From Sulfurimonadaceae bacterium (GTDB lineage: Bacteria > Campylobacterota > Campylobacteria > Campylobacterales > Sulfurimonadaceae): DNA of 64,000 bases. The translations under genes were made by a program, and so were the position numbers. Shown piece after piece: positions 1-64,000 of this stretch. The notes beneath the pieces were generated by a model that searched no databases, had not been told where the DNA came from, and saw only the letters and a program-made list of their open reading frames with translations. The stretch is taken from positions 1 through 64,000 of the forward strand of contig JAQUHB010000003.1 of NCBI GenBank assembly GCA_028683835.1. Direction: 5' to 3'. Position 1 is the stretch's first letter; the number at the start of each line of letters is the position of its first letter.

Positions 1-132
1 GTTAATATTTTAGATGGAATTAGAATTGATTATTATGGAACACCAACTGATTTAAGTCAAGTAGGTTCTGTTTTAGCTCCTGATGCAACTACAATTGTTA
101 TTAATCCTTGGGAAAAAAATCTTTTATTCTAA
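1..132 (+). pseudogene. frr: 3'-truncated ribosome recycling factor fragment
   Basis: The frame open from the window edge encodes 43 residues that match the middle of ribosome recycling factor, including [19 protein letters not shown] and the NPWEKNLL segment. The intact protein is about 185 residues and continues for roughly 110 more after this point, but here a TAA follows NLLF. Shifting frame at the break gives SKTIEAM and then another stop, which weakly resembles the normal continuation, so a frameshift plus deletion is likely. The 5' part lies outside the window. RRF is essential, so an intact copy is expected elsewhere. A sequencing or assembly error is the main alternative. Confidence 0.72.
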
Positions 133-152
133 AACAATAGAGGCGATGTAGA

Positions 153-338
153 TTATTGCAAAAAGTCTGTATCGTTTAAAACTACAGCACCCTCAAACTG
201 GTCATGTTCCCCTTTTGGAGAACTTGAAAATCCATAATTGGAACCACATATAGGACATTTACCTTGATCTAAAAGTGCTAATTGATCAAGATTGATTTTG
301 CCGTTACAATCCTGACAATAAAAAAACATCTCATTCAT
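153..338 (-). CDS. small zinc-ribbon-like protein
   Basis: A 61-residue protein with a CxxC pair near the N-terminus (FYCQDC) and a second pair CPICG about 20 residues later, the spacing of a treble-clef or zinc-ribbon fold. I do not recognise a named family. The ATG at 338 overlaps the ald stop codon in a TAATG arrangement and has AAGGA six bases upstream; an ATG two codons earlier lacks spacing for that site. It is translationally coupled to ald and ends the minus-strand operon that starts near 2136. A metal-binding or redox role is inference. Confidence 0.65.
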   Translation of the reverse strand: MNEMFFYCQDCNGKINLDQLALLDQGKCPICGSNYGFSSSPKGEHDQFEGAVVLNDTDFLQ

Positions 339-1435
339 TACCATTCCTTACTTTCAATGCCGAGTGCTTCACCAACGGCTTTGTTGTATAAAACTCCATC
401 GTAAGTGTTAAGAGAACTTATCATCACAGGAACTTCCTTACAAATATTTTCTGGGCCAAATTTTGCCAAAGCTTTTACATAGCGCAGGGTTGCATTTGTA
501 AGCGCATAAGTCGATGTTTGCGGATACGCTCCGGGCATATTTGCCACGCAATAATGCACAATTCCTTCTTTAACAAATGTAGGATGAGAGTGTGTTGTAG
601 GATGTGAACTCTCAAAACATCCACCTTGATCTATAGAAACATCTACAAGGACGCTTCCTGTTTTCATCAATTTTAGCATCTCTTTTGTGATGAGTTTTGG
701 CGCTTTCGCTCCGGGAATGAGTACTGTTCCTACGATAATGTCACACTCTGGCAGTAGTTTTGCAATCGTTGCATGAGAGCTGTAAAGTGTCGCTACATTT
801 TTGGGCATCACATCATTTAAGTAATGAAGACGTTCCAAGTTTACATCCAAAACAATCACATCTCCGCCAAGTCCTGCCGCGACTTCAGCGGCAGCTTTTC
901 CCGCTACGCCTCCGCCGAGTATCATAACTTTGGCTCTATGCGTTCCTGTCACTCCACCTGCGAGCAAGCCGCTTCCTCCTTGGTATTTACCAAGATGCAC
1001 AGTTCCCATTAAAGCCGCCATCTTTCCAGCGACTTCGCTCATTGGTTCCAAAAGCGGTAACCGACCATTGACATTAAGAGTTTCATAGGAAAATGCACGT
1101 ATCTTTTTCTCAAGTAAAAATTTTGTTTGCGCCTCATCCGCGGCAAGATGCAGATAAGTAAAAAGTGTTTGATAAGGCTTAAAAAGCTCATATTCAGCAG
1201 CTATAGGTTCTTTCACTTTGACGATCATATCAACCATATTATAAAGCGTGGCACTATCTTCTAAAAGAACTGCGCCGGCCGTTTTATACTCATCATCACT
1301 AAAACCACTTCCAATTCCCGCTCTGTTTTGTACATAAACACTATGCCCCTCTTTCATGAGTTCTGCTACACCTGCTGGTGTGATAGAAACACGATATTCA
1401 TCCGTTTTTATCTCTAGTGGTACACCGATAATCAT
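338..1435 (-). CDS. ald: alanine dehydrogenase
   Basis: A 365-residue cytosolic enzyme that interconverts pyruvate plus ammonium and L-alanine with NAD(H). Visible features are the N-terminal MIIGVPLEIKTDEYRVSITP segment, the IVKVKEP substrate lysine region, YLHLAAD with the catalytic histidine, and the Rossmann motif VMILGGGVAGKAA near residue 170. Length fits the family. It is the fourth gene of a minus-strand operon of small unknown proteins under a sigma-54-like promoter at 2164-2179. Placement beside nif genes suggests it takes part in assimilating or buffering newly fixed ammonium, which is inference. Confidence 0.95.
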   Translation of the reverse strand: MIIGVPLEIKTDEYRVSITPAGVAELMKEGHSVYVQNRAGIGSGFSDDEYKTAGAVLLEDSATLYNMVDMIVKVKEPIAAEYELFKPYQTLFTYLHLAADEAQTKFLLEKKIRAFSYETLNVNGRLPLLEPMSEVAGKMAALMGTVHLGKYQGGSGLLAGGVTGTHRAKVMILGGGVAGKAAAEVAAGLGGDVIVLDVNLERLHYLNDVMPKNVATLYSSHATIAKLLPECDIIVGTVLIPGAKAPKLITKEMLKLMKTGSVLVDVSIDQGGCFESSHPTTHSHPTFVKEGIVHYCVANMPGAYPQTSTYALTNATLRYVKALAKFGPENICKEVPVMISSLNTYDGVLYNKAVGEALGIESKEW

Positions 1436-1460
1436 TTTATATCCTTACATGTAAGAGAAA

Positions 1461-1673
1461 TTAATAAGTTCCCTCTCCAACTGCGATGACAAAGTTGTCA
1501 TCAACTTCTATAACATCAAAACTGTGTTGCCCACAAAAACTCTCATTAAGCTCCTGCGCCCATGCACGTGCTACTCTGTGTGCATTTTCTTTATCATCAA
1601 AAGTTTTTATCTGAGGCATTCCCTTACGTTTTGCACAGCCACACATCTTTTCTACTACGATATGATATTCCAT
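1461..1673 (-). CDS. nif-associated small protein, paralogue A
   Basis: A 70-residue protein, start chosen at the ATG with AAGGA five bases upstream rather than an in-frame ATG ten codons earlier. It aligns along its whole length with the gene just upstream (1724-1951): both share the pattern YHxVxEKxCxCAK, a central AHxxA/W helix, FCGxHxFDVIEV and NFVI. Two N-terminal cysteines (CGCAK) and one central cysteine (FCGQH) are conserved between the pair and could bind a metal. No named family is recognised. A further sigma-54-like motif sits at 1699-1714, just upstream of the start. Confidence 0.7.
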   Translation of the reverse strand: MEYHIVVEKMCGCAKRKGMPQIKTFDDKENAHRVARAWAQELNESFCGQHSFDVIEVDDNFVIAVGEGTY

Positions 1674-1698
1674 TATAATTCCTTTTTTATTACATAAC

Positions 1699-1714
1699 TG
1701 CATTAATTGTTCTT
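1699..1714 (-). promoter_or_regulatory. possible sigma-54 promoter (weak match)
   Basis: Read on the minus strand this is AAGAAC-AATTA-ATGCA, differing at two positions from the TAGAAC-N5-TTGCA motif found before other nif operons in the window. It lies between the two paralogous small genes and would start a transcript about 15 bases before the gene at 1673. It is the weakest of the set and may be chance. Confidence 0.35.
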
Positions 1715-1723
1715 GTTCAGGGT

Positions 1724-1951
1724 TTATAGCTCACAAGCTTCGATAAAACCGCCACTTTCGACCGAGATAACAAAGTTTTCGCCGACTTCGATCACATCAA
1801 AACCATGTTTGCCACAATAGGTATTATTGAGATTATCCGCCCATTCATACGCATGTTCTTCAGCTTCTTCTTTAGTGTCAAAACTTCTTATCTGTTCTAA
1901 TCCATTTTTCTTTGCACAAGCACAAAGTTTTTCGAGAACAACGTGATACAT
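1724..1951 (-). CDS. nif-associated small protein, paralogue B
   Basis: A 75-residue protein, tandem paralogue of the gene at 1461-1673. Shared features are an N-terminal CACAK motif, a helical EEAEEHAYEWADNLNN segment, YCGKHGFDVIEV and the NFVISV strand; it carries about ten extra C-terminal residues ending EACEL. The start ATG overlaps the upstream stop as TGATG, so translation is probably coupled. I cannot assign a function. Conservation of the three cysteines between the two copies, in an otherwise diverged pair, argues that they matter. Confidence 0.7.
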   Translation of the reverse strand: MYHVVLEKLCACAKKNGLEQIRSFDTKEEAEEHAYEWADNLNNTYCGKHGFDVIEVGENFVISVESGGFIEACEL

Positions 1952-2136
1952 CAAGACAACTTAGAGTTTTGAGAAACAAGATAAAACTGGTCTTTGAGTT
2001 TGTTCAACTGTTTGATGATAAGTCCGTGATGGTGATCGTCTAAAATGTAGTGTTGTTCCATAAAATCATATAGCTTGTCAATGTTTGTATACATCTCTTT
2101 TAATAGGTTCTCTTTTATCTTCTCTTCAACGTTCAT
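1951..2136 (-). CDS. hypothetical helical protein, first gene of ald operon
   Basis: A 61-residue, highly charged protein that looks entirely alpha-helical (MNVEEKIKENLLKEMYTNID, then a DDHHHG turn in the middle). No family is recognised. It is the first gene of the minus-strand operon ending in ald and the zinc-ribbon gene, and sits 17 bases or so after the transcription start predicted from the sigma-54-like motif at 2164-2179. The histidine cluster could be a metal site, but this is only a possibility. Confidence 0.55.
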   Translation of the reverse strand: MNVEEKIKENLLKEMYTNIDKLYDFMEQHYILDDHHHGLIIKQLNKLKDQFYLVSQNSKLS

Positions 2137-2163
2137 GATTTTGCCTTATTTATTTTCTATAAA

Positions 2164-2179
2164 TGCAATATATGTACTA
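2164..2179 (-). promoter_or_regulatory. sigma-54-like promoter of the ald operon
   Basis: Minus-strand reading is TAGTAC-ATATA-TTGCA, one base from the TAGAAC-N5-TTGCA motif recurring upstream of nif operons here. Spacing of the -24 and -12 halves equals that of the bacterial sigma-54 consensus TGGCAC-N5-TTGC. The implied start is near 2153. Confidence 0.55.
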
Positions 2180-2263
2180 GAATTAACTTCAAACTTTCAT
2201 AGAGCTATAAAATATCTTGGACTACAATGCAAGAAGTTCATCTTTTCATTTCAAGGGGTTGAT

Positions 2264-3010
2264 ATGTCAAATATAAAAGCTGTCTTATGCGATATTGGTG
2301 GTGTGCTTTATGTTGGTGATACTCCTATAGATGGAGCCATAGAAGCCGTTGCTCGTATCAAAAAGCATTTTCCTGTCCGCTTTTTAACAAATACCACCCA
2401 GACACGTGGTGAACAACTCGCAGCTCTCTTACAAAAAATGGGATTTGATATTGAAGCATATGAAATCATGACTGCACTTGATGTGACAAAAATGTACCTA
2501 CATGAACACAAATCAAACGCTTATTACATTCTTACAGAAGATGCGAAAATCAACTTTCATGATTTAAAATATACTAATATCGATTATGTCGTCGTAGGTG
2601 ATGCACAGGAAAATTTTAGTTACAATAGCCTCAATACTGCTTTTCGTTATCTACAATCAGGTGCGACTCTACTTGCCGCTGCAAAAAACCGCTACTTTAA
2701 AGACCATGACGGGGAACTCAGTATGGATGCAGGAGGGTTTGTTCAAGCATTGGAATACGCTTCACAAAAAGAGGCAAAGATCATTGGAAAGCCTAGTAAA
2801 GAATTTTATCATCTTGCATGTGACTTTGTCGGATATACACCGCATGAATGTATTATGATAGGTGATGATATTGAAAGTGATATTTTAGGAGCACAAGAAG
2901 CAGGTCTACAAACAGCCCTCGTTAAAACAGGAAAATTTATACAAAAAGATCTTGAAAAAGGGATAGTTCCTGAATTACTAATTGATTCGATTAAAGAATT
3001 TAAAATCTAA
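2264..3010 (+). CDS. HAD-superfamily phosphatase, HAD-IIA type
   Basis: A 248-residue cytosolic hydrolase of the HAD superfamily. Motif I is CDIGGVLYVGD with glycine replacing the usual second aspartate (DxD becomes DxG), motif II is FLTNTTQT, the motif III lysine is in KIIGKPS, and motif IV is IMIGDDIESD. The C2-type cap between motifs II and III puts it with the NagD/HDHD2 group. The second aspartate is normally the general acid, so catalytic efficiency is uncertain. The start ATG was chosen because AAGGGG precedes it; an upstream in-frame extension is hydrophobic nonsense. It is transcribed toward nifK, with a shared terminator between. Confidence 0.85.
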   Translation: MSNIKAVLCDIGGVLYVGDTPIDGAIEAVARIKKHFPVRFLTNTTQTRGEQLAALLQKMGFDIEAYEIMTALDVTKMYLHEHKSNAYYILTEDAKINFHDLKYTNIDYVVVGDAQENFSYNSLNTAFRYLQSGATLLAAAKNRYFKDHDGELSMDAGGFVQALEYASQKEAKIIGKPSKEFYHLACDFVGYTPHECIMIGDDIESDILGAQEAGLQTALVKTGKFIQKDLEKGIVPELLIDSIKEFKI

Positions 3011-3017
3011 AAAAGAC

Positions 3018-3041
3018 TTTACCGTCCAAAAGGACGGTAAA
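3018..3041. terminator. bidirectional terminator between HAD gene and nifK
   Basis: A perfect 10-bp stem, TTTACCGTCC with its complement, encloses an AAAA loop. On the minus strand it is followed closely by a run of six T, as expected for the end of the nifHDK transcript. On the plus strand it ends the HAD gene 8 bases after its stop. Confidence 0.85.
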
Positions 3042-3062
3042 TAGAGAATAAACAAAATATGA

Positions 3063-4610
3063 TTAACGAACTAAGTCGAAGAAGTAGTCAGTTGAAGCGA
3101 TATTTTTTGTTTCTTCGTCTAACTGATCTAGAACTTTGTTTGTGATCCAAGTCAATAAGTTTAACGCTCCATCATATCCGCTGATTGAGTAACGGTGTAG
3201 GTGGTGACGATCAAATATTGGGAATCCAATATAAATAAGTGGAATTCCTGTATCACGCATAAGCTCTTTACCATAACTGTTACCGATCATGAAATCAACC
3301 GGCTCAGTAAATAGTAATGAACGCATATGCCATAGATCTTTACCAGCCCATACATGACAATCTGCTGCAGCTGGTGAAGTATCAAGCATTGCTCTCATCT
3401 CTTCTTCCCAACCACGTGGTGCATTGTGACAAAGTACGTGAGTCGGCTCAGCACCCATCTCTAAAAGGAATGAAACCAACCCTACCAAGAAGTCTGGATC
3501 TCCCCATATAGCGAATTTTTTACCGTGCATATACGGATAAGAATCTTGCATAGCATCTACAAGACGACCACGCTCGATTTTTAGTTTTGCCGGAACATCT
3601 TTGCCCGTAAGTTCAGCCAATTTCATAACGAACTCGTCTGTACCTTTAAGGCCCACTGGATTGGAGAATCCGCCTTTATGTTTCCAACGTTTTTGAACCA
3701 TTTTCATAGTTTTAGTTGTTGCATATTTACCAAGAGATATTGTAGCTGTCGAATTGATACTATCTTTTGCATCAGCTATCGGAGTACCGCCGGCAAACAT
3801 TGAATAGTTACCAGCTGGCATATCCCATTGGTCAGAGTGATCACCTAACATCAAGTAATCAGCACCAAAAGATTCAACGATCGCTTTTACTGAACGGATA
3901 GATCCGATGTACGTTTCAAAACCAGGAATGATATTGATACGCTCTTTTTTCTCTTCAGTTTTTTGATCTGTTGTCAATTGCTCTAAAATACCATGCATCA
4001 TGTTGTCGTAACCAGTGATATGGCTACCTGTAAATGATGGAGTATGTGCATAAGTTATTGGAAAACTTTCAGGTAGAAATTCTCCGCCATCTTCCTCTTT
4101 TGCAGCAACAGCAAAAGCATACAAGTCATCACCGATAACTTCAGCCATACATGTAGTTGAAACTGCGATCATTTCAGGTTTGTATAGAGCAGCACAGTTT
4201 TTTAGACCATCTTTCATATTTGTAAGACCACCAAAAACTGCCGCGTCTTCAGTCATAGAATCAGAAACACAAGGAGTCGGCTCTTTAAAGTGTTTCGTGA
4301 AATATGAACGAAAATATGCAACACATCCATGAGAACCATGAACGTAAGGCATAGTGTTTTCAAATCCAAGGGCAACCATGACAGCACCAAGAGGCTGACA
4401 TGCTTTTGCAGGATTTACAGTAATAGCTTCACGAGCAAGATTTTTTTCACGGTAATCCCATGATTTTGTCCACTCAGCGATCTCTTTTACTTTCTCAGCA
4501 TCGACAGCGCCCATGCCGCCTTCGAACTCTTTTTTGTTCTTAAGAACTTCTTGATACTCAGGACGTTGAAATAGTTTTTGACCATTTACAATTTTTTCTA
4601 TTTCTTGCAT
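3063..4610 (-). CDS. nifK: nitrogenase MoFe protein beta chain
   Basis: A 515-residue subunit that with NifD forms the cytosolic alpha2beta2 dinitrogenase. The three P-cluster cysteines are visible: C71 in ACQPLGAV, C96 in SHGCVAYFRSY and C154 in STTCMAEVIGDD. Length and motifs are those of molybdenum nitrogenase. Its ATG overlaps the nifD stop codon as TAATG, so the two subunits are translationally coupled. A strong terminator lies 20-45 bases downstream, so nifEN do not follow as they do in many diazotrophs. Confidence 0.98.
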   Translation of the reverse strand: MQEIEKIVNGQKLFQRPEYQEVLKNKKEFEGGMGAVDAEKVKEIAEWTKSWDYREKNLAREAITVNPAKACQPLGAVMVALGFENTMPYVHGSHGCVAYFRSYFTKHFKEPTPCVSDSMTEDAAVFGGLTNMKDGLKNCAALYKPEMIAVSTTCMAEVIGDDLYAFAVAAKEEDGGEFLPESFPITYAHTPSFTGSHITGYDNMMHGILEQLTTDQKTEEKKERINIIPGFETYIGSIRSVKAIVESFGADYLMLGDHSDQWDMPAGNYSMFAGGTPIADAKDSINSTATISLGKYATTKTMKMVQKRWKHKGGFSNPVGLKGTDEFVMKLAELTGKDVPAKLKIERGRLVDAMQDSYPYMHGKKFAIWGDPDFLVGLVSFLLEMGAEPTHVLCHNAPRGWEEEMRAMLDTSPAAADCHVWAGKDLWHMRSLLFTEPVDFMIGNSYGKELMRDTGIPLIYIGFPIFDRHHLHRYSISGYDGALNLLTWITNKVLDQLDEETKNIASTDYFFDLVR

Positions 4611-6082
4611 TACGCTTCTCCTTCTTTATCCCATGGTGCTTTAGTGTGTGCCCATACTGGAGAATTTATCGCTAAATCCATGTCTTGAGCAAATATTGCA
4701 AACCCATCATATCCGTGGTAAGGACCACTATAATCCCAAGAGTGCATCTGGCGATATGGCAGACCCATTTTTTGGAACACGTATTTTTCTTTGATACCTG
4801 ACGCAACTAAGTCTGGTTGAAGTGCTTTTACAAACGCTTCAAGTTCATACTCATTAACATCATCATAAATTACAGTTGAACGGAAGATCTCATCTTTTGT
4901 ACGTTTGTAATCATCATCATGAGCGAACTCATAACCAGTACCGATAACTTCCATACCTAGATCTTCATAAGCACCGATAACGTGACGAGGGCGTAAACCA
5001 CCAACGAACAACATTACTGTTTTGCCTTCTAGACGTGGACGATATTTGTTAACCACTGCATCAACAAGTGGTTGATATTTCGCGATAACTTCTTCACATT
5101 TTGCTTGTATACTCTCATCAAAGAATGCAGCGATTTTGCGTAGAGATTTGATCGTTTGGCTTGGGCCAAAAAAGTTATACTCTATCCAAGGAATCCCATA
5201 TTCTTTCTCCATATGACGAGAAATATAGTTCATAGAACGGTAGCAGTGGAGTAAGTTCAATTTTACTTTAGTCGTAGCAACCATCTCTTTAAGAGTAGCA
5301 TCACCTGACCATTGAGCAACAACGCGTAAACCCATCTCTTCAAGTAAAATACGGCTTGACCAAGCATCTCCACCGATGTTATAATCTCCGATAATAGCAA
5401 CATCATATTCAGTTACTTCAATCGGTGCACCAAGTGTTTTTGGATTTGCATCAAAAACATAATCACGAACTGTATCGTTAGCAATGTGGTGACCAAGTGA
5501 TTGAGAAACCCCACGGAAACCTTCACAGTTTACAGGTACAACTGTTTGACCAGTTTTTGAAGCGTATTGTTTAGATGTTGCATTGATATCATCACCGATA
5601 AGACCGATTGGACACTCTGATTGAACAGTGATACCATTGTTTAAAGGAAATAATGCATCAATCTCTTCTAGACAAACTGCAAGCTTTTTGTCTCCACCGA
5701 AAACAATATCTTTTTCTTGGAAATCTGAACTAAAGTTCATTGTCACAAATGTATCAACACCTGTTGTACCAATGTAGTAGTTACGGCGTCCTGCACGGCT
5801 GTATTGACCACATCCGATAGGTCCATGACTAATATGTACCATATCTTTAACCGGTCCCCAAACAACCCCTTTAGAACCCGCATAAGCACAACCACGTTGA
5901 CTCATAACACCAGGAACAGTTTTCTTATTTGAACGTACGTTACCGCAAGTTTTTTGACTTTCGTCTTCCGGACCGCCAACACCTAAATGTTTTGCACGAT
6001 TTTTAGCAGCTTTTTCTGGATAAGCTTTTAAAACTTCTTCAATAGCCGCTTTTTGTTTAGCTTCCAATGATTCTGGACCCAT
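4610..6082 (-). CDS. nifD: nitrogenase MoFe protein alpha chain
   Basis: A 490-residue subunit carrying FeMo-cofactor. P-cluster ligands are C65 (RGCAYAG), C91 ([10 protein letters not shown]) and C157 (QSECPIG); cofactor ligands are C280 ([10 protein letters not shown]) and the histidine of [12 protein letters not shown]. The [15 protein letters not shown] and [15 protein letters not shown] blocks are typical of NifD and not of VnfD or AnfD, and no delta-subunit gene is present. It follows orf115 with a 141-bp leader that folds into three successive hairpins. Confidence 0.98.
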
Positions 6083-6113
6083 TTCATTCTCCTTATGTAA
6101 TTTTTTTCTATAC

Positions 6114-6188
6114 GCTATAGGAACAAAGTCCCTATAACTACGTTAACACTTGGTTCTCCTCGACGGAGAGCCTATGCCGCTTTGCGGC
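6114..6188 (-). other. triple-hairpin leader before nifD
   Basis: Three stem-loops follow one another: 6114-6138 (11-bp stem with AAA loop and G-U pairs), 6152-6172 (GGTTCTCC with GGAGAGCC, 5-base loop) and 6176-6188 (GCCGC-TTT-GCGGC). None has a following T-run on the minus strand suited to full termination. A role in mRNA processing or in setting the nifH to nifDK ratio is inference. Confidence 0.6.
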
Positions 6189-6223
6189 TTTACATGACTG
6201 TTGTAAGAAACTATTTAGTTTGC

Positions 6224-6571
6224 TTATGCAGCTGTAATTTTGAAGTGAGCCATAGAATCGAATTTTTTACAAAGAGCCATAGTCTCATCATCACTGTCTA
6301 AACGTTTAGAAAGTTCAGAAATTTGGTAACGGTTTGTGTAGATCATATAATCTGTTTCTGCTGTCTTTACATAGTGAACAAGAGCTTTAAACATAAAAGT
6401 ATCTTTGTTCGTGTAAGAAAGCTCTTCTGTTTGACCATGATATTCAGTAACCATTTTTATTTCATTGATACCAGTAGCATCAACGTTAGCTTCATCCAAT
6501 TTTGCAACTACTGCTGCATCTGGAACTGAATTTCCCATATCAGCTGGGAAGTGAAAACCTAATATAAACAT
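6224..6571 (-). CDS. conserved-looking protein between nifH and nifD
   Basis: A 115-residue soluble protein of unknown family, starting MFILGFHFPADMGNSVPDAA and ending FKITAA. It has no cysteines, no signal peptide and mixed alpha/beta character. It is the second gene of nifH-orf115-nifD-nifK, with a 6-bp stem hairpin upstream and the triple hairpin downstream. Position inside the structural operon suggests a role tied to nitrogenase, for example in protection, maturation or activity control, but the sequence gives no catalytic motif to support any of these. Confidence 0.75.
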   Translation of the reverse strand: MFILGFHFPADMGNSVPDAAVVAKLDEANVDATGINEIKMVTEYHGQTEELSYTNKDTFMFKALVHYVKTAETDYMIYTNRYQISELSKRLDSDDETMALCKKFDSMAHFKITAA

Positions 6572-6624
6572 TGTAATTCTCCTACTTTTTCTATTATTTT
6601 CTTTTCATTATGAGAATGTTGTTC

Positions 6625-6640
6625 TCCCTCAAAAGAGGGA
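6625..6640 (-). other. intercistronic hairpin after nifH
   Basis: TCCCTC-AAAA-GAGGGA forms a 6-bp stem in the 99-bp gap between nifH and orf115. Such hairpins downstream of nifH in other diazotrophs are thought to stabilise the upstream message. There is no T-run on the minus strand, so readthrough is expected. Confidence 0.6.
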
Positions 6641-6670
6641 AAGCGCTAAATTTTGTATATGAGAGAGTTC

Positions 6671-7594
<924 letters not shown>

Positions 7595-7658
7595 TTAAAT
7601 ACACCCTCTCCAACCTAATTGGTTCTCTCAAGGTATCCATGTACTTCACAGTGACTAT

Positions 7659-7674
7659 TGCATCCTCCGTTCTC
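7659..7674 (-). promoter_or_regulatory. nifH: sigma-54-like nifH promoter
   Basis: Minus-strand reading is GAGAAC-GGAGG-ATGCA, matching the local nif motif TAGAAC-N5-TTGCA except at two positions and with exact spacing. The predicted start is near 7648, leaving a leader of about 70 nt before nifH. A -24 GG dinucleotide is absent, as in all copies of this motif here. Confidence 0.5.
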
Positions 7675-7840
7675 GACTTTTTAAACAAAAGAAGTGACAA
7701 AAACTAGCCTTTTACTGACAAAACGGTTCAAACAAGACAAATTTGTAAGAATGGTTTATGCAGAAGTGAAATTTTCATCAAAAACGAAGAATAAAAAGAT
7801 AAGAGAAAACAATAATGGGAGTTTGAAGATAAAAGAGGTT

Positions 7841-7877
7841 TACATGTAAGACATGACAATTTTGTCTCTTACATGTG
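7841..7877. promoter_or_regulatory. inverted repeat with TGACA-N4-TGTCT core
   Basis: ACATGTAAGACA and TGTCTCTTACATGT flank a centre reading TGACA-ATTT-TGTCT (7854-7867). The core is nearly identical to the perfect palindrome at 13759-13772 upstream of nifB. It lies about 200 bp upstream of the predicted nifH start and just past the stop of the LRR/GNAT gene, so it may be an activator site or part of a terminator. Confidence 0.45.
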
Positions 7878-7884
7878 AAAGATG

Positions 7885-9390
7885 TTAGACATTGTAGTGG
7901 TAGATATTGAGGTGAGTCTTTTTAAAGCCGCGACGACTGTAAAACTGGAGTGCGTTAGTGTTGTCTACGTCAGCCGCGAGCTGAATACGTTTGTATCCGT
8001 GTTCTAGAGCAAGATTACGCATCTTGTTCATAAGTCGGCTTCCCACACTCATTTTTCTATACTCTTCATGTACGACAAGATCTTCGATCTGTCCTACATA
8101 ATCACCCTCAGCACTTGAGATGAGACGTTGCATCGTAATCATGCCGATCACGTTTTCCTCATACTTTGCTACAAGCAGATCACTGCTCTCATGTTCATAA
8201 AGACGGGTGATACCTGAGAGTTGTTTGTCATAATCAAAAGTGAAATCAGACTCGATAGCAAATAAAACACTGAGGAGTTCTGCCATCTGAGGCAAGTCAT
8301 TCTCTTGCGCTTTATCTATGCTGATCCCTGTTTTCATATTGATATCACAAATGTCTGGGTCTAGTATTGTTATCACTTTTTTTGCCTTTTCGCTCAATCG
8401 GTTTTCCCCTATATATAAGATCTCTAAGTAAGAGAGATTTGCCAAAGAGTCTGGTAGCTCACTTATTTTGTTTTTATCAATATCTAACTCTTGAAGTTTT
8501 GTATATCTCTCAATCTCTTGGGGAATAATTTCTATCTCGTTGGATGAATAACACAGTAGCTCTAATGCTTCAGACTGAGGCAGTAAAAACTCGCTCAATC
8601 CGCAACTGTCACATGAAAATTCTCTCAAATATGGAGCAAAACTAAAATCCAACTCCAGTTTTCGAAATGGATTGTCATCAAGAGTCAATTTTTCTAACTC
8701 TACAAGAGATGAGAGATGAAGAGATCTCAGTAGATTGGAACTTAGATCGATTATCTGTACATCGAGATCAAAAAAAGCATCATCTATCTTTTCTATATGA
8801 TTGTAAGATACATTTAACTCTTCGATGGAAAGTAAACCTTTTATGGATGATGGAATCTCTTTCATAAGATTTTCACTTAGATTAAGACGTTCCACATTTC
8901 CTAAAAACTCAAAAACATTACTCATATCATGACAAAGATTTGATGCAATGTTCAAAGTTCTTAACTCATTCTCTTCGGCTAAACAATTATCCAAAGATTT
9001 AAGCATATTATCACTGAGATCAAGAACTTTTATATGTAAGCACTGTTTTAAAACAGAAAGATCGCTGAGTTTATTTGAACATGCATTGATAGAACGTAAC
9101 GGCATGTACTGTAGCACTGGTGGCAAAATCTCAAAACGATTTCTTCGTATATCAAGATTACTCAATTTCACTAAGTTTCTCATCGACTCAGGAAGTGTAC
9201 TCAATCTATTATTTGAAAGATTGAGTACAAGAAGATTCTTGAGCAATCCAAAGTTTTCCGGTAACTCCTCTAGTTTTCGTCCACTTAAATCAAGTCGGGT
9301 GATATCTAAACATGACTTTGTATTCTCATCGATACAATTATGCCAAAGCAACCAGTCGTATAAGAGTTGCTCATCTTTATTCATCTTCAT
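7885..9390 (-). CDS. leucine-rich repeat protein fused to GNAT acetyltransferase
   Basis: A 501-residue fusion. Residues from about 30 to 335 contain roughly a dozen leucine-rich repeats of bacterial type (LxxLDLSxNxLxxLP). Residues from about 345 to the end form a GNAT domain with the acetyl-CoA motif VVHEEYRKMSVGSRLM and the terminal ALQFYSRRGFKKT. The start ATG has AAGGA seven bases upstream, inside the end of the preceding gene. It is last in the nifB operon. LRRs usually bind proteins, so a targeted acetylation of a nif protein is a natural guess, but no partner can be seen. Confidence 0.88.
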   Translation of the reverse strand: MKMNKDEQLLYDWLLWHNCIDENTKSCLDITRLDLSGRKLEELPENFGLLKNLLVLNLSNNRLSTLPESMRNLVKLSNLDIRRNRFEILPPVLQYMPLRSINACSNKLSDLSVLKQCLHIKVLDLSDNMLKSLDNCLAEENELRTLNIASNLCHDMSNVFEFLGNVERLNLSENLMKEIPSSIKGLLSIEELNVSYNHIEKIDDAFFDLDVQIIDLSSNLLRSLHLSSLVELEKLTLDDNPFRKLELDFSFAPYLREFSCDSCGLSEFLLPQSEALELLCYSSNEIEIIPQEIERYTKLQELDIDKNKISELPDSLANLSYLEILYIGENRLSEKAKKVITILDPDICDINMKTGISIDKAQENDLPQMAELLSVLFAIESDFTFDYDKQLSGITRLYEHESSDLLVAKYEENVIGMITMQRLISSAEGDYVGQIEDLVVHEEYRKMSVGSRLMNKMRNLALEHGYKRIQLAADVDNTNALQFYSRRGFKKTHLNIYHYNV

Positions 9391-9658
9391 CACTCGATCC
9401 TTCACTTAGTCTTTTAAGTCTTTCATGACGCTGTTTTATCAAATATGCAATCTCATCATAGTCAAAACGTCCATATTGATTCATATCATACAGTTTTATA
9501 AGCACTCCACGACAACAACTTTTATTGCACTCAGTGACCAGTTTTTTAGCTTTTTTAAAAGGTAGAGCGGTATTTTGAAAGATATCAATAGCTTGAGCGA
9601 CATTCTTTTGGCCACACTCACAAACTTCCATCTCAAGAATTTTCTCTTTTTCCTGCAT
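9377..9658 (-). CDS. small cysteine protein, possibly BFD-like [2Fe-2S]
   Basis: A 93-residue protein with an N-terminal CECGQKNVAQAIDIF and, about 30 residues on, CNKSCC. The CxC...CxxxC layout followed by helices resembles the bacterioferritin-associated ferredoxin (BFD) [2Fe-2S] fold, though I am not certain of the family. The C-terminus is charged (SEGSSDEDE). The start was set at the ATG with AAAGGGAG upstream. It overlaps the LRR/GNAT start by 14 bases. An electron-transfer or iron-mobilising role in nitrogenase assembly is inference. Confidence 0.65.
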   Translation of the reverse strand: MQEKEKILEMEVCECGQKNVAQAIDIFQNTALPFKKAKKLVTECNKSCCRGVLIKLYDMNQYGRFDYDEIAYLIKQRHERLKRLSEGSSDEDE

Positions 9659-9743
9659 AATAGACTCCCTTTCAATAATTTTGCACATGGTGCTTTAAAA
9701 TACCATCTACAAAATCATCCTGCATAGCCAAAAGGCTATGAGA

Positions 9744-9938
9744 TCATAAACCGTTTGCTTCTTTAAAGCTATTTGCTTCTTCTACGGCGGCTTTTAGCTT
9801 TTCACTCAAAGCCGGCATTTTGACATAATCCGTCCATAATGTGTCTTCTACAATATCATGAATCTCAGATGCGATCTCCACCGCCAACCGCTTGAGTTTT
9901 GCCAACTCTCTTTTTAACTCTGCTGTATCTTTTTCCAT
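9744..9938 (-). CDS. Rop-like nif protein of the DUF683 / CCE_0567 family
   Basis: A 64-residue helical hairpin protein: ELKRELAKLKRLAVEIASEIHDIVEDTLWTDY then MPALSEKLKAAVEEANSF. The pattern of an N-terminal helix, the HDxVED turn and a second helix matches the DUF683 family (cyanobacterial CCE_0567 is a small metal-binding member), which occurs next to nifX/nifN in many nif clusters. Its exact function in the family is unknown. Located between feoA-like and BFD-like genes in the nifB operon. Confidence 0.8.
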   Translation of the reverse strand: MEKDTAELKRELAKLKRLAVEIASEIHDIVEDTLWTDYVKMPALSEKLKAAVEEANSFKEANGL

Positions 9939-9963
9939 CGTTTATTTCCTTTATCATGTAAGA

Positions 9964-10188
9964 TTAAATTTTATGTACCATTATCTGTGCAGCTTCCTCT
10001 TTACGAAGTGCGATTGTCGTACGGTCTATCATTACCTGAACCGTACTTTTAAACCATCCAAAGTTTTTGACACAAATGTTTGCACTGCGAATCATCCCAA
10101 ATGAGATCAAACGTTGTCTTACGTCTCCACTCACATTCATCGCATCAATTTTTGCCATCTCACCAATATTCATCTCTAGTAAACACAT
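9964..10188 (-). CDS. FeoA-domain protein
   Basis: A 74-residue SH3-like protein with the FeoA pattern: a conserved loop GDVRQRLISFGMIRSANI, a basic middle KNFGWFKSTVQV and a terminal ALRKEEAAQIMV. Typical FeoA proteins assist FeoB ferrous iron transport, but here no feoB is nearby and small FeoA-like genes are common within nif clusters. AAAGGA stands before the ATG. It is co-transcribed with nifB and nifV. Confidence 0.85.
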   Translation of the reverse strand: MCLLEMNIGEMAKIDAMNVSGDVRQRLISFGMIRSANICVKNFGWFKSTVQVMIDRTTIALRKEEAAQIMVHKI

Positions 10189-10198
10189 TTTTTATCCT

Positions 10199-11026
10199 TT
10201 ACAATGAAAATGCATAAATATTTTCAAAACGAACATTCATCTCTTCTCCACGGGCCATGTGGAGAAAATGCTGTTTATTTTGAAAATGGTATTTTTCATA
10301 CAGATCAACTACATGCTTGATACCAAGCGGTATATCAGCTACTACTTTTTTCAAACCGCGGAAGTAAAGCACTCCGCGCATCATCTTTTCTGCTTCATCC
10401 TCATATCCTTCGCGTACTTGCCAAGGACCCAAATATACATTTCGTGCATTTACGATGCTTGAATGTTGAAATCCATTTGGAAGAGAGAGTTTAAGGGAAC
10501 TTGTTCTCTCCATCTCATCGAGTAAAAATTCCATTCTGTTTTCACCGAATGTTTCCTTGTCAATAGTTGTAATAATCGATTCAAAATTATTACCGTCAAG
10601 CTCTTTTGCATGGGCATTTGTAAAGTTAAACGGTGGAACTTTTCCTACATTTAAAAATCTTCCGACTTCCATCTTCGCATTAAAACCGTAGATCTCAAAA
10701 AACTTAACCATCGCAGGATTTGCATGAAGATAGATGCTTTTAAAATCATTATCAAGTACACCTAAAAGTGTCTCAAAAAGTCTACGACCAATCCCCTGTT
10801 TTTGATATCCCGGTCGCACCATAAAATATTTGATCATCGCTGATTTTTCAAATACGATTGCCATTATCGCGCCAACAAGTTTGCCATTTTCATATGCACC
10901 ATAACAAAGATGCGGAGAGTGCATCATCATAAGTTTGACATGGTAGCCATCAAGCAGCCAGCCTACCTCTTCTGAGATATGAACAAGTTCACTGACATCA
11001 CCAAACTTTAACCATCCTATAAACAT
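10199..11026 (-). CDS. GNAT-family N-acetyltransferase
   Basis: A 275-residue protein with an N-terminal GNAT domain: motif A reads VRPGYQKQGIGRRLFETLL near residues 93-111, preceded by VGAIMAIVFEKSAMIKYF. The second half looks like a diverged second acyltransferase-like domain (NVYLGPWQVREGYEDEAEKM, HVVDLYEKYHFQNKQHF). The start has a full AAGGAGG site and overlaps the nifV stop by ten bases. This is the second acetyltransferase in the nifB operon. The substrate is unknown. Confidence 0.85.
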   Translation of the reverse strand: MFIGWLKFGDVSELVHISEEVGWLLDGYHVKLMMMHSPHLCYGAYENGKLVGAIMAIVFEKSAMIKYFMVRPGYQKQGIGRRLFETLLGVLDNDFKSIYLHANPAMVKFFEIYGFNAKMEVGRFLNVGKVPPFNFTNAHAKELDGNNFESIITTIDKETFGENRMEFLLDEMERTSSLKLSLPNGFQHSSIVNARNVYLGPWQVREGYEDEAEKMMRGVLYFRGLKKVVADIPLGIKHVVDLYEKYHFQNKQHFLHMARGEEMNVRFENIYAFSL

Positions 11027-12129
11027 AGAACCTCCTTGTAAAGTGTAATAAGTTCAGTGTCACTTAAAACTCTTTTGCGTGAGGTTACAATCTCTCGGAT
11101 ACGCGGTAACAGATTTTGCAGCGTCTCCTTTTGGGCACTAATTCCTAGCTGTTTTAAGTGATACAAAATCGTACCTGTTCCAGAGTGTTTTCCAATTGGA
11201 TATTCACGGAGTGAACCAACTTCTTCGGCATCAAAAGGCTCATAAGCTCGACCATTTTTCATCATCCCATCGGCATGAACTCCGCTTTCATGGGAAAAGA
11301 TATGTTCACCGATAATCGGCGCGCTTGGAGAGAGAGTCAAGCCCGCCGCATTGGCAACTATAACTGCGAGATTACGCATACCTAAAGTATCGATAGAACG
11401 GGTCTGTCCATATAAATGTTTGAGTGCCATCGAAATCTGTTCAAACGAAGCATTTCCAGCTCGCTCTCCTAGACCGATGACTGTGGTATTGACACTAATT
11501 GCACCGGCATCCAAACCGCTGAGTGCATTTGCATTGGCAAGACCAAAATCGTTGTGCGTGTGCATCTCGATTGGGAGAATATTTAACTCTGTAAGTGCTT
11601 TGACATCATGATAAACTTGAGTAGGAGTCATGATACCGACCGTATCGCAATAGCGAAAACGATCAGCTCCGAGTTCACGACCGAAACTCATCACTTCTTT
11701 CATAAATTCCAAACTGCCGCGTGAGCTGTCTTCACCGCCTATACAGACAAAAAGACCCTCTTGTTTTGCAACTCTTATAGTAGATTCCAGCTCTTTTAAC
11801 ATCGCGGTTTTATTACCGCCGAATTTTACATCTATCAAAAGTTCTGAAATGGGAATGGAAAGATCCACTGCCTTGACACCACACTCCAAAGACGCTTCTA
11901 AATCGCTCATCTTTGCACGGTTCCAGCTCATCATACGAACATCTAGTCCAAGTGCAAGTAACTCTTTTATATCCTCTTGCTCTTTGACTCCCATAGCAGG
12001 AATACCGATCTCTAATTCGTCGGCACCGCACGCTACAAGAGTTTGAGCGATAGAGAGTTTCTCGCTTGTATTAAATGCCACATATGGAGCTTGTTCACCA
12101 TCGCGAAGTGTTGTATCATTGATTAACAT
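11017..12129 (-). CDS. nifV: homocitrate synthase
   Basis: A 370-residue HMGL-like TIM-barrel enzyme that condenses acetyl-CoA and 2-oxoglutarate to homocitrate, the organic ligand of FeMo-cofactor. Landmarks are NDTTLRDGEQAPYVAF at the start, DRFRYCDTVGIMTP, the metal-binding MHTHNDFGLANAN, GLGERAGNAS and HESGVHADGM. The location directly after nifB and the family features distinguish it from LeuA, which is longer. Two bases separate it from the nifB stop. Confidence 0.94.
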   Translation of the reverse strand: MLINDTTLRDGEQAPYVAFNTSEKLSIAQTLVACGADELEIGIPAMGVKEQEDIKELLALGLDVRMMSWNRAKMSDLEASLECGVKAVDLSIPISELLIDVKFGGNKTAMLKELESTIRVAKQEGLFVCIGGEDSSRGSLEFMKEVMSFGRELGADRFRYCDTVGIMTPTQVYHDVKALTELNILPIEMHTHNDFGLANANALSGLDAGAISVNTTVIGLGERAGNASFEQISMALKHLYGQTRSIDTLGMRNLAVIVANAAGLTLSPSAPIIGEHIFSHESGVHADGMMKNGRAYEPFDAEEVGSLREYPIGKHSGTGTILYHLKQLGISAQKETLQNLLPRIREIVTSRKRVLSDTELITLYKEVLCL

Positions 12130-12131
12130 GA

Positions 12132-13550
12132 CTAATTGCCTTCCATCTCTTCTGGCAGGTTAAAATATTTTCTTGTCGCTTTAAGCACTGATATCTCTAT
12201 TGGCTCATATGCATAGCTTTGATCTGCGATAAGTCCCGCACGTGCAAGATCATCTTGCGGACATCCTCCGATTTTTGCTGTAAGTATTAATTTACAATCT
12301 TTGAGTTTTTCTAAAATCGGTTCCATCGGATTTGCACCATCTGGTCCTGCACAATACTCATAATCGAGTTTGCGGTGATGGATAAAACGAATCCCTTTGT
12401 CACCTGCTTCATAGATAAGGAATTCTCTCACAGAACCGAAGTGTTGGTTTATCATCCCCTCGCCTGCAGTTGTAACAGCGACTAAAATAGTGTTGCCATC
12501 AGAACTGAGTTCCTCTTTCTCTTTTCTTACACGCTCATTTGCACGGTCAAGGAAAAATCTGAACTCTTCGATTTTCGCTTGAGACTCTTGACGTGCTTTG
12601 ATATTATAATGTTGTTCCAAATCATCAAAACTCATCTCAGAAAAAACGTTTTTAGTAAACTCTTGACCTCTATCTTCACCGATAAGTCCAACAGCATCCG
12701 CGCGACATTGGCGGCAATGTTGCATCAGTTTCATGTCCATTCCACACGCTTCTTGTACAGCCATTTGCTCTTGATCTGTTGCACTTGGTACACCGCCGAG
12801 GCCAAATGCTGTTCCATGTTCAGGCTCAGAGATGATCGGCATGATGTTATGTAAGAAAACACCAATCTCTTTAAGTTTTTTAGCAACTTCCGGTAAGTGT
12901 TTGTCATTGATTCCCGGAATCAAAACAGAGTTTGCTTTGATAAGAATCCCGTTTTCAACACACTTTTTCATACCTTCAAGCTGACGCTCAAGAAGTATTT
13001 GTGCCGCTTCTTTTCCATAGATTCTTTTATTGTTATAAAAGATCCACGGATAGATTTTTGAACCGATTTCACCTGTTGTATCAACACTGTTTATAGTCAC
13101 GGTAATATGATCGATATCATATTTAACCATCTCATCTACAAACTTAGGCAGTTCAAGACCATTTGTTGAGAGGCAAAGTTTTAAATCAGGTGCTTTTTCA
13201 CGTACCATTCTAAAAGTATCAAAAGTCTTTTTAGGATTTGCAAGTGCGTCTCCAGGACCTGCTATCCCTAGAACGCTAAGACGTTGCACTTCACCGCCAA
13301 CGTACATAACTTTTTTTGCGGACTCTTCGGGAGTCAATCTCTCACTCGTAACACCAGGACGGCTCTCATTTGAGCAGTCATATTTTCTGTTACAGTAATT
13401 ACACTGAATATTACATGCCGGTGCAACTGCAACATGAATACGTGCATAATGATGGTGTGCTCCCTCGGAGTAACATGGGTGATTATGAATCTTATCTTGG
13501 ATATCTTGCGGCAGAGCATTTTCTGCCGGATTGCTTGAACTACAACTCAT
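12132..13550 (-). CDS. nifB: FeMo-cofactor biosynthesis radical SAM protein with NifX-like tail
   Basis: A 472-residue protein that builds NifB-co, the iron-sulfur-carbide core of FeMo-cofactor. The radical SAM CxxxCxxC is in CNIQCNYCNRKYDC; GIAGPGDALANP and LSTNGLELP follow. Residues from about 350 form a C-terminal NifX/NafY-type domain (ILVAVTTAGEGMINQHFGS, CAGPDGANPMEP), the fused architecture known from many bacteria. It is the first gene of a seven-gene minus-strand operon and has a long structured leader and sigma-54-like promoter. Confidence 0.97.
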   Translation of the reverse strand: MSCSSSNPAENALPQDIQDKIHNHPCYSEGAHHHYARIHVAVAPACNIQCNYCNRKYDCSNESRPGVTSERLTPEESAKKVMYVGGEVQRLSVLGIAGPGDALANPKKTFDTFRMVREKAPDLKLCLSTNGLELPKFVDEMVKYDIDHITVTINSVDTTGEIGSKIYPWIFYNNKRIYGKEAAQILLERQLEGMKKCVENGILIKANSVLIPGINDKHLPEVAKKLKEIGVFLHNIMPIISEPEHGTAFGLGGVPSATDQEQMAVQEACGMDMKLMQHCRQCRADAVGLIGEDRGQEFTKNVFSEMSFDDLEQHYNIKARQESQAKIEEFRFFLDRANERVRKEKEELSSDGNTILVAVTTAGEGMINQHFGSVREFLIYEAGDKGIRFIHHRKLDYEYCAGPDGANPMEPILEKLKDCKLILTAKIGGCPQDDLARAGLIADQSYAYEPIEISVLKATRKYFNLPEEMEGN

Positions 13551-13572
13551 TTAGTTTCCTTTATTTTTACAT

Positions 13573-13639
13573 GCTAAAGGAATAAAATCCCTTTAGCTTC
13601 GCTGGCCGCTAAGGCACTGAAGCCAGCCTCTAATGAGGC
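13573..13639 (-). other. hairpin series in the nifB leader
   Basis: Stems are 13573-13597 (GCTAAAGG with CCTTTAGC), 13601-13627 (GCTGGC with GCCAGC) and 13626-13639 (GCCTC-TAAT-GAGGC), the last two sharing two bases. The first closely resembles the first hairpin of the nifD leader in sequence (CTAWAGG stem) and in distance from the start codon. Confidence 0.6.
13592..13618 (+). repeat. 27-bp repeat, copy 1
   Basis: The 27 bases beginning TTTAGCTTCGCTGGCC and ending AAGGCACT recur at 30651-30677 in opposite orientation with a single mismatch. It overlaps the second nifB leader hairpin. Confidence 0.8.
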
Positions 13640-13667
13640 AAGTATAAATTAATTTTATTGGAATTCA

Positions 13668-13698
13668 AATGATCTCGCCTCATGTAGCTACAATCATT
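13668..13698 (-). promoter_or_regulatory. 31-nt leader element shared with ferredoxin gene
   Basis: Minus-strand sequence starts AATGATTGTAGCTACATGAG and ends GATCATT. It matches 25786-25816 at 27 of 31 positions. It begins 5-6 nt after the predicted start of the nifB transcript and its ends can pair (AATGAT with ATCATT) with TGTAGCTACA inside. Confidence 0.6.
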
Positions 13699-13713
13699 TA
13701 TTAAAAAGGTTAA

Positions 13714-13729
13714 TGCAATTGATGTTCTA
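13714..13729 (-). promoter_or_regulatory. nifB: sigma-54-like nifB promoter
   Basis: Minus-strand TAGAAC-ATCAA-TTGCA, an exact copy of the motif consensus in this window, preceded by CTC and followed by TTAA. The predicted start is near 13703, giving a leader of about 150 nt. Confidence 0.65.
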
Positions 13730-13758
13730 GAGAGAAGTTTTAGTTTTAGACACAATGA

Positions 13759-13772
13759 TGACAATTTTGTCA
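13759..13772. promoter_or_regulatory. TGACA-ATTT-TGTCA palindrome
   Basis: Perfect 5-4-5 inverted repeat, the geometry of Crp/Fnr-family operators (TTGAT-N4-ATCAA) but with different half-sites. It is centred about 63 bases upstream of the predicted nifB start. A near copy lies at 7854-7867. Confidence 0.5.
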
Positions 13773-13968
13773 TATTTGAAGCTTTAGATGTATGCAAGAG
13801 TTGCTGTGTGATACTGAACTTAAGCATTGTTTTTTCAAAACTCAATTAAATATAATTATTTTTTATATTGCATTAATCTCTTTTATGTAAAATTTTCTTT
13901 ATAATTTTTAAAAAAGGTCAAACCAAGAACGCTAAAGATCGATATGTTAATATCCAAAAGGAGTAGCC

Positions 13969-14433
13969 ATGTTATCAAAGCTTATTGTTATTGCTAATTT
14001 AAATCATTTTAAATTCTTAATATGTAAGATTGATCCAACAGGCAAAGAATCCCTTAAATTGGAAAAAAGTAGTGATAGTATTTTCACTTATCAAAGAAAA
14101 GATTTACAAATTTCAAGAAACAATGATCATTTTCAAAGTGATCATGAAAGCGATTTTAGTGTAGATTTTCATCTTAGTGAGAAAGAAAGATGTTGTCGCA
14201 TACAAGAGATAGCAGATGAGATTGAAACTGTTTTACAACCACACAAACATAAAGCCTGGTATTTTATAGCACCAAAAGTTATCAACGAACAAGTTGTAGA
14301 GATACTTCGATCTGCTATGACAGAGTGTATGGTTGTAAATCTTTATGCAGATCTCACAAAAATGCTCGAACATGAGTTGTTAGAACATTGTAAAGTTCTT
14401 TTGGCTCAAAAGCATAAAGCTCTTGCTCTTTAA
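13969..14433 (+). CDS. host-attachment-type / baeRF-like protein
   Basis: A 154-residue soluble protein. The start MLSKLIVIANLNHFKFLICK, the LSEKERCCRIQEIADEIETVL region and the conserved AWYFIAPKVINEQV block resemble the protein family annotated as required for attachment to host cells, which is related to bacterial archaeo-eukaryotic release-factor (baeRF) proteins. A real attachment role is doubtful in a free-living organism. SD AAAGGAG precedes the ATG. It is divergent from nifB and may be expressed from its own TATAAT promoter near 13900. Confidence 0.65.
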   Translation: MLSKLIVIANLNHFKFLICKIDPTGKESLKLEKSSDSIFTYQRKDLQISRNNDHFQSDHESDFSVDFHLSEKERCCRIQEIADEIETVLQPHKHKAWYFIAPKVINEQVVEILRSAMTECMVVNLYADLTKMLEHELLEHCKVLLAQKHKALAL

Positions 14434-14460
14434 AAAAAGATATTTTAGTCCCAGAATTTT

Positions 14461-15642
14461 TTACTTCTTAAATCCAAAGATAAGAACTTTTCCATATCTT
14501 GTTCCCCAAACTAAAAATAGTATAAGCCAAGCAGTAAACGAAATATCAAATAAAAACTCAGCTCCCCATCCAAAGGCAATGTTAAGACTATACAAAGCTC
14601 TGAGTAACACAACAACTTGGACAAACCAGAATATTTTAGTAGCAAAACTATCGGCATTTGGAACCTGTCCTGAATGACCTAAAGTGACTCTCGTTCCAAA
14701 ACCTATAAGAATAGTCGTTACAAAGCCTAAAGCCAATAAATGGATACCAAGGAAGTAAAAATCTGTATGAAGAAATAACGCCGCTGTATGTGCGATTGCT
14801 GAGATCAAAAGCGCAGATGGAAGCCAGAATAATCCCAAATGCAGTACCCATAAGATCGAAGGTGAGCTAAAAAGCGGAAGTTTCCAATTGATAAATTCTT
14901 TCAATAAATACAAAGCCAATACAATATCTACAATGATTTGCGCGATTTCAAAATTAAATGAACTCAATAGTGTTTTTAAAATCAATAATATAAACACATA
15001 TTTTATGAAGTTTTCATTTTTTACCTCAAAAGAGTGCGAAAAAAATGGGATCATTCTTTGAGCAACACTAAAGGTTAAAAATATGATATACATGTAAAAG
15101 CCAAGATTTATAGCAAGGCTTTGAACTTGTAGTCCTAGCTCAAAAGCTATAAACAATAAGTGTGAAGCAAGTCCAAAATATTGTGCGTTCAAAATCCAAA
15201 AGGGGTCTTTTTTGTCTGCCATCTTTCCTGTTTTATAGAGCTGTGTCAGTTTTAAAACTACTAAAATCTGCGAGATAAAAAGCATCATCATCCCTGCTAA
15301 CATAAGGAAATGGCTTATATATACACCTAGAACAAACATGATAGAACCTACAATATTAGCGTAAAAGATTTTGGTATAGTAGGTTTTTTCTATGGTTTGC
15401 GCTTGGCAAAATCTCGCAAATGTGGTAAATAAAAATCCTGTGAAAAGATTTGTAAATACCATGAATACAAGAGAATACACATGAAAACTCAAAATATCTG
15501 TCTGCAAAACAAAGATACCTTTATAACTCAGCGCAAAAGTGAGCATCATCACCACTGCATTTACAATGCCTAAAATAAAAAATGGTTGATGAGGTTGTGA
15601 TAAAAAATAACCTTCTTGCTTTGCCTCAGTTTTATAGTTCAT
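14461..15642 (-). CDS. NnrS-family membrane protein
   Basis: A 393-residue polytopic inner-membrane protein with about 12 hydrophobic segments. The N-terminal QPHQPFFILGIVNAVVMML and the HLLALGFVTTILIGFGTRVTLGHSG block match NnrS, a haem-copper membrane protein linked to nitric oxide stress. An Fnr/Dnr-type site lies 55-68 bases upstream of the start. NO inactivates iron-sulfur proteins, so protection of nitrogenase is a possible reason for its location, though it may simply belong to nitrogen-oxide metabolism. Confidence 0.85.
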   Translation of the reverse strand: MNYKTEAKQEGYFLSQPHQPFFILGIVNAVVMMLTFALSYKGIFVLQTDILSFHVYSLVFMVFTNLFTGFLFTTFARFCQAQTIEKTYYTKIFYANIVGSIMFVLGVYISHFLMLAGMMMLFISQILVVLKLTQLYKTGKMADKKDPFWILNAQYFGLASHLLFIAFELGLQVQSLAINLGFYMYIIFLTFSVAQRMIPFFSHSFEVKNENFIKYVFILLILKTLLSSFNFEIAQIIVDIVLALYLLKEFINWKLPLFSSPSILWVLHLGLFWLPSALLISAIAHTAALFLHTDFYFLGIHLLALGFVTTILIGFGTRVTLGHSGQVPNADSFATKIFWFVQVVVLLRALYSLNIAFGWGAEFLFDISFTAWLILFLVWGTRYGKVLIFGFKK

Positions 15643-15696
15643 GATATTCTTCTTCTCTTTTTTTTTGAAGTGTAGTAGGATATTTTTAGAAATTAC

Positions 15697-15710
15697 TTGA
15701 CGTACATCAA
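15697..15710 (-). promoter_or_regulatory. Fnr/Dnr-type operator before nnrS-like gene
   Basis: TTGAC-GTAC-ATCAA differs from the Fnr/Nnr consensus TTGAT-N4-ATCAA at one base and is flanked by C and G that extend the palindrome. It is 55 bases from the start codon on the minus strand, compatible with class II activation. Confidence 0.65.
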
Positions 15711-15831
15711 GACATATAATACAATCAAGAAAATTTTACTCTCTTTAATAAGTGGGCGATGGTCCAATTTCGAATTGATGCATAGAAGCAAAACAGGTTA
15801 CAATGACTGCTATCGCATTTGAAACCTCACC

Positions 15832-16332
15832 TTACTCTTTATAATCACAAGTCTCCATATTTAAAGATTTTTCAACCCTAAACTGCTGTCTTGTGACAAT
15901 CCCCCAGTACGGATCTTCATAACGATCTTCTATATAAGTAGTTCGTTCAAATGCGCTGATACTTTTACGCCAAAATTCAGATGCATATTCAGCCCCTTCA
16001 ATCTGTTTTATCTCCCACTTTCCACAATACTTTCTCCAAATCATATGGGCAAATTGTCTGCCGATCGTAACACTTCGAAAAGAGGGAATAACGTAAAACT
16101 CGCAAACTTCGTAACGCGCATCTCCCTTGATGGCGATCGCCGCAATTGCCGCAGGGACATCATCTACTAAAAGAAGCAATCCTTCAATATCCTTACCTAT
16201 TTGAGTATCGAGTTCAAATACTCCCATCTCATTTGGTTTTTTCAGAGTGATCGAGGAGAACTCAGCCTCATAACATTGCGCAAGGTTCAAATAGGTATGG
16301 ATATTTGCCTTCGTAATGGTGACTACTCTCAT
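15832..16332 (-). CDS. GNAT-family N-acetyltransferase
   Basis: A 166-residue single-domain GNAT protein. The fold is indicated by the central CEFYVIPSFRSVTIGRQFAHMIWRKY, the acetyl-CoA binding motif region, and the C-terminal FWRKSISAFERTTYIEDRYEDPYWGIVTR. The start ATG has AAAGG seven bases upstream; an upstream in-frame start would add 18 unrelated residues. It lies between nnrS-like and slyD-like genes, in a part of the region without clear nif genes. The substrate is unknown. Confidence 0.8.
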   Translation of the reverse strand: MRVVTITKANIHTYLNLAQCYEAEFSSITLKKPNEMGVFELDTQIGKDIEGLLLLVDDVPAAIAAIAIKGDARYEVCEFYVIPSFRSVTIGRQFAHMIWRKYCGKWEIKQIEGAEYASEFWRKSISAFERTTYIEDRYEDPYWGIVTRQQFRVEKSLNMETCDYKE

Positions 16333-16463
16333 ATTATGACCTTTAGAGATTGATTTTTGACGAAAGTCTAGCATAAGGATTTGCAAAAAAGCTGATGACT
16401 TGCATGTACGAAATTATACACAAAGCCTAATTCAACTAAAATATCGAAAATAAAGGAATCATT

Positions 16464-16928
16464 ATGAAAATCACAAAAAATATACTTGTAAATATTGATT
16501 ATCGTCTTAGCGATGCGGATGGCAATCATCTCAATCCTGGAGAAAATGAACTCATCTATCTTCATGGCGGATATAACCATATTTTTTCTGCACTTGAAGA
16601 TGCACTTGATGGTAAAGAAGTAGATGATAGTTTTACGGTAACACTAACACCAGAACAAACTTTTGGAGAGTACAAAGAGGAACTTGTTGTTCAAGAACCT
16701 CTTTGCGAACTACCCGAAGATCTTTATATCGGAATGGAACTTGACACTGAGGATAACTCTGAACTTATTTATGTCGTGACAGATATCAAAGATAAATTTG
16801 CACTTTTAAACGCAAACCATCCTCTTGCAGGACGTACTCTCACTTTCGAAGGCAAGATCACAGAACTACAAGAACTTAACGACGAAGAGATCCATGAGAT
16901 TTTGGAACATAAACATCACGATCATTAA
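16464..16928 (+). CDS. slyD: FKBP-type peptidyl-prolyl isomerase, SlyD-like
   Basis: A 154-residue cytosolic PPIase and metal-binding chaperone. The N-terminal VNIDYRLSDADG, the LIYLHGGYNHIFSALEDALDGKEVDDSF substrate-pocket block, the inserted flap (TPEQTFGEYKEELV) and LNANHPLAGRTLTFEGKI are typical of SlyD. The tail EILEHKHHDH is a short histidine-rich metal-binding end. It lies just before the NifX-ClpXP operon. Some diazotrophs use a PPIase (NifM) to mature NifH, but NifM is a parvulin, so that link is only suggestive. Confidence 0.9.
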   Translation: MKITKNILVNIDYRLSDADGNHLNPGENELIYLHGGYNHIFSALEDALDGKEVDDSFTVTLTPEQTFGEYKEELVVQEPLCELPEDLYIGMELDTEDNSELIYVVTDIKDKFALLNANHPLAGRTLTFEGKITELQELNDEEIHEILEHKHHDH

Positions 16929-16995
16929 CAGCGTTCCTTTGTATTACATGTAAGACAATAATGTACAATTTTTGTCCGATTTAGTAAACTCTCTC

Positions 16996-17011
16996 TAGAA
17001 TATTAAATGCA
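16996..17011 (+). promoter_or_regulatory. sigma-54-like promoter of the nifX-clpPX-nifS operon
   Basis: TAGAAT-ATTAA-ATGCA on the plus strand, preceded by CTC as in the nifB copy, two bases from the window consensus with exact spacing. The predicted start is about 17022, 24 bases before the first ATG. An imperfect TTACATGTAAGACA / ACAATTTTTGTC array lies 25-50 bases upstream (16944-16977). Confidence 0.5.
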
Positions 17012-17045
17012 ATAAACTTCATAAATTCACGTAAAGGTGCAGTTT

Positions 17046-17489
17046 ATGCAGATCGCTATTCCAACAGACAATGAAAATGCAATCTATCATGACAACGCCT
17101 ATACTGCTCCAAAATTTTCGATTTATACGATTATCATAAAGAACAAAACAGATATTAGTTTTTCGCTCCAACAGATCATTTATAATCCACTTAGTAGACT
17201 TAAATGTGAAGATTTTGATGAGACACAACTTAAATGCAGTTGCGATAAAGAACATGCGAGCAATTTACACCACATTTATGAGCATTACTCACTTCTTGAT
17301 CTTATTGCCGGCTGTCAATACCTTCTGGCAACACGTTATTGTAAAAATGTTATCAGAAGTATGAAAAACGGCGGAATCCTTATCTATAAAATCCCGCCGA
17401 TCATCAAAAATGCAGACAATGCAATCAAAAATTTTCTTATAGGAGCTTCCTTTGCAAATACAGCACAACACATACACCATGCATCTTAA
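17046..17489 (+). CDS. NifX/NafY-like cofactor-binding domain protein
   Basis: A 147-residue protein starting MQIAIPTDNENAIYHDNAYT, the strand-loop opening of the dinitrogenase iron-molybdenum cofactor domain. The later CQYLLATRYCKNVIRSMKNGGILIY resembles the domain's second half, with a cysteine-containing insert (CEDFDETQLKCSCDKEHASN) absent from ordinary NifX. ATG chosen over an upstream GTG because AAAGG stands eight bases before it. It is first in an operon with clpP, clpX and nifS. It may carry or store a cofactor precursor. Confidence 0.8.
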   Translation: MQIAIPTDNENAIYHDNAYTAPKFSIYTIIIKNKTDISFSLQQIIYNPLSRLKCEDFDETQLKCSCDKEHASNLHHIYEHYSLLDLIAGCQYLLATRYCKNVIRSMKNGGILIYKIPPIIKNADNAIKNFLIGASFANTAQHIHHAS

Positions 17490-17967
17490 TGACTTGCCTC
17501 TTGATATTGGTTATGCGTCTGAGAAAGTCAGCGTTAAGGGTGAAGATGGCGCCTTCCATGTAATAGGCGGGCAAGATGGAAAAACACAGCTCATAATCTG
17601 CGCTCCTTTTCTAGATCATGAGTTTCTCCTTGAGCTTCAGACAATAGAAAAAGAGCTTCCTAATGGCGGAACATATGAAATAACTGCCTCTTTGGTATTT
17701 GCCGAGCCCCTAAAAGAGAAACTTGCTCTGCAAAGATTTCAAATCTTTAGTGATGATAAAGAGGAGTTTGCAGATTTTTATGCCACAAAACTCAGTGGCG
17801 AACCTTATGAGGGAGCACTCACCAAAGCGCTCATTCTCATCTCTAAAGATGGAGCCATCTTTTATGATGAGTTTGTTACGGATTTAAATGAAAAATTCAA
17901 CCTTCCAACACTGCTACGTAAAATCTACGCAGCTCAAACTTGCTATACAGGAAAAGGATGCCACTAA
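17452..17967 (+). CDS. thiol-peroxidase-like protein lacking the peroxidatic cysteine
   Basis: A 171-residue protein with the thiol peroxidase (Tpx) thioredoxin-like layout: LIICAPFLDHEF where Tpx has the SLDTPVC active site, EITASLVFAEPL for VSMDLPFA, and ALILISKDGAIFYDEFVTDL for the C-terminal half. The catalytic cysteine and the DTPVC motif are gone, while a new CYTGKGCH pair ends the protein. The start is a TTG with AGGAG six bases upstream, overlapping the preceding gene by 38 bases. A non-enzymatic or altered redox role in nitrogenase assembly is inference. Confidence 0.72.
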   Translation: MQIQHNTYTMHLNDLPLDIGYASEKVSVKGEDGAFHVIGGQDGKTQLIICAPFLDHEFLLELQTIEKELPNGGTYEITASLVFAEPLKEKLALQRFQIFSDDKEEFADFYATKLSGEPYEGALTKALILISKDGAIFYDEFVTDLNEKFNLPTLLRKIYAAQTCYTGKGCH

Positions 17968-18797
17968 TGAATGAGTTAATACAAACAATCAAGAAAGAGC
18001 TGAGAAATCAGACGACCGTACCCTACTTTGGACTTGGAATCTTTAAAGATACAAAAACAAAAGATGGTGAACAGATGCCCTATGATTCGGACTCTATGAT
18101 CCTTACCATGAACGATGGCAAGCCGATGAGTCAAAGACTTATGTTTGAGTATTCACGTGCGGCTATGCACTTAGAACAGCGCCGTGGTGTGGACTATATG
18201 ACACAGCTCATAAACCATATCTATACAAAACCTTTTGAGGCGACCTCTTTGCAAAAAGCGATCAACGATATGGCTCCAAACTATATCATCGATACGAACC
18301 GTGATACTAAGATACAAGAGTTGTTGGCTTTTGAGCCACACTGTCTCATCATAGGTAAATCTAGACTTATGGCAGATAAAAACCGTTATGAAGTATATGA
18401 ATACGATGTAGAAAATAAAAAATATTTTCTTGTCGAAGATGAAGTGCTTGACACTGCCAAAAAGATCCTCTTTAAACCGATGGGTTCACCTCTGCCGAAT
18501 CCTAGTTTTGTAATCTCAGATGCGGATTATGTGGATTGGCTCACTGAGGCAATGGGCGGATTTGCTCTGCCTCCAATTTTAAAGACATACAGAAAAGCAA
18601 AAAAATATCTCTTTTTGGGGACATATTTTGATCGTGATACGGACAGGATGGTAGCAAATGAGCTCACTCTTGATCTTGAAGGCGGTTATGTCGTTACAGA
18701 TCAAGAACTCGGGAAAAAAGAGAAAAAGTTTGTTGAAAAACACAACTTAGAAGTTATCAATATGTCGCTCGAAAACTTTATTCAAGAATTCATTTAA
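17967..18797 (+). CDS. SIR2-like domain protein
   Basis: A 276-residue cytosolic protein with the marks of the SIR2-like (SIR2_2) domain: TVPYFGLGIFKD near the N-terminus in place of GAGxS, NYIIDTNRDTKIQELL for the TTNYD block, MGSPLPNPSFVISDADYVDWL for the HG/seed-loop region, and KYLFLGTYFDRDTDRM near the end. Several residues needed for NAD-dependent deacylation are changed, so activity is uncertain. Its ATG overlaps the preceding stop codon by one base. It sits directly before clpP and clpX. A link to acetylation by the nif GNAT proteins is speculation. Confidence 0.78.
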   Translation: MNELIQTIKKELRNQTTVPYFGLGIFKDTKTKDGEQMPYDSDSMILTMNDGKPMSQRLMFEYSRAAMHLEQRRGVDYMTQLINHIYTKPFEATSLQKAINDMAPNYIIDTNRDTKIQELLAFEPHCLIIGKSRLMADKNRYEVYEYDVENKKYFLVEDEVLDTAKKILFKPMGSPLPNPSFVISDADYVDWLTEAMGGFALPPILKTYRKAKKYLFLGTYFDRDTDRMVANELTLDLEGGYVVTDQELGKKEKKFVEKHNLEVINMSLENFIQEFI

Positions 18798-18806
18798 AGG
18801 AAGACT

Positions 18807-19402
18807 ATGCCAATTATTCCAACAGTAAAAGACCGTTCGCCTCGTGGAGAGCGATACTTTGACCTTTTTTCAAAACTGATAAGCGACCGCGTTATTATCA
18901 TAACAGAACAAGTCGATGACCACATGATGGGCGTTATCGTCGCTCAGCTTTTATACCTTGAAGCGGAAGATTCAAGCGAGCCAATCCATATGTATATCAG
19001 CTCTCCTGGTGGCTCAGTTATGGCTGGTCTTGCTATCTTAGACACAATGCAGCTCATCACAGCTCCTGTTTACACGTATGCTATGGGGATGGTTGCTTCT
19101 ATGGCAGCCGTTTTATTTACATGTGGAGAAAAAGGTCACAGATATATGTTGCCAAATGCCGAAATCATGATCCATCAGCCACTTGGCGGTACGCAGGGTC
19201 AAGCAAGCGACATCGAGATTCAAGCAAAACACATCATGAATCTTAAAAAAAGACTTTATAAAATTCTTTCAAAGGCGACTGGAAAACATGTTAAGACTAT
19301 TGAAAAAGAGAGCGATCGTGATAACTATTTTGAAGCAGAGCAAGCGATTGCATTTGGATTGGCCGACAGCATATTAACTAAAATCTCTCAAAAGGATGTG
19401 TG

Positions 19403-19403
<1 letters not shown>
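18807..19403 (+). CDS. clpP: ClpP protease subunit encoded in nif operon
   Basis: A 198-residue serine protease subunit. The nucleophile serine is in GMVASMAAVL, the histidine in IMIHQPLGG and the aspartate follows in the ESDRDNYFEAEQAI segment, so the triad is complete. The N-terminal IPTVKDRSPRGERYFDLFSKL segment differs from the housekeeping IPxVIExTxRGERAYDIYSRLL, a sign of specialisation. It shares a TGATG junction with clpX. A nif-dedicated second ClpXP is inferred from operon position. Confidence 0.93.
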
Positions 19404-21794
<2,391 letters not shown>

Positions 21795-21841
21795 CTAGAA
21801 CCAAAATTGCATTAAAAAAAGAAATTTCAAAAAGGAAACTT

Positions 21842-22408
21842 ATGTCAAAAGTACAAGAATTCATCTACAACAATAACCTTCAATGGCAAGCATCATTTAA
21901 TGCTAAAACAGACAAGTATGCTTATGGCTACAGAGGGAGTTTGGTTATCACGCCTGGTCAAATACTCTCAGCGGATAAACAGCTTCCTCCAAAAGCGACA
22001 GCGACTCAAACAATCTTGCTCAGCAACAGCGACGTAATAGATTTTATAGCATGTGAACTAGAAACCCTTGATTTCTTCGAGCCATTTGTTGAGCGTTATA
22101 AAGAGATCCTTTCTCCTGATGGACTCTATATTCTTTTTGTAACTGATCTTGATAGTGATGGTAAATTTACTTATGAAGGTTTGACATTTTATGCATTCGC
22201 ACTTGACGAGAGTTCGGTATGGAATGAACTTCTTGACCACGCAGACCTTCCAAAAGGGGACTTGAAAAAAGCAAGCGCAGAAGAGAAAATAGATATCGTT
22301 TATGACGAGATTAAAAGAACGACTTTACGTATCAAAGATAAAACTTACGAAGAGATCAAAGCACTTAAAAATGCAAGTAAAGCTAAAACTTTATTTGGAG
22401 CTGTATAA
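21842..22408 (+). CDS. hypothetical protein, last gene of clpX-nifS operon
   Basis: A 188-residue soluble protein without recognisable domains. It has mixed strands and helices, contains ETLDFFEPFVERYKEILSPDGLYILF and ends in a lysine-rich helix (YEEIKALKNASKAKTLFGAV). A single cysteine is present. AAAGGAAACTT stands before its ATG, 47 bases after nifS, so it is probably co-transcribed. No function is assigned. Confidence 0.7.
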   Translation: MSKVQEFIYNNNLQWQASFNAKTDKYAYGYRGSLVITPGQILSADKQLPPKATATQTILLSNSDVIDFIACELETLDFFEPFVERYKEILSPDGLYILFVTDLDSDGKFTYEGLTFYAFALDESSVWNELLDHADLPKGDLKKASAEEKIDIVYDEIKRTTLRIKDKTYEEIKALKNASKAKTLFGAV

Positions 22409-22578
22409 AGCCCACTTTTTTAAAATAATTTAGAGATATAAAACAAAATATCTCTGAATCTTCCATACATATATCTACCACTCAACTCTTTACAATGTTA
22501 CCCATTAATTACTATTGTAGCTTTATTATTAGAATCGGGTAAGAAGATTTTCTTGCTACACCAGACAAAGGGTATACT

Positions 22579-23265
22579 ATGACAGTTAATTCTAACTACA
22601 ATGCGTATTCGTCTTATAGTTCTCAAGGTTCTTCGTCATCTTCAAAATCGGCAAAACCAAATTTTGAAGAGATGGCACAGCAACTACTGACTTCGATGGA
22701 TAGTGATAACAGTGGTGGAATCAGTAGTACAGAGTTTAGTACGGCAGCGCAAGCATCAGATTCAAGTGGCAGTAACACGAGCAGCAGCTCATCAGCCACT
22801 GACGTATTTAACAAACTTGATAGCAATAGTGACGGTAGTTTAAGTACGTCTGAACTTATGACAGCACTTAAAAACATGAAGCCACCTGAACCGCCACAAG
22901 GAGGCGCACAAGGACAAGGAGGGATGCCTCCACCACCGCCACCGGAACAATCAAGTGATTCATCATCTACATCATCTTCTAATAGTTCAAGTCTGAGCAA
23001 AATTTTCTCTGCACTCGATACAAATCAAGATGGTTCAATCAGTGCAGATGAACTCTCGGCACTTTTTACAAATGCATCGAGTCAAACAAGCAGTACTGAT
23101 GCAACAAGTACAACGTCAACTATAGCAAATGATTCTGCTTCTCAAACAACCGAGAGTACAAGTAAAGAACTCAGCAATAATTTTCTTCAAAAAATTCTCT
23201 CTTACTACTCAAGTAATTCGACTTCAAGTACAGATTCTACATCACTGCTTAATCTCAGTGCCTAG
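22579..23265 (+). CDS. EF-hand calcium-binding protein, Ser/Thr- and Pro-rich
   Basis: A 228-residue low-complexity protein with three EF-hand loops: DSDNSGGISSTE near residue 40, DSNSDGSLSTSE near 77 and DTNQDGSISADE near 148. Between the second and third loops lies a proline-rich stretch (KPPEPPQGG, MPPPPPPEQ). The rest is serine and threonine rich. There is no clear signal peptide, so location is uncertain; related proteins are exported or surface-linked. It is followed by a terminator and then a two-component pair whose kinase also has poly-proline in its sensor region. Confidence 0.85.
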   Translation: MTVNSNYNAYSSYSSQGSSSSSKSAKPNFEEMAQQLLTSMDSDNSGGISSTEFSTAAQASDSSGSNTSSSSSATDVFNKLDSNSDGSLSTSELMTALKNMKPPEPPQGGAQGQGGMPPPPPPEQSSDSSSTSSSNSSSLSKIFSALDTNQDGSISADELSALFTNASSQTSSTDATSTTSTIANDSASQTTESTSKELSNNFLQKILSYYSSNSTSSTDSTSLLNLSA

Positions 23266-23269
23266 CATT

Positions 23270-23300
23270 CATGCCTCTTTGAGGCATGTTACTTTTTATT
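23270..23300 (+). terminator. terminator after EF-hand gene
   Basis: CATGCCTC-TTT-GAGGCATG makes an 8-bp stem (23270-23288), followed by TTACTTTTTATTTAC. Confidence 0.85.
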
Positions 23301-23326
23301 TACTTTTTTAAAGATACAATCAAGCT

Positions 23327-23995
23327 ATGACTCATATTTTAATGATAGAAGATGACAGTGAATTAGCACAATTGTTACAGATGCGTCTTCAAAAGGATGA
23401 TATCGAAGTTACTATAGCTTTGACTCCTCTGGAAGGTTTGAACTTTTTTCAAACAAACAGTTATGATCTACTTATACTTGATCTTTCCTTACCCCAAATG
23501 GATGGGATAGAGATATGCCGTCTTATACGCCAAGAGAGCAATATCCCCATCATCATCTCATCGGCACGCTCAGATATACGAGATAAGATGAGAGGCTTTT
23601 CTAGCGGAGCAGATGACTTTATACCAAAGCCATATGATTCAGAGGAACTCGTTTTCAGAATAGACGCGATCATGAGACGTATCCATCCCTCAATCCCAAA
23701 AAAATCAACTCCTTTTGAGCTTGATGAGGAGCGTCACGAGATCTCAAGGGATTCCATTCTCTTACATCTCACACAAGCGGAATACGATATTGTCGCTTAT
23801 ATGATAAAAAAGGAACGTTTTGTTATTGCCAGAGAGGAGTTGCTTCTCAATATCAGTTCCATCAAATATGAAAGCAGTCTTAAAAGTATCGATGTTATCA
23901 TGGGACGTATCCGTCAAAAGATAGGCGATGATCCAAAACATCCGAAATATATCGTTTCAGTGCGAGGCGTAGGGTATAAATTTGTCAATGAATAA
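23327..23995 (+). CDS. OmpR-family response regulator
   Basis: A 222-residue DNA-binding regulator. The receiver domain has the acidic pair EDD, the phosphorylated aspartate in LLILDLSLPQMDG, threonine/serine in IIISSARS and lysine in FIPKPYD. The C-terminal winged helix ends with SVRGVGYKF. It overlaps the kinase gene by eight bases. Sequence style resembles ArsR of the Campylobacterota ArsRS pair, but the target genes are unknown; the EF-hand gene just upstream is a reasonable candidate. Confidence 0.93.
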   Translation: MTHILMIEDDSELAQLLQMRLQKDDIEVTIALTPLEGLNFFQTNSYDLLILDLSLPQMDGIEICRLIRQESNIPIIISSARSDIRDKMRGFSSGADDFIPKPYDSEELVFRIDAIMRRIHPSIPKKSTPFELDEERHEISRDSILLHLTQAEYDIVAYMIKKERFVIAREELLLNISSIKYESSLKSIDVIMGRIRQKIGDDPKHPKYIVSVRGVGYKFVNE

Positions 23996-25229
23996 TCACT
24001 CTATCATCCGTCTTGTCTCGATTTTTTTTCTACTGATATTTTTACTTATCAATACTCTCTTTTGGACAGCGCATCAACATTTTTCAAAGCAGGAGGAACT
24101 TGACCAAGTACGCAGATTTCTCCTTGCTGAGAGACTGTTTCATCATACTCAAGATGATTTTAGCATCGAGCTAAAACAGCTTATGATCCGCCCATCGACA
24201 GCAAACGCCAAAGAACTATTATCGCATGGCGAGTTACTGCTAGAACTACCTTTTGGAAAAATAGTAAAACTTGATAAACATACATATTTTATCAATACCC
24301 CACCACCGCCGCCGCCTTTTATCAAAGAGATGCGGTTCATGCCACCGCCGCCTTTTAGAAAAGCTTTTCCCTCAATAGTGTTAGAGGATATACAACCTTC
24401 CTCCTTGCTGACCTTTTGGATAATCCTCATGAGCGTAGATATTTTGATACTGCTATTTTTTGCCTATCTGCTTCGCAAGCTTTTACCTTTGCATCGGCTC
24501 AAAAATGCCATTATCACCTTTAAAGAGGAAGATACCGTTTTAAATGTAGCAATTCATGGAAAAGATGAGATTTCGCAAATAACGTATGAGTTCAACAACG
24601 CTCTTCAAAAAATCGCAGCGATGAGGGAAGCCCGTTCACTCTTTTTGAGAAATATTTTGCATGAACTCAAAACCCCGATTATGAAAGCTTCTTTGATTGC
24701 CGATTGTTTGGAATCGTCTCCAAATCAAGAACGTCTTAAACAGATATTTTCACGTATGGATTATCTGCTCAATGAATTTGCGAAAATGGAGCGTTTTAGT
24801 AGTGGAGAGTGGCTATTAAACCTCCAAGAATACCGCTTTGTCGATCTGCTTGATCAGGCTTGCGATATCCTTTTATGCGACAAAAATATGATTTTGATTG
24901 AGGGGGAAGAATCAGGACTTGTTTTACATGTAGACTTTGAACTCTTTAGCGTTGCACTCAAAAACCTTCTTGACAATGCGTTCAAATATTCAGACCAAAA
25001 ACCGACTCTTCATATCAGCACCGATTCCATTTGCATCTGTAGCAAAGGGGAAGAACTTTCACAAAAAAAACAAAATTTTTGTAAACCATTTAACCGAGCA
25101 TATGAGAGTTCTTCTGCGGGCCTTGGTCTTGGACTTTATATTACCGACTCCATTCTCAAAAAACATAACTTTAACCTATTTTACCGCTATAGTAATGGGT
25201 ATAACTGTTTTAGTATCAAACTTTTCTAA
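23988..25229 (+). CDS. membrane sensor histidine kinase, ArsS-like
   Basis: A 413-residue kinase. TM1 lies near residues 8-25, a periplasmic region of about 110 residues follows, then TM2 near 140-160 and HAMP. The H-box is LRNILHELKTP, the N-box NLLDNAFKYS and the G-box AGLGLGLYITDS. The periplasmic part contains TPPPPPPF and MPPPPFR, an unusual feature echoed in the EF-hand protein next door. ATG was chosen within the overlap with the regulator gene; an upstream TTG is in frame. The ligand is unknown. Confidence 0.92.
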   Translation: MNNHSIIRLVSIFFLLIFLLINTLFWTAHQHFSKQEELDQVRRFLLAERLFHHTQDDFSIELKQLMIRPSTANAKELLSHGELLLELPFGKIVKLDKHTYFINTPPPPPPFIKEMRFMPPPPFRKAFPSIVLEDIQPSSLLTFWIILMSVDILILLFFAYLLRKLLPLHRLKNAIITFKEEDTVLNVAIHGKDEISQITYEFNNALQKIAAMREARSLFLRNILHELKTPIMKASLIADCLESSPNQERLKQIFSRMDYLLNEFAKMERFSSGEWLLNLQEYRFVDLLDQACDILLCDKNMILIEGEESGLVLHVDFELFSVALKNLLDNAFKYSDQKPTLHISTDSICICSKGEELSQKKQNFCKPFNRAYESSSAGLGLGLYITDSILKKHNFNLFYRYSNGYNCFSIKLF

Positions 25230-25370
25230 GCTTCTCTCTCACACTAGCTTTAAAAGCTTTCATCCTCAGTTGAGTTATCATCTCCATGGCATCTTGCCGC
25301 AGTTTTTTTATCTTACTCAAAATTATCAAGCGAATTTGCTACTTGTGGAAATTTACTTAAGTCGTACAAC

Positions 25371-25763
25371 TCAGCCTACCTCGCCCTCTTGCGGTTCTTC
25401 TTGAACTTTTTCCCCTATTCCGCGCTTTGTCAATGGAATATCTTCACGGAATTTTTTCTCTTTATACGCAGGAGATCTTGCAATACCATTTTTACTTCCA
25501 AGTTTATATATTTCTGCATTGAGAAAATGCGCATCAAACTCTTTAGTAAAAGGCATATCCCAAGTGATACATCCGATGCTTGGACAGATCGCCGCACATT
25601 GAGGATCGTCAAAGATGCCGACACACTCGACACACTTTTCAGGTTGAACATAGTAACGAGGATTTCCCGTTGGGTTATTGCCATCATCCACTATCGCCTC
25701 AACAGGACAGTTTTGCAAACATGCATCACAAGTTATACAAGTATCGTTTATTATTACAGCCAT
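25371..25763 (-). CDS. nif-type 2[4Fe-4S] ferredoxin, copy 1
   Basis: A 130-residue ferredoxin. The first cluster motif is CITCDACLQNCP and the second CVECVGIFDDPQCAAICP (C-x2-C-x8-C-x3-C), as in the Allochromatium type; an extra cysteine follows at PSIGC. The shared WDMPFTKEF tail and a basic C-terminus mark it as paralogous to the genes at 29802 and 30704. It stands alone with its own sigma-54-like promoter and a leader element shared with nifB, so it may be the electron donor matched to NifB or nitrogenase. Confidence 0.92.
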   Translation of the reverse strand: MAVIINDTCITCDACLQNCPVEAIVDDGNNPTGNPRYYVQPEKCVECVGIFDDPQCAAICPSIGCITWDMPFTKEFDAHFLNAEIYKLGSKNGIARSPAYKEKKFREDIPLTKRGIGEKVQEEPQEGEVG

Positions 25764-25785
25764 CATATGTTCCTTGATTTGGGTT

Positions 25786-25816
25786 AATGACCTTGCATCA
25801 TATAGCTACAATCATT
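25786..25816 (-). promoter_or_regulatory. 31-nt leader element shared with nifB
   Basis: The counterpart of 13668-13698 with 27 of 31 bases identical, again beginning within a few bases of the predicted transcript start. The four differences leave the AATGA / TCATT end pairing intact. Confidence 0.6.
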
Positions 25817-25831
25817 CTTATACACACTAAT

Positions 25832-25847
25832 TGCAATATACGTTCTA
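25832..25847 (-). promoter_or_regulatory. sigma-54-like promoter of ferredoxin copy 1
   Basis: Minus-strand TAGAAC-GTATA-TTGCA, an exact match to the motif seen before nifB. The predicted start is close to 25821, about 55 bases before the ATG. Confidence 0.65.
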
Positions 25848-25882
25848 GAAGACCTACATGTGAGGAAAATAAGGAGGAAATC

Positions 25883-25905
25883 GTCTCTTCATGATTAAAA
25901 GAGAC
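25883..25905 (-). terminator. possible terminator after apbE-like gene
   Basis: GTCTCTT and AAGAGAC form a 7-bp stem around a 9-base loop, 30 bases past the ApbE stop codon. The T-run after it on the minus strand is weak, so termination may be partial. Confidence 0.4.
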
Positions 25906-25936
25906 TTAATATCGGCAGATGAAGAAAACCTTTTTT

Positions 25937-26851
25937 TTATTTTTGACTGACACTGTCCATACCTTTGCTTTTAAAAACTTCTCCATTATTTAGTATTAAA
26001 AAATATTCAATTTTTTTCTCTTGTAGTAAAGTGATCGCATCGTGTAAACTCATAATCGAAACAGCCGTCGCTATCGCATCCAATGCCGTATTATCACCAT
26101 TTCCATAAAGTGTCACAGAAGCAAAAAGCTGTTCGGATCTTCCTGTTTTTGGATTAAGCAGATGATTATGAGACTTATTTTTAATATAGCGTTCATAATT
26201 GCCGCTCGTAGAAATCGCAAAACGAGGTAACTTGGAATGGAGTGTTGTGAAAATAGAGTTTGGGTGAAACGGATCTGCAATGGAAACATCACAAGGACCA
26301 ATACAGCCAATATCTCCGCTAGCAGCTACAACTGCTGTCATAATTTGTCGCTTTTGCAACAGATCAATTGCCAAATCGACTGCATATCCTTTGCCGATCC
26401 CACCTAAGTCGATTACACTCCCTTTTGCAAGACTGGCATGATTGCCTATGAGTTTTAGCTTATCCGTTCCTACATGTTTCAATGCTTTTTGAAGTTGATT
26501 TTTATCAGGTAAGCATTCATTTTCCCCAAAATGATATGTCCCATAACTTACCGATCCTATCGTGATATCGAAGACTCCATGTGTCAATGCAGATATCTCT
26601 AAAGAACGTTCCAGCACTTTTTGAGTACGTGGTGTCAAATCCATTTCGCCTGATCTATTAAGACGTGATATTTCAGAATCATTTTTGTATGTAGAAAGAC
26701 TATTATCAAGTTCTCTAAAAAGATTAAAAACGGCATCGCTCGTATCTACGTCTGGCGTTCGAACACTAATAAGCGTCCCCATATGCACTTGCGTCCGCTC
26801 ATCTGCCCATAACATGATGCTCATTATCAAAAGTATCCAAAATGTTTTCAT
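25937..26851 (-). CDS. apbE: FAD:protein FMN transferase, ApbE family
   Basis: A 304-residue exported enzyme that attaches FMN to a serine or threonine of target flavoproteins. An N-terminal signal segment (MKTFWILLIMSIMLWADE) leads into HMGTLISVRTPD; the DLGGIGKGYAVDLAID block and NALDAIATAVSIM-type region (NTALDAIATAVSI) are family landmarks with metal-binding aspartate. It is divergent from a porin and an FMN-binding protein that carries the ApbE target motif, so its substrate is probably encoded at 28328. A Fur-box-like site lies between. Confidence 0.93.
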   Translation of the reverse strand: MKTFWILLIMSIMLWADERTQVHMGTLISVRTPDVDTSDAVFNLFRELDNSLSTYKNDSEISRLNRSGEMDLTPRTQKVLERSLEISALTHGVFDITIGSVSYGTYHFGENECLPDKNQLQKALKHVGTDKLKLIGNHASLAKGSVIDLGGIGKGYAVDLAIDLLQKRQIMTAVVAASGDIGCIGPCDVSIADPFHPNSIFTTLHSKLPRFAISTSGNYERYIKNKSHNHLLNPKTGRSEQLFASVTLYGNGDNTALDAIATAVSIMSLHDAITLLQEKKIEYFLILNNGEVFKSKGMDSVSQK

Positions 26852-26890
26852 AGTCAAAGTTTATCATGTAAAAAGATCTTTTTTTACAAA

Positions 26891-26905
26891 TGATAGCAAT
26901 TATCA
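26891..26905. promoter_or_regulatory. Fur-box-like operator
   Basis: TGATAGCAATTATCA matches the 7-1-7 Fur motif TGATAAT-N-ATTATCA at all but two positions. It lies in the 130-bp gap between apbE-like and porin genes, where it could control both directions. A second AT-rich stretch (ATAATAATCATAATC) follows at 26947-26961. Confidence 0.7.
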
Positions 26906-26981
26906 ATATTAATATAGTTTTAAGATTATTTGATTAAACTTCCAAAATAATAATCATAATCAAAATCATAAAGGATTCTTC

Positions 26982-28328
26982 ATGAACAAATCTCTTCTCC
27001 TTAGTTCAGTTGCCGTCATGGCCATTATATCTACTTCAGTGAATGCTGATGAGATAAGTGATCTAAAAACACAAATCAAAGAACTGGGTAAACGTCTTGA
27101 GACAATTGAAAATAATAATAAAACGAATGCGGAACAAACGCAGACTCTTGCCGATGAATTAATCAACACACAAAACGCAACTTCATTCAGTACGGTTGAT
27201 ATGAGCAAAACGGAAGCCGGACTCGGTGCAGCTGCTTCAAAAGTCTATTATTCAAAAAACCCACTTTCCATTGGCGGATACGGAGAAATACACTTTTCAC
27301 ATTCTAAAAACAGTGGTATCAATGACACTGAAGTAAATCGTTTTGTTCCTTACATCGGCTACAAATTCAGTGATAATATTATTCTAAACTCCGAAATTGA
27401 ATTTGAACATGGCGGAGAAGAAGTATCGGTAGAGCAGCTTTATCTTGATTTTTTAATTGATCCGGTATTTAATGTCCGCATTGGACACCAAGTTGTTCCA
27501 ATGGGATTGGTCAGTCTCAATCATGAGCCGGTCTTGTTCAACACAGTCAATCGTCCCGATATCGAGACCTATATCATCCCTTCAACATGGCATGAAAACG
27601 GAATAACTTTTCATGGTAAAACAGATATATTGAACTATTCCGTTGGTGCTGTGGTTGCTTTAGATATGGGATTGGCAGAACATGATGGATCTCTTGATAC
27701 AGATACGTACGGTAAAAATTGGATCAACAACGGACGTCGAGGAGGATATGAAAGAGATGCACAAACTTCTAATCTAGGATTTGTTGCACGCATCGATTAT
27801 ACCGGTATTAACGGACTTCTTGTAGGTACTAGTCTCTATACGGGAAATGCCGGTCCATCTACAAACGGCAAAGAGCCGGGACGCTTAACGATTGGTGAAC
27901 TTCATGCTCAGTACCAGACAGAAGGGTTCAAAATCAAAGGGCTATATACTCAAGCACATCTAAGCCATGCAGATGCCTATCTTGGAACACATACCGTTGG
28001 TGATACTTCTCTGCTCTTTCCAGTTCATCCCGAATCTGCAAAGGGAGGATATGTCAATCTAGAGTATAACATTCTTCCACATCTAATGCAGACAACTACA
28101 CGACTACCGGTTTTCTTTCAGTATGAAAATTACAATCTAGCCGATTCAATGGCTGGCGGAACTCCCTTTGGGACAACTGAGAGCTTTACATACGGCCTGA
28201 ACTACTTTCCTCATCCTCAAGTAGTTTTAAAAGGGGAATATACTCTGCGTCATGATAAAAATGATGGAGATTCAGCTAATTATATTGATGAAGGAATATA
28301 TTCGATTGCGTTGGGATTTATTTTCTAA
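26982..28328 (+). CDS. outer-membrane porin-like protein
   Basis: A 448-residue protein with a Sec signal peptide (MNKSLLLSSVAVMAIISTSVNA), a short coiled-coil (EISDLKTQIKELGKRLETIE) as in SLH-less trimeric porins, and then an extended beta-barrel ending YSIALGFIF with terminal phenylalanine. Repeated amphipathic strands such as GYGEIHFSHS and EFEHGGEEVSVEQLYLDF fit a phosphate- or anion-type porin. It overlaps the next gene by one base (TAATG). Given the Fur-like site, uptake linked to iron is possible. Confidence 0.85.
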   Translation: MNKSLLLSSVAVMAIISTSVNADEISDLKTQIKELGKRLETIENNNKTNAEQTQTLADELINTQNATSFSTVDMSKTEAGLGAAASKVYYSKNPLSIGGYGEIHFSHSKNSGINDTEVNRFVPYIGYKFSDNIILNSEIEFEHGGEEVSVEQLYLDFLIDPVFNVRIGHQVVPMGLVSLNHEPVLFNTVNRPDIETYIIPSTWHENGITFHGKTDILNYSVGAVVALDMGLAEHDGSLDTDTYGKNWINNGRRGGYERDAQTSNLGFVARIDYTGINGLLVGTSLYTGNAGPSTNGKEPGRLTIGELHAQYQTEGFKIKGLYTQAHLSHADAYLGTHTVGDTSLLFPVHPESAKGGYVNLEYNILPHLMQTTTRLPVFFQYENYNLADSMAGGTPFGTTESFTYGLNYFPHPQVVLKGEYTLRHDKNDGDSANYIDEGIYSIALGFIF

Positions 28329-28840
28329 TGAAAACTTTTATATATCTACTCATCCTTTTTAGCAGCAGCTTTGCCCAGATTTTGGGTGATCCTGTGGCCT
28401 TGACACAACATACATTCAATGCCAAATCCATTGAGCAAAAAAATATTATACTGAGTGAGAAACAGGCACAACAGCTTTCAAAGGCGTCGCAACAAGCTAT
28501 CGATACAAAAATATATAGGATCTATATCGCAAAAAATGGATCGTCAACAATTGGGTATGGAGTCCTGCTTAACAAAAAAGTGCGGACTAAAACTGCTATC
28601 GCTCTTTACTTGATCGATATGGAATATAAGATCAAATCAATTGAAATCGTAGCTTTCAATGAACCTATTGAATATCTTCCCACAAAAACTTGGCTAGACG
28701 GATTTGATAACAAAAATAGCACAAATGCATTACGTTTAAATCAAGATATTCCTACGGTAAGCGGTGCGACTCTCTCTGCTCGTGCTATCACAGATGGAAG
28801 TCGTATTGCACTTTCACTCATTAATATCATAAAGCCTTAA
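28328..28840 (+). CDS. exported FMN-binding domain protein
   Basis: A 170-residue protein with a signal peptide (MKTFIYLLILFSSSFAQ) and an FMN-binding domain. The flavinylation motif is VSGATLSA, which fits the ApbE target consensus (S/T)GAxx(S/T). IYIAKNGSSTIGYGVLLNKKV and IEIVAFNEPIEYLP are the usual flanking strands. It is coupled to the porin gene and followed by two small membrane proteins, suggesting a periplasmic electron carrier that accepts electrons from a membrane partner. Confidence 0.88.
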   Translation: MKTFIYLLILFSSSFAQILGDPVALTQHTFNAKSIEQKNIILSEKQAQQLSKASQQAIDTKIYRIYIAKNGSSTIGYGVLLNKKVRTKTAIALYLIDMEYKIKSIEIVAFNEPIEYLPTKTWLDGFDNKNSTNALRLNQDIPTVSGATLSARAITDGSRIALSLINIIKP

Positions 28841-28842
28841 CC

Positions 28843-29325
28843 ATGAAATTCATTGCTTCCAAAAAGCTTTCTGACAATCAAAGCCTTCGATTGGTGATGA
28901 TATGGATGATTGTGGCATTAATCATCACTTTAGGCTTAAACATTATTGTAAAATCTATCGATTATGGAACATCACCGCAGCAGTGGGTAGATACTCTTTT
29001 AGGAAATACTGAAAAATTTATTGATCCTATGACCATAAACGATCTGCTTCTTAGAGTCCATACCGATCTTTTTACACTCATTCTCATCTATATTTTGATC
29101 GGATCTCTTTATATTCGTACTTCTCATCCTAAAAGTTTAAAACTAGGATTGCTAAGCATCTCGCTGATTACACTCATCCTCTATCCCATAATGCTCATTG
29201 TATCAGTATTATACTCCGGTGCTTTTGCAGTTGAAATAGCAGGTGTTTCTTTCATCCTTTTCAACCTCATCATGCTCATAGAAAGTATCTGGCTTTTAAT
29301 CATGCTGATTCGAGGAAAACTTTAA
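28843..29325 (+). CDS. small four-helix membrane protein
   Basis: A 160-residue inner-membrane protein with four hydrophobic segments at about 18-38, 72-90, 98-120 and 128-155. A histidine lies at the start of the second helix (RVHTDLFTLILIYIL), weakly like the matching position in the next gene. No family is recognised. Downstream of an FMN-binding protein, it could be a membrane electron-transfer partner, though a pair of haem-ligating histidines is not evident in this subunit alone. Confidence 0.75.
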   Translation: MKFIASKKLSDNQSLRLVMIWMIVALIITLGLNIIVKSIDYGTSPQQWVDTLLGNTEKFIDPMTINDLLLRVHTDLFTLILIYILIGSLYIRTSHPKSLKLGLLSISLITLILYPIMLIVSVLYSGAFAVEIAGVSFILFNLIMLIESIWLLIMLIRGKL

Positions 29326-29756
29326 TGAACCCTCGCATTTTACAGCTCTTGGCTCTGGTTTTTATTGCTTTGGTTCTTTTACAATCTGTACTGGGAGGAG
29401 TTTTATTTTGGCATAGTATTGGTATTACACCCCATGCTATATTCTCCCATTATGAACATAAATCACTTCATGGACTTTTAGAAGTTGTCTCACCTCATGC
29501 TTTATTCATTGCCGTCGCTTTGATGGCAACACTTCATTTTCTGAGCTTCATCCCAACGATCAATGAAAATACAAAACGTGTAACTACTCACCTACTTTTT
29601 GGTTTGTTTATCCTTGATCAAGGATCAGTATTTTTTATAGCCTCAGGATTTGAACTCTTTGCTATCATAAAATTAGGATCATTTATCCTGTTTGAACTTC
29701 TTCTTGGATGGGTTTGGATTATTATCTTTGAGAAAACTCTTAGGGAATTAAAATGA
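29325..29756 (+). CDS. small four-helix membrane protein, histidine-rich
   Basis: A 143-residue inner-membrane protein with four predicted helices. The first loop and second helix hold several histidines (SHYEHKSLHGLLEVVSPHALF, then ATLHFLSFI), placed so that they could ligate haem b near the membrane face. It overlaps the preceding gene by one base. It may be a distant relative of that gene. With the FMN protein and ApbE it could form a flavin-based periplasmic reductase; this is inference. Confidence 0.75.
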   Translation: MNPRILQLLALVFIALVLLQSVLGGVLFWHSIGITPHAIFSHYEHKSLHGLLEVVSPHALFIAVALMATLHFLSFIPTINENTKRVTTHLLFGLFILDQGSVFFIASGFELFAIIKLGSFILFELLLGWVWIIIFEKTLRELK

Positions 29757-29801
29757 TACATCACAGAGTGTCTACAACACACTCTTACAAAAAAGCAAGA
29801 G

Positions 29802-30191
29802 TTAGTTATAAAGCTTCAAGGTCTCTGCGATGCTTACCTGTAAGGCTCTTTGCTCTTTTGTGATGTTTTCTCTGAAGGCTTGCGGGCTGACCTCCGGAGA
29901 CATCAATCCCAGTTTTTTATGTACGCGGATAACATAATTGTCACTTTCTACAAAATGGTCGTTATATTCGGCAGTGTAAGGCATATCCCAGACGATGCAG
30001 TCTTCAGTCGGACAAACATCGGCACATTTAGGCACTGCGGCATCCACGCACTCTATACACTTTTCAGGTTTGACGTAAGTAAACTCTCCATAAGCCAACG
30101 GCGACTCATCGGCAGTGACTATGGCAGTCGCAGGACACTCATCGATGCAGGCATCACAGTTGATGCAAGAGTCAGTTATAAGTACAGCCAT
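29802..30191 (-). CDS. nif-type 2[4Fe-4S] ferredoxin, copy 2
   Basis: A 129-residue ferredoxin. The cluster motifs are CINCDACIDECP and CIECVDAAVPKCADVCP, followed by the extra cysteine (TEDC) and the WDMPYTAEYNDHF block shared with copies 1 and 3. The C-terminus is longer in helices (QRALQVSIAETLKLYN). The ATG overlaps the stop of the NifX-like gene by one base, so it is the last gene of the operon starting at 32308. It likely serves cofactor assembly or reduction of NifH. Confidence 0.92.
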   Translation of the reverse strand: MAVLITDSCINCDACIDECPATAIVTADESPLAYGEFTYVKPEKCIECVDAAVPKCADVCPTEDCIVWDMPYTAEYNDHFVESDNYVIRVHKKLGLMSPEVSPQAFRENITKEQRALQVSIAETLKLYN

Positions 30192-30568
30192 TACTCACTC
30201 CTGTTTTGGGCTTTGTGATAGATTCGAAGCAGCCATAAAGGGGGATTCTCTCTTAACATATCTTGAAGTTTCATCGTCGCTTCCATAATACTCTCGCCCT
30301 CAGCAACCTTTGCGGGATGGATGCCTGAGGCTTGAACCATTTTTGAAGCAGTCGGCCCTATTTGAGTACAGTACAAGATATCTGCGTTTTTAAGTGTCAT
30401 GATCTTGTAGTTTAACTTTTCCTGTTCGCCCTGCGGCTCATCAGAGCTGTCCACTACTTCTAAAAATTCGATATTATCTTTATCGACCTCATAGAGGTAA
30501 AAACTTTTTGACCAGCCGAAATGCTGGTCTATGTTTTCACCTGTTGAGGATGCAAAAGCGATATTCAC
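30191..30568 (-). CDS. nifX: NifX-type FeMo-cofactor domain protein
   Basis: A 125-residue protein starting MNIAFASSTGENIDQHFGWS, the typical opening of the NifX / NifB C-terminal domain, with the conserved QHFG motif. The middle ILYCTQIGPTASKMVQASGIHPAKV matches the family block around a cysteine that contacts cofactor precursors. It probably shuttles NifB-co or VK-cluster between NifB and the NifEN scaffold. It lies between two ferredoxin genes, after a structured intercistronic region. Confidence 0.9.
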   Translation of the reverse strand: MNIAFASSTGENIDQHFGWSKSFYLYEVDKDNIEFLEVVDSSDEPQGEQEKLNYKIMTLKNADILYCTQIGPTASKMVQASGIHPAKVAEGESIMEATMKLQDMLRENPPLWLLRIYHKAQNRSE

Positions 30569-30589
30569 ACTTCTTCCTTTCTGCCTTTT

Positions 30590-30693
30590 CTAAGGCAAGC
30601 TTCTACAGAAAATCATTTAGTGATTTTCTTGCATCGTGCTTTAGCACAGAAGTGCCTTAGCGGCCAGCGTAGCTAAATGAGCTTCGATCATTT
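30590..30693 (-). other. multi-stem structured intercistronic region
   Basis: An outer stem pairs 30590-30604 with 30648-30660 (CTAAGGCA.. with ..TGCCTTAG, two-base bulge). Inside it are GAAAATCA-TTTAG-TGATTTTC (30608-30628) and GTGC-TTTA-GCAC (30636-30647), making a three-way junction. A separate hairpin, AAATGA with TCATTT, follows at 30675-30693. It lies between ferredoxin copy 3 and nifX. Confidence 0.6.
30651..30677 (-). repeat. 27-bp repeat, copy 2 (inverted)
   Basis: On the minus strand this equals 13592-13618 except for one T/A change. Here it spans the right arm of the three-way junction and continues past it. Confidence 0.8.
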
Positions 30694-30703
30694 GGCGTTC
30701 AAA

Positions 30704-31096
30704 TTAAAAAGAATCCATAACGTTCGCGTGAGAAGTACGAGCATCCATAGGGATTTCAGCCATAAATGCTTGTTCTTTTACAGTCGGAAGCATTAAACCT
30801 TTAGATTTGTGCTCACGGATCTTGTATATTTGGGCATCATTACCCTCAGAAAAGTAGTCGTTAAACTCTACAGTATAAGGCATATCCCAAACGATAGAAC
30901 CCTCAGTAGGACAAACATCCGCACAACGAGGAGTATCAGCATGACCTACACACTCTACACAAGTTTCAGCTTTTACATAAAATCTTTCACCCTCGAACGG
31001 ATTTTTGTCGTTATCATCCGGCAAAATTGCCGCTACAGGACACTCAGATGCACACGCATCACAGTTTATACACTCTTCAGTTATCATTACAGCCAT
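30704..31096 (-). CDS. nif-type 2[4Fe-4S] ferredoxin, copy 3
   Basis: A 130-residue ferredoxin with CINCDACASECP and CVECVGHADTPRCADVCP, so both clusters keep four cysteines, but the extra cysteine present in copies 1 and 2 is serine here (TEGS). The WDMPYTVEFNDYF block is shared. The start ATG has AAGGAG six bases upstream; a longer in-frame start is not supported. It is third in the operon Sel1-Nfu, Mop, Fdx3, NifX, Fdx2. Confidence 0.92.
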   Translation of the reverse strand: MAVMITEECINCDACASECPVAAILPDDNDKNPFEGERFYVKAETCVECVGHADTPRCADVCPTEGSIVWDMPYTVEFNDYFSEGNDAQIYKIREHKSKGLMLPTVKEQAFMAEIPMDARTSHANVMDSF

Positions 31097-31150
31097 TTGG
31101 TACTCCTTATTTTTTAATAATTTAGAAATAATATGCAAGTTTTATTCGAA

Positions 31151-31573
31151 CTAAAAACTGCTCACTTTAAGATTTTCGAGCAAGGGTTCGAGTTTAATAT
31201 CGATTCCACGTAAAAGCATCGTTGCCTTACATCCCTCTTGCAGATCAAGTTTATCATACGCATTTGCCGTGATTAGAGAGATGATGTCTCCAAAATCACT
31301 ATTGTTTAAAGTCAGCTCGCAAAGAGAATTATTGCGTCTAACATTTTGCAAAGTTACGGGAAGCGTATTTTCTATGGAAACTTTCCCCGGACAATCTTTA
31401 CTTAAACACACAGAACCCTCTTGAAAATTGCAGTAGACTTTGTCGCCCACACTCAGCCACTTGGGTTTTTCTGACTTTATTAAATACATCGCACTCTCGC
31501 CACTGTTTACATGTATGTAAGTTACGATATCTGTTTCTTCGATATTTTGAACTGTTGCAATAACTTTATTCAT
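31151..31573 (-). CDS. molybdate-binding Mop/TOBE protein
   Basis: A 140-residue protein made of two TOBE-like units: NKVIATVQNIEETDIVTYIHVNSG and LPVTLQNVRRNNSLCELTLNNSD, with IISLITANAYDKLDLQEGCKATMLLRG in the second. These resemble the molybdopterin/molybdate-binding domains of molbindin and the C-terminal half of ModE. It probably buffers cytosolic molybdate for FeMo-cofactor. The inserted CLSKDCPG is unusual for molbindins. Located in the ferredoxin-NifX operon, ten bases after the Sel1-Nfu gene. Confidence 0.8.
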   Translation of the reverse strand: MNKVIATVQNIEETDIVTYIHVNSGESAMYLIKSEKPKWLSVGDKVYCNFQEGSVCLSKDCPGKVSIENTLPVTLQNVRRNNSLCELTLNNSDFGDIISLITANAYDKLDLQEGCKATMLLRGIDIKLEPLLENLKVSSF

Positions 31574-31582
31574 AAGTTTTGC

Positions 31583-32308
31583 CTACATCAAATAAAGTAC
31601 GACATTTTTGTCGATCATCGTCTCAAAATGGTTCAACAACATGTCTGCCGTTGATGTCGAACCTAAATGACAACCTGAACAAGTTCCCTGATAATTAAGC
31701 CACACTTGTGGTTTATCTCCTGGAATATAGTTAACAAGCTCAATTCCGCCACCGTCAATTGCCAGTGTCGGACGTATCTTTGTCTCTACGAGGTTTTCCA
31801 CAAGAGCTTTTTGTTTTAAAGGATCAAAAGCGTGAAAGATCTCATTTTTCTCAGTTGTAGTACCTGAATTACTTACATACGTAATCATCTCTTGAGCTTG
31901 TTTATTGTCGTTATATGCCGCTGTGATGAGATAACGCATCGCTTCGGCAGTATTGTCAAGTTGTTTAAAAAGAATTCCTGCTTTTACCTGAGATTCTACA
32001 TGACCAGTATCAGCAGCCATCTTGTAATACTCAAGTGCTTTATCTATATCTATCGCACCTATCATCCCTTTTTCATAAAAGATACCAAGAGAATGCTGTG
32101 CTTTGACATTTCCAAGTTCAGAAGCTTTCAAAAACCAAGATGAAGCCAATTCATAACTTTGTGTACATCCACGTCCTTGCATATGCATGATGGCAAGATT
32201 GACCATCGCATCAGGATTTTCTGATGCAACCTCAGCAAAAAGTCCGTATGCTCCACTATAATTTTTTGATTCAAACTCTTGTAATGCTCTCATAAATATT
32301 TCACTCAT
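31583..32308 (-). CDS. Sel1-repeat protein fused to Nfu (NifU C-terminal) domain
   Basis: A 241-residue fusion. Residues about 15-140 form Sel1-type helical repeats (NLAIMHMQGRGCTQSYELASSWFLKASELG and following units). Residues about 165-241 are an Nfu domain, with PTLAIDGGGIELVNY and the cluster-binding CSGCHLGSTST. Nfu domains carry a [4Fe-4S] cluster for transfer to apoproteins; Sel1 repeats bind proteins. No classical NifU with an IscU-type N-terminus is in the window, so this may replace or assist it together with NifS. Confidence 0.88.
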   Translation of the reverse strand: MSEIFMRALQEFESKNYSGAYGLFAEVASENPDAMVNLAIMHMQGRGCTQSYELASSWFLKASELGNVKAQHSLGIFYEKGMIGAIDIDKALEYYKMAADTGHVESQVKAGILFKQLDNTAEAMRYLITAAYNDNKQAQEMITYVSNSGTTTEKNEIFHAFDPLKQKALVENLVETKIRPTLAIDGGGIELVNYIPGDKPQVWLNYQGTCSGCHLGSTSTADMLLNHFETMIDKNVVLYLM

Positions 32309-32343
32309 AGCTTTATCCTTTTTATGGCATTTAAAACAGATTA

Positions 32344-32359
32344 TGCAACAAATGTTCTA
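32344..32359 (-). promoter_or_regulatory. sigma-54-like promoter, leftward
   Basis: Minus-strand TAGAAC-ATTTG-TTGCA, an exact consensus copy, driving the Sel1-Nfu operon with a short leader of about 25 nt. Its -24 half overlaps that of the rightward promoter within the palindrome GTTCTAGAAC. Confidence 0.65.
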
Positions 32360-32373
32360 GAACTCTTTTTGCA
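32358..32373 (+). promoter_or_regulatory. sigma-54-like promoter, rightward
   Basis: Plus-strand TAGAAC-TCTTT-TTGCA, an exact consensus copy, driving the gene at 32404. Start predicted near 32384, 20 bases before the ATG and just before the AAAGGAG ribosome site. Confidence 0.65.
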
Positions 32374-32403
32374 TATAGAGTCTTAAATTGCAAAGGAGCA
32401 TAT

Positions 32404-32793
32404 ATGATTGCGATCCCTGTAGATTCTGTATCAACAGATGTAAAATCATCCAAACTGTTTGGTAATGTCAAAATGTTTGCTATATACAAACCCAAAGAAG
32501 ACACCTTCTTTTTTATACTCAATAAAGAGAGCGGAAACGGTATCAAAACAGCCAAGATGCTCAAAAAATGGAATATAAAATGTGTCGTTTACTCTTATAT
32601 GGGTAACGGTCCATTTTCTGAATTAAACAAAGATAAAATCGATGTTTACTATATAGGTAAAGAGCCGATGGAACTGAGCCAGATCATAAAAAGTCTCACA
32701 GATGAAAGATTTGTAAAAGTAACAAAATCAAATGCAGACACCTATCTTGACTCAGGAACAGCGACACAAAACTGTGAGTGTGGCTGTGCATGA
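32404..32793 (+). CDS. NifX/NafY-like protein with CxCxC tail
   Basis: A 129-residue protein opening MIAIPVDSVSTDVKSSKLFG and continuing KMFAIYKPKEDTFFFI, the nitrogenase cofactor domain layout, although QHFG is replaced by SKLFG. The C-terminus ends NCECGCA, a possible metal or cluster ligand set absent from ordinary NifX. It heads a plus-strand operon of three unknown genes. The next gene overlaps its stop as ATGA. Confidence 0.8.
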   Translation: MIAIPVDSVSTDVKSSKLFGNVKMFAIYKPKEDTFFFILNKESGNGIKTAKMLKKWNIKCVVYSYMGNGPFSELNKDKIDVYYIGKEPMELSQIIKSLTDERFVKVTKSNADTYLDSGTATQNCECGCA

Positions 32794-33023
32794 GAGAGTA
32801 TAAAAAAGAGATTCTTACTCCCGAGATGCAAGAGATAAGATCAATGATTCTCAATACTGTCACACAACGTGAAGCAATAAAAAGCGAGATGGAACTTTGG
32901 TTTGAGCAGCATCCAAAACAGAACTATCCAAATATGAAAAATCTTATTTTGGTAGATGCAACACTCTCAAAATTGGATAGTTTCTATAAGCAGTTATGGG
33001 ATTACCATAATACTTTGAAATAA
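32790..33023 (+). CDS. hypothetical helical protein
   Basis: A 77-residue protein, mostly helical (TPEMQEIRSMILNTVTQREAI, then a second helix ending WDYHNTLK). No cysteines and no family recognised. The start ATG overlaps the preceding stop codon, and only three bases separate its stop from the next gene, so it is firmly in the operon. Possibly a small partner of the NifX-like protein, by position only. Confidence 0.7.
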   Translation: MREYKKEILTPEMQEIRSMILNTVTQREAIKSEMELWFEQHPKQNYPNMKNLILVDATLSKLDSFYKQLWDYHNTLK

Positions 33024-33026
33024 CAG

Positions 33027-33629
33027 ATGCAAGAAGAATACAAAACAAAAGCCAGACTTATAGATGAGATCTCTGATATCGAACAATATCGCCCTATTTT
33101 AGAAAAAGACTGTTTTAAAAAAGATGAACCACATTGGAGAAGTTTAAGTAAAAATACCATTACCCTTTTTCAAGTGCTCATCGACCAAGATATGAAAGAT
33201 CTTGTCAATGTACTCAATCACTATCCGCAGTATACAGAATGGGTATGTGAGCATTTTCGCTATGCATACAGTTATAGTGAAAACGAAGCAGATATCAGTG
33301 CAACGTCTGATCTTCTTTTCTTGGGAGAACAATACTTTTCAAAACAGTTTGTAAGAAATGTAGTACGCAAACTTCCAAAAATAGATGATATCAGCATCGA
33401 AGAAGTGACAAAACTTGCTTTACGTGTAGAGCAAAATCATATAAAATGGCATCCGATAGTAACAAATTATTTTCTCGATGCGATTGCAAGATATATCAAT
33501 ATGTCGCATCTTCATCCCTTGCAACGTATTGTAGTGATGAAGCCGATACGCAAGCTTGAGCACAGAGAAACCTATATCTATGATGCCGATGATCGTGACG
33601 CAGTTTTAGATATACCTTACATGAATTAA
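33027..33629 (+). CDS. hypothetical soluble protein
   Basis: A 200-residue, largely helical protein of unknown family. Visible blocks are EQYRPILEKDCFKKDEPHWRSL, QDMKDLVNVLNHYPQYTEWVC and a C-terminal IARYINMSHLHPLQRIVVMKP. It contains two cysteines and many histidines, but no known motif. It is third in the operon headed by the NifX-like gene. Its place beside dedicated nif genes and under the same promoter makes a nif role likely but unspecified. Confidence 0.72.
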   Translation: MQEEYKTKARLIDEISDIEQYRPILEKDCFKKDEPHWRSLSKNTITLFQVLIDQDMKDLVNVLNHYPQYTEWVCEHFRYAYSYSENEADISATSDLLFLGEQYFSKQFVRNVVRKLPKIDDISIEEVTKLALRVEQNHIKWHPIVTNYFLDAIARYINMSHLHPLQRIVVMKPIRKLEHRETYIYDADDRDAVLDIPYMN

Positions 33630-33650
33630 ACTAAAAAAAGGAAGAACATT

Positions 33651-34157
33651 ATGGACAAAGAAACACTAACACAGGAACTTTTAAAACAGGCAAGAAACGC
33701 TTTTGAGACAGCTTCAACATTGCGTGAGAGTCAAAGAGTAGAAGTTTATCTTAACAATGGCACACCAAAAACTTCGGATGTTTTAGAAGAGGATGAGGAG
33801 ATCGTCTATTCTCCAACTCGCATACTCTGTTATCAAATCCATGGATACGACTACCTCGAAGATGAGATAAAAACTTGGATCGATTATGCAAGAGAACCAA
33901 ATCCACTAGAAGAAGGTATGCCCATACCTGAACCTACAAATGTAGAGACATCTATCCGTGAACTCATAGATGAACTTGCAAAGAAAAAAAGTTTAAATAG
34001 AGATGAGATTAGCTCATTTGAAGTGTTTGCAAATCTCCCGATGGATCTTCTAGGAAGTATAGAACAACAGATCATCGAATACTGGTGGAGTGCAAATGAA
34101 GAGGAAAATGGAAAAAAACTCGCACTTCAACAGATACAAGAAGCGCTTAGTTTTTAA
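33651..34157 (+). CDS. hypothetical acidic protein
   Basis: A 168-residue acidic protein (VLEEDEEIVYSPTRILCYQIHGYDYLEDEIKTWIDY). The C-terminal half is helical (TSIRELIDELAKKKSLNRDE, then PMDLLGSIEQQIIEYWW). A good SD (AAAGGAAG) precedes it. It is the last gene of this operon; ModE converges on it with only three bases between stops. No family recognised. Confidence 0.72.
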   Translation: MDKETLTQELLKQARNAFETASTLRESQRVEVYLNNGTPKTSDVLEEDEEIVYSPTRILCYQIHGYDYLEDEIKTWIDYAREPNPLEEGMPIPEPTNVETSIRELIDELAKKKSLNRDEISSFEVFANLPMDLLGSIEQQIIEYWWSANEEENGKKLALQQIQEALSF

Positions 34158-34160
34158 ACT

Positions 34161-34934
34161 CTATAAACCTACAATGATATTATTATATGGGATTGAGGCA
34201 TAAGCCTTTTTTCCTAGATGTAAGCTTTTATCTTCATTTTGTAAAAGTGCTACAAGAACCGTTTTTTCGTCAATACGAAGAGCCACTTCTGTGTTCTCAT
34301 CTTTAGTTTCAACAGACTCAAGAACTCCTTCTAAAATATTTATATTTGCACTCTCTTGTAAAGGTTTTGAAGAGATTTTTATGTCGCTGGATTTGATGAT
34401 CGCATAGATATCACTACCTGTTTGTAAGTTCATATTTGTGACAGACTTCGATGTTATCGTAGAAATAATCTTTGTTTTTCCAGATAAAAGAATACTCACA
34501 ACTCCTCTAAGATTATGAAGCTCAATATCTGCGATAACTGATGGAATTTGATTTCTTGCACTTGTGGTGAGAAAAGTTCTATTGAGTATATTTGCCAAAA
34601 GTTCAGGTTTATCTCCAGCTTCCGAAAAACGGTTGATAAACTGACGGTGAAGTTCGTCAAGTCGTTCATATGTTTTGATAAGTTCTTTTCCGTACGATGT
34701 CAGAGTTGTTCCACCGCCACCTTTTCCGCCAGTTTGTCGCTCCAAGATAGGTTCATCAGCAAGAAGATTCATACTATTCATTCGCTCCCATGCTGCTTTA
34801 TAGCTCATCTTCATCTCTTTTGCAGCAGCGTTCATAGAACCTGTTTTTTCTATCATATGCAACAGCTCTATTTTTCCCGGACCTATAAAATTTTTTCCAT
34901 TTTTTGTAAGCCAAAAACGACCGTCAATTCTCAT
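34161..34934 (-). CDS. modE: molybdate-responsive regulator ModE
   Basis: A 257-residue transcription factor. The N-terminal winged helix has LLHMIEKTGSMNAAAKEMKMSYKAAWERM and the recognition turn GGKGGGGTTLTSYGKEL; the C-terminal half holds two Mop/TOBE units (NLRGVVSILLSGKTKIISTITSKSV and ANINILEGVLESVET). Molybdate-loaded ModE controls molybdate transport and molybdoenzyme genes. No mod transporter is adjacent. It is probably co-transcribed after, or separately from, the signalling gene 12 bases upstream. Confidence 0.95.
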   Translation of the reverse strand: MRIDGRFWLTKNGKNFIGPGKIELLHMIEKTGSMNAAAKEMKMSYKAAWERMNSMNLLADEPILERQTGGKGGGGTTLTSYGKELIKTYERLDELHRQFINRFSEAGDKPELLANILNRTFLTTSARNQIPSVIADIELHNLRGVVSILLSGKTKIISTITSKSVTNMNLQTGSDIYAIIKSSDIKISSKPLQESANINILEGVLESVETKDENTEVALRIDEKTVLVALLQNEDKSLHLGKKAYASIPYNNIIVGL

Positions 34935-34946
34935 TTTTCTATCCTT

Positions 34947-37847
34947 TTAGCTATTTAAGAGTGCTTCTAACTCTCGTGCTGGAACGGGCTTGCTCTTAAA
35001 ATATCCCTGATACATGGTACAACCTTTTTCTTGTAAAAACGCTAACTGTTCACTATGTTCAACGCCCTCGGCGAGTACCTTAAATCCAAGAGCTTGTCCC
35101 ATAGCAATGATAGCAGTTACTATTGCCATATCATCTGTTTCATAAGGGATGTCATCAACAAAGCTTTTATCGATTTTAAGGACATCTATCGGAAAGCGTT
35201 TGAGATAACTAAGCGATGAATACCCTGTACCAAAATCATCTATTGCAAGTCTGATTCCCTTAGCTCTGAGACTGTGAAGCATCTCTATCGTCTCCTCTTC
35301 TCTTTGCATCAATACGCTTTCTGTGAGTTCGAGTTCTAATCTTTTTGGATCATATCCACTTTTTTTCAGTGCATTTTCCACAATGAGTAAAACATCTGTA
35401 TAGCGTACCTGATGTGCTGAAAGATTTACAGCCAAAGTTAGACGATGACCAAGATTGAGCCAAATTTTACCCTGTCTGCATGTCTCATTTAAAACCCATT
35501 CCCCAATTTCACTGATAAGACCTGTATCTTCAGCGATGGGAATAAACTCTACAGGAGAGACTATTCCGCGTACGGGATGATTCCAACGTATAAGTGCTTC
35601 TGCACCTACAATTCGTCCAGATGTTATATGTACTTGAGGCTGATAATAAACTTCAAACTCATTATTTGCTATAGCGTGACGAAGTTGCGTTTCACATTCA
35701 AGTTTTTTTCGTGAAAGTTGTGTCAATTCATCTGTATAGTAACGATAAGTTCCTCTTCCCTCTGATTTAGATTTATATAAAGCCGCATCCGCATATTGCA
35801 TCAGCGTAGAAGCATCTTCAGCATTATCGGGAAACAAAACGATCCCAACACTCGAGCTAATATGGACGGAGATACCTACTGAGAGTTTATAATCCATCGA
35901 TAAATACTCTATCATCTCCTGTGCTAAACGTCCCGCATCTTCAGGATGAACAATGTTTTGAAGCACTATGGCGAATTCATCGCCGCCTAAACGACTGATA
36001 ATATCGCCCTCTCGAAGGCGAGCAGAAAATCTCTGAGCTACGAGTTGTAAAAGTTCATCACCCACACTGTGCCCATAACTATCATTGATATCTTTAAAAC
36101 GATCCAAATCAAACATAAGTAATGCTATCTGATGCTTTACCCCTTTTGCATGTTGAATACTCTTATGAAGATGTGATACCAGCAAAGAGCGATTGGCAAG
36201 ACCTGTTAACGAATCGTAATTTGCCAAAGTCTCCAGACGCTGTTCATAAAGTTTTCTTTGTGTTATCTCTTGAACTGTTCCAAGTGCATAAAAAAGTTCT
36301 CCTCCATCATCTAGTTCAAACTTTGCAAACTCATGTACCCACTTGACCTCTCCATCGACAAGAATCCTATGCTCTATTTCATATACTTTTTCTTGTAAGC
36401 CTGCTTTCCATGTTTCGTCAAGTCTTTCAACATCATGAGGATGCACATATTGTAAAAATAATTCATAAGTGATATTTGTTTCGATCTCTACACCAAAGAT
36501 ACGATAAGTCTCATCCGACCATTGTAAGGTATTATTTTGAAAATCGTATTTCCAACTACCTATATGAGCTAGTGCTTGAGCAGCATTGAGATTTTCATCT
36601 TTTATTTGTAACTCTTTTTCTTGTGCTTTTCGCTCACTAATATCACGATATATGGCCATGAAATAGTTTGTATCAGAAATTTTTACAGTAACAATTTTGA
36701 TAAAAATATCAAGAATTTTTCCATCTTTTGTACGGTGAAGAGTTTCAAAGGTATCAAATCCATTTTCAAAAATTTGCTGTTTGTGTTTATGTACTTCTTC
36801 TAATGACATAATTGCTTCATAATCTATAACTGTCAATTTTCCAAACTCTTCAGCCGTATACCCAAGCTGGTTATGTGCAGCTGCATTAAACTCCACAGCT
36901 TTGAGTGTTTGAGTATCAATAAGAACTACGCCATCGGGAATTGCTTCAAACAACTTTTGATATTTCAGTTTATTTGATAGAATCAGATTTTTTTCGTAAC
37001 TCAGTTCTTTTCTTATCTCTTCAAGATCTTGAATCTTCTCGTTTTTATTGTCAATAAGCTGAACTAAGAAATCAAAATAGCTTCCATGCACAGCATGTAA
37101 AATATCATGACGGCTCAAAGAACCCATAAATTCCTGATTTTCATCTATAACAATGAGTTGATGTACACTGTGCTGTGCCATCAGGGCAGTTGCTTCATAC
37201 AAAGAAAGATCTTTTTTTACAACCTCAAAATTTTTATGTGCCAGACTTAAAGCACTATTATCTTGTGACTCTTGCATATTAATACAAAAATATGCGATAT
37301 CACGCTCTGTCACAATGCCTACAGGCTCACTTGCATCTACCAATACAGCATAATCAGATTTATGATCTTTCATCAAAGATGCCGTTTCTGTAATAGAGGT
37401 TAAAGAGGGAACAAGAAGTGGCATTTTACTTATAACGTCTGCCACCACTTTCACTTTACTCAGTTCTTCAAAACCCATATGACGAAGAAAATCCCCCTCA
37501 GTAACAATACCGACAAAACGCTTTGCCTCATCTACAACAACTAAATGACGATACTCTTTCTCCTCCATAATGATGTAAGCATCATGAAGATGCACAGATT
37601 CTTCTATACAAAAAGGGTTTTGACTCATAACAGCATTCAAAGGGGTGTTGATGTCGATATTCTCACAGACAACACGAAGTGCATCATGTTCTGTAAAGAT
37701 ACCAACGGGTATCTCTTGTTCATCTACAATAATAACAGAACTGATTTTGTGCTCTGCCATAGATATCAAAGCTTGAGAAAGAGTTTGAGTCGGGTAAAAA
37801 CTTATTTTAAAAGAGGAAACGATCGATTTTAAAGTTATAAATTCCAA
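34947..37847 (-). CDS. CBS-CBS-PAS-PAS-GGDEF-EAL signalling protein
   Basis: A 966-residue cytosolic c-di-GMP protein. Two CBS pairs occupy about residues 1-250 (VGIFTEHDALRVV, VGIVTERDIAYF), followed by a short coiled coil, PAS near 295-405, a second PAS near 425-535, GGDEF (RLGGDEFAIVLQ) near 545-700 and EAL (EALIRWNHP, LAIDDFGTGYSSLSYLK) to the end. Both catalytic motifs look intact. No membrane segment. CBS pairs often bind adenine nucleotides, so it may link energy state with second messenger. It stands upstream of modE. Confidence 0.93.
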   Translation of the reverse strand: MEFITLKSIVSSFKISFYPTQTLSQALISMAEHKISSVIIVDEQEIPVGIFTEHDALRVVCENIDINTPLNAVMSQNPFCIEESVHLHDAYIIMEEKEYRHLVVVDEAKRFVGIVTEGDFLRHMGFEELSKVKVVADVISKMPLLVPSLTSITETASLMKDHKSDYAVLVDASEPVGIVTERDIAYFCINMQESQDNSALSLAHKNFEVVKKDLSLYEATALMAQHSVHQLIVIDENQEFMGSLSRHDILHAVHGSYFDFLVQLIDNKNEKIQDLEEIRKELSYEKNLILSNKLKYQKLFEAIPDGVVLIDTQTLKAVEFNAAAHNQLGYTAEEFGKLTVIDYEAIMSLEEVHKHKQQIFENGFDTFETLHRTKDGKILDIFIKIVTVKISDTNYFMAIYRDISERKAQEKELQIKDENLNAAQALAHIGSWKYDFQNNTLQWSDETYRIFGVEIETNITYELFLQYVHPHDVERLDETWKAGLQEKVYEIEHRILVDGEVKWVHEFAKFELDDGGELFYALGTVQEITQRKLYEQRLETLANYDSLTGLANRSLLVSHLHKSIQHAKGVKHQIALLMFDLDRFKDINDSYGHSVGDELLQLVAQRFSARLREGDIISRLGGDEFAIVLQNIVHPEDAGRLAQEMIEYLSMDYKLSVGISVHISSSVGIVLFPDNAEDASTLMQYADAALYKSKSEGRGTYRYYTDELTQLSRKKLECETQLRHAIANNEFEVYYQPQVHITSGRIVGAEALIRWNHPVRGIVSPVEFIPIAEDTGLISEIGEWVLNETCRQGKIWLNLGHRLTLAVNLSAHQVRYTDVLLIVENALKKSGYDPKRLELELTESVLMQREEETIEMLHSLRAKGIRLAIDDFGTGYSSLSYLKRFPIDVLKIDKSFVDDIPYETDDMAIVTAIIAMGQALGFKVLAEGVEHSEQLAFLQEKGCTMYQGYFKSKPVPARELEALLNS

Positions 37848-37912
37848 TATAAAACCTTATAGATGATAAATAAGATTTATTGTAGCAAATAGTTCCAAAA
37901 AAATAACACTAT

Positions 37913-38158
37913 TTAACCTTTGTAAAGTGTGATTTTTGCCTCACGCGAGAGTTGTTTGATAGTATATTCGCGTTTACAGGCACTACTTCTATCTTCACAC
38001 TCTTCTACATGCAAGAGCTTTACAGGTCGTCTTGCTTTAGTATATTTTGCGCCATTTTTCGAGTTATTGTGTTCATTAAGACGCTTATTTACATCTTTTG
38101 CTATACCTGTATACAAAGTGTTATCACTGCACTCCAAAATATAAACAAAATAGGACAT
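37913..38158 (-). CDS. GIY-YIG endonuclease-domain protein
   Basis: An 81-residue protein of the UPF0213 / YhbQ type. The GIY-YIG motif appears as FVYILECSDNTLYTGIAKD, with R and E/H residues in NKRLNEHNNS. The tail REYTIKQLSREAKITLYKG is typical of the family. The start ATG with AAGG upstream was chosen over an upstream in-frame start that would add 57 unconvincing residues. Probable DNA-processing enzyme of unknown role. Confidence 0.87.
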   Translation of the reverse strand: MSYFVYILECSDNTLYTGIAKDVNKRLNEHNNSKNGAKYTKARRPVKLLHVEECEDRSSACKREYTIKQLSREAKITLYKG

Positions 38159-38284
38159 AGTAAACCTTACAGAAAAGAGGATATTTTTGCAAATGATAAC
38201 CAAAGAATAAGAAAACAAAGATTTAAGTGTGTGGATTATTGGTAAATAGTATATGATTACAAAACTATTTTTTGGAGAAACTCT

Positions 38285-39010
38285 TTGATACAGATCAGTG
38301 AACATATATTTTGCGATGACTTTATACAAGAGTGCTACATGGAAAGCCGTTTTTTTCCAAATCCCTATCTTGATTATCCCTTTTTGATTATAGAAAATTT
38401 TCTAACACAAGAGCAGTGCAATCTTGTCGTTTCTGAGATTCAAAATAGTTCAACTGCACATAAAGCGATGATAAAATCAGCCTTGCTTAACAGTGTTGTT
38501 TCTCCAAGTGTAAATGAAAAGATGAGAAAAACTACTCTTTACAAACTCCCCGAATATCTAGAAACCCTTTATCAAGAAAATTTTGTAAAGTACCAAAATA
38601 ACATAGAAAACACCTTTTCTATGGCGTTGACTACAGCTACACAGATTCAAGCACTTGAATATCTTGAGGGTGATTTTTACATGAAACATGCCGATGATTC
38701 AAGTGAGATTTTAAATAAAGAGAAAAATACCACAGGTTTTATCTGCGTAGCTCCGCAAAGAAAACTCACAACAGTTTTGTTTGTCTCTTCACATGAAACA
38801 AGAAAAACAGACTCTACACTTCATAGTTTTGACGGCGGAGAACTCATCTTCAATTATCTTTATGATAAAGATGGTAAACAGGTATCACTTCAGCCAAAGG
38901 CTGGTGACATGGTTGTTTTTCCTAGTAATCCTTGCTTTAGTCATGAAGTATTACCCGTCATATCTGGGTATAGAGCGACTTTAGTTCAGTGGCATAATTG
39001 CATTAGCTAA
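38285..39010 (+). CDS. 2-oxoglutarate/Fe(II) oxygenase, prolyl-4-hydroxylase-like
   Basis: A 241-residue protein with the double-stranded beta-helix features of P4Hc enzymes: the iron pair H-x-D in MKHADDSSE, the distal histidine in CFSHEVLPV, and the 2-oxoglutarate arginine in SGYRATLVQWH. FDGGELIFNY is the expected strand before. The start is taken as a TTG with GGAG seven bases upstream; the ATG 54 bases later is an alternative. Substrate unknown. Confidence 0.85.
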   Translation: MIQISEHIFCDDFIQECYMESRFFPNPYLDYPFLIIENFLTQEQCNLVVSEIQNSSTAHKAMIKSALLNSVVSPSVNEKMRKTTLYKLPEYLETLYQENFVKYQNNIENTFSMALTTATQIQALEYLEGDFYMKHADDSSEILNKEKNTTGFICVAPQRKLTTVLFVSSHETRKTDSTLHSFDGGELIFNYLYDKDGKQVSLQPKAGDMVVFPSNPCFSHEVLPVISGYRATLVQWHNCIS

Positions 39011-39052
39011 TTTTGACGATAAAATAAACGAAAGATTGAGTATAATTCCACC

Positions 39053-39262
39053 ATGAACGATAAAAAACAGCTAATTCAAGATATACAAAATCTTCTTAAC
39101 AGTTATGTTGGTATCAATAAAACTGATATCAATCCCGCTTTACTTGAATTTATGGACGAAGAAACACTTAAGAACATCATCTCCGATCTACTCTATCAAA
39201 AAGAACAGGAAAAAGATGTTGACTTAGAGTGGCTCGAACAATTCAAAAAATATATTTCTTAA
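39053..39262 (+). CDS. small hypothetical protein
   Basis: A 69-residue acidic, helical protein (QLIQDIQNLLNSYVGINKTD, EETLKNIISDLLYQKEQEKD). It has no cysteines and no recognised family; small proteins of this style are common in Campylobacterota. A weak upstream TATAAT-like box (GTATAATT) lies close before the ATG. It precedes the receiver-RHH regulator by about 110 bases. Confidence 0.7.
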   Translation: MNDKKQLIQDIQNLLNSYVGINKTDINPALLEFMDEETLKNIISDLLYQKEQEKDVDLEWLEQFKKYIS

Positions 39263-39373
39263 ATTATTTTTAGATAAACAAGTTAAATAACATTTTTATT
39301 TATTGTACTTTAATGTTTTGTTAACAAAAATAGCAATATAATAATGAGAACAAATTCCAACATGGAGAAAAAA

Positions 39374-39922
39374 ATGGCGAGTGTAGATCTTGTTCAGTTA
39401 ACTGAACAAACAAAAAAATTAACTGCAATGGTAGTTGAAGATGAAGCGGTAGCAAATGAGCTTCTAAGTTCAACTTTTAAAAACTTTTTTTCTGAAGTAA
39501 AATCAGCTTTCAATGGGAAAGAAGCTTTAGAAATGTACGAAAAAATGATGCCAGATATCGTATTTTTAGACATCATCATGCCAGAAATGGATGGAATCGA
39601 ACTAGCACGTCGTATACGTGAGATCAATCCAGATCAAATAGTAATCATCATCTCTGCAAGTAATGATATTCAAAAAATCTCTGAATCAATCGAGATCGGT
39701 GTAAACAGTTTTATACAAAAACCGATCGATACAAAGAAAATCATAGAATTGATCTCAAACATCGTAAATATGATCAACAAAAAGAAAAAAATAGAAACTA
39801 AAACTTTTTCAATATCTCTTCCGCTTGATCTCTATGAAATGGTTGATGACAACGCTAAAGCTGAAAGTATCTCTAAAAATGCAGTTATTATTAGAGCGCT
39901 AAGAAGTTTTTACAACGATTAA
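39374..39922 (+). CDS. response regulator with ribbon-helix-helix output domain
   Basis: A 182-residue protein. The receiver domain has VVEDEA, the phosphorylated aspartate in IVFLDIIMPEMDG, and SFIQKPID with the conserved lysine. After a lysine-rich linker, the last 45 residues read FSISLPLDLYEMVDDNAKAE and SKNAVIIRALRSF, a CopG/Arc-type ribbon-helix-helix pattern. Receiver domains are normally paired with winged-helix or HTH outputs, so this is unusual. Start ATG has GGAG before it. No partner kinase is adjacent. Confidence 0.85.
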   Translation: MASVDLVQLTEQTKKLTAMVVEDEAVANELLSSTFKNFFSEVKSAFNGKEALEMYEKMMPDIVFLDIIMPEMDGIELARRIREINPDQIVIIISASNDIQKISESIEIGVNSFIQKPIDTKKIIELISNIVNMINKKKKIETKTFSISLPLDLYEMVDDNAKAESISKNAVIIRALRSFYND

Positions 39923-39964
39923 AAAAACTCCCTCGATTTTATATTTTTTTAAGATTTTAAAAGA

Positions 39965-39970
39965 TATAAT
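39965..39970 (+). promoter_or_regulatory. tRNA-Glu promoter -10 box
   Basis: TATAAT preceded by a T-rich stretch in place of a -35 box, followed by TTCGGC, the same discriminator seen at the tRNA-fMet promoter. Confidence 0.7.
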
Positions 39971-40000
39971 TTCGGCTCAGAACAAACCGTCTGTAAAGAT

Positions 40001-40075
40001 GGCTCCATCATCTAATGGTTAGGATTCAAGGTTTTCATCCTTGCCATAGGGGTTCGAATCCCCTTGGAGTCACCA
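40001..40075 (+). tRNA. tRNA-Glu (UUC)
   Basis: Acceptor GGCTCCA pairs with TGGAGTC, CCA is encoded, and the anticodon loop TTTTCAT carries TTC. The T-arm GGGGTTCGAATCCCC is standard. Confidence 0.96.
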
Positions 40076-40167
40076 CTTCTTTTATTTTAACTTCCCAATT
40101 TTCTATATTTTTAATCTTTTACAAATCAAATTTTAGTTACAATTTTGCTAAAAAATTAGGAATTTAT

Positions 40168-41466
40168 ATGTTACGTTTTGCCCCAAGTCCAACCGGTGAT
40201 ATGCATATCGGCAATCTTCGCGTCGCCCTTTTTAATTATATAGTTTCAAAACAGAGAAATGAATCTCTTTTAGTCCGTATCGAAGATACAGACAAAGAGC
40301 GTAATATTGAAGGAAAAGATAAAGAGATCTTAGAAATCTTAGGTATTTTTGGGATCGAATACAAAGAGCTGATGTATCAAAGCAACAATCTTCGTTTTCA
40401 CTCCATGATGGCTTTGCAACTTCTTCATGAAAAGAAAGCTTTTAACTGTTTTTGTAAACCTGAAACTTTAGAGAGAAAAAGAGAGGAAGCAAAAGAAGCG
40501 AAAAAAGCGTACCGTTATGACGGAGCTTGTGAAAATCTTCCTGCCGAACTCACAATTGACAACATGAACCCTTTTGTTGTCCGTCTTAAAAAACCTCAAG
40601 AAGCGATCACTATAAAAGATCTTATCAAAGGTGAGATCACTTTCTCTCCCGATGATATCGACAGCTTTATTATTATGCGTCAAGATAAAACTCCAACTTA
40701 TAACTTTGCATGTTCAGTTGATGATATGCTCGCTGATATCTCTTTAGTGATCCGTGGCGAAGATCATGTGAGCAATACTCCAAAGCAGATTGCCATAAGA
40801 GATGCTCTTGGATATGACAAAAAGATGGAATATGCACATCTTCCTATTATCTTAAATGATGAGGGTAAAAAGATGAGTAAGCGCGATAATGCTTCAAGTG
40901 TCAAATGGATGTTTGAAGAGGGTTATTTGCCCTCAGCCATCGCAAACTATCTTATCCTTATAGGCAATAAACCGCCAAAAGAGATTTTTACTCTACAAGA
41001 AGCGATAGAATGGTTTGATATCCACTCTATATCTAAAGCTCCTGCACGTTTTGACCTCGATAAACTCAAATTTATCAATAAAGAACATTTAAGACTCCTT
41101 GATACCAAAGAGCTTTCGCGCTATGTCGGTTTTGCAGATGATGATATTGGCGAAGTGGCAAAAATCTTTTTAGATGAAGTAAGCACGCTCAAAGAACTTA
41201 GGGCTAAAATATCGCCTATTTTTGCACCAAAAGAGATCCCAGAAGAGTTTTCAGAGCAAGCTGCCATAATGCAAGAAGTTATAAAAAATGCTCCCCATTT
41301 TGAAGAATTTGAGGCTTTTAAAACACATATCATCGAACAATCAGGTCTCAAGGGAAAAAACTTCTTTAAACCTCTTCGTCTTCTTTTAACAGGCGCCGAA
41401 CATGGTCCAGAGCTTGCGGACATCTATCCATTTCTTAAAAACTATATGAAGGAGATCGTCAAATGA
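40168..41466 (+). CDS. gltX: glutamyl-tRNA synthetase (short paralogue type)
   Basis: A 432-residue class I synthetase. HIGH-type motif is MHIGNLR in [14 protein letters not shown], and KMSKR is in GKKMSKRDN. Length and opening resemble the shorter of the two GluRS paralogues found in Helicobacter, one of which charges tRNA-Gln in place of the missing GlnRS; which tRNA this enzyme prefers cannot be read from sequence. It directly follows tRNA-Glu and overlaps the next gene by four bases. Confidence 0.95.
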
Positions 41467-41744
41467 GTGAAATAATTCTTGGCATCGGCAGTATCTTTCT
41501 TACTCTGTTAAACGTTTATATCTGGGTTATTATCATCGCTGCGCTTATCACTTGGGTAAATCCAGATCCACGTAATCAGCTTGTACAGATTTTATATCGT
41601 TTAAGTGAACCGGCTTACAATTTAGTAAGACGCTTCATCCCGACCGTTTTTAACGGTATCGATCTCGCCCCTCTTATCATTGTCATCGCCTTACAGGTAA
41701 TTATGCTATTTATTAAAGCCGGACTCTCAAGGCTTGTATACTAA
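41463..41744 (+). CDS. YggT-family membrane protein
   Basis: A 93-residue inner-membrane protein with two hydrophobic segments separated by the conserved [22 protein letters not shown] motif and ending [12 protein letters not shown], typical of YggT. The family is linked to cell division or osmotic tolerance in other bacteria, without a clear mechanism. It overlaps gltX (ATGA) and abuts the lytic transglycosylase gene. Confidence 0.9.
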
Positions 41745-43349
41745 ATGAAACTGTGGCTTTTACTTCTTAGCACCCTACTCTCTGCACAAATAACTCTTGA
41801 TGAGATCAATTCAAAACCTGCTTCTCGAGCAAAGAATTTTCTCATCTGGCAGTTTTTAAAGCAAGATATTACACCAGATCAAGCAGATAAAGTTTTTGAT
41901 CAGATGGAAAATGTCAACACAAAACTCTTTTTTATGTATGCAAAAAAAACTTCTCGTCCTGAAATACAATATATTGCAAAATGTATGACTATTCCGGCAA
42001 ATGAACTTCTTAAACTCGATGATAACAGTTGTCTACAAATTGCCATGACTCCATGGGCTGCTGCTGTGTATACAAAACCTCAGATCAAAGAGCTCGAGAA
42101 AAGAGTTTTTGTAGATAAGACAAAAAAATATCTTGAGATTATGAGCTCTGATATGAATGAAACAACACTCATGAAGCACAACCCTTCAGATATTTTGACA
42201 GTTATGAACGGTGCAGGAAAAAAATACAGAGAAGATCATTTTAACCACGCTTATTCAAAAGAATTTATAACATATATCTCTGGCTCACCTAAAATCTCAA
42301 AACTTGTTGAAGCAACGATTAATGATGAAAAAATGGATCAATTTGTTCCGCGCCTTACTTTAATAGATCCAAACAAACTCGATGCTAGCAGCACTTTTTT
42401 TATGGCTATGCATTATCTCTTAGAAAATAAGAAAGATCTTGCACTTTCATATCTTGATTTTTCAAATAAAAAATCTTCCTTGCAAATAGATAAAGATAAA
42501 ACAATATTTTGGAAATATCTTATTACTCAAGATATGAAGTACCTTAAACAAGTCTCACAAAGTGTAAATATCAACATCTACACGCTCTATGCCAAAGAGA
42601 TTTTAAACATTGATACGACAAACTACTTTACGGCTGAGGGTAAGACCTTGAAATCCAAATGTATTGAAGATCCATTTGCATGGATAGAGATGAAAAAAAC
42701 GATCAATGCAACGCCAAAAAATGATCTTCATTCTTTAGCAGATGATTATGGTAAAAAAAATATGCTAGTGCTTGAAGGCTATACTCTTGAAAAAGCAAAC
42801 TCTTATAAATTGGAAAATTATATTATGCCTTATACGGAATATACTTCATCTCTTTCAAATGATGACAAAGCGTTTTTATATGCCCTTATGCGTCAAGAAA
42901 GCCAGTTTATACCATCTGTCATCTCTTCATCTTATGCATTAGGTCTTATGCAGTTAATGCCATTTCTAGTTGATAATCTCAATAAACAGATGCCAAATAA
43001 AATCTCTTGCTACAGTGATATGTTTGATCCAAAAACAAATATTTTATTTTCAATCAAACATCTATCTTGGTTAAATACGCAGTTGGACAACCCTCTTTTT
43101 AAAGCCTATGCATATAATGGTGGTCTTGGATTCACAAAAAGATATATTCAATCTGGTAAATTTACAACTGGAGCGTATGAACCATTCTTAAGTATGGATA
43201 CAATGACGAATGTTGAAAGCAGAGAGTACGGGAAAAGAGTCTTGGCAAACTATGCTATCTACAAAAAAATCCTGCATGAAGATTTTTCTATAGTTCATTT
43301 TTTTGATAAACTAAAGGCAGAGAACCAAATTTCCCATCTTGCAGAATAA
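41745..43349 (+). CDS. soluble lytic murein transglycosylase
   Basis: A 534-residue exported enzyme that cleaves peptidoglycan between MurNAc and GlcNAc. The signal peptide is MKLWLLLLSTLLSAQ; a long helical superhelix precedes the SLT domain, whose catalytic glutamate is in ALMRQESQFIPSVISSS, followed by ALGLMQLMP and YNGG. Its 3' end overlaps the convergent lipoprotein gene by 62 bases. Confidence 0.93.
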   Translation: MKLWLLLLSTLLSAQITLDEINSKPASRAKNFLIWQFLKQDITPDQADKVFDQMENVNTKLFFMYAKKTSRPEIQYIAKCMTIPANELLKLDDNSCLQIAMTPWAAAVYTKPQIKELEKRVFVDKTKKYLEIMSSDMNETTLMKHNPSDILTVMNGAGKKYREDHFNHAYSKEFITYISGSPKISKLVEATINDEKMDQFVPRLTLIDPNKLDASSTFFMAMHYLLENKKDLALSYLDFSNKKSSLQIDKDKTIFWKYLITQDMKYLKQVSQSVNINIYTLYAKEILNIDTTNYFTAEGKTLKSKCIEDPFAWIEMKKTINATPKNDLHSLADDYGKKNMLVLEGYTLEKANSYKLENYIMPYTEYTSSLSNDDKAFLYALMRQESQFIPSVISSSYALGLMQLMPFLVDNLNKQMPNKISCYSDMFDPKTNILFSIKHLSWLNTQLDNPLFKAYAYNGGLGFTKRYIQSGKFTTGAYEPFLSMDTMTNVESREYGKRVLANYAIYKKILHEDFSIVHFFDKLKAENQISHLAE

Positions 43350-43791
43350 GCGAAAGTGTATCACTCTGTGATACTGGGAAAGCTACGAGATAATAGCTAG
43401 TCCAGCTATTATCGAGCGCTATCAACCCCTCAAACTCATTTTTCTGATCTAGTTTTTTTATCTTCACAGGCAGCGCATCATTCAGTTTGACAACCATGTT
43501 ACTCCCGACTATATTGTTTGGATCAGACAAGATATCTTTGTTTTTTGTATAAACTGCTATATAAAAATATTCCATACCATTGTATTTCTGGGGGTTTACT
43601 TCATTAAGATAAATGCTAGATACAACCCCAACGACATCATTATCCAAATTGATTTTTGAAGTTCTAAGACTCGCAACAGCCTGCTCTTTTACAGCAGTAA
43701 AATGAAATCTAGAAAATGCATTATTTGTTGTACATCCTGAAAATACTAAAAGGGTTGTTAAGACAAGGCTCACATGTAAAGAAAAAGGCAT
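43288..43791 (-). CDS. probable lipoprotein of unknown function
   Basis: A 167-residue protein with a lipoprotein signal (VSLVLTTLLVFSGCTTNN; lipobox FSGC). The mature part has beta-rich segments (DVVGVVSSIYLNEVNPQKYNGMEY and NMVVKLNDALPVKI). Its last 20 codons lie antisense to the end of the transglycosylase gene. No family recognised; probably outer-membrane anchored in the periplasm. Confidence 0.75.
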   Translation of the reverse strand: MPFSLHVSLVLTTLLVFSGCTTNNAFSRFHFTAVKEQAVASLRTSKINLDNDVVGVVSSIYLNEVNPQKYNGMEYFYIAVYTKNKDILSDPNNIVGSNMVVKLNDALPVKIKKLDQKNEFEGLIALDNSWTSYYLVAFPVSQSDTLSLILQDGKFGSLPLVYQKNEL

Positions 43792-43844
43792 AGAGAAAAC
43801 CTGAAAATTTTAAGATTTCTAATTATAGCTTAAACAACTTTTTA

Positions 43845-44372
43845 ATGAGTATGAAGTATAATCCAAAGATGAAAAAAAGAATAGCAGTGGCTTTTACGGG
43901 GCCTTCAAATAGCGGAAAAACAACATTAATACTCAAAATTGCACGAAAGCTCATTCATGAGCATGGCAAAGAGGTTGCCATCATCAAGCATGATCCAAAA
44001 GATAAAGCAAGGTTTGATGTCGAGGGTAAAGATAGTTATAAATTTACAGATACAGGTGCAGAAGTGATCGTCACCTCCCCTGCACGTACAACATACTTTT
44101 CAAACAGATATAAAGAGCTTGATGAGATGATACGGGTTTTTGGAGAGTTTGATATTTTACTTGTAGAGGGTCTAAAAAGCCTACCTCTGCCACGTATCAG
44201 CGTATTTAGAAACTCTCTTGATGAAGATTATTTTGATTATATGGATGCGCTTGCAGTTGATGAAACTATAGATATTAAAAAATATGAGATCCCAAAAAAT
44301 GTCAATATTCTGGATTTAAACAATACAGACGAAGTGATAGAATGGATATTTAAAAATGCGAAGGAAGTGTAA
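43845..44372 (+). CDS. mobB: molybdopterin-guanine dinucleotide biosynthesis protein MobB
   Basis: A 175-residue P-loop GTPase. Walker A is FTGPSNSGKTT; KHDPKD and DTGAEVIVTSPART match MobB, and ILLVEGLKSLPLPRI contains the DxxxxEG block. It helps attach GMP to molybdopterin for Mo enzymes. Translation could start at 43845 or at the ATG at 43869, which fits family alignments better; no strong SD separates them. It shares molybdenum metabolism with modE and nif genes but is not near them. Confidence 0.9.
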   Translation: MSMKYNPKMKKRIAVAFTGPSNSGKTTLILKIARKLIHEHGKEVAIIKHDPKDKARFDVEGKDSYKFTDTGAEVIVTSPARTTYFSNRYKELDEMIRVFGEFDILLVEGLKSLPLPRISVFRNSLDEDYFDYMDALAVDETIDIKKYEIPKNVNILDLNNTDEVIEWIFKNAKEV

Positions 44373-45212
44373 GTGAGAGATATATTTGATGCGATACAAA
44401 GAAGTGCAAAACGGATTAAAACTGCAATAGACGTAAAAGATTTCGGCTATTCCGAATCTGAGAACAGCTCTGGAGAAACTCAACTACAACTCGATATCAA
44501 ATGCGATATGATCATCGAAGAGGAGTTTAGCCGTGTTTTATCTATAAACACTATTGCGAGTGAGGAGAAAGAGGAAGCGATGCACTTTCATGCAGATGCA
44601 CCCTACTTCATCGCTTACGACCCACTTGATGGTTCATCCCTGATTGATGTAAACCTCAGTGTCGGCTCTATCTTTGGGATATATAAAGGGGGCTTTGGCG
44701 CTGAAAATATGGTCGCTTCTTGTTACATTGTTTACGGTCCTCGCGTAGAGATGGTATTTGCTGAAAATAAAGTCAAACTTTATCTACTTCAAGCTGGAGA
44801 TTTTGAGTTTGTAAAAGAGATCCACTTAAATGAAAAGGGGAAACTCAACGCTCCTGGTGGGACGCAACAGAACTGGCTTCCTTACCATAAAGAGCTTGTA
44901 GATTCTTTCTTTGCGGAGGGTTACAGACTTCGTTATTCAGGAGGAATGGTTCCTGACTTGCACCAAATTTTACTCAAAGGTGGCGGACTTTTCTCATATC
45001 CTGCGACTTCAGACAAGCCAGATGGCAAACTTCGCAAACTTTTTGAAGTATTTCCTTTTGCTTACATATATACAAAAGCCGGTGGAGAAGCAATTGATGG
45101 CAAGAACGATTTACTTTCCCTTTCATGCTCACATGTACACGATACATCACCATGTTTTTTTGGCTCAAAGGCTGAGATCTCAAGAGTAAAAGATGTCTAT
45201 GCAAGAAACTGA
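44373..45212 (+). CDS. fbp: class I fructose-1,6-bisphosphatase
   Basis: A 279-residue gluconeogenic enzyme. The metal-binding core [23 protein letters not shown] is intact, ASEEKEE supplies an acidic ligand, and [19 protein letters not shown] and [14 protein letters not shown] give the substrate site. The start is a GTG immediately after the mobB stop, with AAGGAAG upstream. The length is somewhat shorter than plant and enterobacterial forms, as in other Campylobacterota. Confidence 0.95.
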
Positions 45213-45390
45213 CATCTACGAACAAAGACTAGATATGATGATAGTCGAGATTCAAAGTTGTCAGGAACAAAAACAGCTCGAAAGCTGCAGCAAATGTGAA
45301 CATTATATTGGCTGTGAACTCAGGAACAAATATATTGCCGCTGTCTATGACTCTATGTCAAAAGGACAGACCGGTGGATTTGAATTTTAA
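45193..45390 (+). CDS. small cysteine-containing protein
   Basis: A 65-residue protein overlapping the fbp end by 20 bases. Three to four cysteines ([20 protein letters not shown]) make a CxxC plus C arrangement suited to zinc binding, and the C-terminus is [12 protein letters not shown]. This small protein is of a style common in Campylobacterota between fbp and metG, without assigned function. A second ATG two codons in is an alternative start. Confidence 0.75.
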
Positions 45391-45404
45391 ATGATAGGGA
45401 TTTT

Positions 45405-47357
45405 ATGAAAAACTACATAACAACGCCAATTTACTATGTGAATGGCGAAGCACATATAGGTCACGCTTACACGACATTCATAGCTGATACACTCGCACGT
45501 TACGGCAGACTCAAAGGGGAAGACGTTTTCTTTTTGACAGGAACAGATGAGCATGGTCAAAAGATCGAAGAATCTGCAAAGAAAAACGATAAATCGACTA
45601 AAGAGTTCGCTGACGAAATAAGCGCGACATTTAAAAACCTTTGGGATGATTTTGGTATCAGTTACGACAAATTTATTCGAACGACTGATGACTACCACAT
45701 GCAAGGTGTACAACATGCATTTACAAAGATGTATGCAAAAGGAGATATCTATAAAGGAGATTATGAAGGTCATTACTGTGTGAGTTGTGAGACTTTCTTC
45801 CCCGAGACTCAGCTCATCGATGGCGAATTTTGTCCTGATTGTGGACGTGCTACAAATGTAGTAAAAGAGGAAAGCTATTTTTTCAATCTTTCAAAATATG
45901 AAAAACCGCTTTTAGAGTATTATGAATCTCATCCAGATTTCATCCTTCCACGTTCAAAAAGAAATGAAGTTATCAACTTTGTAAAAAATGGTCTTCATGA
46001 TCTTTCAGTAACACGTACAAGCTTCACTTGGGGCGTAAAACTTCCAGAATCTTTCAATGATGATAAACATGTGATGTATGTTTGGCTTGACGCTCTTTTA
46101 AACTATATTACAGCTCTTGGATATGGAAAAGATGAAAAAGACATGGGTTACTGGCCTGCACAGATGCATCTTGTGGGCAAAGATATCTTACGTTTTCATG
46201 CGATCTATTGGCCTGCATTTTTAATGAGTCTTGATCTCCCACTTCCAAAACATATCGGTGCGCATGGTTGGTGGACAAGAGATGGCGAAAAGATGAGCAA
46301 ATCTAAAGGCAATGTCGTCTCTCCAAAAGAGGTCAGCGAAGCTTACGGACTTGAAAACTTCAGATATTTCATGCTTCGTGAAGTGCCATTTGGACAAGAC
46401 GGTGATTTTTCTCAACGTGCATTTATCGATCGTATCAACTCGGATCTCAGTAACGATCTTGGAAACCTTTTAAACCGTATCATCGGAATGAGCGGTAAAT
46501 ACTCTGAGTTTCATATCGACAGCGTGGATGTTTTAAAATACCACTCAAAAGAGATTACAGAAGCAAACACTATCTTAGATAGTTTGGATACATACATCAC
46601 AAATCTTCAGCCTCATAGATATTTAGAAGAACTATGGAAACTCTTTAGCATCGGTAATAAAGCGATCGAAGAACATGCTCCATGGGTAAAAATGAAAGAA
46701 GATAAAAAAGATGAAGCACTTGCGACTGTCGCACTTGTTGCCAATATTTTAGCAAAAGCCGCAGTGTCGTTGCATCCGGTAATGCCAAACACTACTTCTA
46801 CAGTTGCCGATGCCCTCGGTTTTACTATAGACAGTGCTTCATACAAAGCCATTATAGTTGAAAAATCTATATTAGAAGCTTTTGTCATTAAGGAAGTTCC
46901 GCCACTTTTTCCTCGTGTAGAAGAGCCTTTGATGCAAGATAACACTGCAAAAGAAGAAACTCCAGATATAGAAGTAAAGGCTGAACCTAAAAAGATGGAA
47001 GCAAAAAAAGAGACAACTGTCGAGGGTGATAATCTCATAGAGATCGGTCAATTTTTCGAAACAGCTTTAAAAATCGGTACTGTTTTAGATGCCGCTGAAG
47101 TTCCAAAAAGTAAAAAACTTATCCAACTTCAAGTAGATGTTGGTGAAGAAGTTCCTCGTCAAATCCTTGCTGGAATAAGAGAGTTTTATAGTCCAGAAGA
47201 ACTTATCAATACACAGGTGTGTGTCGTTGCAAACCTCAAACCTGCAAAACTGATGGGATTACTCTCAGAAGGTATGCTTTTAGCTGCAAAAGATGAAAAT
47301 GGACTTTGTTTGATCAGACCTGAAAAACCTAGAAAAGCGGGCACACCGATTGGATGA
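45405..47357 (+). CDS. metG: methionyl-tRNA synthetase
   Basis: A 650-residue class I synthetase. HIGH is in GEAHIGHAYTT, the zinc knuckle in CVSCETFFPETQLIDGEFCPDCG, KMSKS in GEKMSKSKGN. A linker rich in glutamate and lysine leads to a C-terminal tRNA-binding (EMAP II/Arc1p-like) domain from about residue 550 (LIEIGQFFETALKIGTV...). The stop overlaps the next gene by four bases. Confidence 0.97.
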   Translation: MKNYITTPIYYVNGEAHIGHAYTTFIADTLARYGRLKGEDVFFLTGTDEHGQKIEESAKKNDKSTKEFADEISATFKNLWDDFGISYDKFIRTTDDYHMQGVQHAFTKMYAKGDIYKGDYEGHYCVSCETFFPETQLIDGEFCPDCGRATNVVKEESYFFNLSKYEKPLLEYYESHPDFILPRSKRNEVINFVKNGLHDLSVTRTSFTWGVKLPESFNDDKHVMYVWLDALLNYITALGYGKDEKDMGYWPAQMHLVGKDILRFHAIYWPAFLMSLDLPLPKHIGAHGWWTRDGEKMSKSKGNVVSPKEVSEAYGLENFRYFMLREVPFGQDGDFSQRAFIDRINSDLSNDLGNLLNRIIGMSGKYSEFHIDSVDVLKYHSKEITEANTILDSLDTYITNLQPHRYLEELWKLFSIGNKAIEEHAPWVKMKEDKKDEALATVALVANILAKAAVSLHPVMPNTTSTVADALGFTIDSASYKAIIVEKSILEAFVIKEVPPLFPRVEEPLMQDNTAKEETPDIEVKAEPKKMEAKKETTVEGDNLIEIGQFFETALKIGTVLDAAEVPKSKKLIQLQVDVGEEVPRQILAGIREFYSPEELINTQVCVVANLKPAKLMGLLSEGMLLAAKDENGLCLIRPEKPRKAGTPIG

Positions 47358-48361
47358 GATTAGAAAATGTCATCGCATTAACGAATGCAACACTACTAAA
47401 TTCTCCTTATGTCAGTGATTTTAGTGGAATTACTTACGAGGTAAAGAGTGTCAAAAGGGGCTCTCTTTTCGTCGCTAAAGAGAGTAGTGAAATAGAGCTT
47501 GCCATACAAAACGGTGCGTATGGAATTCTTTTTGATTCTCCTATGCAGATGTGTGACAGCGAGATTGCTTGGATCAAAGTTGATGATATAGCAACTGCTC
47601 TGTTGAAAATTTTACGATTTCATCTTTTAGATAAAAATATTTCTGCTTATGAATGCGATGCAATTACCCTTGATCTTTCCTCTCAAATATCAACTCATGA
47701 GCGTTTTAAATCTCTTAGCGGAGATATCTATAATACTTTTAAAGAGCTTTGGGATATTCCGCAAGACGCTGTTGTTTTGTTTACACACACTTTTGCATGT
47801 AAAGATATTTTCACTCATCAAAATGAGATGCCAAAGAGTGCTGACGCAATTATCAGCATTATCGAACAAACACTTTTTGAGACCTCTTTTATCTATGATG
47901 ATATCTACTATGAAAGACAAGCTCTATCTGTATTTTTTATCCCCTTTTTAGAAATTCTTTTATCACTTTTTAAAGAGAAAAAAATCGATTTCAAAATTAA
48001 TTCTTTTAAACATCTTTCCCATTTTGAGCCTGTGTTTACAAACAAAAATTTTGAAGTAAAAGAGTTTGGAACAAGTGACAAAGTTTTAATATTTGAGAGC
48101 GATTTTGAGTTTATTGAATCTCAAATAACTTTTTTACAGAATCAGGCAAACTGGGCAAAACTGATCTATATTTTGCCAATAAATAAAATAGATGAAACAC
48201 AAAGGTTGGCAAATATTTTCACTTATACAACACAACAAGATATTATCAGCATCTTAAAAAGTACCGATTTTCACTTTGCACTTATCGCAGAGCAAGACAA
48301 AACCCTTTTAGAAAAAAGTTTTTTCACAAAAAAAACGCAACAGCTTACTTTAGAATTTTAA
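47354..48361 (+). CDS. Mur-ligase N-terminal-like protein without ligase core
   Basis: A 335-residue protein. The first 90 residues (SGITYEVKSVKRGSLFVAKES and AIQNGAYGILFDSP) look like the UDP-binding N-terminal domain of MurE/MurF ligases, where this block reads SRxVxPGDLFVA. The ATP-binding GTNGKT motif and the rest of the ligase are missing; the remaining 240 residues are of unknown fold with many aromatic residues. It may be a degenerate ligase with a regulatory role. Coupled to metG by an ATGA overlap. Confidence 0.65.
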   Translation: MRLENVIALTNATLLNSPYVSDFSGITYEVKSVKRGSLFVAKESSEIELAIQNGAYGILFDSPMQMCDSEIAWIKVDDIATALLKILRFHLLDKNISAYECDAITLDLSSQISTHERFKSLSGDIYNTFKELWDIPQDAVVLFTHTFACKDIFTHQNEMPKSADAIISIIEQTLFETSFIYDDIYYERQALSVFFIPFLEILLSLFKEKKIDFKINSFKHLSHFEPVFTNKNFEVKEFGTSDKVLIFESDFEFIESQITFLQNQANWAKLIYILPINKIDETQRLANIFTYTTQQDIISILKSTDFHFALIAEQDKTLLEKSFFTKKTQQLTLEF

Positions 48362-48372
48362 AAGGATATTTT

Positions 48373-49506
48373 ATGGACAGAAGAAATTTTATAACAACAG
48401 GACTTGCAGCTGCAGCTGCAGTCGCTGTTTCTGGATGTAATGAAGGTAATCATGTGGCCATAGATTATTCAAAACACCCTAAAACTTCAGCTGATGAGCA
48501 AAAAACCATACATGTAAACAAAAACAAGAAAACAACCATCACTCTTGCGACAAGCTGGCCGGCACATTTTCCAATTATGGGAACTGGAGTTGAGAGATTT
48601 GCTCAAAAAATCAAAGACGCAAGCGGCGGTTCACTCGAGATCAAGCTCTTTCCAAAAAATACTTTAGTCCCAGCTCTTGCCGTTTTTGACGCGGCGAGTA
48701 ATGGTCAGATAGATGCTTTTCATTCAGGACCTTATTATTGGAAAGGGAAAAACAGCTCTTTTTCACTCTTTAGTGGTATCCCTTTTGGTTTTACGGCAGA
48801 GGAGATCAACTCTTGGATGCTCTTTGGCGATGGACTCAGGCTATGGAGAGAACAGTATGACAAGTACAATCTTTACCCTCTTCTAGGTGGAAATACCAAT
48901 ATCCAAATGGGCGGATGGTTTCGTAAAAAGATCAATTCACTTAAAGATATACAAGGCTTGAAGATGCGTATTCCCGGTCTTGGAGGAGAAGTGTTTACTA
49001 AGATGGGCGTCAATACAATCCTGCTTCCTGCGGGTGAAATCTACACCTCTTTAGAGCGCGGAGTCATCGATGCGACTGAATGGGTCGGACCTGCACTTGA
49101 TATGCAGATGGGATTTTACAAAGTCGCACCATATTATTACTCAGGTTGGCATGAACCGGGTTCTATTTTAGAACTTACTTTTAACAAACAATCATGGAAT
49201 AAGCTTGCAAGCGAGCATAAAGCCATCATAGATCTATGTTCAAGCGATCTCAACTCTTCTATGACAAGCGAGTTTCATTATGAAAATATCCATACTGTAC
49301 CAAAACTCAAAGCAGAGGGAATCGAATTTTTACAGTTTCCACAGGAAGTGAACATTGCAGGTAAGAAAGCTCTTGAAGCTGTTTTGGCAGAACAATCAGC
49401 TAAAAATAAAGATTTTGAGATAGTATATGCATCCATCAAAAAACATCTTGATCTTAGCCGTGCTTGGTCAGATATAAGCTTACGTCACTATCTCAATATA
49501 CGTTAA
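48373..49506 (+). CDS. TRAP-type solute-binding protein (DctP family), Tat-exported
   Basis: A 377-residue periplasmic binding protein. The twin-arginine signal DRRNFITTGLAAAAAVAVSGC also has a lipobox. The mature part has LATSWPAHFPIMGTGVERFA, LKMRIPGLGGEVFTKMGVN and ERGVIDATEWVGPALDMQMGF, features of DctP proteins that bind organic acids (often alpha-keto acids with mannonate-like FeeD members). The transporter membrane genes are not in the window apart from a possible short peptide directly after. Confidence 0.9.
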   Translation: MDRRNFITTGLAAAAAVAVSGCNEGNHVAIDYSKHPKTSADEQKTIHVNKNKKTTITLATSWPAHFPIMGTGVERFAQKIKDASGGSLEIKLFPKNTLVPALAVFDAASNGQIDAFHSGPYYWKGKNSSFSLFSGIPFGFTAEEINSWMLFGDGLRLWREQYDKYNLYPLLGGNTNIQMGGWFRKKINSLKDIQGLKMRIPGLGGEVFTKMGVNTILLPAGEIYTSLERGVIDATEWVGPALDMQMGFYKVAPYYYSGWHEPGSILELTFNKQSWNKLASEHKAIIDLCSSDLNSSMTSEFHYENIHTVPKLKAEGIEFLQFPQEVNIAGKKALEAVLAEQSAKNKDFEIVYASIKKHLDLSRAWSDISLRHYLNIR

Positions 49507-49536
49507 GGAGTTGAAATACAACTCGATTATTCAGAT

Positions 49537-49608
49537 ATGGCAATGATTTTGATAGTTATTGTCGTTGTATATGTTAGTTTCAGTTTTTTCGGAGAAAGAG
49601 GAAAATAG
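49537..49608 (+). CDS. possible 23-residue membrane peptide
   Basis: An ATG-started frame encodes MAMILIVIVVVYVSFSFFGE and three more residues, a single hydrophobic helix with a charged end. It lies between the TRAP binding protein and the MtfA-like gene, which is convergent. No clear SD is seen, so it may be only a chance hydrophobic frame. Confidence 0.3.
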   Translation: MAMILIVIVVVYVSFSFFGERGK

Positions 49609-49616
49609 TGTCGAGA

Positions 49617-50444
49617 TTACTCCAAAAACTCTATCTTATAGAAACCTAAGAGTTCGTTATAAAGGTCAGGAAACTCTTCTTTGAGAGCATTTGGTTTTTC
49701 AAAGAAGAGCTCTGTAATTACTGCAAAAAACTCCGCTTCATTGGTACTTGCATAGCTACCAAGCAGTTTGTACTTTCCCCATTCTCTATTTTTGAGTACA
49801 ACTTTATTTAAGGCGATAAAATTTCTATTCAAACTCCTTGCCCAAGCTTCATATTTTGACGCAGGCATAGGTGGAACACCATCAACTTCTCCATCCATAA
49901 AGTCGATCTCATGCGCAAACTCATGGATGATAACATTGCCATGACTTGGATGATACGCCTCTTTTTTAGCCTCATGCCAACTTAATACAACCGTATCAAT
50001 AGCAGATTGACCTTCAAGTAAAAATCGCTCATTTATATAGATGCCGCCGTTTGAACGAATCTCTTTTGAAATAATAGTATTTGGATAGATAATAATTGTT
50101 TTGAGATTTTCATAACAATTTTCTTTACTTATATGTAAAAGAAGCAAACAGGCATAAAACCCTATAACGATCTTCATCTCCATCGTGACAATGCAATGCA
50201 CACCGATAAACTCTTTGGTATTTATAAAAAGCATTATTGATTTTTGAATATCTCTTTGATCCATTTTACTGAGTTTATTGTAATGTGAAATTTTCAAAAG
50301 AATTGTTTCATGCTCTTTTAAAAAAGGAGCATTGAGAATCTTTTGTAATTTTTTCCTTTTATATCGCGAAAAAAGAATATAAAATAAAAAAATACTCATA
50401 CCGCTTTGAAATAATATTATCAATACAGACAAGTAGTAATCCAT
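49617..50444 (-). CDS. MtfA-like zinc peptidase (M90)
   Basis: A 275-residue protein with an N-terminal membrane segment (VLIILFQSGMSIFLFYILF). The zinc site is VIIHEFAHEIDFMDGEVDGVPPMP, the HExxH-type motif of the MtfA / M90 family, and LGSYASTNEAEFFAVITELFFEKP supplies the third ligand glutamate. MtfA in E. coli acts on Mlc and sugar transport; here the target is unknown. It is oriented opposite to its neighbours. Confidence 0.9.
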   Translation of the reverse strand: MDYYLSVLIILFQSGMSIFLFYILFSRYKRKKLQKILNAPFLKEHETILLKISHYNKLSKMDQRDIQKSIMLFINTKEFIGVHCIVTMEMKIVIGFYACLLLLHISKENCYENLKTIIIYPNTIISKEIRSNGGIYINERFLLEGQSAIDTVVLSWHEAKKEAYHPSHGNVIIHEFAHEIDFMDGEVDGVPPMPASKYEAWARSLNRNFIALNKVVLKNREWGKYKLLGSYASTNEAEFFAVITELFFEKPNALKEEFPDLYNELLGFYKIEFLE

Positions 50445-50512
50445 CTTTCTTGCACATCCCCTTTTTAGGCTATAATCGCTTTTGAAAATTATACACGACT
50501 CAAGAGATTATC

Positions 50513-51775
50513 ATGTTAAAGTTATTACTTATTTTATTACCGACGTTCATCTTTGCCTCTACTTATGGAATCTTAATTGACAAAGTTACAGGATTGCCCA
50601 TGGCTTCCGCCAAAGTATTTGATACAAAAACTGAAGTCTTAAGCGATAAAAACGGAAGATTTGTTATAAACTCCAATGAGAAGGTTTTACATGTAAAAGC
50701 TTATGGATACAAACCTTACGGCTTTTTAAATGATACACGTTTTGTTTCACTCAAATGCTTCATCTCTCCCATTCATATACAAGCTCTTTATCTCTCTTTT
50801 TGGGGTGCGAGTCTAGATTCTAAAACATTGCAAAAAATTATGAAGATGATAGATAATAAACAGATCAATGCCATCGTTGTCGACGTGAAAAATGAACATG
50901 GTTGGACCTCTTATAAAACAGATTATGAAGTTGCAAACAAAATGGATGCATGGACACATAGAACCATCAAAAATATAGATGAATTTATGGCACTTATGAA
51001 AGCAAAAAATGTTTATATGATCGCCCGTGTCGTAGTCTTTAAAGACGATCTGAGAGCAAAAAATTATCCACAGTTTGCTATTCATGATCCAAATGGTGAA
51101 TTTTATAGTGCTAAAGATCAGATGGCGTGGATAAACCCCTACAAAACAGAATCTTATGATTATGTGCTTTCCATTGCAGCCGATGCTGCTAAACACGGAT
51201 TTGATGAGATCAACTTTGATTATGTCCGATTTCCTGCTGATAAATCGATTCAATATGGACAAGTAAACAATCAAGAAACTCGTGTGAATGCCATTTCAAA
51301 CTTTATCCGTGCCGCACAGACAAAGCTGCGTCCGTATGGCACATTTGTCTCAATCGATACCTATGGAATGGTCTGTTGGGTAACTGATGACACATACATT
51401 GGGCATATGATAACTTCACTTGCAAAATATGCTGACTATATTTCTCCAATGCTCTATCCATCAGGATTTGCAGAGGGTTCTGCAGGATATAAAAATCCAA
51501 CAGCATTTCCTTATGAGATTATTTATAAAAGTGTAGAAAATATTTATGATCGAATAGAACCAAAAAGAGTTCGTCCTTGGTTACAAGCATTTAGAGATTA
51601 CGCATTTGATAGAAGAAATTATAAAGAAGAAGAGATCCAAGCACAGATAAAAGCGTGCAAAGATGCAAATACAAGCGGATGGATGTTTTGGAATCCATCA
51701 AGCAAGTATGAGACAAGTGATTTTATAAATGTACCATCTCATGAATATCAAGCCCAAAACCGCCAAGACCGATAA
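50513..51775 (+). CDS. DUF4015 glycoside-hydrolase-like exported protein
   Basis: A 420-residue exported protein with a signal peptide (MLKLLLILLPTFIFAS), a short carboxypeptidase-regulatory-like beta domain near residues 20-85, and a TIM-barrel of the DUF4015 putative glycosidase family: NAIVVDVKNEHGWTSY, MIARVVVFKDDLRAKNYP, GFDEINFDYVRFPAD and VSIDTYGMVCW. Aspartate and glutamate at strand ends could be catalytic. Its 3' end overlaps ribBA convergently by 53 bases. Confidence 0.88.
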   Translation: MLKLLLILLPTFIFASTYGILIDKVTGLPMASAKVFDTKTEVLSDKNGRFVINSNEKVLHVKAYGYKPYGFLNDTRFVSLKCFISPIHIQALYLSFWGASLDSKTLQKIMKMIDNKQINAIVVDVKNEHGWTSYKTDYEVANKMDAWTHRTIKNIDEFMALMKAKNVYMIARVVVFKDDLRAKNYPQFAIHDPNGEFYSAKDQMAWINPYKTESYDYVLSIAADAAKHGFDEINFDYVRFPADKSIQYGQVNNQETRVNAISNFIRAAQTKLRPYGTFVSIDTYGMVCWVTDDTYIGHMITSLAKYADYISPMLYPSGFAEGSAGYKNPTAFPYEIIYKSVENIYDRIEPKRVRPWLQAFRDYAFDRRNYKEEEIQAQIKACKDANTSGWMFWNPSSKYETSDFINVPSHEYQAQNRQDR

Positions 51776-52751
51776 GCTCTTTTTGTTTTGAAGATGTAAT
51801 GAGGTTCATACTCTTTACATGTAAAGATTTGAGTATTTGTGCGCCGATGCCATACTCTCTCATTGACGCACTGACTTCGTGAGCTGGCTTATTAATAAAA
51901 ACTAAAACCCCACTGTTTTGTTTGAGATATTCAATCGAATCGACAAGATGATTATATTTTTGTTGATTTAAAAGCAAATCGATATCTGGTAGAACATTAT
52001 GCACTTTTACATTAGAAACAGATCCAACATTATGAAAAACAATCGCCGTATGCTCTATTTTATTATGATCTACAAAACTATATTTTTTTACCTTTACACC
52101 AAAAAACTCTATCTGCTCTTCACCAACTTGAGTGACTAAAATTTCATTTGCAAGTCTATATTCGACGATGTCAGAGATATAAACGATATTTAGATCATGC
52201 TCTTTTGCAAAAATATCTAAGTCATCACGACGCGCCATCGTTCCATCATCTTTAATGATCTCGCAGATTACAGAACTCTCATTAAGCCCTGATAAACGGC
52301 AAAGATCGACTGAACCCTCAGTATGACCAGTACGTACTAATGTTCCACCATCCTTTGCAATCAGTGGAAAGATATGCCCTGGTTTTACAAGATCTGTTTT
52401 ATGACTGATAGGATTTGCCAAAATTCTAATGGCCATATCTCTCTCACTCGCAGAAATACCTGTTTTTGCTTCTGCAGCGTCCACTGAAACAGTAAAAGCT
52501 GTCTCATGCATAGATGTGTTTGAGCTTACCATTGGGTTGAGCTCTAGTCTTGTTGCTATCTCTTTACTGATGGCAACACAGATAAGTCCTCTCGCTTTTG
52601 TCGCCATAAAGTTTACATGTTCAGGTGTCGAAAACACGGATGCATAAACTAAGTCACCCTCATTTTCACGATCTTCATCATCTACCATGATGACCATTTT
52701 ACCCTTTTTAATATCTTCTATTGCTCTTAAAACTCTGTCTATTGGTGTCAT
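51723..52751 (-). CDS. ribBA: 3,4-dihydroxy-2-butanone 4-phosphate synthase with degenerate RibA-like domain
   Basis: A 342-residue protein. The first 200 residues form an intact RibB: the metal and substrate sites are DDEDRENEGDLV and RTGHTEGSVDLCRLSG. The rest aligns with GTP cyclohydrolase II but lacks all cysteines, so the zinc site of RibA is gone. The same arrangement is known from Helicobacter and Campylobacter, where a separate ribA does the cyclohydrolase step. It supplies riboflavin precursors and needs a separate RibA gene outside the window. Confidence 0.92.
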   Translation of the reverse strand: MTPIDRVLRAIEDIKKGKMVIMVDDEDRENEGDLVYASVFSTPEHVNFMATKARGLICVAISKEIATRLELNPMVSSNTSMHETAFTVSVDAAEAKTGISASERDMAIRILANPISHKTDLVKPGHIFPLIAKDGGTLVRTGHTEGSVDLCRLSGLNESSVICEIIKDDGTMARRDDLDIFAKEHDLNIVYISDIVEYRLANEILVTQVGEEQIEFFGVKVKKYSFVDHNKIEHTAIVFHNVGSVSNVKVHNVLPDIDLLLNQQKYNHLVDSIEYLKQNSGVLVFINKPAHEVSASMREYGIGAQILKSLHVKSMNLITSSKQKELIGLGGFGLDIHEMVHL

Positions 52752-52828
52752 GAAATCTTCTTTAGATGTAAATTAGTGGGTGATTATATTCAAACTAAGC
52801 TAAAAAGGATTATAAAACAAAAATCTAC

Positions 52829-52857
52829 TTGACAATATTGTTATATTTACATATAAT
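52829..52857 (+). promoter_or_regulatory. consensus sigma-70 promoter of tRNA-fMet/Gln
   Basis: TTGACA at 52829-52834 and TATAAT at 52852-52857 with a 17-base spacer, both perfect. TTCGGCC follows, the GC-rich discriminator shared with the tRNA-Glu promoter. Confidence 0.93.
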
Positions 52858-52896
52858 TTCGGCCCAACAACAGGTTCGTCTTGTCGTGGAAAGTAT

Positions 52897-52973
<77 letters not shown>

Positions 52974-52992
52974 ACTTAAAATTGTTAATCAT

Positions 52993-53067
52993 TGGGGTGT
53001 CGCCAAGCGGTAAGGCCTCGGTTTTTGGTACCGATATTCAGGGGTTCGAATCCCTTCACCCCATCCA
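52993..53067 (+). tRNA. tRNA-Gln (UUG)
   Basis: TGGGGTG pairs with CACCCCA, CCA encoded. The anticodon loop TTTTGGT reads TTG. T-arm GGGGTTCGAATCCCT is standard. The gene is 19 bases from tRNA-fMet and shares its promoter. Confidence 0.96.
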
Positions 53068-53216
53068 CTTCTATAGAAATCCTTTTTTTCTTCTTACAAT
53101 CTAAAACTTTGAACTTTCACTTCACCTCTTATAAAAGATACTAATTAGATTTTATTATAAACATACTATTTGATTCAATTTAAGTTACAATAGTTTTTCT
53201 CATCTAAGGATTGACT

Positions 53217-54497
53217 ATGAAAAATAGTATTACTATGATTGATAATAGAACTGGTAAAAGTTATGAATTTGATATTTTAGAAGCAACACGTGGTCCCAAT
53301 GTTGTGAATATCTCATCATTTTTTGCACAGACAGGAATGTTTACTTTTGATAACGGATATACATCAACTGCGAGTTGTAAATCGGATATCACATTTATAG
53401 ACGGAGAAAAAGGTGAGCTAAGATATCGTGGTATTGAGATTGAAAAACTGGCCTTGAACCATAGCTACCTTGATGTTTGTTATCTACTCTTGAATTCAAG
53501 ATTACCAACAGAGCAAGAATCTTTAGAGTTTGATTTAGAACTGCGCCACCGCTCATTTTTACATGAAGGGCTACGACATCTTTTTCAAGCTTTTCCTTCC
53601 GATGCTCATCCTATGGCAACCCTTTCTTCAGCCACTTCTGCCCTCTCTACTTTTTATTTCTCACATTTAGAGATCTGTAAAGAAAATGAGTATCAAGAGA
53701 TGGCCAGAAGGATCATCGCAAAAATACCGACTATCGCAGCCTTTGCATACAGACACTCTATCGGCGCTCCATTTATTCAGCCAGATATCAATAGAAGTTT
53801 TACTGAGAACTTTTTATATATGTTGCGAGCTTATCCTGGAGGTAAAATGCATCGTGGTGTCCATGGAGAAGAGAAGATAAAAGAGATAGAGATAAAAGCA
53901 CTCGACACAATCTTTACTCTTCATGCAGACCATGAACAAAACGCTTCAACAACCACGGTTAGAGGTGTGGCTTCAACCGGTGCACATCCGTATGTTGCAA
54001 TCAGTTCCGGCATCTCGGCACTTTGGGGAAGAGCACATGGAGGCGCCAATGAATCTGTTGTTGCACAACTTGAAATGATAGGAAGTGTGGAAAATGTAGA
54101 TACCTATATAGAGCGTGCAAAAGACCCAAATGATCCATTTAGACTTATGGGATTTGGTCATCGTGTCTATAAAAATTACGATCCAAGAGCAAAAATATTA
54201 AAAACACTGCAAGACCAACTCAAAGATGAACTCAATATAGATTCAAATCTTTTAAAAATAGCACATAAAATAGAAACGATAGCGCTCAGTGATGAATATT
54301 TTATTAGTAGAAAGTTATATCCAAATATAGACTTTTATTCAGGCATTATCCTAACTGCCCTCAAGATACCTACATCTATGTTTACACCTGTTTTTGTCAT
54401 TGGCAGAACTGTGGGATGGATAACACAGTGGATAGAGTTTAAAAAAGATAAAGATGCAAAAATCACTCGTCCTCGCCAGCTCTATTTAGGAGATTAA
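53217..54497 (+). CDS. gltA: citrate synthase
   Basis: A 426-residue enzyme condensing acetyl-CoA and oxaloacetate. Active-site blocks are [29 protein letters not shown] and [16 protein letters not shown]. Start ATG chosen two codons after an in-frame TTG because AAGGA is suitably spaced from the ATG. It belongs to the type II hexameric family (AMP/NADH style) by length. No cognate TCA gene is next to it. Confidence 0.97.
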
Positions 54498-54609
54498 CTT
54501 TGTAGGACTATTCCTGCGAAGACAAATATCTTAAGAAAGATAAGCTACAATTCCACTTTTAGAACTCCACACAATATAAATCAATAATTTTCATTCCAAG
54601 GAAAAATAG

Positions 54610-55419
54610 ATGAAACAATCGATATTAATAGCCATGACAGTTCTCCTTTTTACGGGATGTATGCCACAATCAACACCACAGCCACCTCAAGCATCTTGTC
54701 TCAATAGTGCACAGTTAAGTAATTACGGTTATGACTCTCTTGCACGTGTAGCAAATCTACTTCGTGAAGATAAAAAAAATATTGATACTTTCGATGGATT
54801 TATCAGTGCGATGAAAGTCACTGTCAATAACTATGCAACTATGATAAAATCAAGTGTTTACATCAGTAATGTTGTAAGATTTCTACCTATTCCATACGCT
54901 GGAGAGATTTCCAATACAACAAAACTGATTTCAAAAACTGCACTTCATCTTAGCGTTGCAGCCGATGCATTGGATCATTACAAAAAAAGTTCAGCATCTT
55001 TCTTGGATAGCTTTGACAAACTGAGTCCTAATACGGTACAACCTGCTGAATTGGCTAGATTGGCAACTTTTGCTGATTCTGTCTTGTTGCGTGATGCACG
55101 AAATTTACAAGTATCTTTAAAACAAATATCAGAGTCTACAGGGATGATGGCGGCAACAACGCAAAGTATAGCGGATGCACTCGATACTACAGGGAATTAT
55201 TTCTCTCAGGCAAAAAATTATGTAGGATTTTCAAAAACTTCGGCAGCTGCTTCCACTTCGGATAAAACGAAAGTCAATGAAAATAGAAATTCTATCAATG
55301 CTCGAATGATGCAGTTAAATCAAAAAATCACTCTTCTTGAACACAGCGCAGATACCAACCGTCTCAATATTGAAAAAGCTCGTATCTATACTGATCTAGC
55401 AGTACAACTAAGTCAATAA
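54610..55419 (+). CDS. lipoprotein of unknown function
   Basis: A 269-residue protein with a lipoprotein signal (ILIAMTVLLFTGCMPQ). The mature part is mostly helical, with STGMMAATTQSIADAL and a C-terminal coiled coil (NSINARMMQLNQKITLLEHS). No named family recognised. Probably anchored in the outer membrane or periplasmic face. A promoter-like TATAAA stands upstream with SD AAGG. Confidence 0.8.
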   Translation: MKQSILIAMTVLLFTGCMPQSTPQPPQASCLNSAQLSNYGYDSLARVANLLREDKKNIDTFDGFISAMKVTVNNYATMIKSSVYISNVVRFLPIPYAGEISNTTKLISKTALHLSVAADALDHYKKSSASFLDSFDKLSPNTVQPAELARLATFADSVLLRDARNLQVSLKQISESTGMMAATTQSIADALDTTGNYFSQAKNYVGFSKTSAAASTSDKTKVNENRNSINARMMQLNQKITLLEHSADTNRLNIEKARIYTDLAVQLSQ

Positions 55420-55424
55420 AAGAC

Positions 55425-55829
55425 TTAGATGTTTAAAATAAGTGATCCCACACCTTTAGACATAGTTCCTAGTGGAATTTTAATCCCCTCTTTCATGTGA
55501 TCTGCGAAAATACGATTAAGCCAAACTCTATTGGTTTGTATTTTTTGAAGAATCAAATATTCTTTGTTATCTACCGTAAGTGTCATATATGAACCAATGA
55601 CAATAGAGAGTTTTTGTGTCTCTCCTTCAGGTGCAAGAATAAAACTCAAGTTTTTTTTCGTTGTATCTACAGTAGCATTCTCAACAGTACCATATCCTCT
55701 AGCCTGAAAGTAAAGAGAAACAGCAGAAGTTAAAACTTTAGAACGAAAAGAATCCATTGTAGAAAGATCCGTCGCTTGGAGAGATCCAACGAGAAGAAAC
55801 AGTATTAAAGCAAAGCGTTTAAGCATCAA
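55425..55829 (-). CDS. small exported protein, unknown
   Basis: A 134-residue protein with a signal peptide (MLKRFALILFLLVGSLQA). The mature region is beta-rich (GYGTVENATVDTTKKNLSFIL, KLSIVIGSYMTLTVDN). It lies convergent to the preceding lipoprotein gene with five bases between stops. No domain recognised; probably periplasmic. Either of two adjacent ATGs could start it. Confidence 0.75.
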   Translation of the reverse strand: MMLKRFALILFLLVGSLQATDLSTMDSFRSKVLTSAVSLYFQARGYGTVENATVDTTKKNLSFILAPEGETQKLSIVIGSYMTLTVDNKEYLILQKIQTNRVWLNRIFADHMKEGIKIPLGTMSKGVGSLILNI

Positions 55830-55900
55830 ATATCCTTATTTTTGAGGCGAATTATATCTTTATTCCTACCCAAAGTGATAAGAATGGATATAATCCTTTT

Positions 55901-57058
55901 ATGAAAACTACTAACAATTACACACTTCTTATAGTCTTACTTGCTCTTCTCACTTCCGTAACACCACTCTCCATTGACACATATCTGCCCTCGATGCCCG
56001 ACATCGCGAGATCTTTACATGTAGATATCAGCAAAATCGAGGTGACCATAAGTATTTTCTTGATCTCCTTTGCCTTAGGTCAACTCTTTGGAGGAGCGCT
56101 CTCCGATAGATATGGCAGAAAAAAAATCGCTCTTATAGGTCTGAGTATTTTCACTTTAGCAAACTTTGCGCTTTATTTTTCTGCCTCACTGCAAGAACTT
56201 TATATCTTTCGTGCGATTCAAGCATTTTCAGGGGGATTGGCCATCGTAAACTCTTCTGCTATGGTAAGAGATATTTTTCACGGCAAAGAAGCGGCAAAAG
56301 CTTTCTCGTCCATCGCATCGATCACAATGTTAGCACCTATGATTGCACCATCACTGGGAGCTTTAATCATCTCTTATTTTCAATGGAATTACATATTTTT
56401 ATTTTTAGGGTTATATTCTTTCTTCGTCTTAGTTGCACTTTCGTTTAACTTAGTTGAAACTGGCACACCTACAAAATCGAAGGTCTTAGAAGCTTATAAA
56501 AGGGTTTTAACCCACAAAGATGCGCTCGGATTTATCATCGCTCTCTCATTTGGATTTTCAGGAATGTTTATATTTATCGAGAAATCAAGCTTTATCTATA
56601 TAGAATATTTTGGTGTTTCAAAACAACTTTTTCCTTTTCTTTTTGGAGCCAATGTTTTCGTAATGATTTTACTTACTCGATACAATATCAAACTAGTAGA
56701 ACGATATGAACCAAAAAATATTTTAAGAGTTGGACTTTTTATTCAATTTTCTGCGGGAATCATCCTCTCTATTATTACATTTACAGCTCCAAATTTAATT
56801 GCTGTTACTTTCATGATGACCATTTATGTCGGTATTTTAGGAATAATTTTCGGTAATGGAATTGCTACGGCATTAGAGTATTTTAAAAATGATAGCGGTA
56901 TTGCAAACTCTGTTATTGGAGTTACAGAATTCACAATTGCCGGTTTTATTGGATTTTTGGCATCTCTGATACACACAGCAGAATTAACACCTATCTTTAT
57001 TATGATGAGTATTACTTCCTTGTTTGCTCTCTTAGCCCTTAAAATAAAATCTAACTAA
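55901..57058 (+). CDS. Bcr/CflA-type MFS drug exporter
   Basis: A 385-residue inner-membrane protein with about 12 hydrophobic segments. The motif SIDTYLPSMPDIARSLHVD and the MFS signature GALSDRYGRKKIALIGL place it in the Bcr/CflA drug:proton antiporter group. The SSAMVRDIFHGKEAAKAFS loop is also typical. No regulator is adjacent. Substrates cannot be predicted; bicyclomycin and sulfathiazole resistance are linked to Bcr in E. coli. Confidence 0.93.
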   Translation: MKTTNNYTLLIVLLALLTSVTPLSIDTYLPSMPDIARSLHVDISKIEVTISIFLISFALGQLFGGALSDRYGRKKIALIGLSIFTLANFALYFSASLQELYIFRAIQAFSGGLAIVNSSAMVRDIFHGKEAAKAFSSIASITMLAPMIAPSLGALIISYFQWNYIFLFLGLYSFFVLVALSFNLVETGTPTKSKVLEAYKRVLTHKDALGFIIALSFGFSGMFIFIEKSSFIYIEYFGVSKQLFPFLFGANVFVMILLTRYNIKLVERYEPKNILRVGLFIQFSAGIILSIITFTAPNLIAVTFMMTIYVGILGIIFGNGIATALEYFKNDSGIANSVIGVTEFTIAGFIGFLASLIHTAELTPIFIMMSITSLFALLALKIKSN

Positions 57059-57106
57059 ACATTGTTTTTTTATCTTGTGTATAATTTCAAATAAAGGAGA
57101 TTACTT

Positions 57107-57589
57107 ATGAAAAATAAAATTTTAGTAACCTTATGTACATTATTACTTAGCGTGGGACTTCAAGCTCGAGATATAGATGGAAGTGCAGTTCTTGGCAGTA
57201 TGATAGGCGCAGGTGTCGGTTCTGCTGTTGGATCAGCAATAGGCGGTACAAATGGTGCAATCATTGGTGGAGGACTTGGTGGAGCACTTGGTGCAGCAGC
57301 TGGATCTAGAGATGATTCTTCAAGGGATAGAGGTGTCATATACGATAGAAATTCTCAACCCATAAGAACAGTAAATGTAGTACATACTAATGATCGTTAT
57401 TACGATGAACCTATAGAATATAATAGACAACATCGTTATCATAGAGCGATATATTATAGTCATAGAGATAATCGTCGTGATTACTATAGAGACGACCGTC
57501 ATGATGACCGTGACCAATATAGAGATGACCGCCGTGAAGAGCGTGATCATCGTAGAGATGACGACAGAGATCGTCGCGATCGTCACTAA
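57107..57589 (+). CDS. glycine-zipper protein with Arg/Asp-rich tail
   Basis: A 160-residue exported protein: signal peptide (KILVTLCTLLLSVGLQA), a glycine-zipper membrane domain (GSMIGAGVGSAVGSAIGG, GGGLGGALGAAAGS), and a long charged tail made of repeated D-R-(D/H) units (DDRHDDRDQYRDDRR and so on). The tail's regular Asp-Arg pattern will give a strongly hydrophilic, probably disordered end. A cell-envelope role is likely. Confidence 0.85.
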   Translation: MKNKILVTLCTLLLSVGLQARDIDGSAVLGSMIGAGVGSAVGSAIGGTNGAIIGGGLGGALGAAAGSRDDSSRDRGVIYDRNSQPIRTVNVVHTNDRYYDEPIEYNRQHRYHRAIYYSHRDNRRDYYRDDRHDDRDQYRDDRREERDHRRDDDRDRRDRH

Positions 57590-57701
57590 AACTTCATTCG
57601 TACAATTTTAAATTAAAATTTTTTATAGATTAATTTACTCAAAAATCCTCTTAAAAGATTTACTATCTTCATGGAGGATCTACACAATTACTTTATTGCT
57701 C

Positions 57702-58955
57702 TTATTCTTCTATCTGTCTTACAATATGTTCTGGGATAGTTTTGCTCGTTGCAGCTCCGAGTTTTTCTAACTTTTGAAACTGCGTCGTGATGCTTCCTGC
57801 ACCTACATGTAATTTATTATAGGTTTCATCGTAGGTTTTTTGCACTGTCATTATCTGTTTTCCAAGCTTCTCGACACTTTCTAAAAATCCGACAAACTTG
57901 TCAAATAAAAGCCCTGCCCGTTTTGCTATTTCTTGAGCATTTTTTTGCTGATGTTCATATTTCCAAGTGTTTTCCACAGCACGCAAAGAAACCATCAAAG
58001 TTGTCGGACCAACCATTACAACTCTCTTTTTAAAAGCATAGTCAAATAGCGTAGGGTCTTGTTCCATCGCCATAAGTAAAGCACTCTCAATAGGCACAAA
58101 CATAAAGATAAAATCCAAAGTCTCAATCCCTTTGAGTTTCGTATAATCCTTTGCACTGAGCTCATCAACGTGCTTTTTCATAGAGCTTACATGGTAGCTG
58201 GCAAATGTTATTCTATTCTCTTCATCTGCATTAATATATTGCTCATACGCTGTGAGAGAAGTCTTTGCATCAATAATAATCTCTCTCGTATCAGGAAGAT
58301 GTACGATCACATCAGGACGATAACGATTGCTGTCACCCTCGTGGATAAAACTCACCTCTCTCTCATACTCATGCCCCTCACGAAGTCCTGAATTTTCAAG
58401 AACACTTTCTAAGATCATCTCGCCCCAGATTCCTTGTTTTTTACTCTCCCCTTTAAGTGCGCGTGTAAGATTTTTGGCATCATTGCTCATCTGATGATTG
58501 ATCTCTTTGATTGCTTTTATCTCGCTTTGAAGCATCGATCTTTCTTGCGTTTCCTTAATATACACATCGTTTATCTGCTTTTTAAAAGCGTCAAACTGTT
58601 CTTTAATAGGTGTAATCATCTTTGTGAGTGATTCATTATTCTGAGTGGAGAACTTTTCGGAATTTGTTTTTAATATATTCTCTGCAAGCTCTTTAAATTC
58701 GAGTTTCATATGCTCTTTATTTTCTTCTAAAAGTTGAAGTTTTTCTTTTGAATGCTGTTCAAAACTTCTGAAACGTTCTTGTAAAACTGCATTTTTACTG
58801 CCAAGTTCACTGTTGTTTTGACGCTCCGCTTCATAAAGTTCTTTAAGTTCAAAAAGTTCCATCTCGTAGCGATTTTTGAGTGAACGAAAACCTAAAAGAT
58901 AAATTGAGATAGCACCGACTAAAAGACTTAAAACTGCTATGATTGATTCGTACAT
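57702..58955 (-). CDS. rmuC: DNA recombination protein RmuC
   Basis: A 417-residue protein with an N-terminal membrane segment (SIIAVLSLLVGAISIYLLGF), a long coiled coil to about residue 150 and a C-terminal PD-(D/E)XK-type nuclease-like domain. RALKGESKKQGIWGEMILESVLENSGL and YRPDVIVHLPDTREIIIDAKTSLTAYEQY are landmark blocks. RmuC limits recombination between inverted repeats. It is next to psd in opposite or same-strand order, seven bases apart. Confidence 0.95.
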   Translation of the reverse strand: MYESIIAVLSLLVGAISIYLLGFRSLKNRYEMELFELKELYEAERQNNSELGSKNAVLQERFRSFEQHSKEKLQLLEENKEHMKLEFKELAENILKTNSEKFSTQNNESLTKMITPIKEQFDAFKKQINDVYIKETQERSMLQSEIKAIKEINHQMSNDAKNLTRALKGESKKQGIWGEMILESVLENSGLREGHEYEREVSFIHEGDSNRYRPDVIVHLPDTREIIIDAKTSLTAYEQYINADEENRITFASYHVSSMKKHVDELSAKDYTKLKGIETLDFIFMFVPIESALLMAMEQDPTLFDYAFKKRVVMVGPTTLMVSLRAVENTWKYEHQQKNAQEIAKRAGLLFDKFVGFLESVEKLGKQIMTVQKTYDETYNKLHVGAGSITTQFQKLEKLGAATSKTIPEHIVRQIEE

Positions 58956-58962
58956 GACAGGA

Positions 58963-59781
58963 TTATCCGAGTTTTGCTATTGTCTGAGCGAAGCGCACAT
59001 CATCTCCGCTCTTTATCAGAAGATCAAACATCCTCTCTTCACTTATGATGACGATAGTAGAACCCATCTCAAAACAGCCAAAATCATCGCCTTTGTTAAG
59101 ATACAAATCTTCATATTCATATACACTTTGAACTTTTGTATCAGCATTTGTCTTGATACCTGGTTCGAAAGAGACCTGCATCACACCGACGTTTAAAGCT
59201 CCGACCAAAACCATATAAAAGATTTTGCCCTCAAGCGTCTCACATTTGATGACGACACGCTCATTCTCTATAAAAAGATTCAGACGACCTTTGAGTGAGG
59301 GCATATTCACAGGGTAAAGTTTTCCGGGAATATGCACCGCTTTTAGGACTTTGAGATTCATAGGAATATGATATCGGTGGTAATCTTTTGGAGAAAGGTA
59401 GAAGTTTATAAACTGCCCGTTATGGACTTTTGTCTTCTCCTCTTTTGTAAAATTTTCGCCGAGGAGTTCATCCGTAGAATATTCCATCCCTTTTATCTGA
59501 AGTGCGTAACTTTCATCCAAATCGCCGCACTCAGAGATCAGCGAGTCACACGGAGAGATGAAATCAGTTCCATCCAAACTAAAATGTCTCGGTTCACGCA
59601 GATTACGGGTAAAAAGTTTGTTAAGGGTTTTGTAGCTTGAGGGCGCATGAAAATCGCTCATATCAAGACCCATCAAAGAGACATAACTTTGATTTACAAT
59701 TTTTTGAAACCAAGGAGAAAACTCCTTAGATGCGAACTTTCCAAAATTTTGCGATATCAGACTTGTGATATGTTTGCTCAT
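58963..59781 (-). CDS. psd: phosphatidylserine decarboxylase
   Basis: A 272-residue membrane-associated enzyme that makes phosphatidylethanolamine. The self-cleavage motif is FEMGSTIVII, whose serine becomes the pyruvoyl group. PKDYHRYHIPMN contains the conserved histidine region and SPCDSLISECG the Asp-containing site. Processing would leave a small alpha chain of about 40 residues. It overlaps truD by four bases. Confidence 0.94.
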   Translation of the reverse strand: MSKHITSLISQNFGKFASKEFSPWFQKIVNQSYVSLMGLDMSDFHAPSSYKTLNKLFTRNLREPRHFSLDGTDFISPCDSLISECGDLDESYALQIKGMEYSTDELLGENFTKEEKTKVHNGQFINFYLSPKDYHRYHIPMNLKVLKAVHIPGKLYPVNMPSLKGRLNLFIENERVVIKCETLEGKIFYMVLVGALNVGVMQVSFEPGIKTNADTKVQSVYEYEDLYLNKGDDFGCFEMGSTIVIISEERMFDLLIKSGDDVRFAQTIAKLG

Positions 59782-60854
59782 GAACGTATCTCCTTTTTCG
59801 CCAACTCTTCGATCAAAACAGTCGCATAAGAGCCCTTTGGAAGAGAAAAGTGAAGCTCAAACCAAGCCTCTTCCTCTTTGTACGCCCCCTCCACTTCTTC
59901 AGGGAAGATCCAAGCATAACGGCGCGCACCATCAGCTGAAATTGTCTCGTTATAATCTTTTTCTAGAGTCCAAGCATCATCTTTTGCGAGCCAAGCTTTT
60001 TTACCGCATAAAAGTCCTGTCACGGAAACAGCACGTTCTTCGAAACGTTTAATATCCTCTTTGTCACCCTCATAATTAAATAGACGACCATGTGGATAGT
60101 GCTCGATCACATCACCCATTATCATCTTAAATGGATGCTTTTGGTCTTTCATAGATTGGATCGTGTGTGCAGGAAGATTTAAAGTTGCTTCAAGTTCTGC
60201 GGCACTAAAACTCTCTACGAGCTTATTTATCTCCAAACGACGACTCAGCCAAAGATTGAAAAGATGACTTTGGTAAGAGTTGATTAACAGTTTTTTTATC
60301 TTAGGATTACGCTCTTTTTTTTCACCGCGTGCAACTTTTTCGCCCAAAATATAGTTATCGCCATCATTACCAAAACGCTGATATCCAAAATAGTTTGGCA
60401 TACCGAACTCTTTGATGTGCTTGAGTGCCAAAGAGATTTTTTTCGCATTGGTCGGGTTTACTTTTTTAAGACGGATAAAAAATCTGTTCCCTTTGAGATG
60501 ACCTGTTCGTATCTTGTTATTATGATACGTAGTTGAGATGATTTTGATATCTGGATGCTCAAAACTTTGCATCTTTTCTTCATACTTTTTTTCAAGAGAA
60601 ATATACTGCTTTGTCATCGCATTTTTATCTTTGAGACCCGCATAGCCGACCTCTTTTGCTTTTATACCCAAATGCACACAGATCTTGTCTATCATCTCCC
60701 ACGTTGTAAGGTTTTTCTTTCTTATATGTAGGACTAAATGTTCACCTTCGCCGCTAAACTCATAAAGAGGAATCTCTTCGACAACGAAATCTCGAGCTGT
60801 TTGTTTGAAAATAAAATCGATCGGTGAGTGGTTCATACTGTAAAAACGGTTCAT
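59778..60854 (-). CDS. truD: tRNA pseudouridine13 synthase
   Basis: A 358-residue enzyme that makes pseudouridine 13 in tRNA-Glu. The catalytic aspartate is in VGYAGLKDKNAMTKQ, and the NXXG..NYFGYQRFG motif lies in GMPNYFGYQRFGNDGDNY. The start is at MNRFYSMNHSPID, with an internal ATG as alternative. It is coupled to psd and follows thiL by nine bases. Confidence 0.93.
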   Translation of the reverse strand: MNRFYSMNHSPIDFIFKQTARDFVVEEIPLYEFSGEGEHLVLHIRKKNLTTWEMIDKICVHLGIKAKEVGYAGLKDKNAMTKQYISLEKKYEEKMQSFEHPDIKIISTTYHNNKIRTGHLKGNRFFIRLKKVNPTNAKKISLALKHIKEFGMPNYFGYQRFGNDGDNYILGEKVARGEKKERNPKIKKLLINSYQSHLFNLWLSRRLEINKLVESFSAAELEATLNLPAHTIQSMKDQKHPFKMIMGDVIEHYPHGRLFNYEGDKEDIKRFEERAVSVTGLLCGKKAWLAKDDAWTLEKDYNETISADGARRYAWIFPEEVEGAYKEEEAWFELHFSLPKGSYATVLIEELAKKEIRS

Positions 60855-60863
60855 AGTTACCTT

Positions 60864-61688
60864 TTAAAAATGGTGTGATTTACATCTATTTTTGTATTTT
60901 GCTCTTGTTGCTTTTGCAAAAATAGTAAGCGGGGTTCTTGTTTGCGCCGCACGTCTTAAAAGAGCTTTTTTTTGTCGTGCATCAAAGGATACAAGCAACT
61001 CATACTCTTCGCCGCTGCAGCCAATATCTTTAGAAATATTTTTTAAAAATTTATATCCCAAAGAGTTTACGGATGAAAGTTTACCCAAATCACTAAAAAT
61101 ACCATCTGAAATATCCATTCCTGCACTCAAATATCGCTTACATATAAAGATAAATTTGTCTCGCAGAACAATATTTCTAAATTTTGATTTACTATGTAAA
61201 GTACCGCCGCGAAGCAATCTTTGAAGCTCTTTTTTTGAATCTCCCAACTTACCTGTGTAGGCTAAAAGATGATTTGTTTTTATCCCTTTTCGAAGCAGCG
61301 GATTTTTTGTTTTAGAGATGATCGTCACGCTGATATCAAGTTTTGTGTTTGCGATTGTATCTCCGCCAATAATATCGATCCCATATTTTTGTGCAGCGGC
61401 TATAAAACCTTCCGATAATTCTTTCATATCGAGTTTATTCATATCTTTTGGTATTGCAACTGCTAAAAGCGCATACAAAGGCTTCGCATTCATGGCGATC
61501 GCATCACTGATATTAACCATCATCGAGCGATATGCCAGATCTTTAAAACTCATCCATTCTCGTTTGAAATGGACATTTTCAAAAAAGGCATCTTTAGAGT
61601 AGACATAATCTCCTATCAATGCGCCGTCATCACCAATATGTCTCGTTTTTTTACTAAAACACGATATAAAATAATCTTCTTTATTCAT
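60864..61688 (-). CDS. thiL: thiamine-monophosphate kinase
   Basis: A 274-residue ATP-dependent enzyme producing thiamine diphosphate. GDDGALIGDYVYSKDAFFENVHF corresponds to the GDD metal site, VNISDAIAMNAKPLYALLAVAIP and GIDIIGGDTIA to the substrate site, and LSAGMDISDGIFSDL to the C-terminal half. It is shorter than E. coli ThiL, as usual in the group. Confidence 0.9.
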   Translation of the reverse strand: MNKEDYFISCFSKKTRHIGDDGALIGDYVYSKDAFFENVHFKREWMSFKDLAYRSMMVNISDAIAMNAKPLYALLAVAIPKDMNKLDMKELSEGFIAAAQKYGIDIIGGDTIANTKLDISVTIISKTKNPLLRKGIKTNHLLAYTGKLGDSKKELQRLLRGGTLHSKSKFRNIVLRDKFIFICKRYLSAGMDISDGIFSDLGKLSSVNSLGYKFLKNISKDIGCSGEEYELLVSFDARQKKALLRRAAQTRTPLTIFAKATRAKYKNRCKSHHF

Positions 61689-61854
61689 AAGCGAATTCTA
61701 TATAGTTAATGATTATATTACACTTACATTATATATCGGATTAATTTAAGAGTGTAAACACTGTCTTTGTTAGTAACTTTGTGTTAAAATACAACACAAT
61801 AAAATCGTTTGCTTATTTATTCAAATCTATATGCACTATAAAAAGGTACGAATT

Positions 61855-63054
61855 ATGAAATTTTCCATACTTGATGTTTTTAAAAATATAAAGTTTTTTT
61901 TCGCCATTATGACAGTTTTTTTAATTTTAATCTCTTTGATTGAACTCAACCAATATTCATCATATGAAAAAACAAAGCAACTTGAAGAACAAAAAACACT
62001 TGTAAATAAGATCTATAAACTTGGAAGATCTGATCTCGACTACAGCATTATTAATTCAAAAGGTTTAGGTACTCAACTTAAAAGTAATCTCGTCTTGTTA
62101 ACAGCCGCAACTGCGAATGATTTTTTAAGTAAAGCTTTAGGACTAAACCATGATAATAAAAATTATATAGAAGAGTTGTCTTTGCTTGAAGATACATATA
62201 TATCAAAAGCAAATAGTTATTATCAAAAAAAAGATGAAAATCTCTCTCAACGGCTCAGTGAACTCTCGATTGCAAAAGTCGCTCTCTTAAATCAGCTCAA
62301 CGAGATGATTGCAAACAATCTAGATGATGACTATAAAAAATTCTCCTTTACACAGTGGATTGTCTATGTAACTCTTTTTTTAATGCTTGCCGGAGGATTA
62401 TTTTATTCTAAAAAATTAACAATTATTTATAATGATCTTAAATCTCTCTTTTCTATAGGTAGTGAAAGATCATCAGAATCAATTGTGACAAAAGAGGTAG
62501 ATGCCATCAAAATAAGAATGGTAAGAAAACCCACTCTAAGTCAAAATCCAAGTATGATAGATCCTGTGACAGGAATTAAAAACTATAAAGGGATGATTCA
62601 GTCATATTCAGAAAAGAAAGGGTTGAAAGAAAATAATTACACTGCCGTATGCGTTTTTGAGATAGATAACTTCAAAGAGTATGAAAAAACTCTTTCCAAG
62701 GAATATACACAATCTGTACTTAAAAAAATCTCTTTCATCCTCTCTTTGTATGAACAACCAACTGATGTCATAGCTCGCATTGAATATGATCAATTTGCCG
62801 TGATACTTTCAAGAGAAACAAAAACTAAAAGTTTTGAGGATTGTGAGGCTATGAGAAAAAGTATAGAAGAAACTGTTTTCACTAACCCTCAAGGTGGCGT
62901 TATCCCTTTTACTCTGAGTGGAGGGTTATTTATAAAGCCAAACAATAAATCTTTAGATGATGCAATGAAACAAGCCAAAGAGATACTCCAAACTGCAAAA
63001 ACAGCTGGAAAAAATCGTATTGCTCAGATACGCGAGCATGCAGAAAGATTCTAA
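61855..63054 (+). CDS. membrane protein with degenerate GGDEF domain
   Basis: A 399-residue protein. TM1 lies near residues 10-32, a periplasmic helical segment of about 130 residues follows, and TM2 is near 165-185. The C-terminal GGDEF-like domain has DPVTGIKNYKGMIQ, but the signature reads IEYDQF in ARIEYDQFAVILS, so the GG(D/E)EF catalytic core is changed and diguanylate cyclase activity is unlikely. It may be a nucleotide-sensing or scaffold protein. The ATG with AAAAAGG upstream was chosen. Confidence 0.82.
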   Translation: MKFSILDVFKNIKFFFAIMTVFLILISLIELNQYSSYEKTKQLEEQKTLVNKIYKLGRSDLDYSIINSKGLGTQLKSNLVLLTAATANDFLSKALGLNHDNKNYIEELSLLEDTYISKANSYYQKKDENLSQRLSELSIAKVALLNQLNEMIANNLDDDYKKFSFTQWIVYVTLFLMLAGGLFYSKKLTIIYNDLKSLFSIGSERSSESIVTKEVDAIKIRMVRKPTLSQNPSMIDPVTGIKNYKGMIQSYSEKKGLKENNYTAVCVFEIDNFKEYEKTLSKEYTQSVLKKISFILSLYEQPTDVIARIEYDQFAVILSRETKTKSFEDCEAMRKSIEETVFTNPQGGVIPFTLSGGLFIKPNNKSLDDAMKQAKEILQTAKTAGKNRIAQIREHAERF

Positions 63055-63211
63055 TCTGTTACAAATCTAATCACTTTATACTAGAGAGAACTTATAAGTG
63101 GTTCAAATAGTAACATACTAAAACTTCCGGCAAATAATCCACACTTTTAACCTTACACAAGTTATATCCCGATACAATAAAAACATTAATTCTCTTAAAA
63201 AGGAAGGCAAA

Positions 63212-64000
63212 TTGAGTATTCCTATTTATACTTATGATGCAGTTATCGTTGGAGCTGGACTCGCTGGATGTGCAGCTGCTCGTGAACTACAAAATGCTGG
63301 TAAAAGTGTTGCTGTTATTACAAAATTACATCCTCTTCGTTCTCACTCAGGTGCGGCACAAGGTGGGATCAATGCCGCTTTGAGCGACAAAGATAGTATT
63401 GAGCTACACGAGTTTGATACCGTAAAAGGTTCTGATTATTTAGCTGACCAAGATGCGGTTGAGTTTATGTGCCAAAAAGCACCTGAAACGATCCGCTGGG
63501 CTGAAAGAATGGGTGCTGCATTTAGTCGTACTCATGATGGAAAGATTGCACAGCGTCCATTCGGTGGTCAATCTTCTCCTCGTGCATGTTATGCAAAAGA
63601 CAGAACAGGTTTGACACTTTTACAAACAATGTATGAGCAAGCTTTTCGTGTTGGCGTAAAGTTCTGGGATGAATGGTATGCGGCTGACCTTATCTATAAA
63701 GATGGAAAAGTATCAGGTGTCGTAGCGTTCAATATCCGTGATATGCAGATGGCGATTTTCAATGCAAAATCAGTTCTTTTTGCAACCGGCGGTTACGCTC
63801 GTTCATTTAAGATCAACTCAAATGCTCATGCCAATACGGGTGATGGTCTCTCAATAGTAGCACGTCATGGTCTTCCTTTAGAAGATATGGAATTTGTCCA
63901 GTTTCACCCATCAGGTCTTTCTGGAAATGGTGTTTTGATCTCTGAAGCTGCTCGTGGCGAAGGTGGACGTTTGTTCAACTCTTTAGGTGAAAGATTTATG
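63212..64000 (+). CDS. sdhA: succinate dehydrogenase / fumarate reductase flavoprotein subunit (partial)
   Basis: 263 codons run off the right edge. The FAD fold opens with [36 protein letters not shown] contains the histidine that binds FAD covalently in this family, and [20 protein letters not shown] and ARGEGGRL are catalytic-site blocks. The start is a TTG with AGGAAGG upstream. Which direction the enzyme works in cannot be told from the fragment. Confidence 0.92.

Follow-up and report, generated by a model that had tools for sequence, protein, structure and literature searches.

How two divergent operons might be transcribed from one 95-bp intergenic gap, with what looks like a single -24 element between them, is the question raised by the window analysed here (the whole 64,000-nucleotide stretch). 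It contains a nif region in which family models recognise nifK, nifD, nifH, nifV, nifB, nifS, and several ferredoxin and NifX-like genes. The operon to the left of the gap begins with a gene for a Sel1-repeat protein with a C-terminal NifU-like domain (31583..32308, minus strand; Pfam Sel1 and NifU) and includes a TOBE-domain protein gene (31151..31573, minus strand); beyond it lies a 4Fe-4S ferredoxin-type protein gene (30704..31093, minus strand, taking the ATG of MAVMITEE as the start). Some relatives' versions of the Sel1-Nfu fusion protein align over the C-terminal part only. The operon to the right begins with a gene for a NifX-like protein of the dinitrogenase FeMo-co family (32404..32793, plus strand; Pfam Nitro_FeMo-Co), followed by three more genes for proteins of 76, 200, and 168 aa (32793..34157, plus strand) without a Pfam match that are kept at the junction in relatives. 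Both operons are of nif type and probably co-induced. Elsewhere in the nif region clpP and clpX immediately precede nifS (18807-20611), and the product of a reading frame adjoining nifH (7885-9405) has an N-terminus weakly matching leucine-rich-repeat families and an acetyltransferase-like C-terminus. An Rfam scan found tRNAs only.

A double element at the Sel1-Nfu/NifX-like junction

A sequence-only reading of this DNA had described a palindrome in the gap serving as the -24 half of two exact motifs that run in opposite directions to TTGCA, and the sequence is as it stated. The palindrome GTTCTAGAAC lies at 32354-32363, and its core CTAG (32357-32360) belongs to both -24 elements, so that two exact CTAGAAC-N5-TTGCA elements of opposite facing overlap on these four bases; TTGCA is found on the plus strand at 32369-32373, and TGCAA at 32344-32348 is TTGCA on the minus strand. 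Because CTAG is self-complementary, two promoters can stack on one -24 element. Counting the C of GC as -12, the putative promoter of the NifX-like operon, CTAGAACTCTTTTTGCA (32357..32373, plus strand), has its -24 G at 32360 and its -12 C at 32372, with a predicted start at about 32384; that of the Sel1-Nfu operon, CTAGAACATTTGTTGCA (32344..32360, minus strand), has its -24 G at 32357 and its -12 C at 32345, with a predicted start at about 32333. The leaders from these predicted starts would run for about 20 nt (plus strand) and 25 nt (minus strand) before the ATG, and both contain purine-rich ribosome-binding sequences. No sigma-70-type promoter was found in the junction's intergenic region.

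The canonical sigma-54 (-24/-12) promoter is TGGCAC-N5-TTGC[AT], with GG at -25/-24, and this GG is among the most invariant features of such promoters; promoter searches demand it. Both junction elements resemble the canonical promoter in that i) G stands at -24 and GC at -13/-12; ii) ten bases separate the two dinucleotides (G-N10-GC), and this spacing is rigid; and iii) each element points to a gene at leader distance. They differ from it at -25, where both strands carry AG instead of GG at -25/-24 (related sites have A or C at -25), and at -23, where the A is the same as in the GGAAC flagellar promoters of this genome. The proposal of divergent sigma-54-type promoters with a common -24 element has good support from spacing, orientation, leader geometry, and conservation; the sequence-only reading overlooked that the -24 is AG for GG and part of a nif-wide motif, seemingly that of a second, nif-linked sigma-54.

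The motif in front of nif genes

Six further putative promoters of this type (here called RpoN2-type) could be recognised in the window: CGAGAACGGAGGATGCA upstream of nifH (7659..7675, minus strand) and CTAGAACATCAATTGCA upstream of nifB (13714..13730, minus strand), both genes being identified by family model; CTAGAATATTAAATGCA upstream of the NifX-like reading frame 17037-17489 (16995..17011, plus strand); CTAGAACCAAAATTGCA between nifS and the gene at 21842-22408 (21795..21811, plus strand); CTAGAACGTATATTGCA upstream of the ferredoxin gene at 25371-25766 (25832..25848, minus strand); and TTCGAATAAAACTTGCA, which has C at -25 and precedes the ferredoxin gene at 30704-31093 (31134..31150, minus strand). 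The canonical TGGCAC-N5,6-TTGC is absent from the window. The 2.51-Mb genome has six copies of CTAGAAC-N5-TTGC, and five of them fall within the 64-kb nif window (binomial P ~6e-8); the 17-mer CTAGAAC-N5-TTGCA would be expected 0.36 times genome-wide. The sixth match (C84) of the half-site does not precede a gene and was taken as chance. When the -25 base is left free, matching sites in the window and in relatives precede nifH, nifB, ferredoxin, NifX-like, rpoN2, and other genes.

The genome-wide statistics come from pattern searches and fetched regions, and the promoter set was itself gathered by motif search, so that its fixed positions are circular and the independent evidence lies in spacing, orientation, and positions -27 to -25. 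Across 728 kb of DNA from relatives that carry two sigma-54 genes, TAGAAY-Nn-WTGCA is seen 79 times when n=5 and between 0 and 5 times for each other n from 1 to 10, with 2.8 expected; TGGAAY-N5-WTGCA occurs twice. Judged from these patterns, spacing and orientation are those of promoters, rigid spacing being typical of sigma-54.

The same 30 bp could also be read as a symmetric operator, TGCA-N5-GTTCTAGAAC-N5-TGCA, for a dimeric regulator. The element is indeed a dyad, whose palindrome is perfect over 30 bp or more in one genome (L245), and its conserved columns are TGCA and TTCTAGAA. Against an operator, single asymmetric half-units (G-N10-GC) face nifB, nifH, rpoN2, ferredoxin, and other genes, 21 sites in tandem intergenic regions pointing to the gene and 3 away; the spacers of the double sites are asymmetric (median 1/5); and the leader element of nifB stands at a fixed distance from -12, as if the start lay between. 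We regard the operator as very improbable.

This leader element, TGATTGTAGCTNNATGANGCNNGNTCA, occurs at 13670-13696 and 25788-25814 (both minus strand), where it follows the nifB promoter and a ferredoxin promoter, respectively, at 19-20 nt from the -12 GC, and also in several relatives; none would be expected by shuffling, and it belongs to no Rfam family. It is possibly a leader RNA or a DNA site. Turning to activator sites, the classical NifA site TGT-N10-ACA was not found within about 330 bp upstream of eight window promoters, and a search upstream of the junction for TGT-N10-ACA and TTACATGTAA recognised no activator site near it. Palindromes of the form TTACATGTAA, allowing up to one mismatch, number 24 in the window against 3.9 expected (for example at 7840, 7869, 16944, 1445, 50687, and 51815), with two copies upstream of nifH; the sequence is also present upstream of the 17-kb NifX-like gene. 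Although TTACATGTAA is a possible regulator site, we did not assign it as the activator site, since no copy lies upstream of the double element and some lie far from nif genes.

Two sigma-54 proteins and their activators

The genome of the window encodes exactly two full-length sigma-54 proteins (RpoN1 and RpoN2) and two clear sigma-54 activators: a NifA-like GAF-AAA-HTH protein, whose gene shares a contig with rpoN2, and an FlgR-like receiver-AAA protein without HTH. Canonical sigma-54 promoters need both sigma-54 and an AAA+ activator for transcription, and proteins of both kinds are encoded here. The rpoN2 gene lies elsewhere in the genome, outside the window. RpoN2 has all of the activator-interacting, core-binding, and DNA-binding Pfam domains and matches solved sigma-54 structures; its orthologues, which form their own clade, are about 72-91% identical within the family and about 42% identical to RpoN1, and are found largely in genomes with Sel1-Nfu. 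In known structures the RpoN box binds -24 and the HTH binds -12 (PMC5505868, PMC7057263). The RpoN box contains RRT in 31/31 RpoN1 proteins, whereas 30/30 RpoN2 proteins have RRS or RRV instead, and the SSER that follows the box is altered in RpoN2 to (AF, SF, PF, or SY)KER. We consider the changed RpoN box a candidate for the specificity change among the dozens of clade-wide differences between RpoN1 and RpoN2.

Upstream of rpoN2 in this genome is a copy of the motif, CTAGAACAAAAATTGTA, with matching sites in most relatives examined, and on this evidence RpoN2 appears to be autoregulated. The flagellar flgI and flgH promoters of the genome (genes recognised from sequence, not by model) are TTGGAAC-N5-TTGCT. 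RpoN2 is nif-linked and its occurrence follows that of these promoters. Gene content, linkage, and promoter motifs agree, and there seems to be a nif-dedicated RpoN2 separate from a flagellar RpoN1.

Probable overlapping promoters, with proposed exclusion and possible competition

Considering the motif, its spacing, orientation, and conservation, the two sigma-54 and two activator genes, and gene co-occurrence, we think it likely that the 30 bp hold two promoters, overlapping and back to back, for a nif-dedicated RpoN2 holoenzyme, in which A at -25 most likely excludes RpoN1. RpoN2 holoenzyme would transcribe leftwards into the Sel1-Nfu operon and rightwards into the NifX-like operon, each polymerase setting its RpoN box on the common element centred on CTAG and placing its HTH at the TGCA of its own promoter; the -24 would be CTAGAA(C/T), not the flagellar TTGGAAC, and RpoN2 with its changed recognition helix would tolerate A at -25. 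In other sigma-54 closed complexes the DNA is contacted from roughly -33 to -5 (PMC5505868), and these zones of the two junction promoters overlap at 32351-32366. Given contacts of that extent, it follows from the geometry that two holoenzymes should be unable to bind together, because their contacts overlap. A polymerase docked on one promoter would, through the common CTAG and the contact overlap, bar a second; a NifA-type activator would open whichever closed complex is present; and after promoter escape the site would be free for either direction.

The sequence-only reading had suggested looking for the back-to-back arrangement in other genomes. The 30-bp double element occurs at 14 places in about 85,000 prokaryote species genomes (257 Gb), all at this junction and all in records of Campylobacterota type, on contigs titled Sulfurimonas, Sulfurimonadaceae, Helicobacteraceae, Campylobacterales, or just "bacterium". 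Base composition alone would give about 10 chance matches in 257 Gb, so what counts is that the matches are confined to one junction; the double element is not due to chance. The window's genome has it once; a search of 399 genomes of the order found it in 8, once each, the reversed control pattern giving 0; and of the 30 Sel1-Nfu loci that score best in the family, 11 carry it upstream of Sel1-Nfu. A Nfu-type gene is on one side in 13 of the 14 matches; the fourteenth contig breaks off on that side and has the right-hand operon. The first right-hand gene differs among the matches (NifX-like, or the 76-aa or 168-aa gene), and the promoter pair has therefore outlasted gene exchange.

Could competition itself be the selected function, the common -24 holding two operons in a fixed ratio? 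The exact overlap has been kept in at least 17 genomes (the 14 plus the window's genome, G016, and G030, these three not being obviously among the 14) while the adjoining genes were exchanged; G025 also carries the double element. Compactness or common descent would explain this retention equally well, and in relatives of genus 15 the two sites, also back to back, are separated by 7-8 bp more and have no common bases. Two polymerases would probably still clash there, so that these relatives provide no clean test. Selection for a fixed ratio seems doubtful to us. Competition is possible as a regulatory device, and the altered -24 with its sigma factor is the stronger finding.

The base at -25

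Among 85 promoter-proximal sites in 14 two-sigma genomes, the -25 base is A in 75, C in 9, G in 1, and T in 0; the background of coding matches has A40 T16 C8 G5. The 39 sites in eight genomes confirmed to have RpoN2 as their single sigma-54 have A23 G8 C5 T3, although many genomes are metagenome assemblies, some of which may lack RpoN1 through a gap in the assembly; G010, G025, G027, G036, and G044 are complete single-contig genomes, free of this doubt. G at -25 is thus found at 8/39 RpoN2-only sites vs 1/85 two-sigma sites (Fisher P = 4e-4). The RpoN2-only genomes richest in G at -25 are partly GC-rich (0.48-0.56), and base composition may account for part of the difference, but G423 (GC 0.39) shows G too. 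The nifB promoter can be aligned on its conserved downstream leader element, a landmark independent of the promoter motif: in six two-sigma genomes it reads CTAGAAC, and in two RpoN2-only genomes CTGGAAT and CGGGAAC. The rpoN2 promoter has G at -25 only in RpoN2-only genomes (G025, G007, G423, and G332).

Sigma-54 promoters with a single deviation from the consensus are known, and the junction elements could be ordinary sigma-54 promoters read by either sigma-54, with A at -25 the product of neutral drift. This would fit the use of A in RpoN2-only genomes as well, G070, G084, and G045 still having it. Drift does not explain A75:T0, however, nor the scarcity of G in two-sigma genomes compared with RpoN2-only genomes; the flagellar promoters of the window's own genome keep GG; and in E. 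coli both G positions of sigma-54 promoters seldom deviate (PMC4591121). We consider drift improbable. Returning to promoters dedicated to RpoN2, we read A at -25 as repelling RpoN1 because RpoN2-only genomes use G in several nif promoters: A at -25 probably keeps the flagellar sigma-54 away, with selection against GG wherever RpoN1 could bind.

RpoN3 and comparison with known systems

Three genomes (G141, G139, and G090; L199-L207) have a different second sigma-54, of the RpoN3 clade, and their nif promoters are AAGGAAC-N5-WTG(T/A)A, in which GG is retained and the near-invariant -12 C replaced. By its promoter sequences the RpoN3 clade appears to achieve a like insulation by altering -12 instead. 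We lean slightly toward a general scheme in which the nif regulon of Sulfurimonas-type Campylobacterota is insulated from the flagellar sigma-54, RpoN2 promoters by G->A at -25 (freeing CTAG) and RpoN3 promoters by GC->GT/GA at -12, and in which RpoN2 promoters drift back to GG once there is no flagellar sigma-54.

We wish to stress that standard scans requiring GG would miss a whole nif regulon of this kind. If RpoN2 reads AG, such genomes would supply natural sigma-54 pairs that differ in letter preference, so that -24 recognition could be tested by exchanging a few residues, and they would explain simply how two sigma-54 regulons can coexist in one cell; the double element would be a compact, naturally occurring example of two closed complexes, both activator-dependent, that must exclude each other.

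That sigma-54 paralogues specialise is already known. We did not find a description of discrimination at -25, or of that at -12 in RpoN3, and our search of open-access papers, which does not prove absence, found no nif sigma-54 with an altered -24 in Campylobacterota. In Bradyrhizobium DOA9, Mesorhizobium loti, and other two-rpoN genomes, as here, one sigma-54 is tied to nitrogen fixation, and unlike here the abstracts on Bradyrhizobium DOA9 and Mesorhizobium loti mention no altered -24 element (PMC9977809, PMC3538637). A close parallel is Cereibacter (Rhodobacter) sphaeroides, where RpoN1 and RpoN2 are reported to serve nif and flagellar genes separately, each with its own activator and with discrimination by promoter sequence (PMC11999139, citing Poggio et al. 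2002 and 2006). Cereibacter belongs to a different phylum, and the likeness is one of system, not a demonstrated kinship of the paralogues. The discriminating position reported there is -11, with GG kept (PMC11999139), whereas the promoters described here depart from GG at -25, and also differ at -11 between flagellar TTGCT and nif WTGCA.
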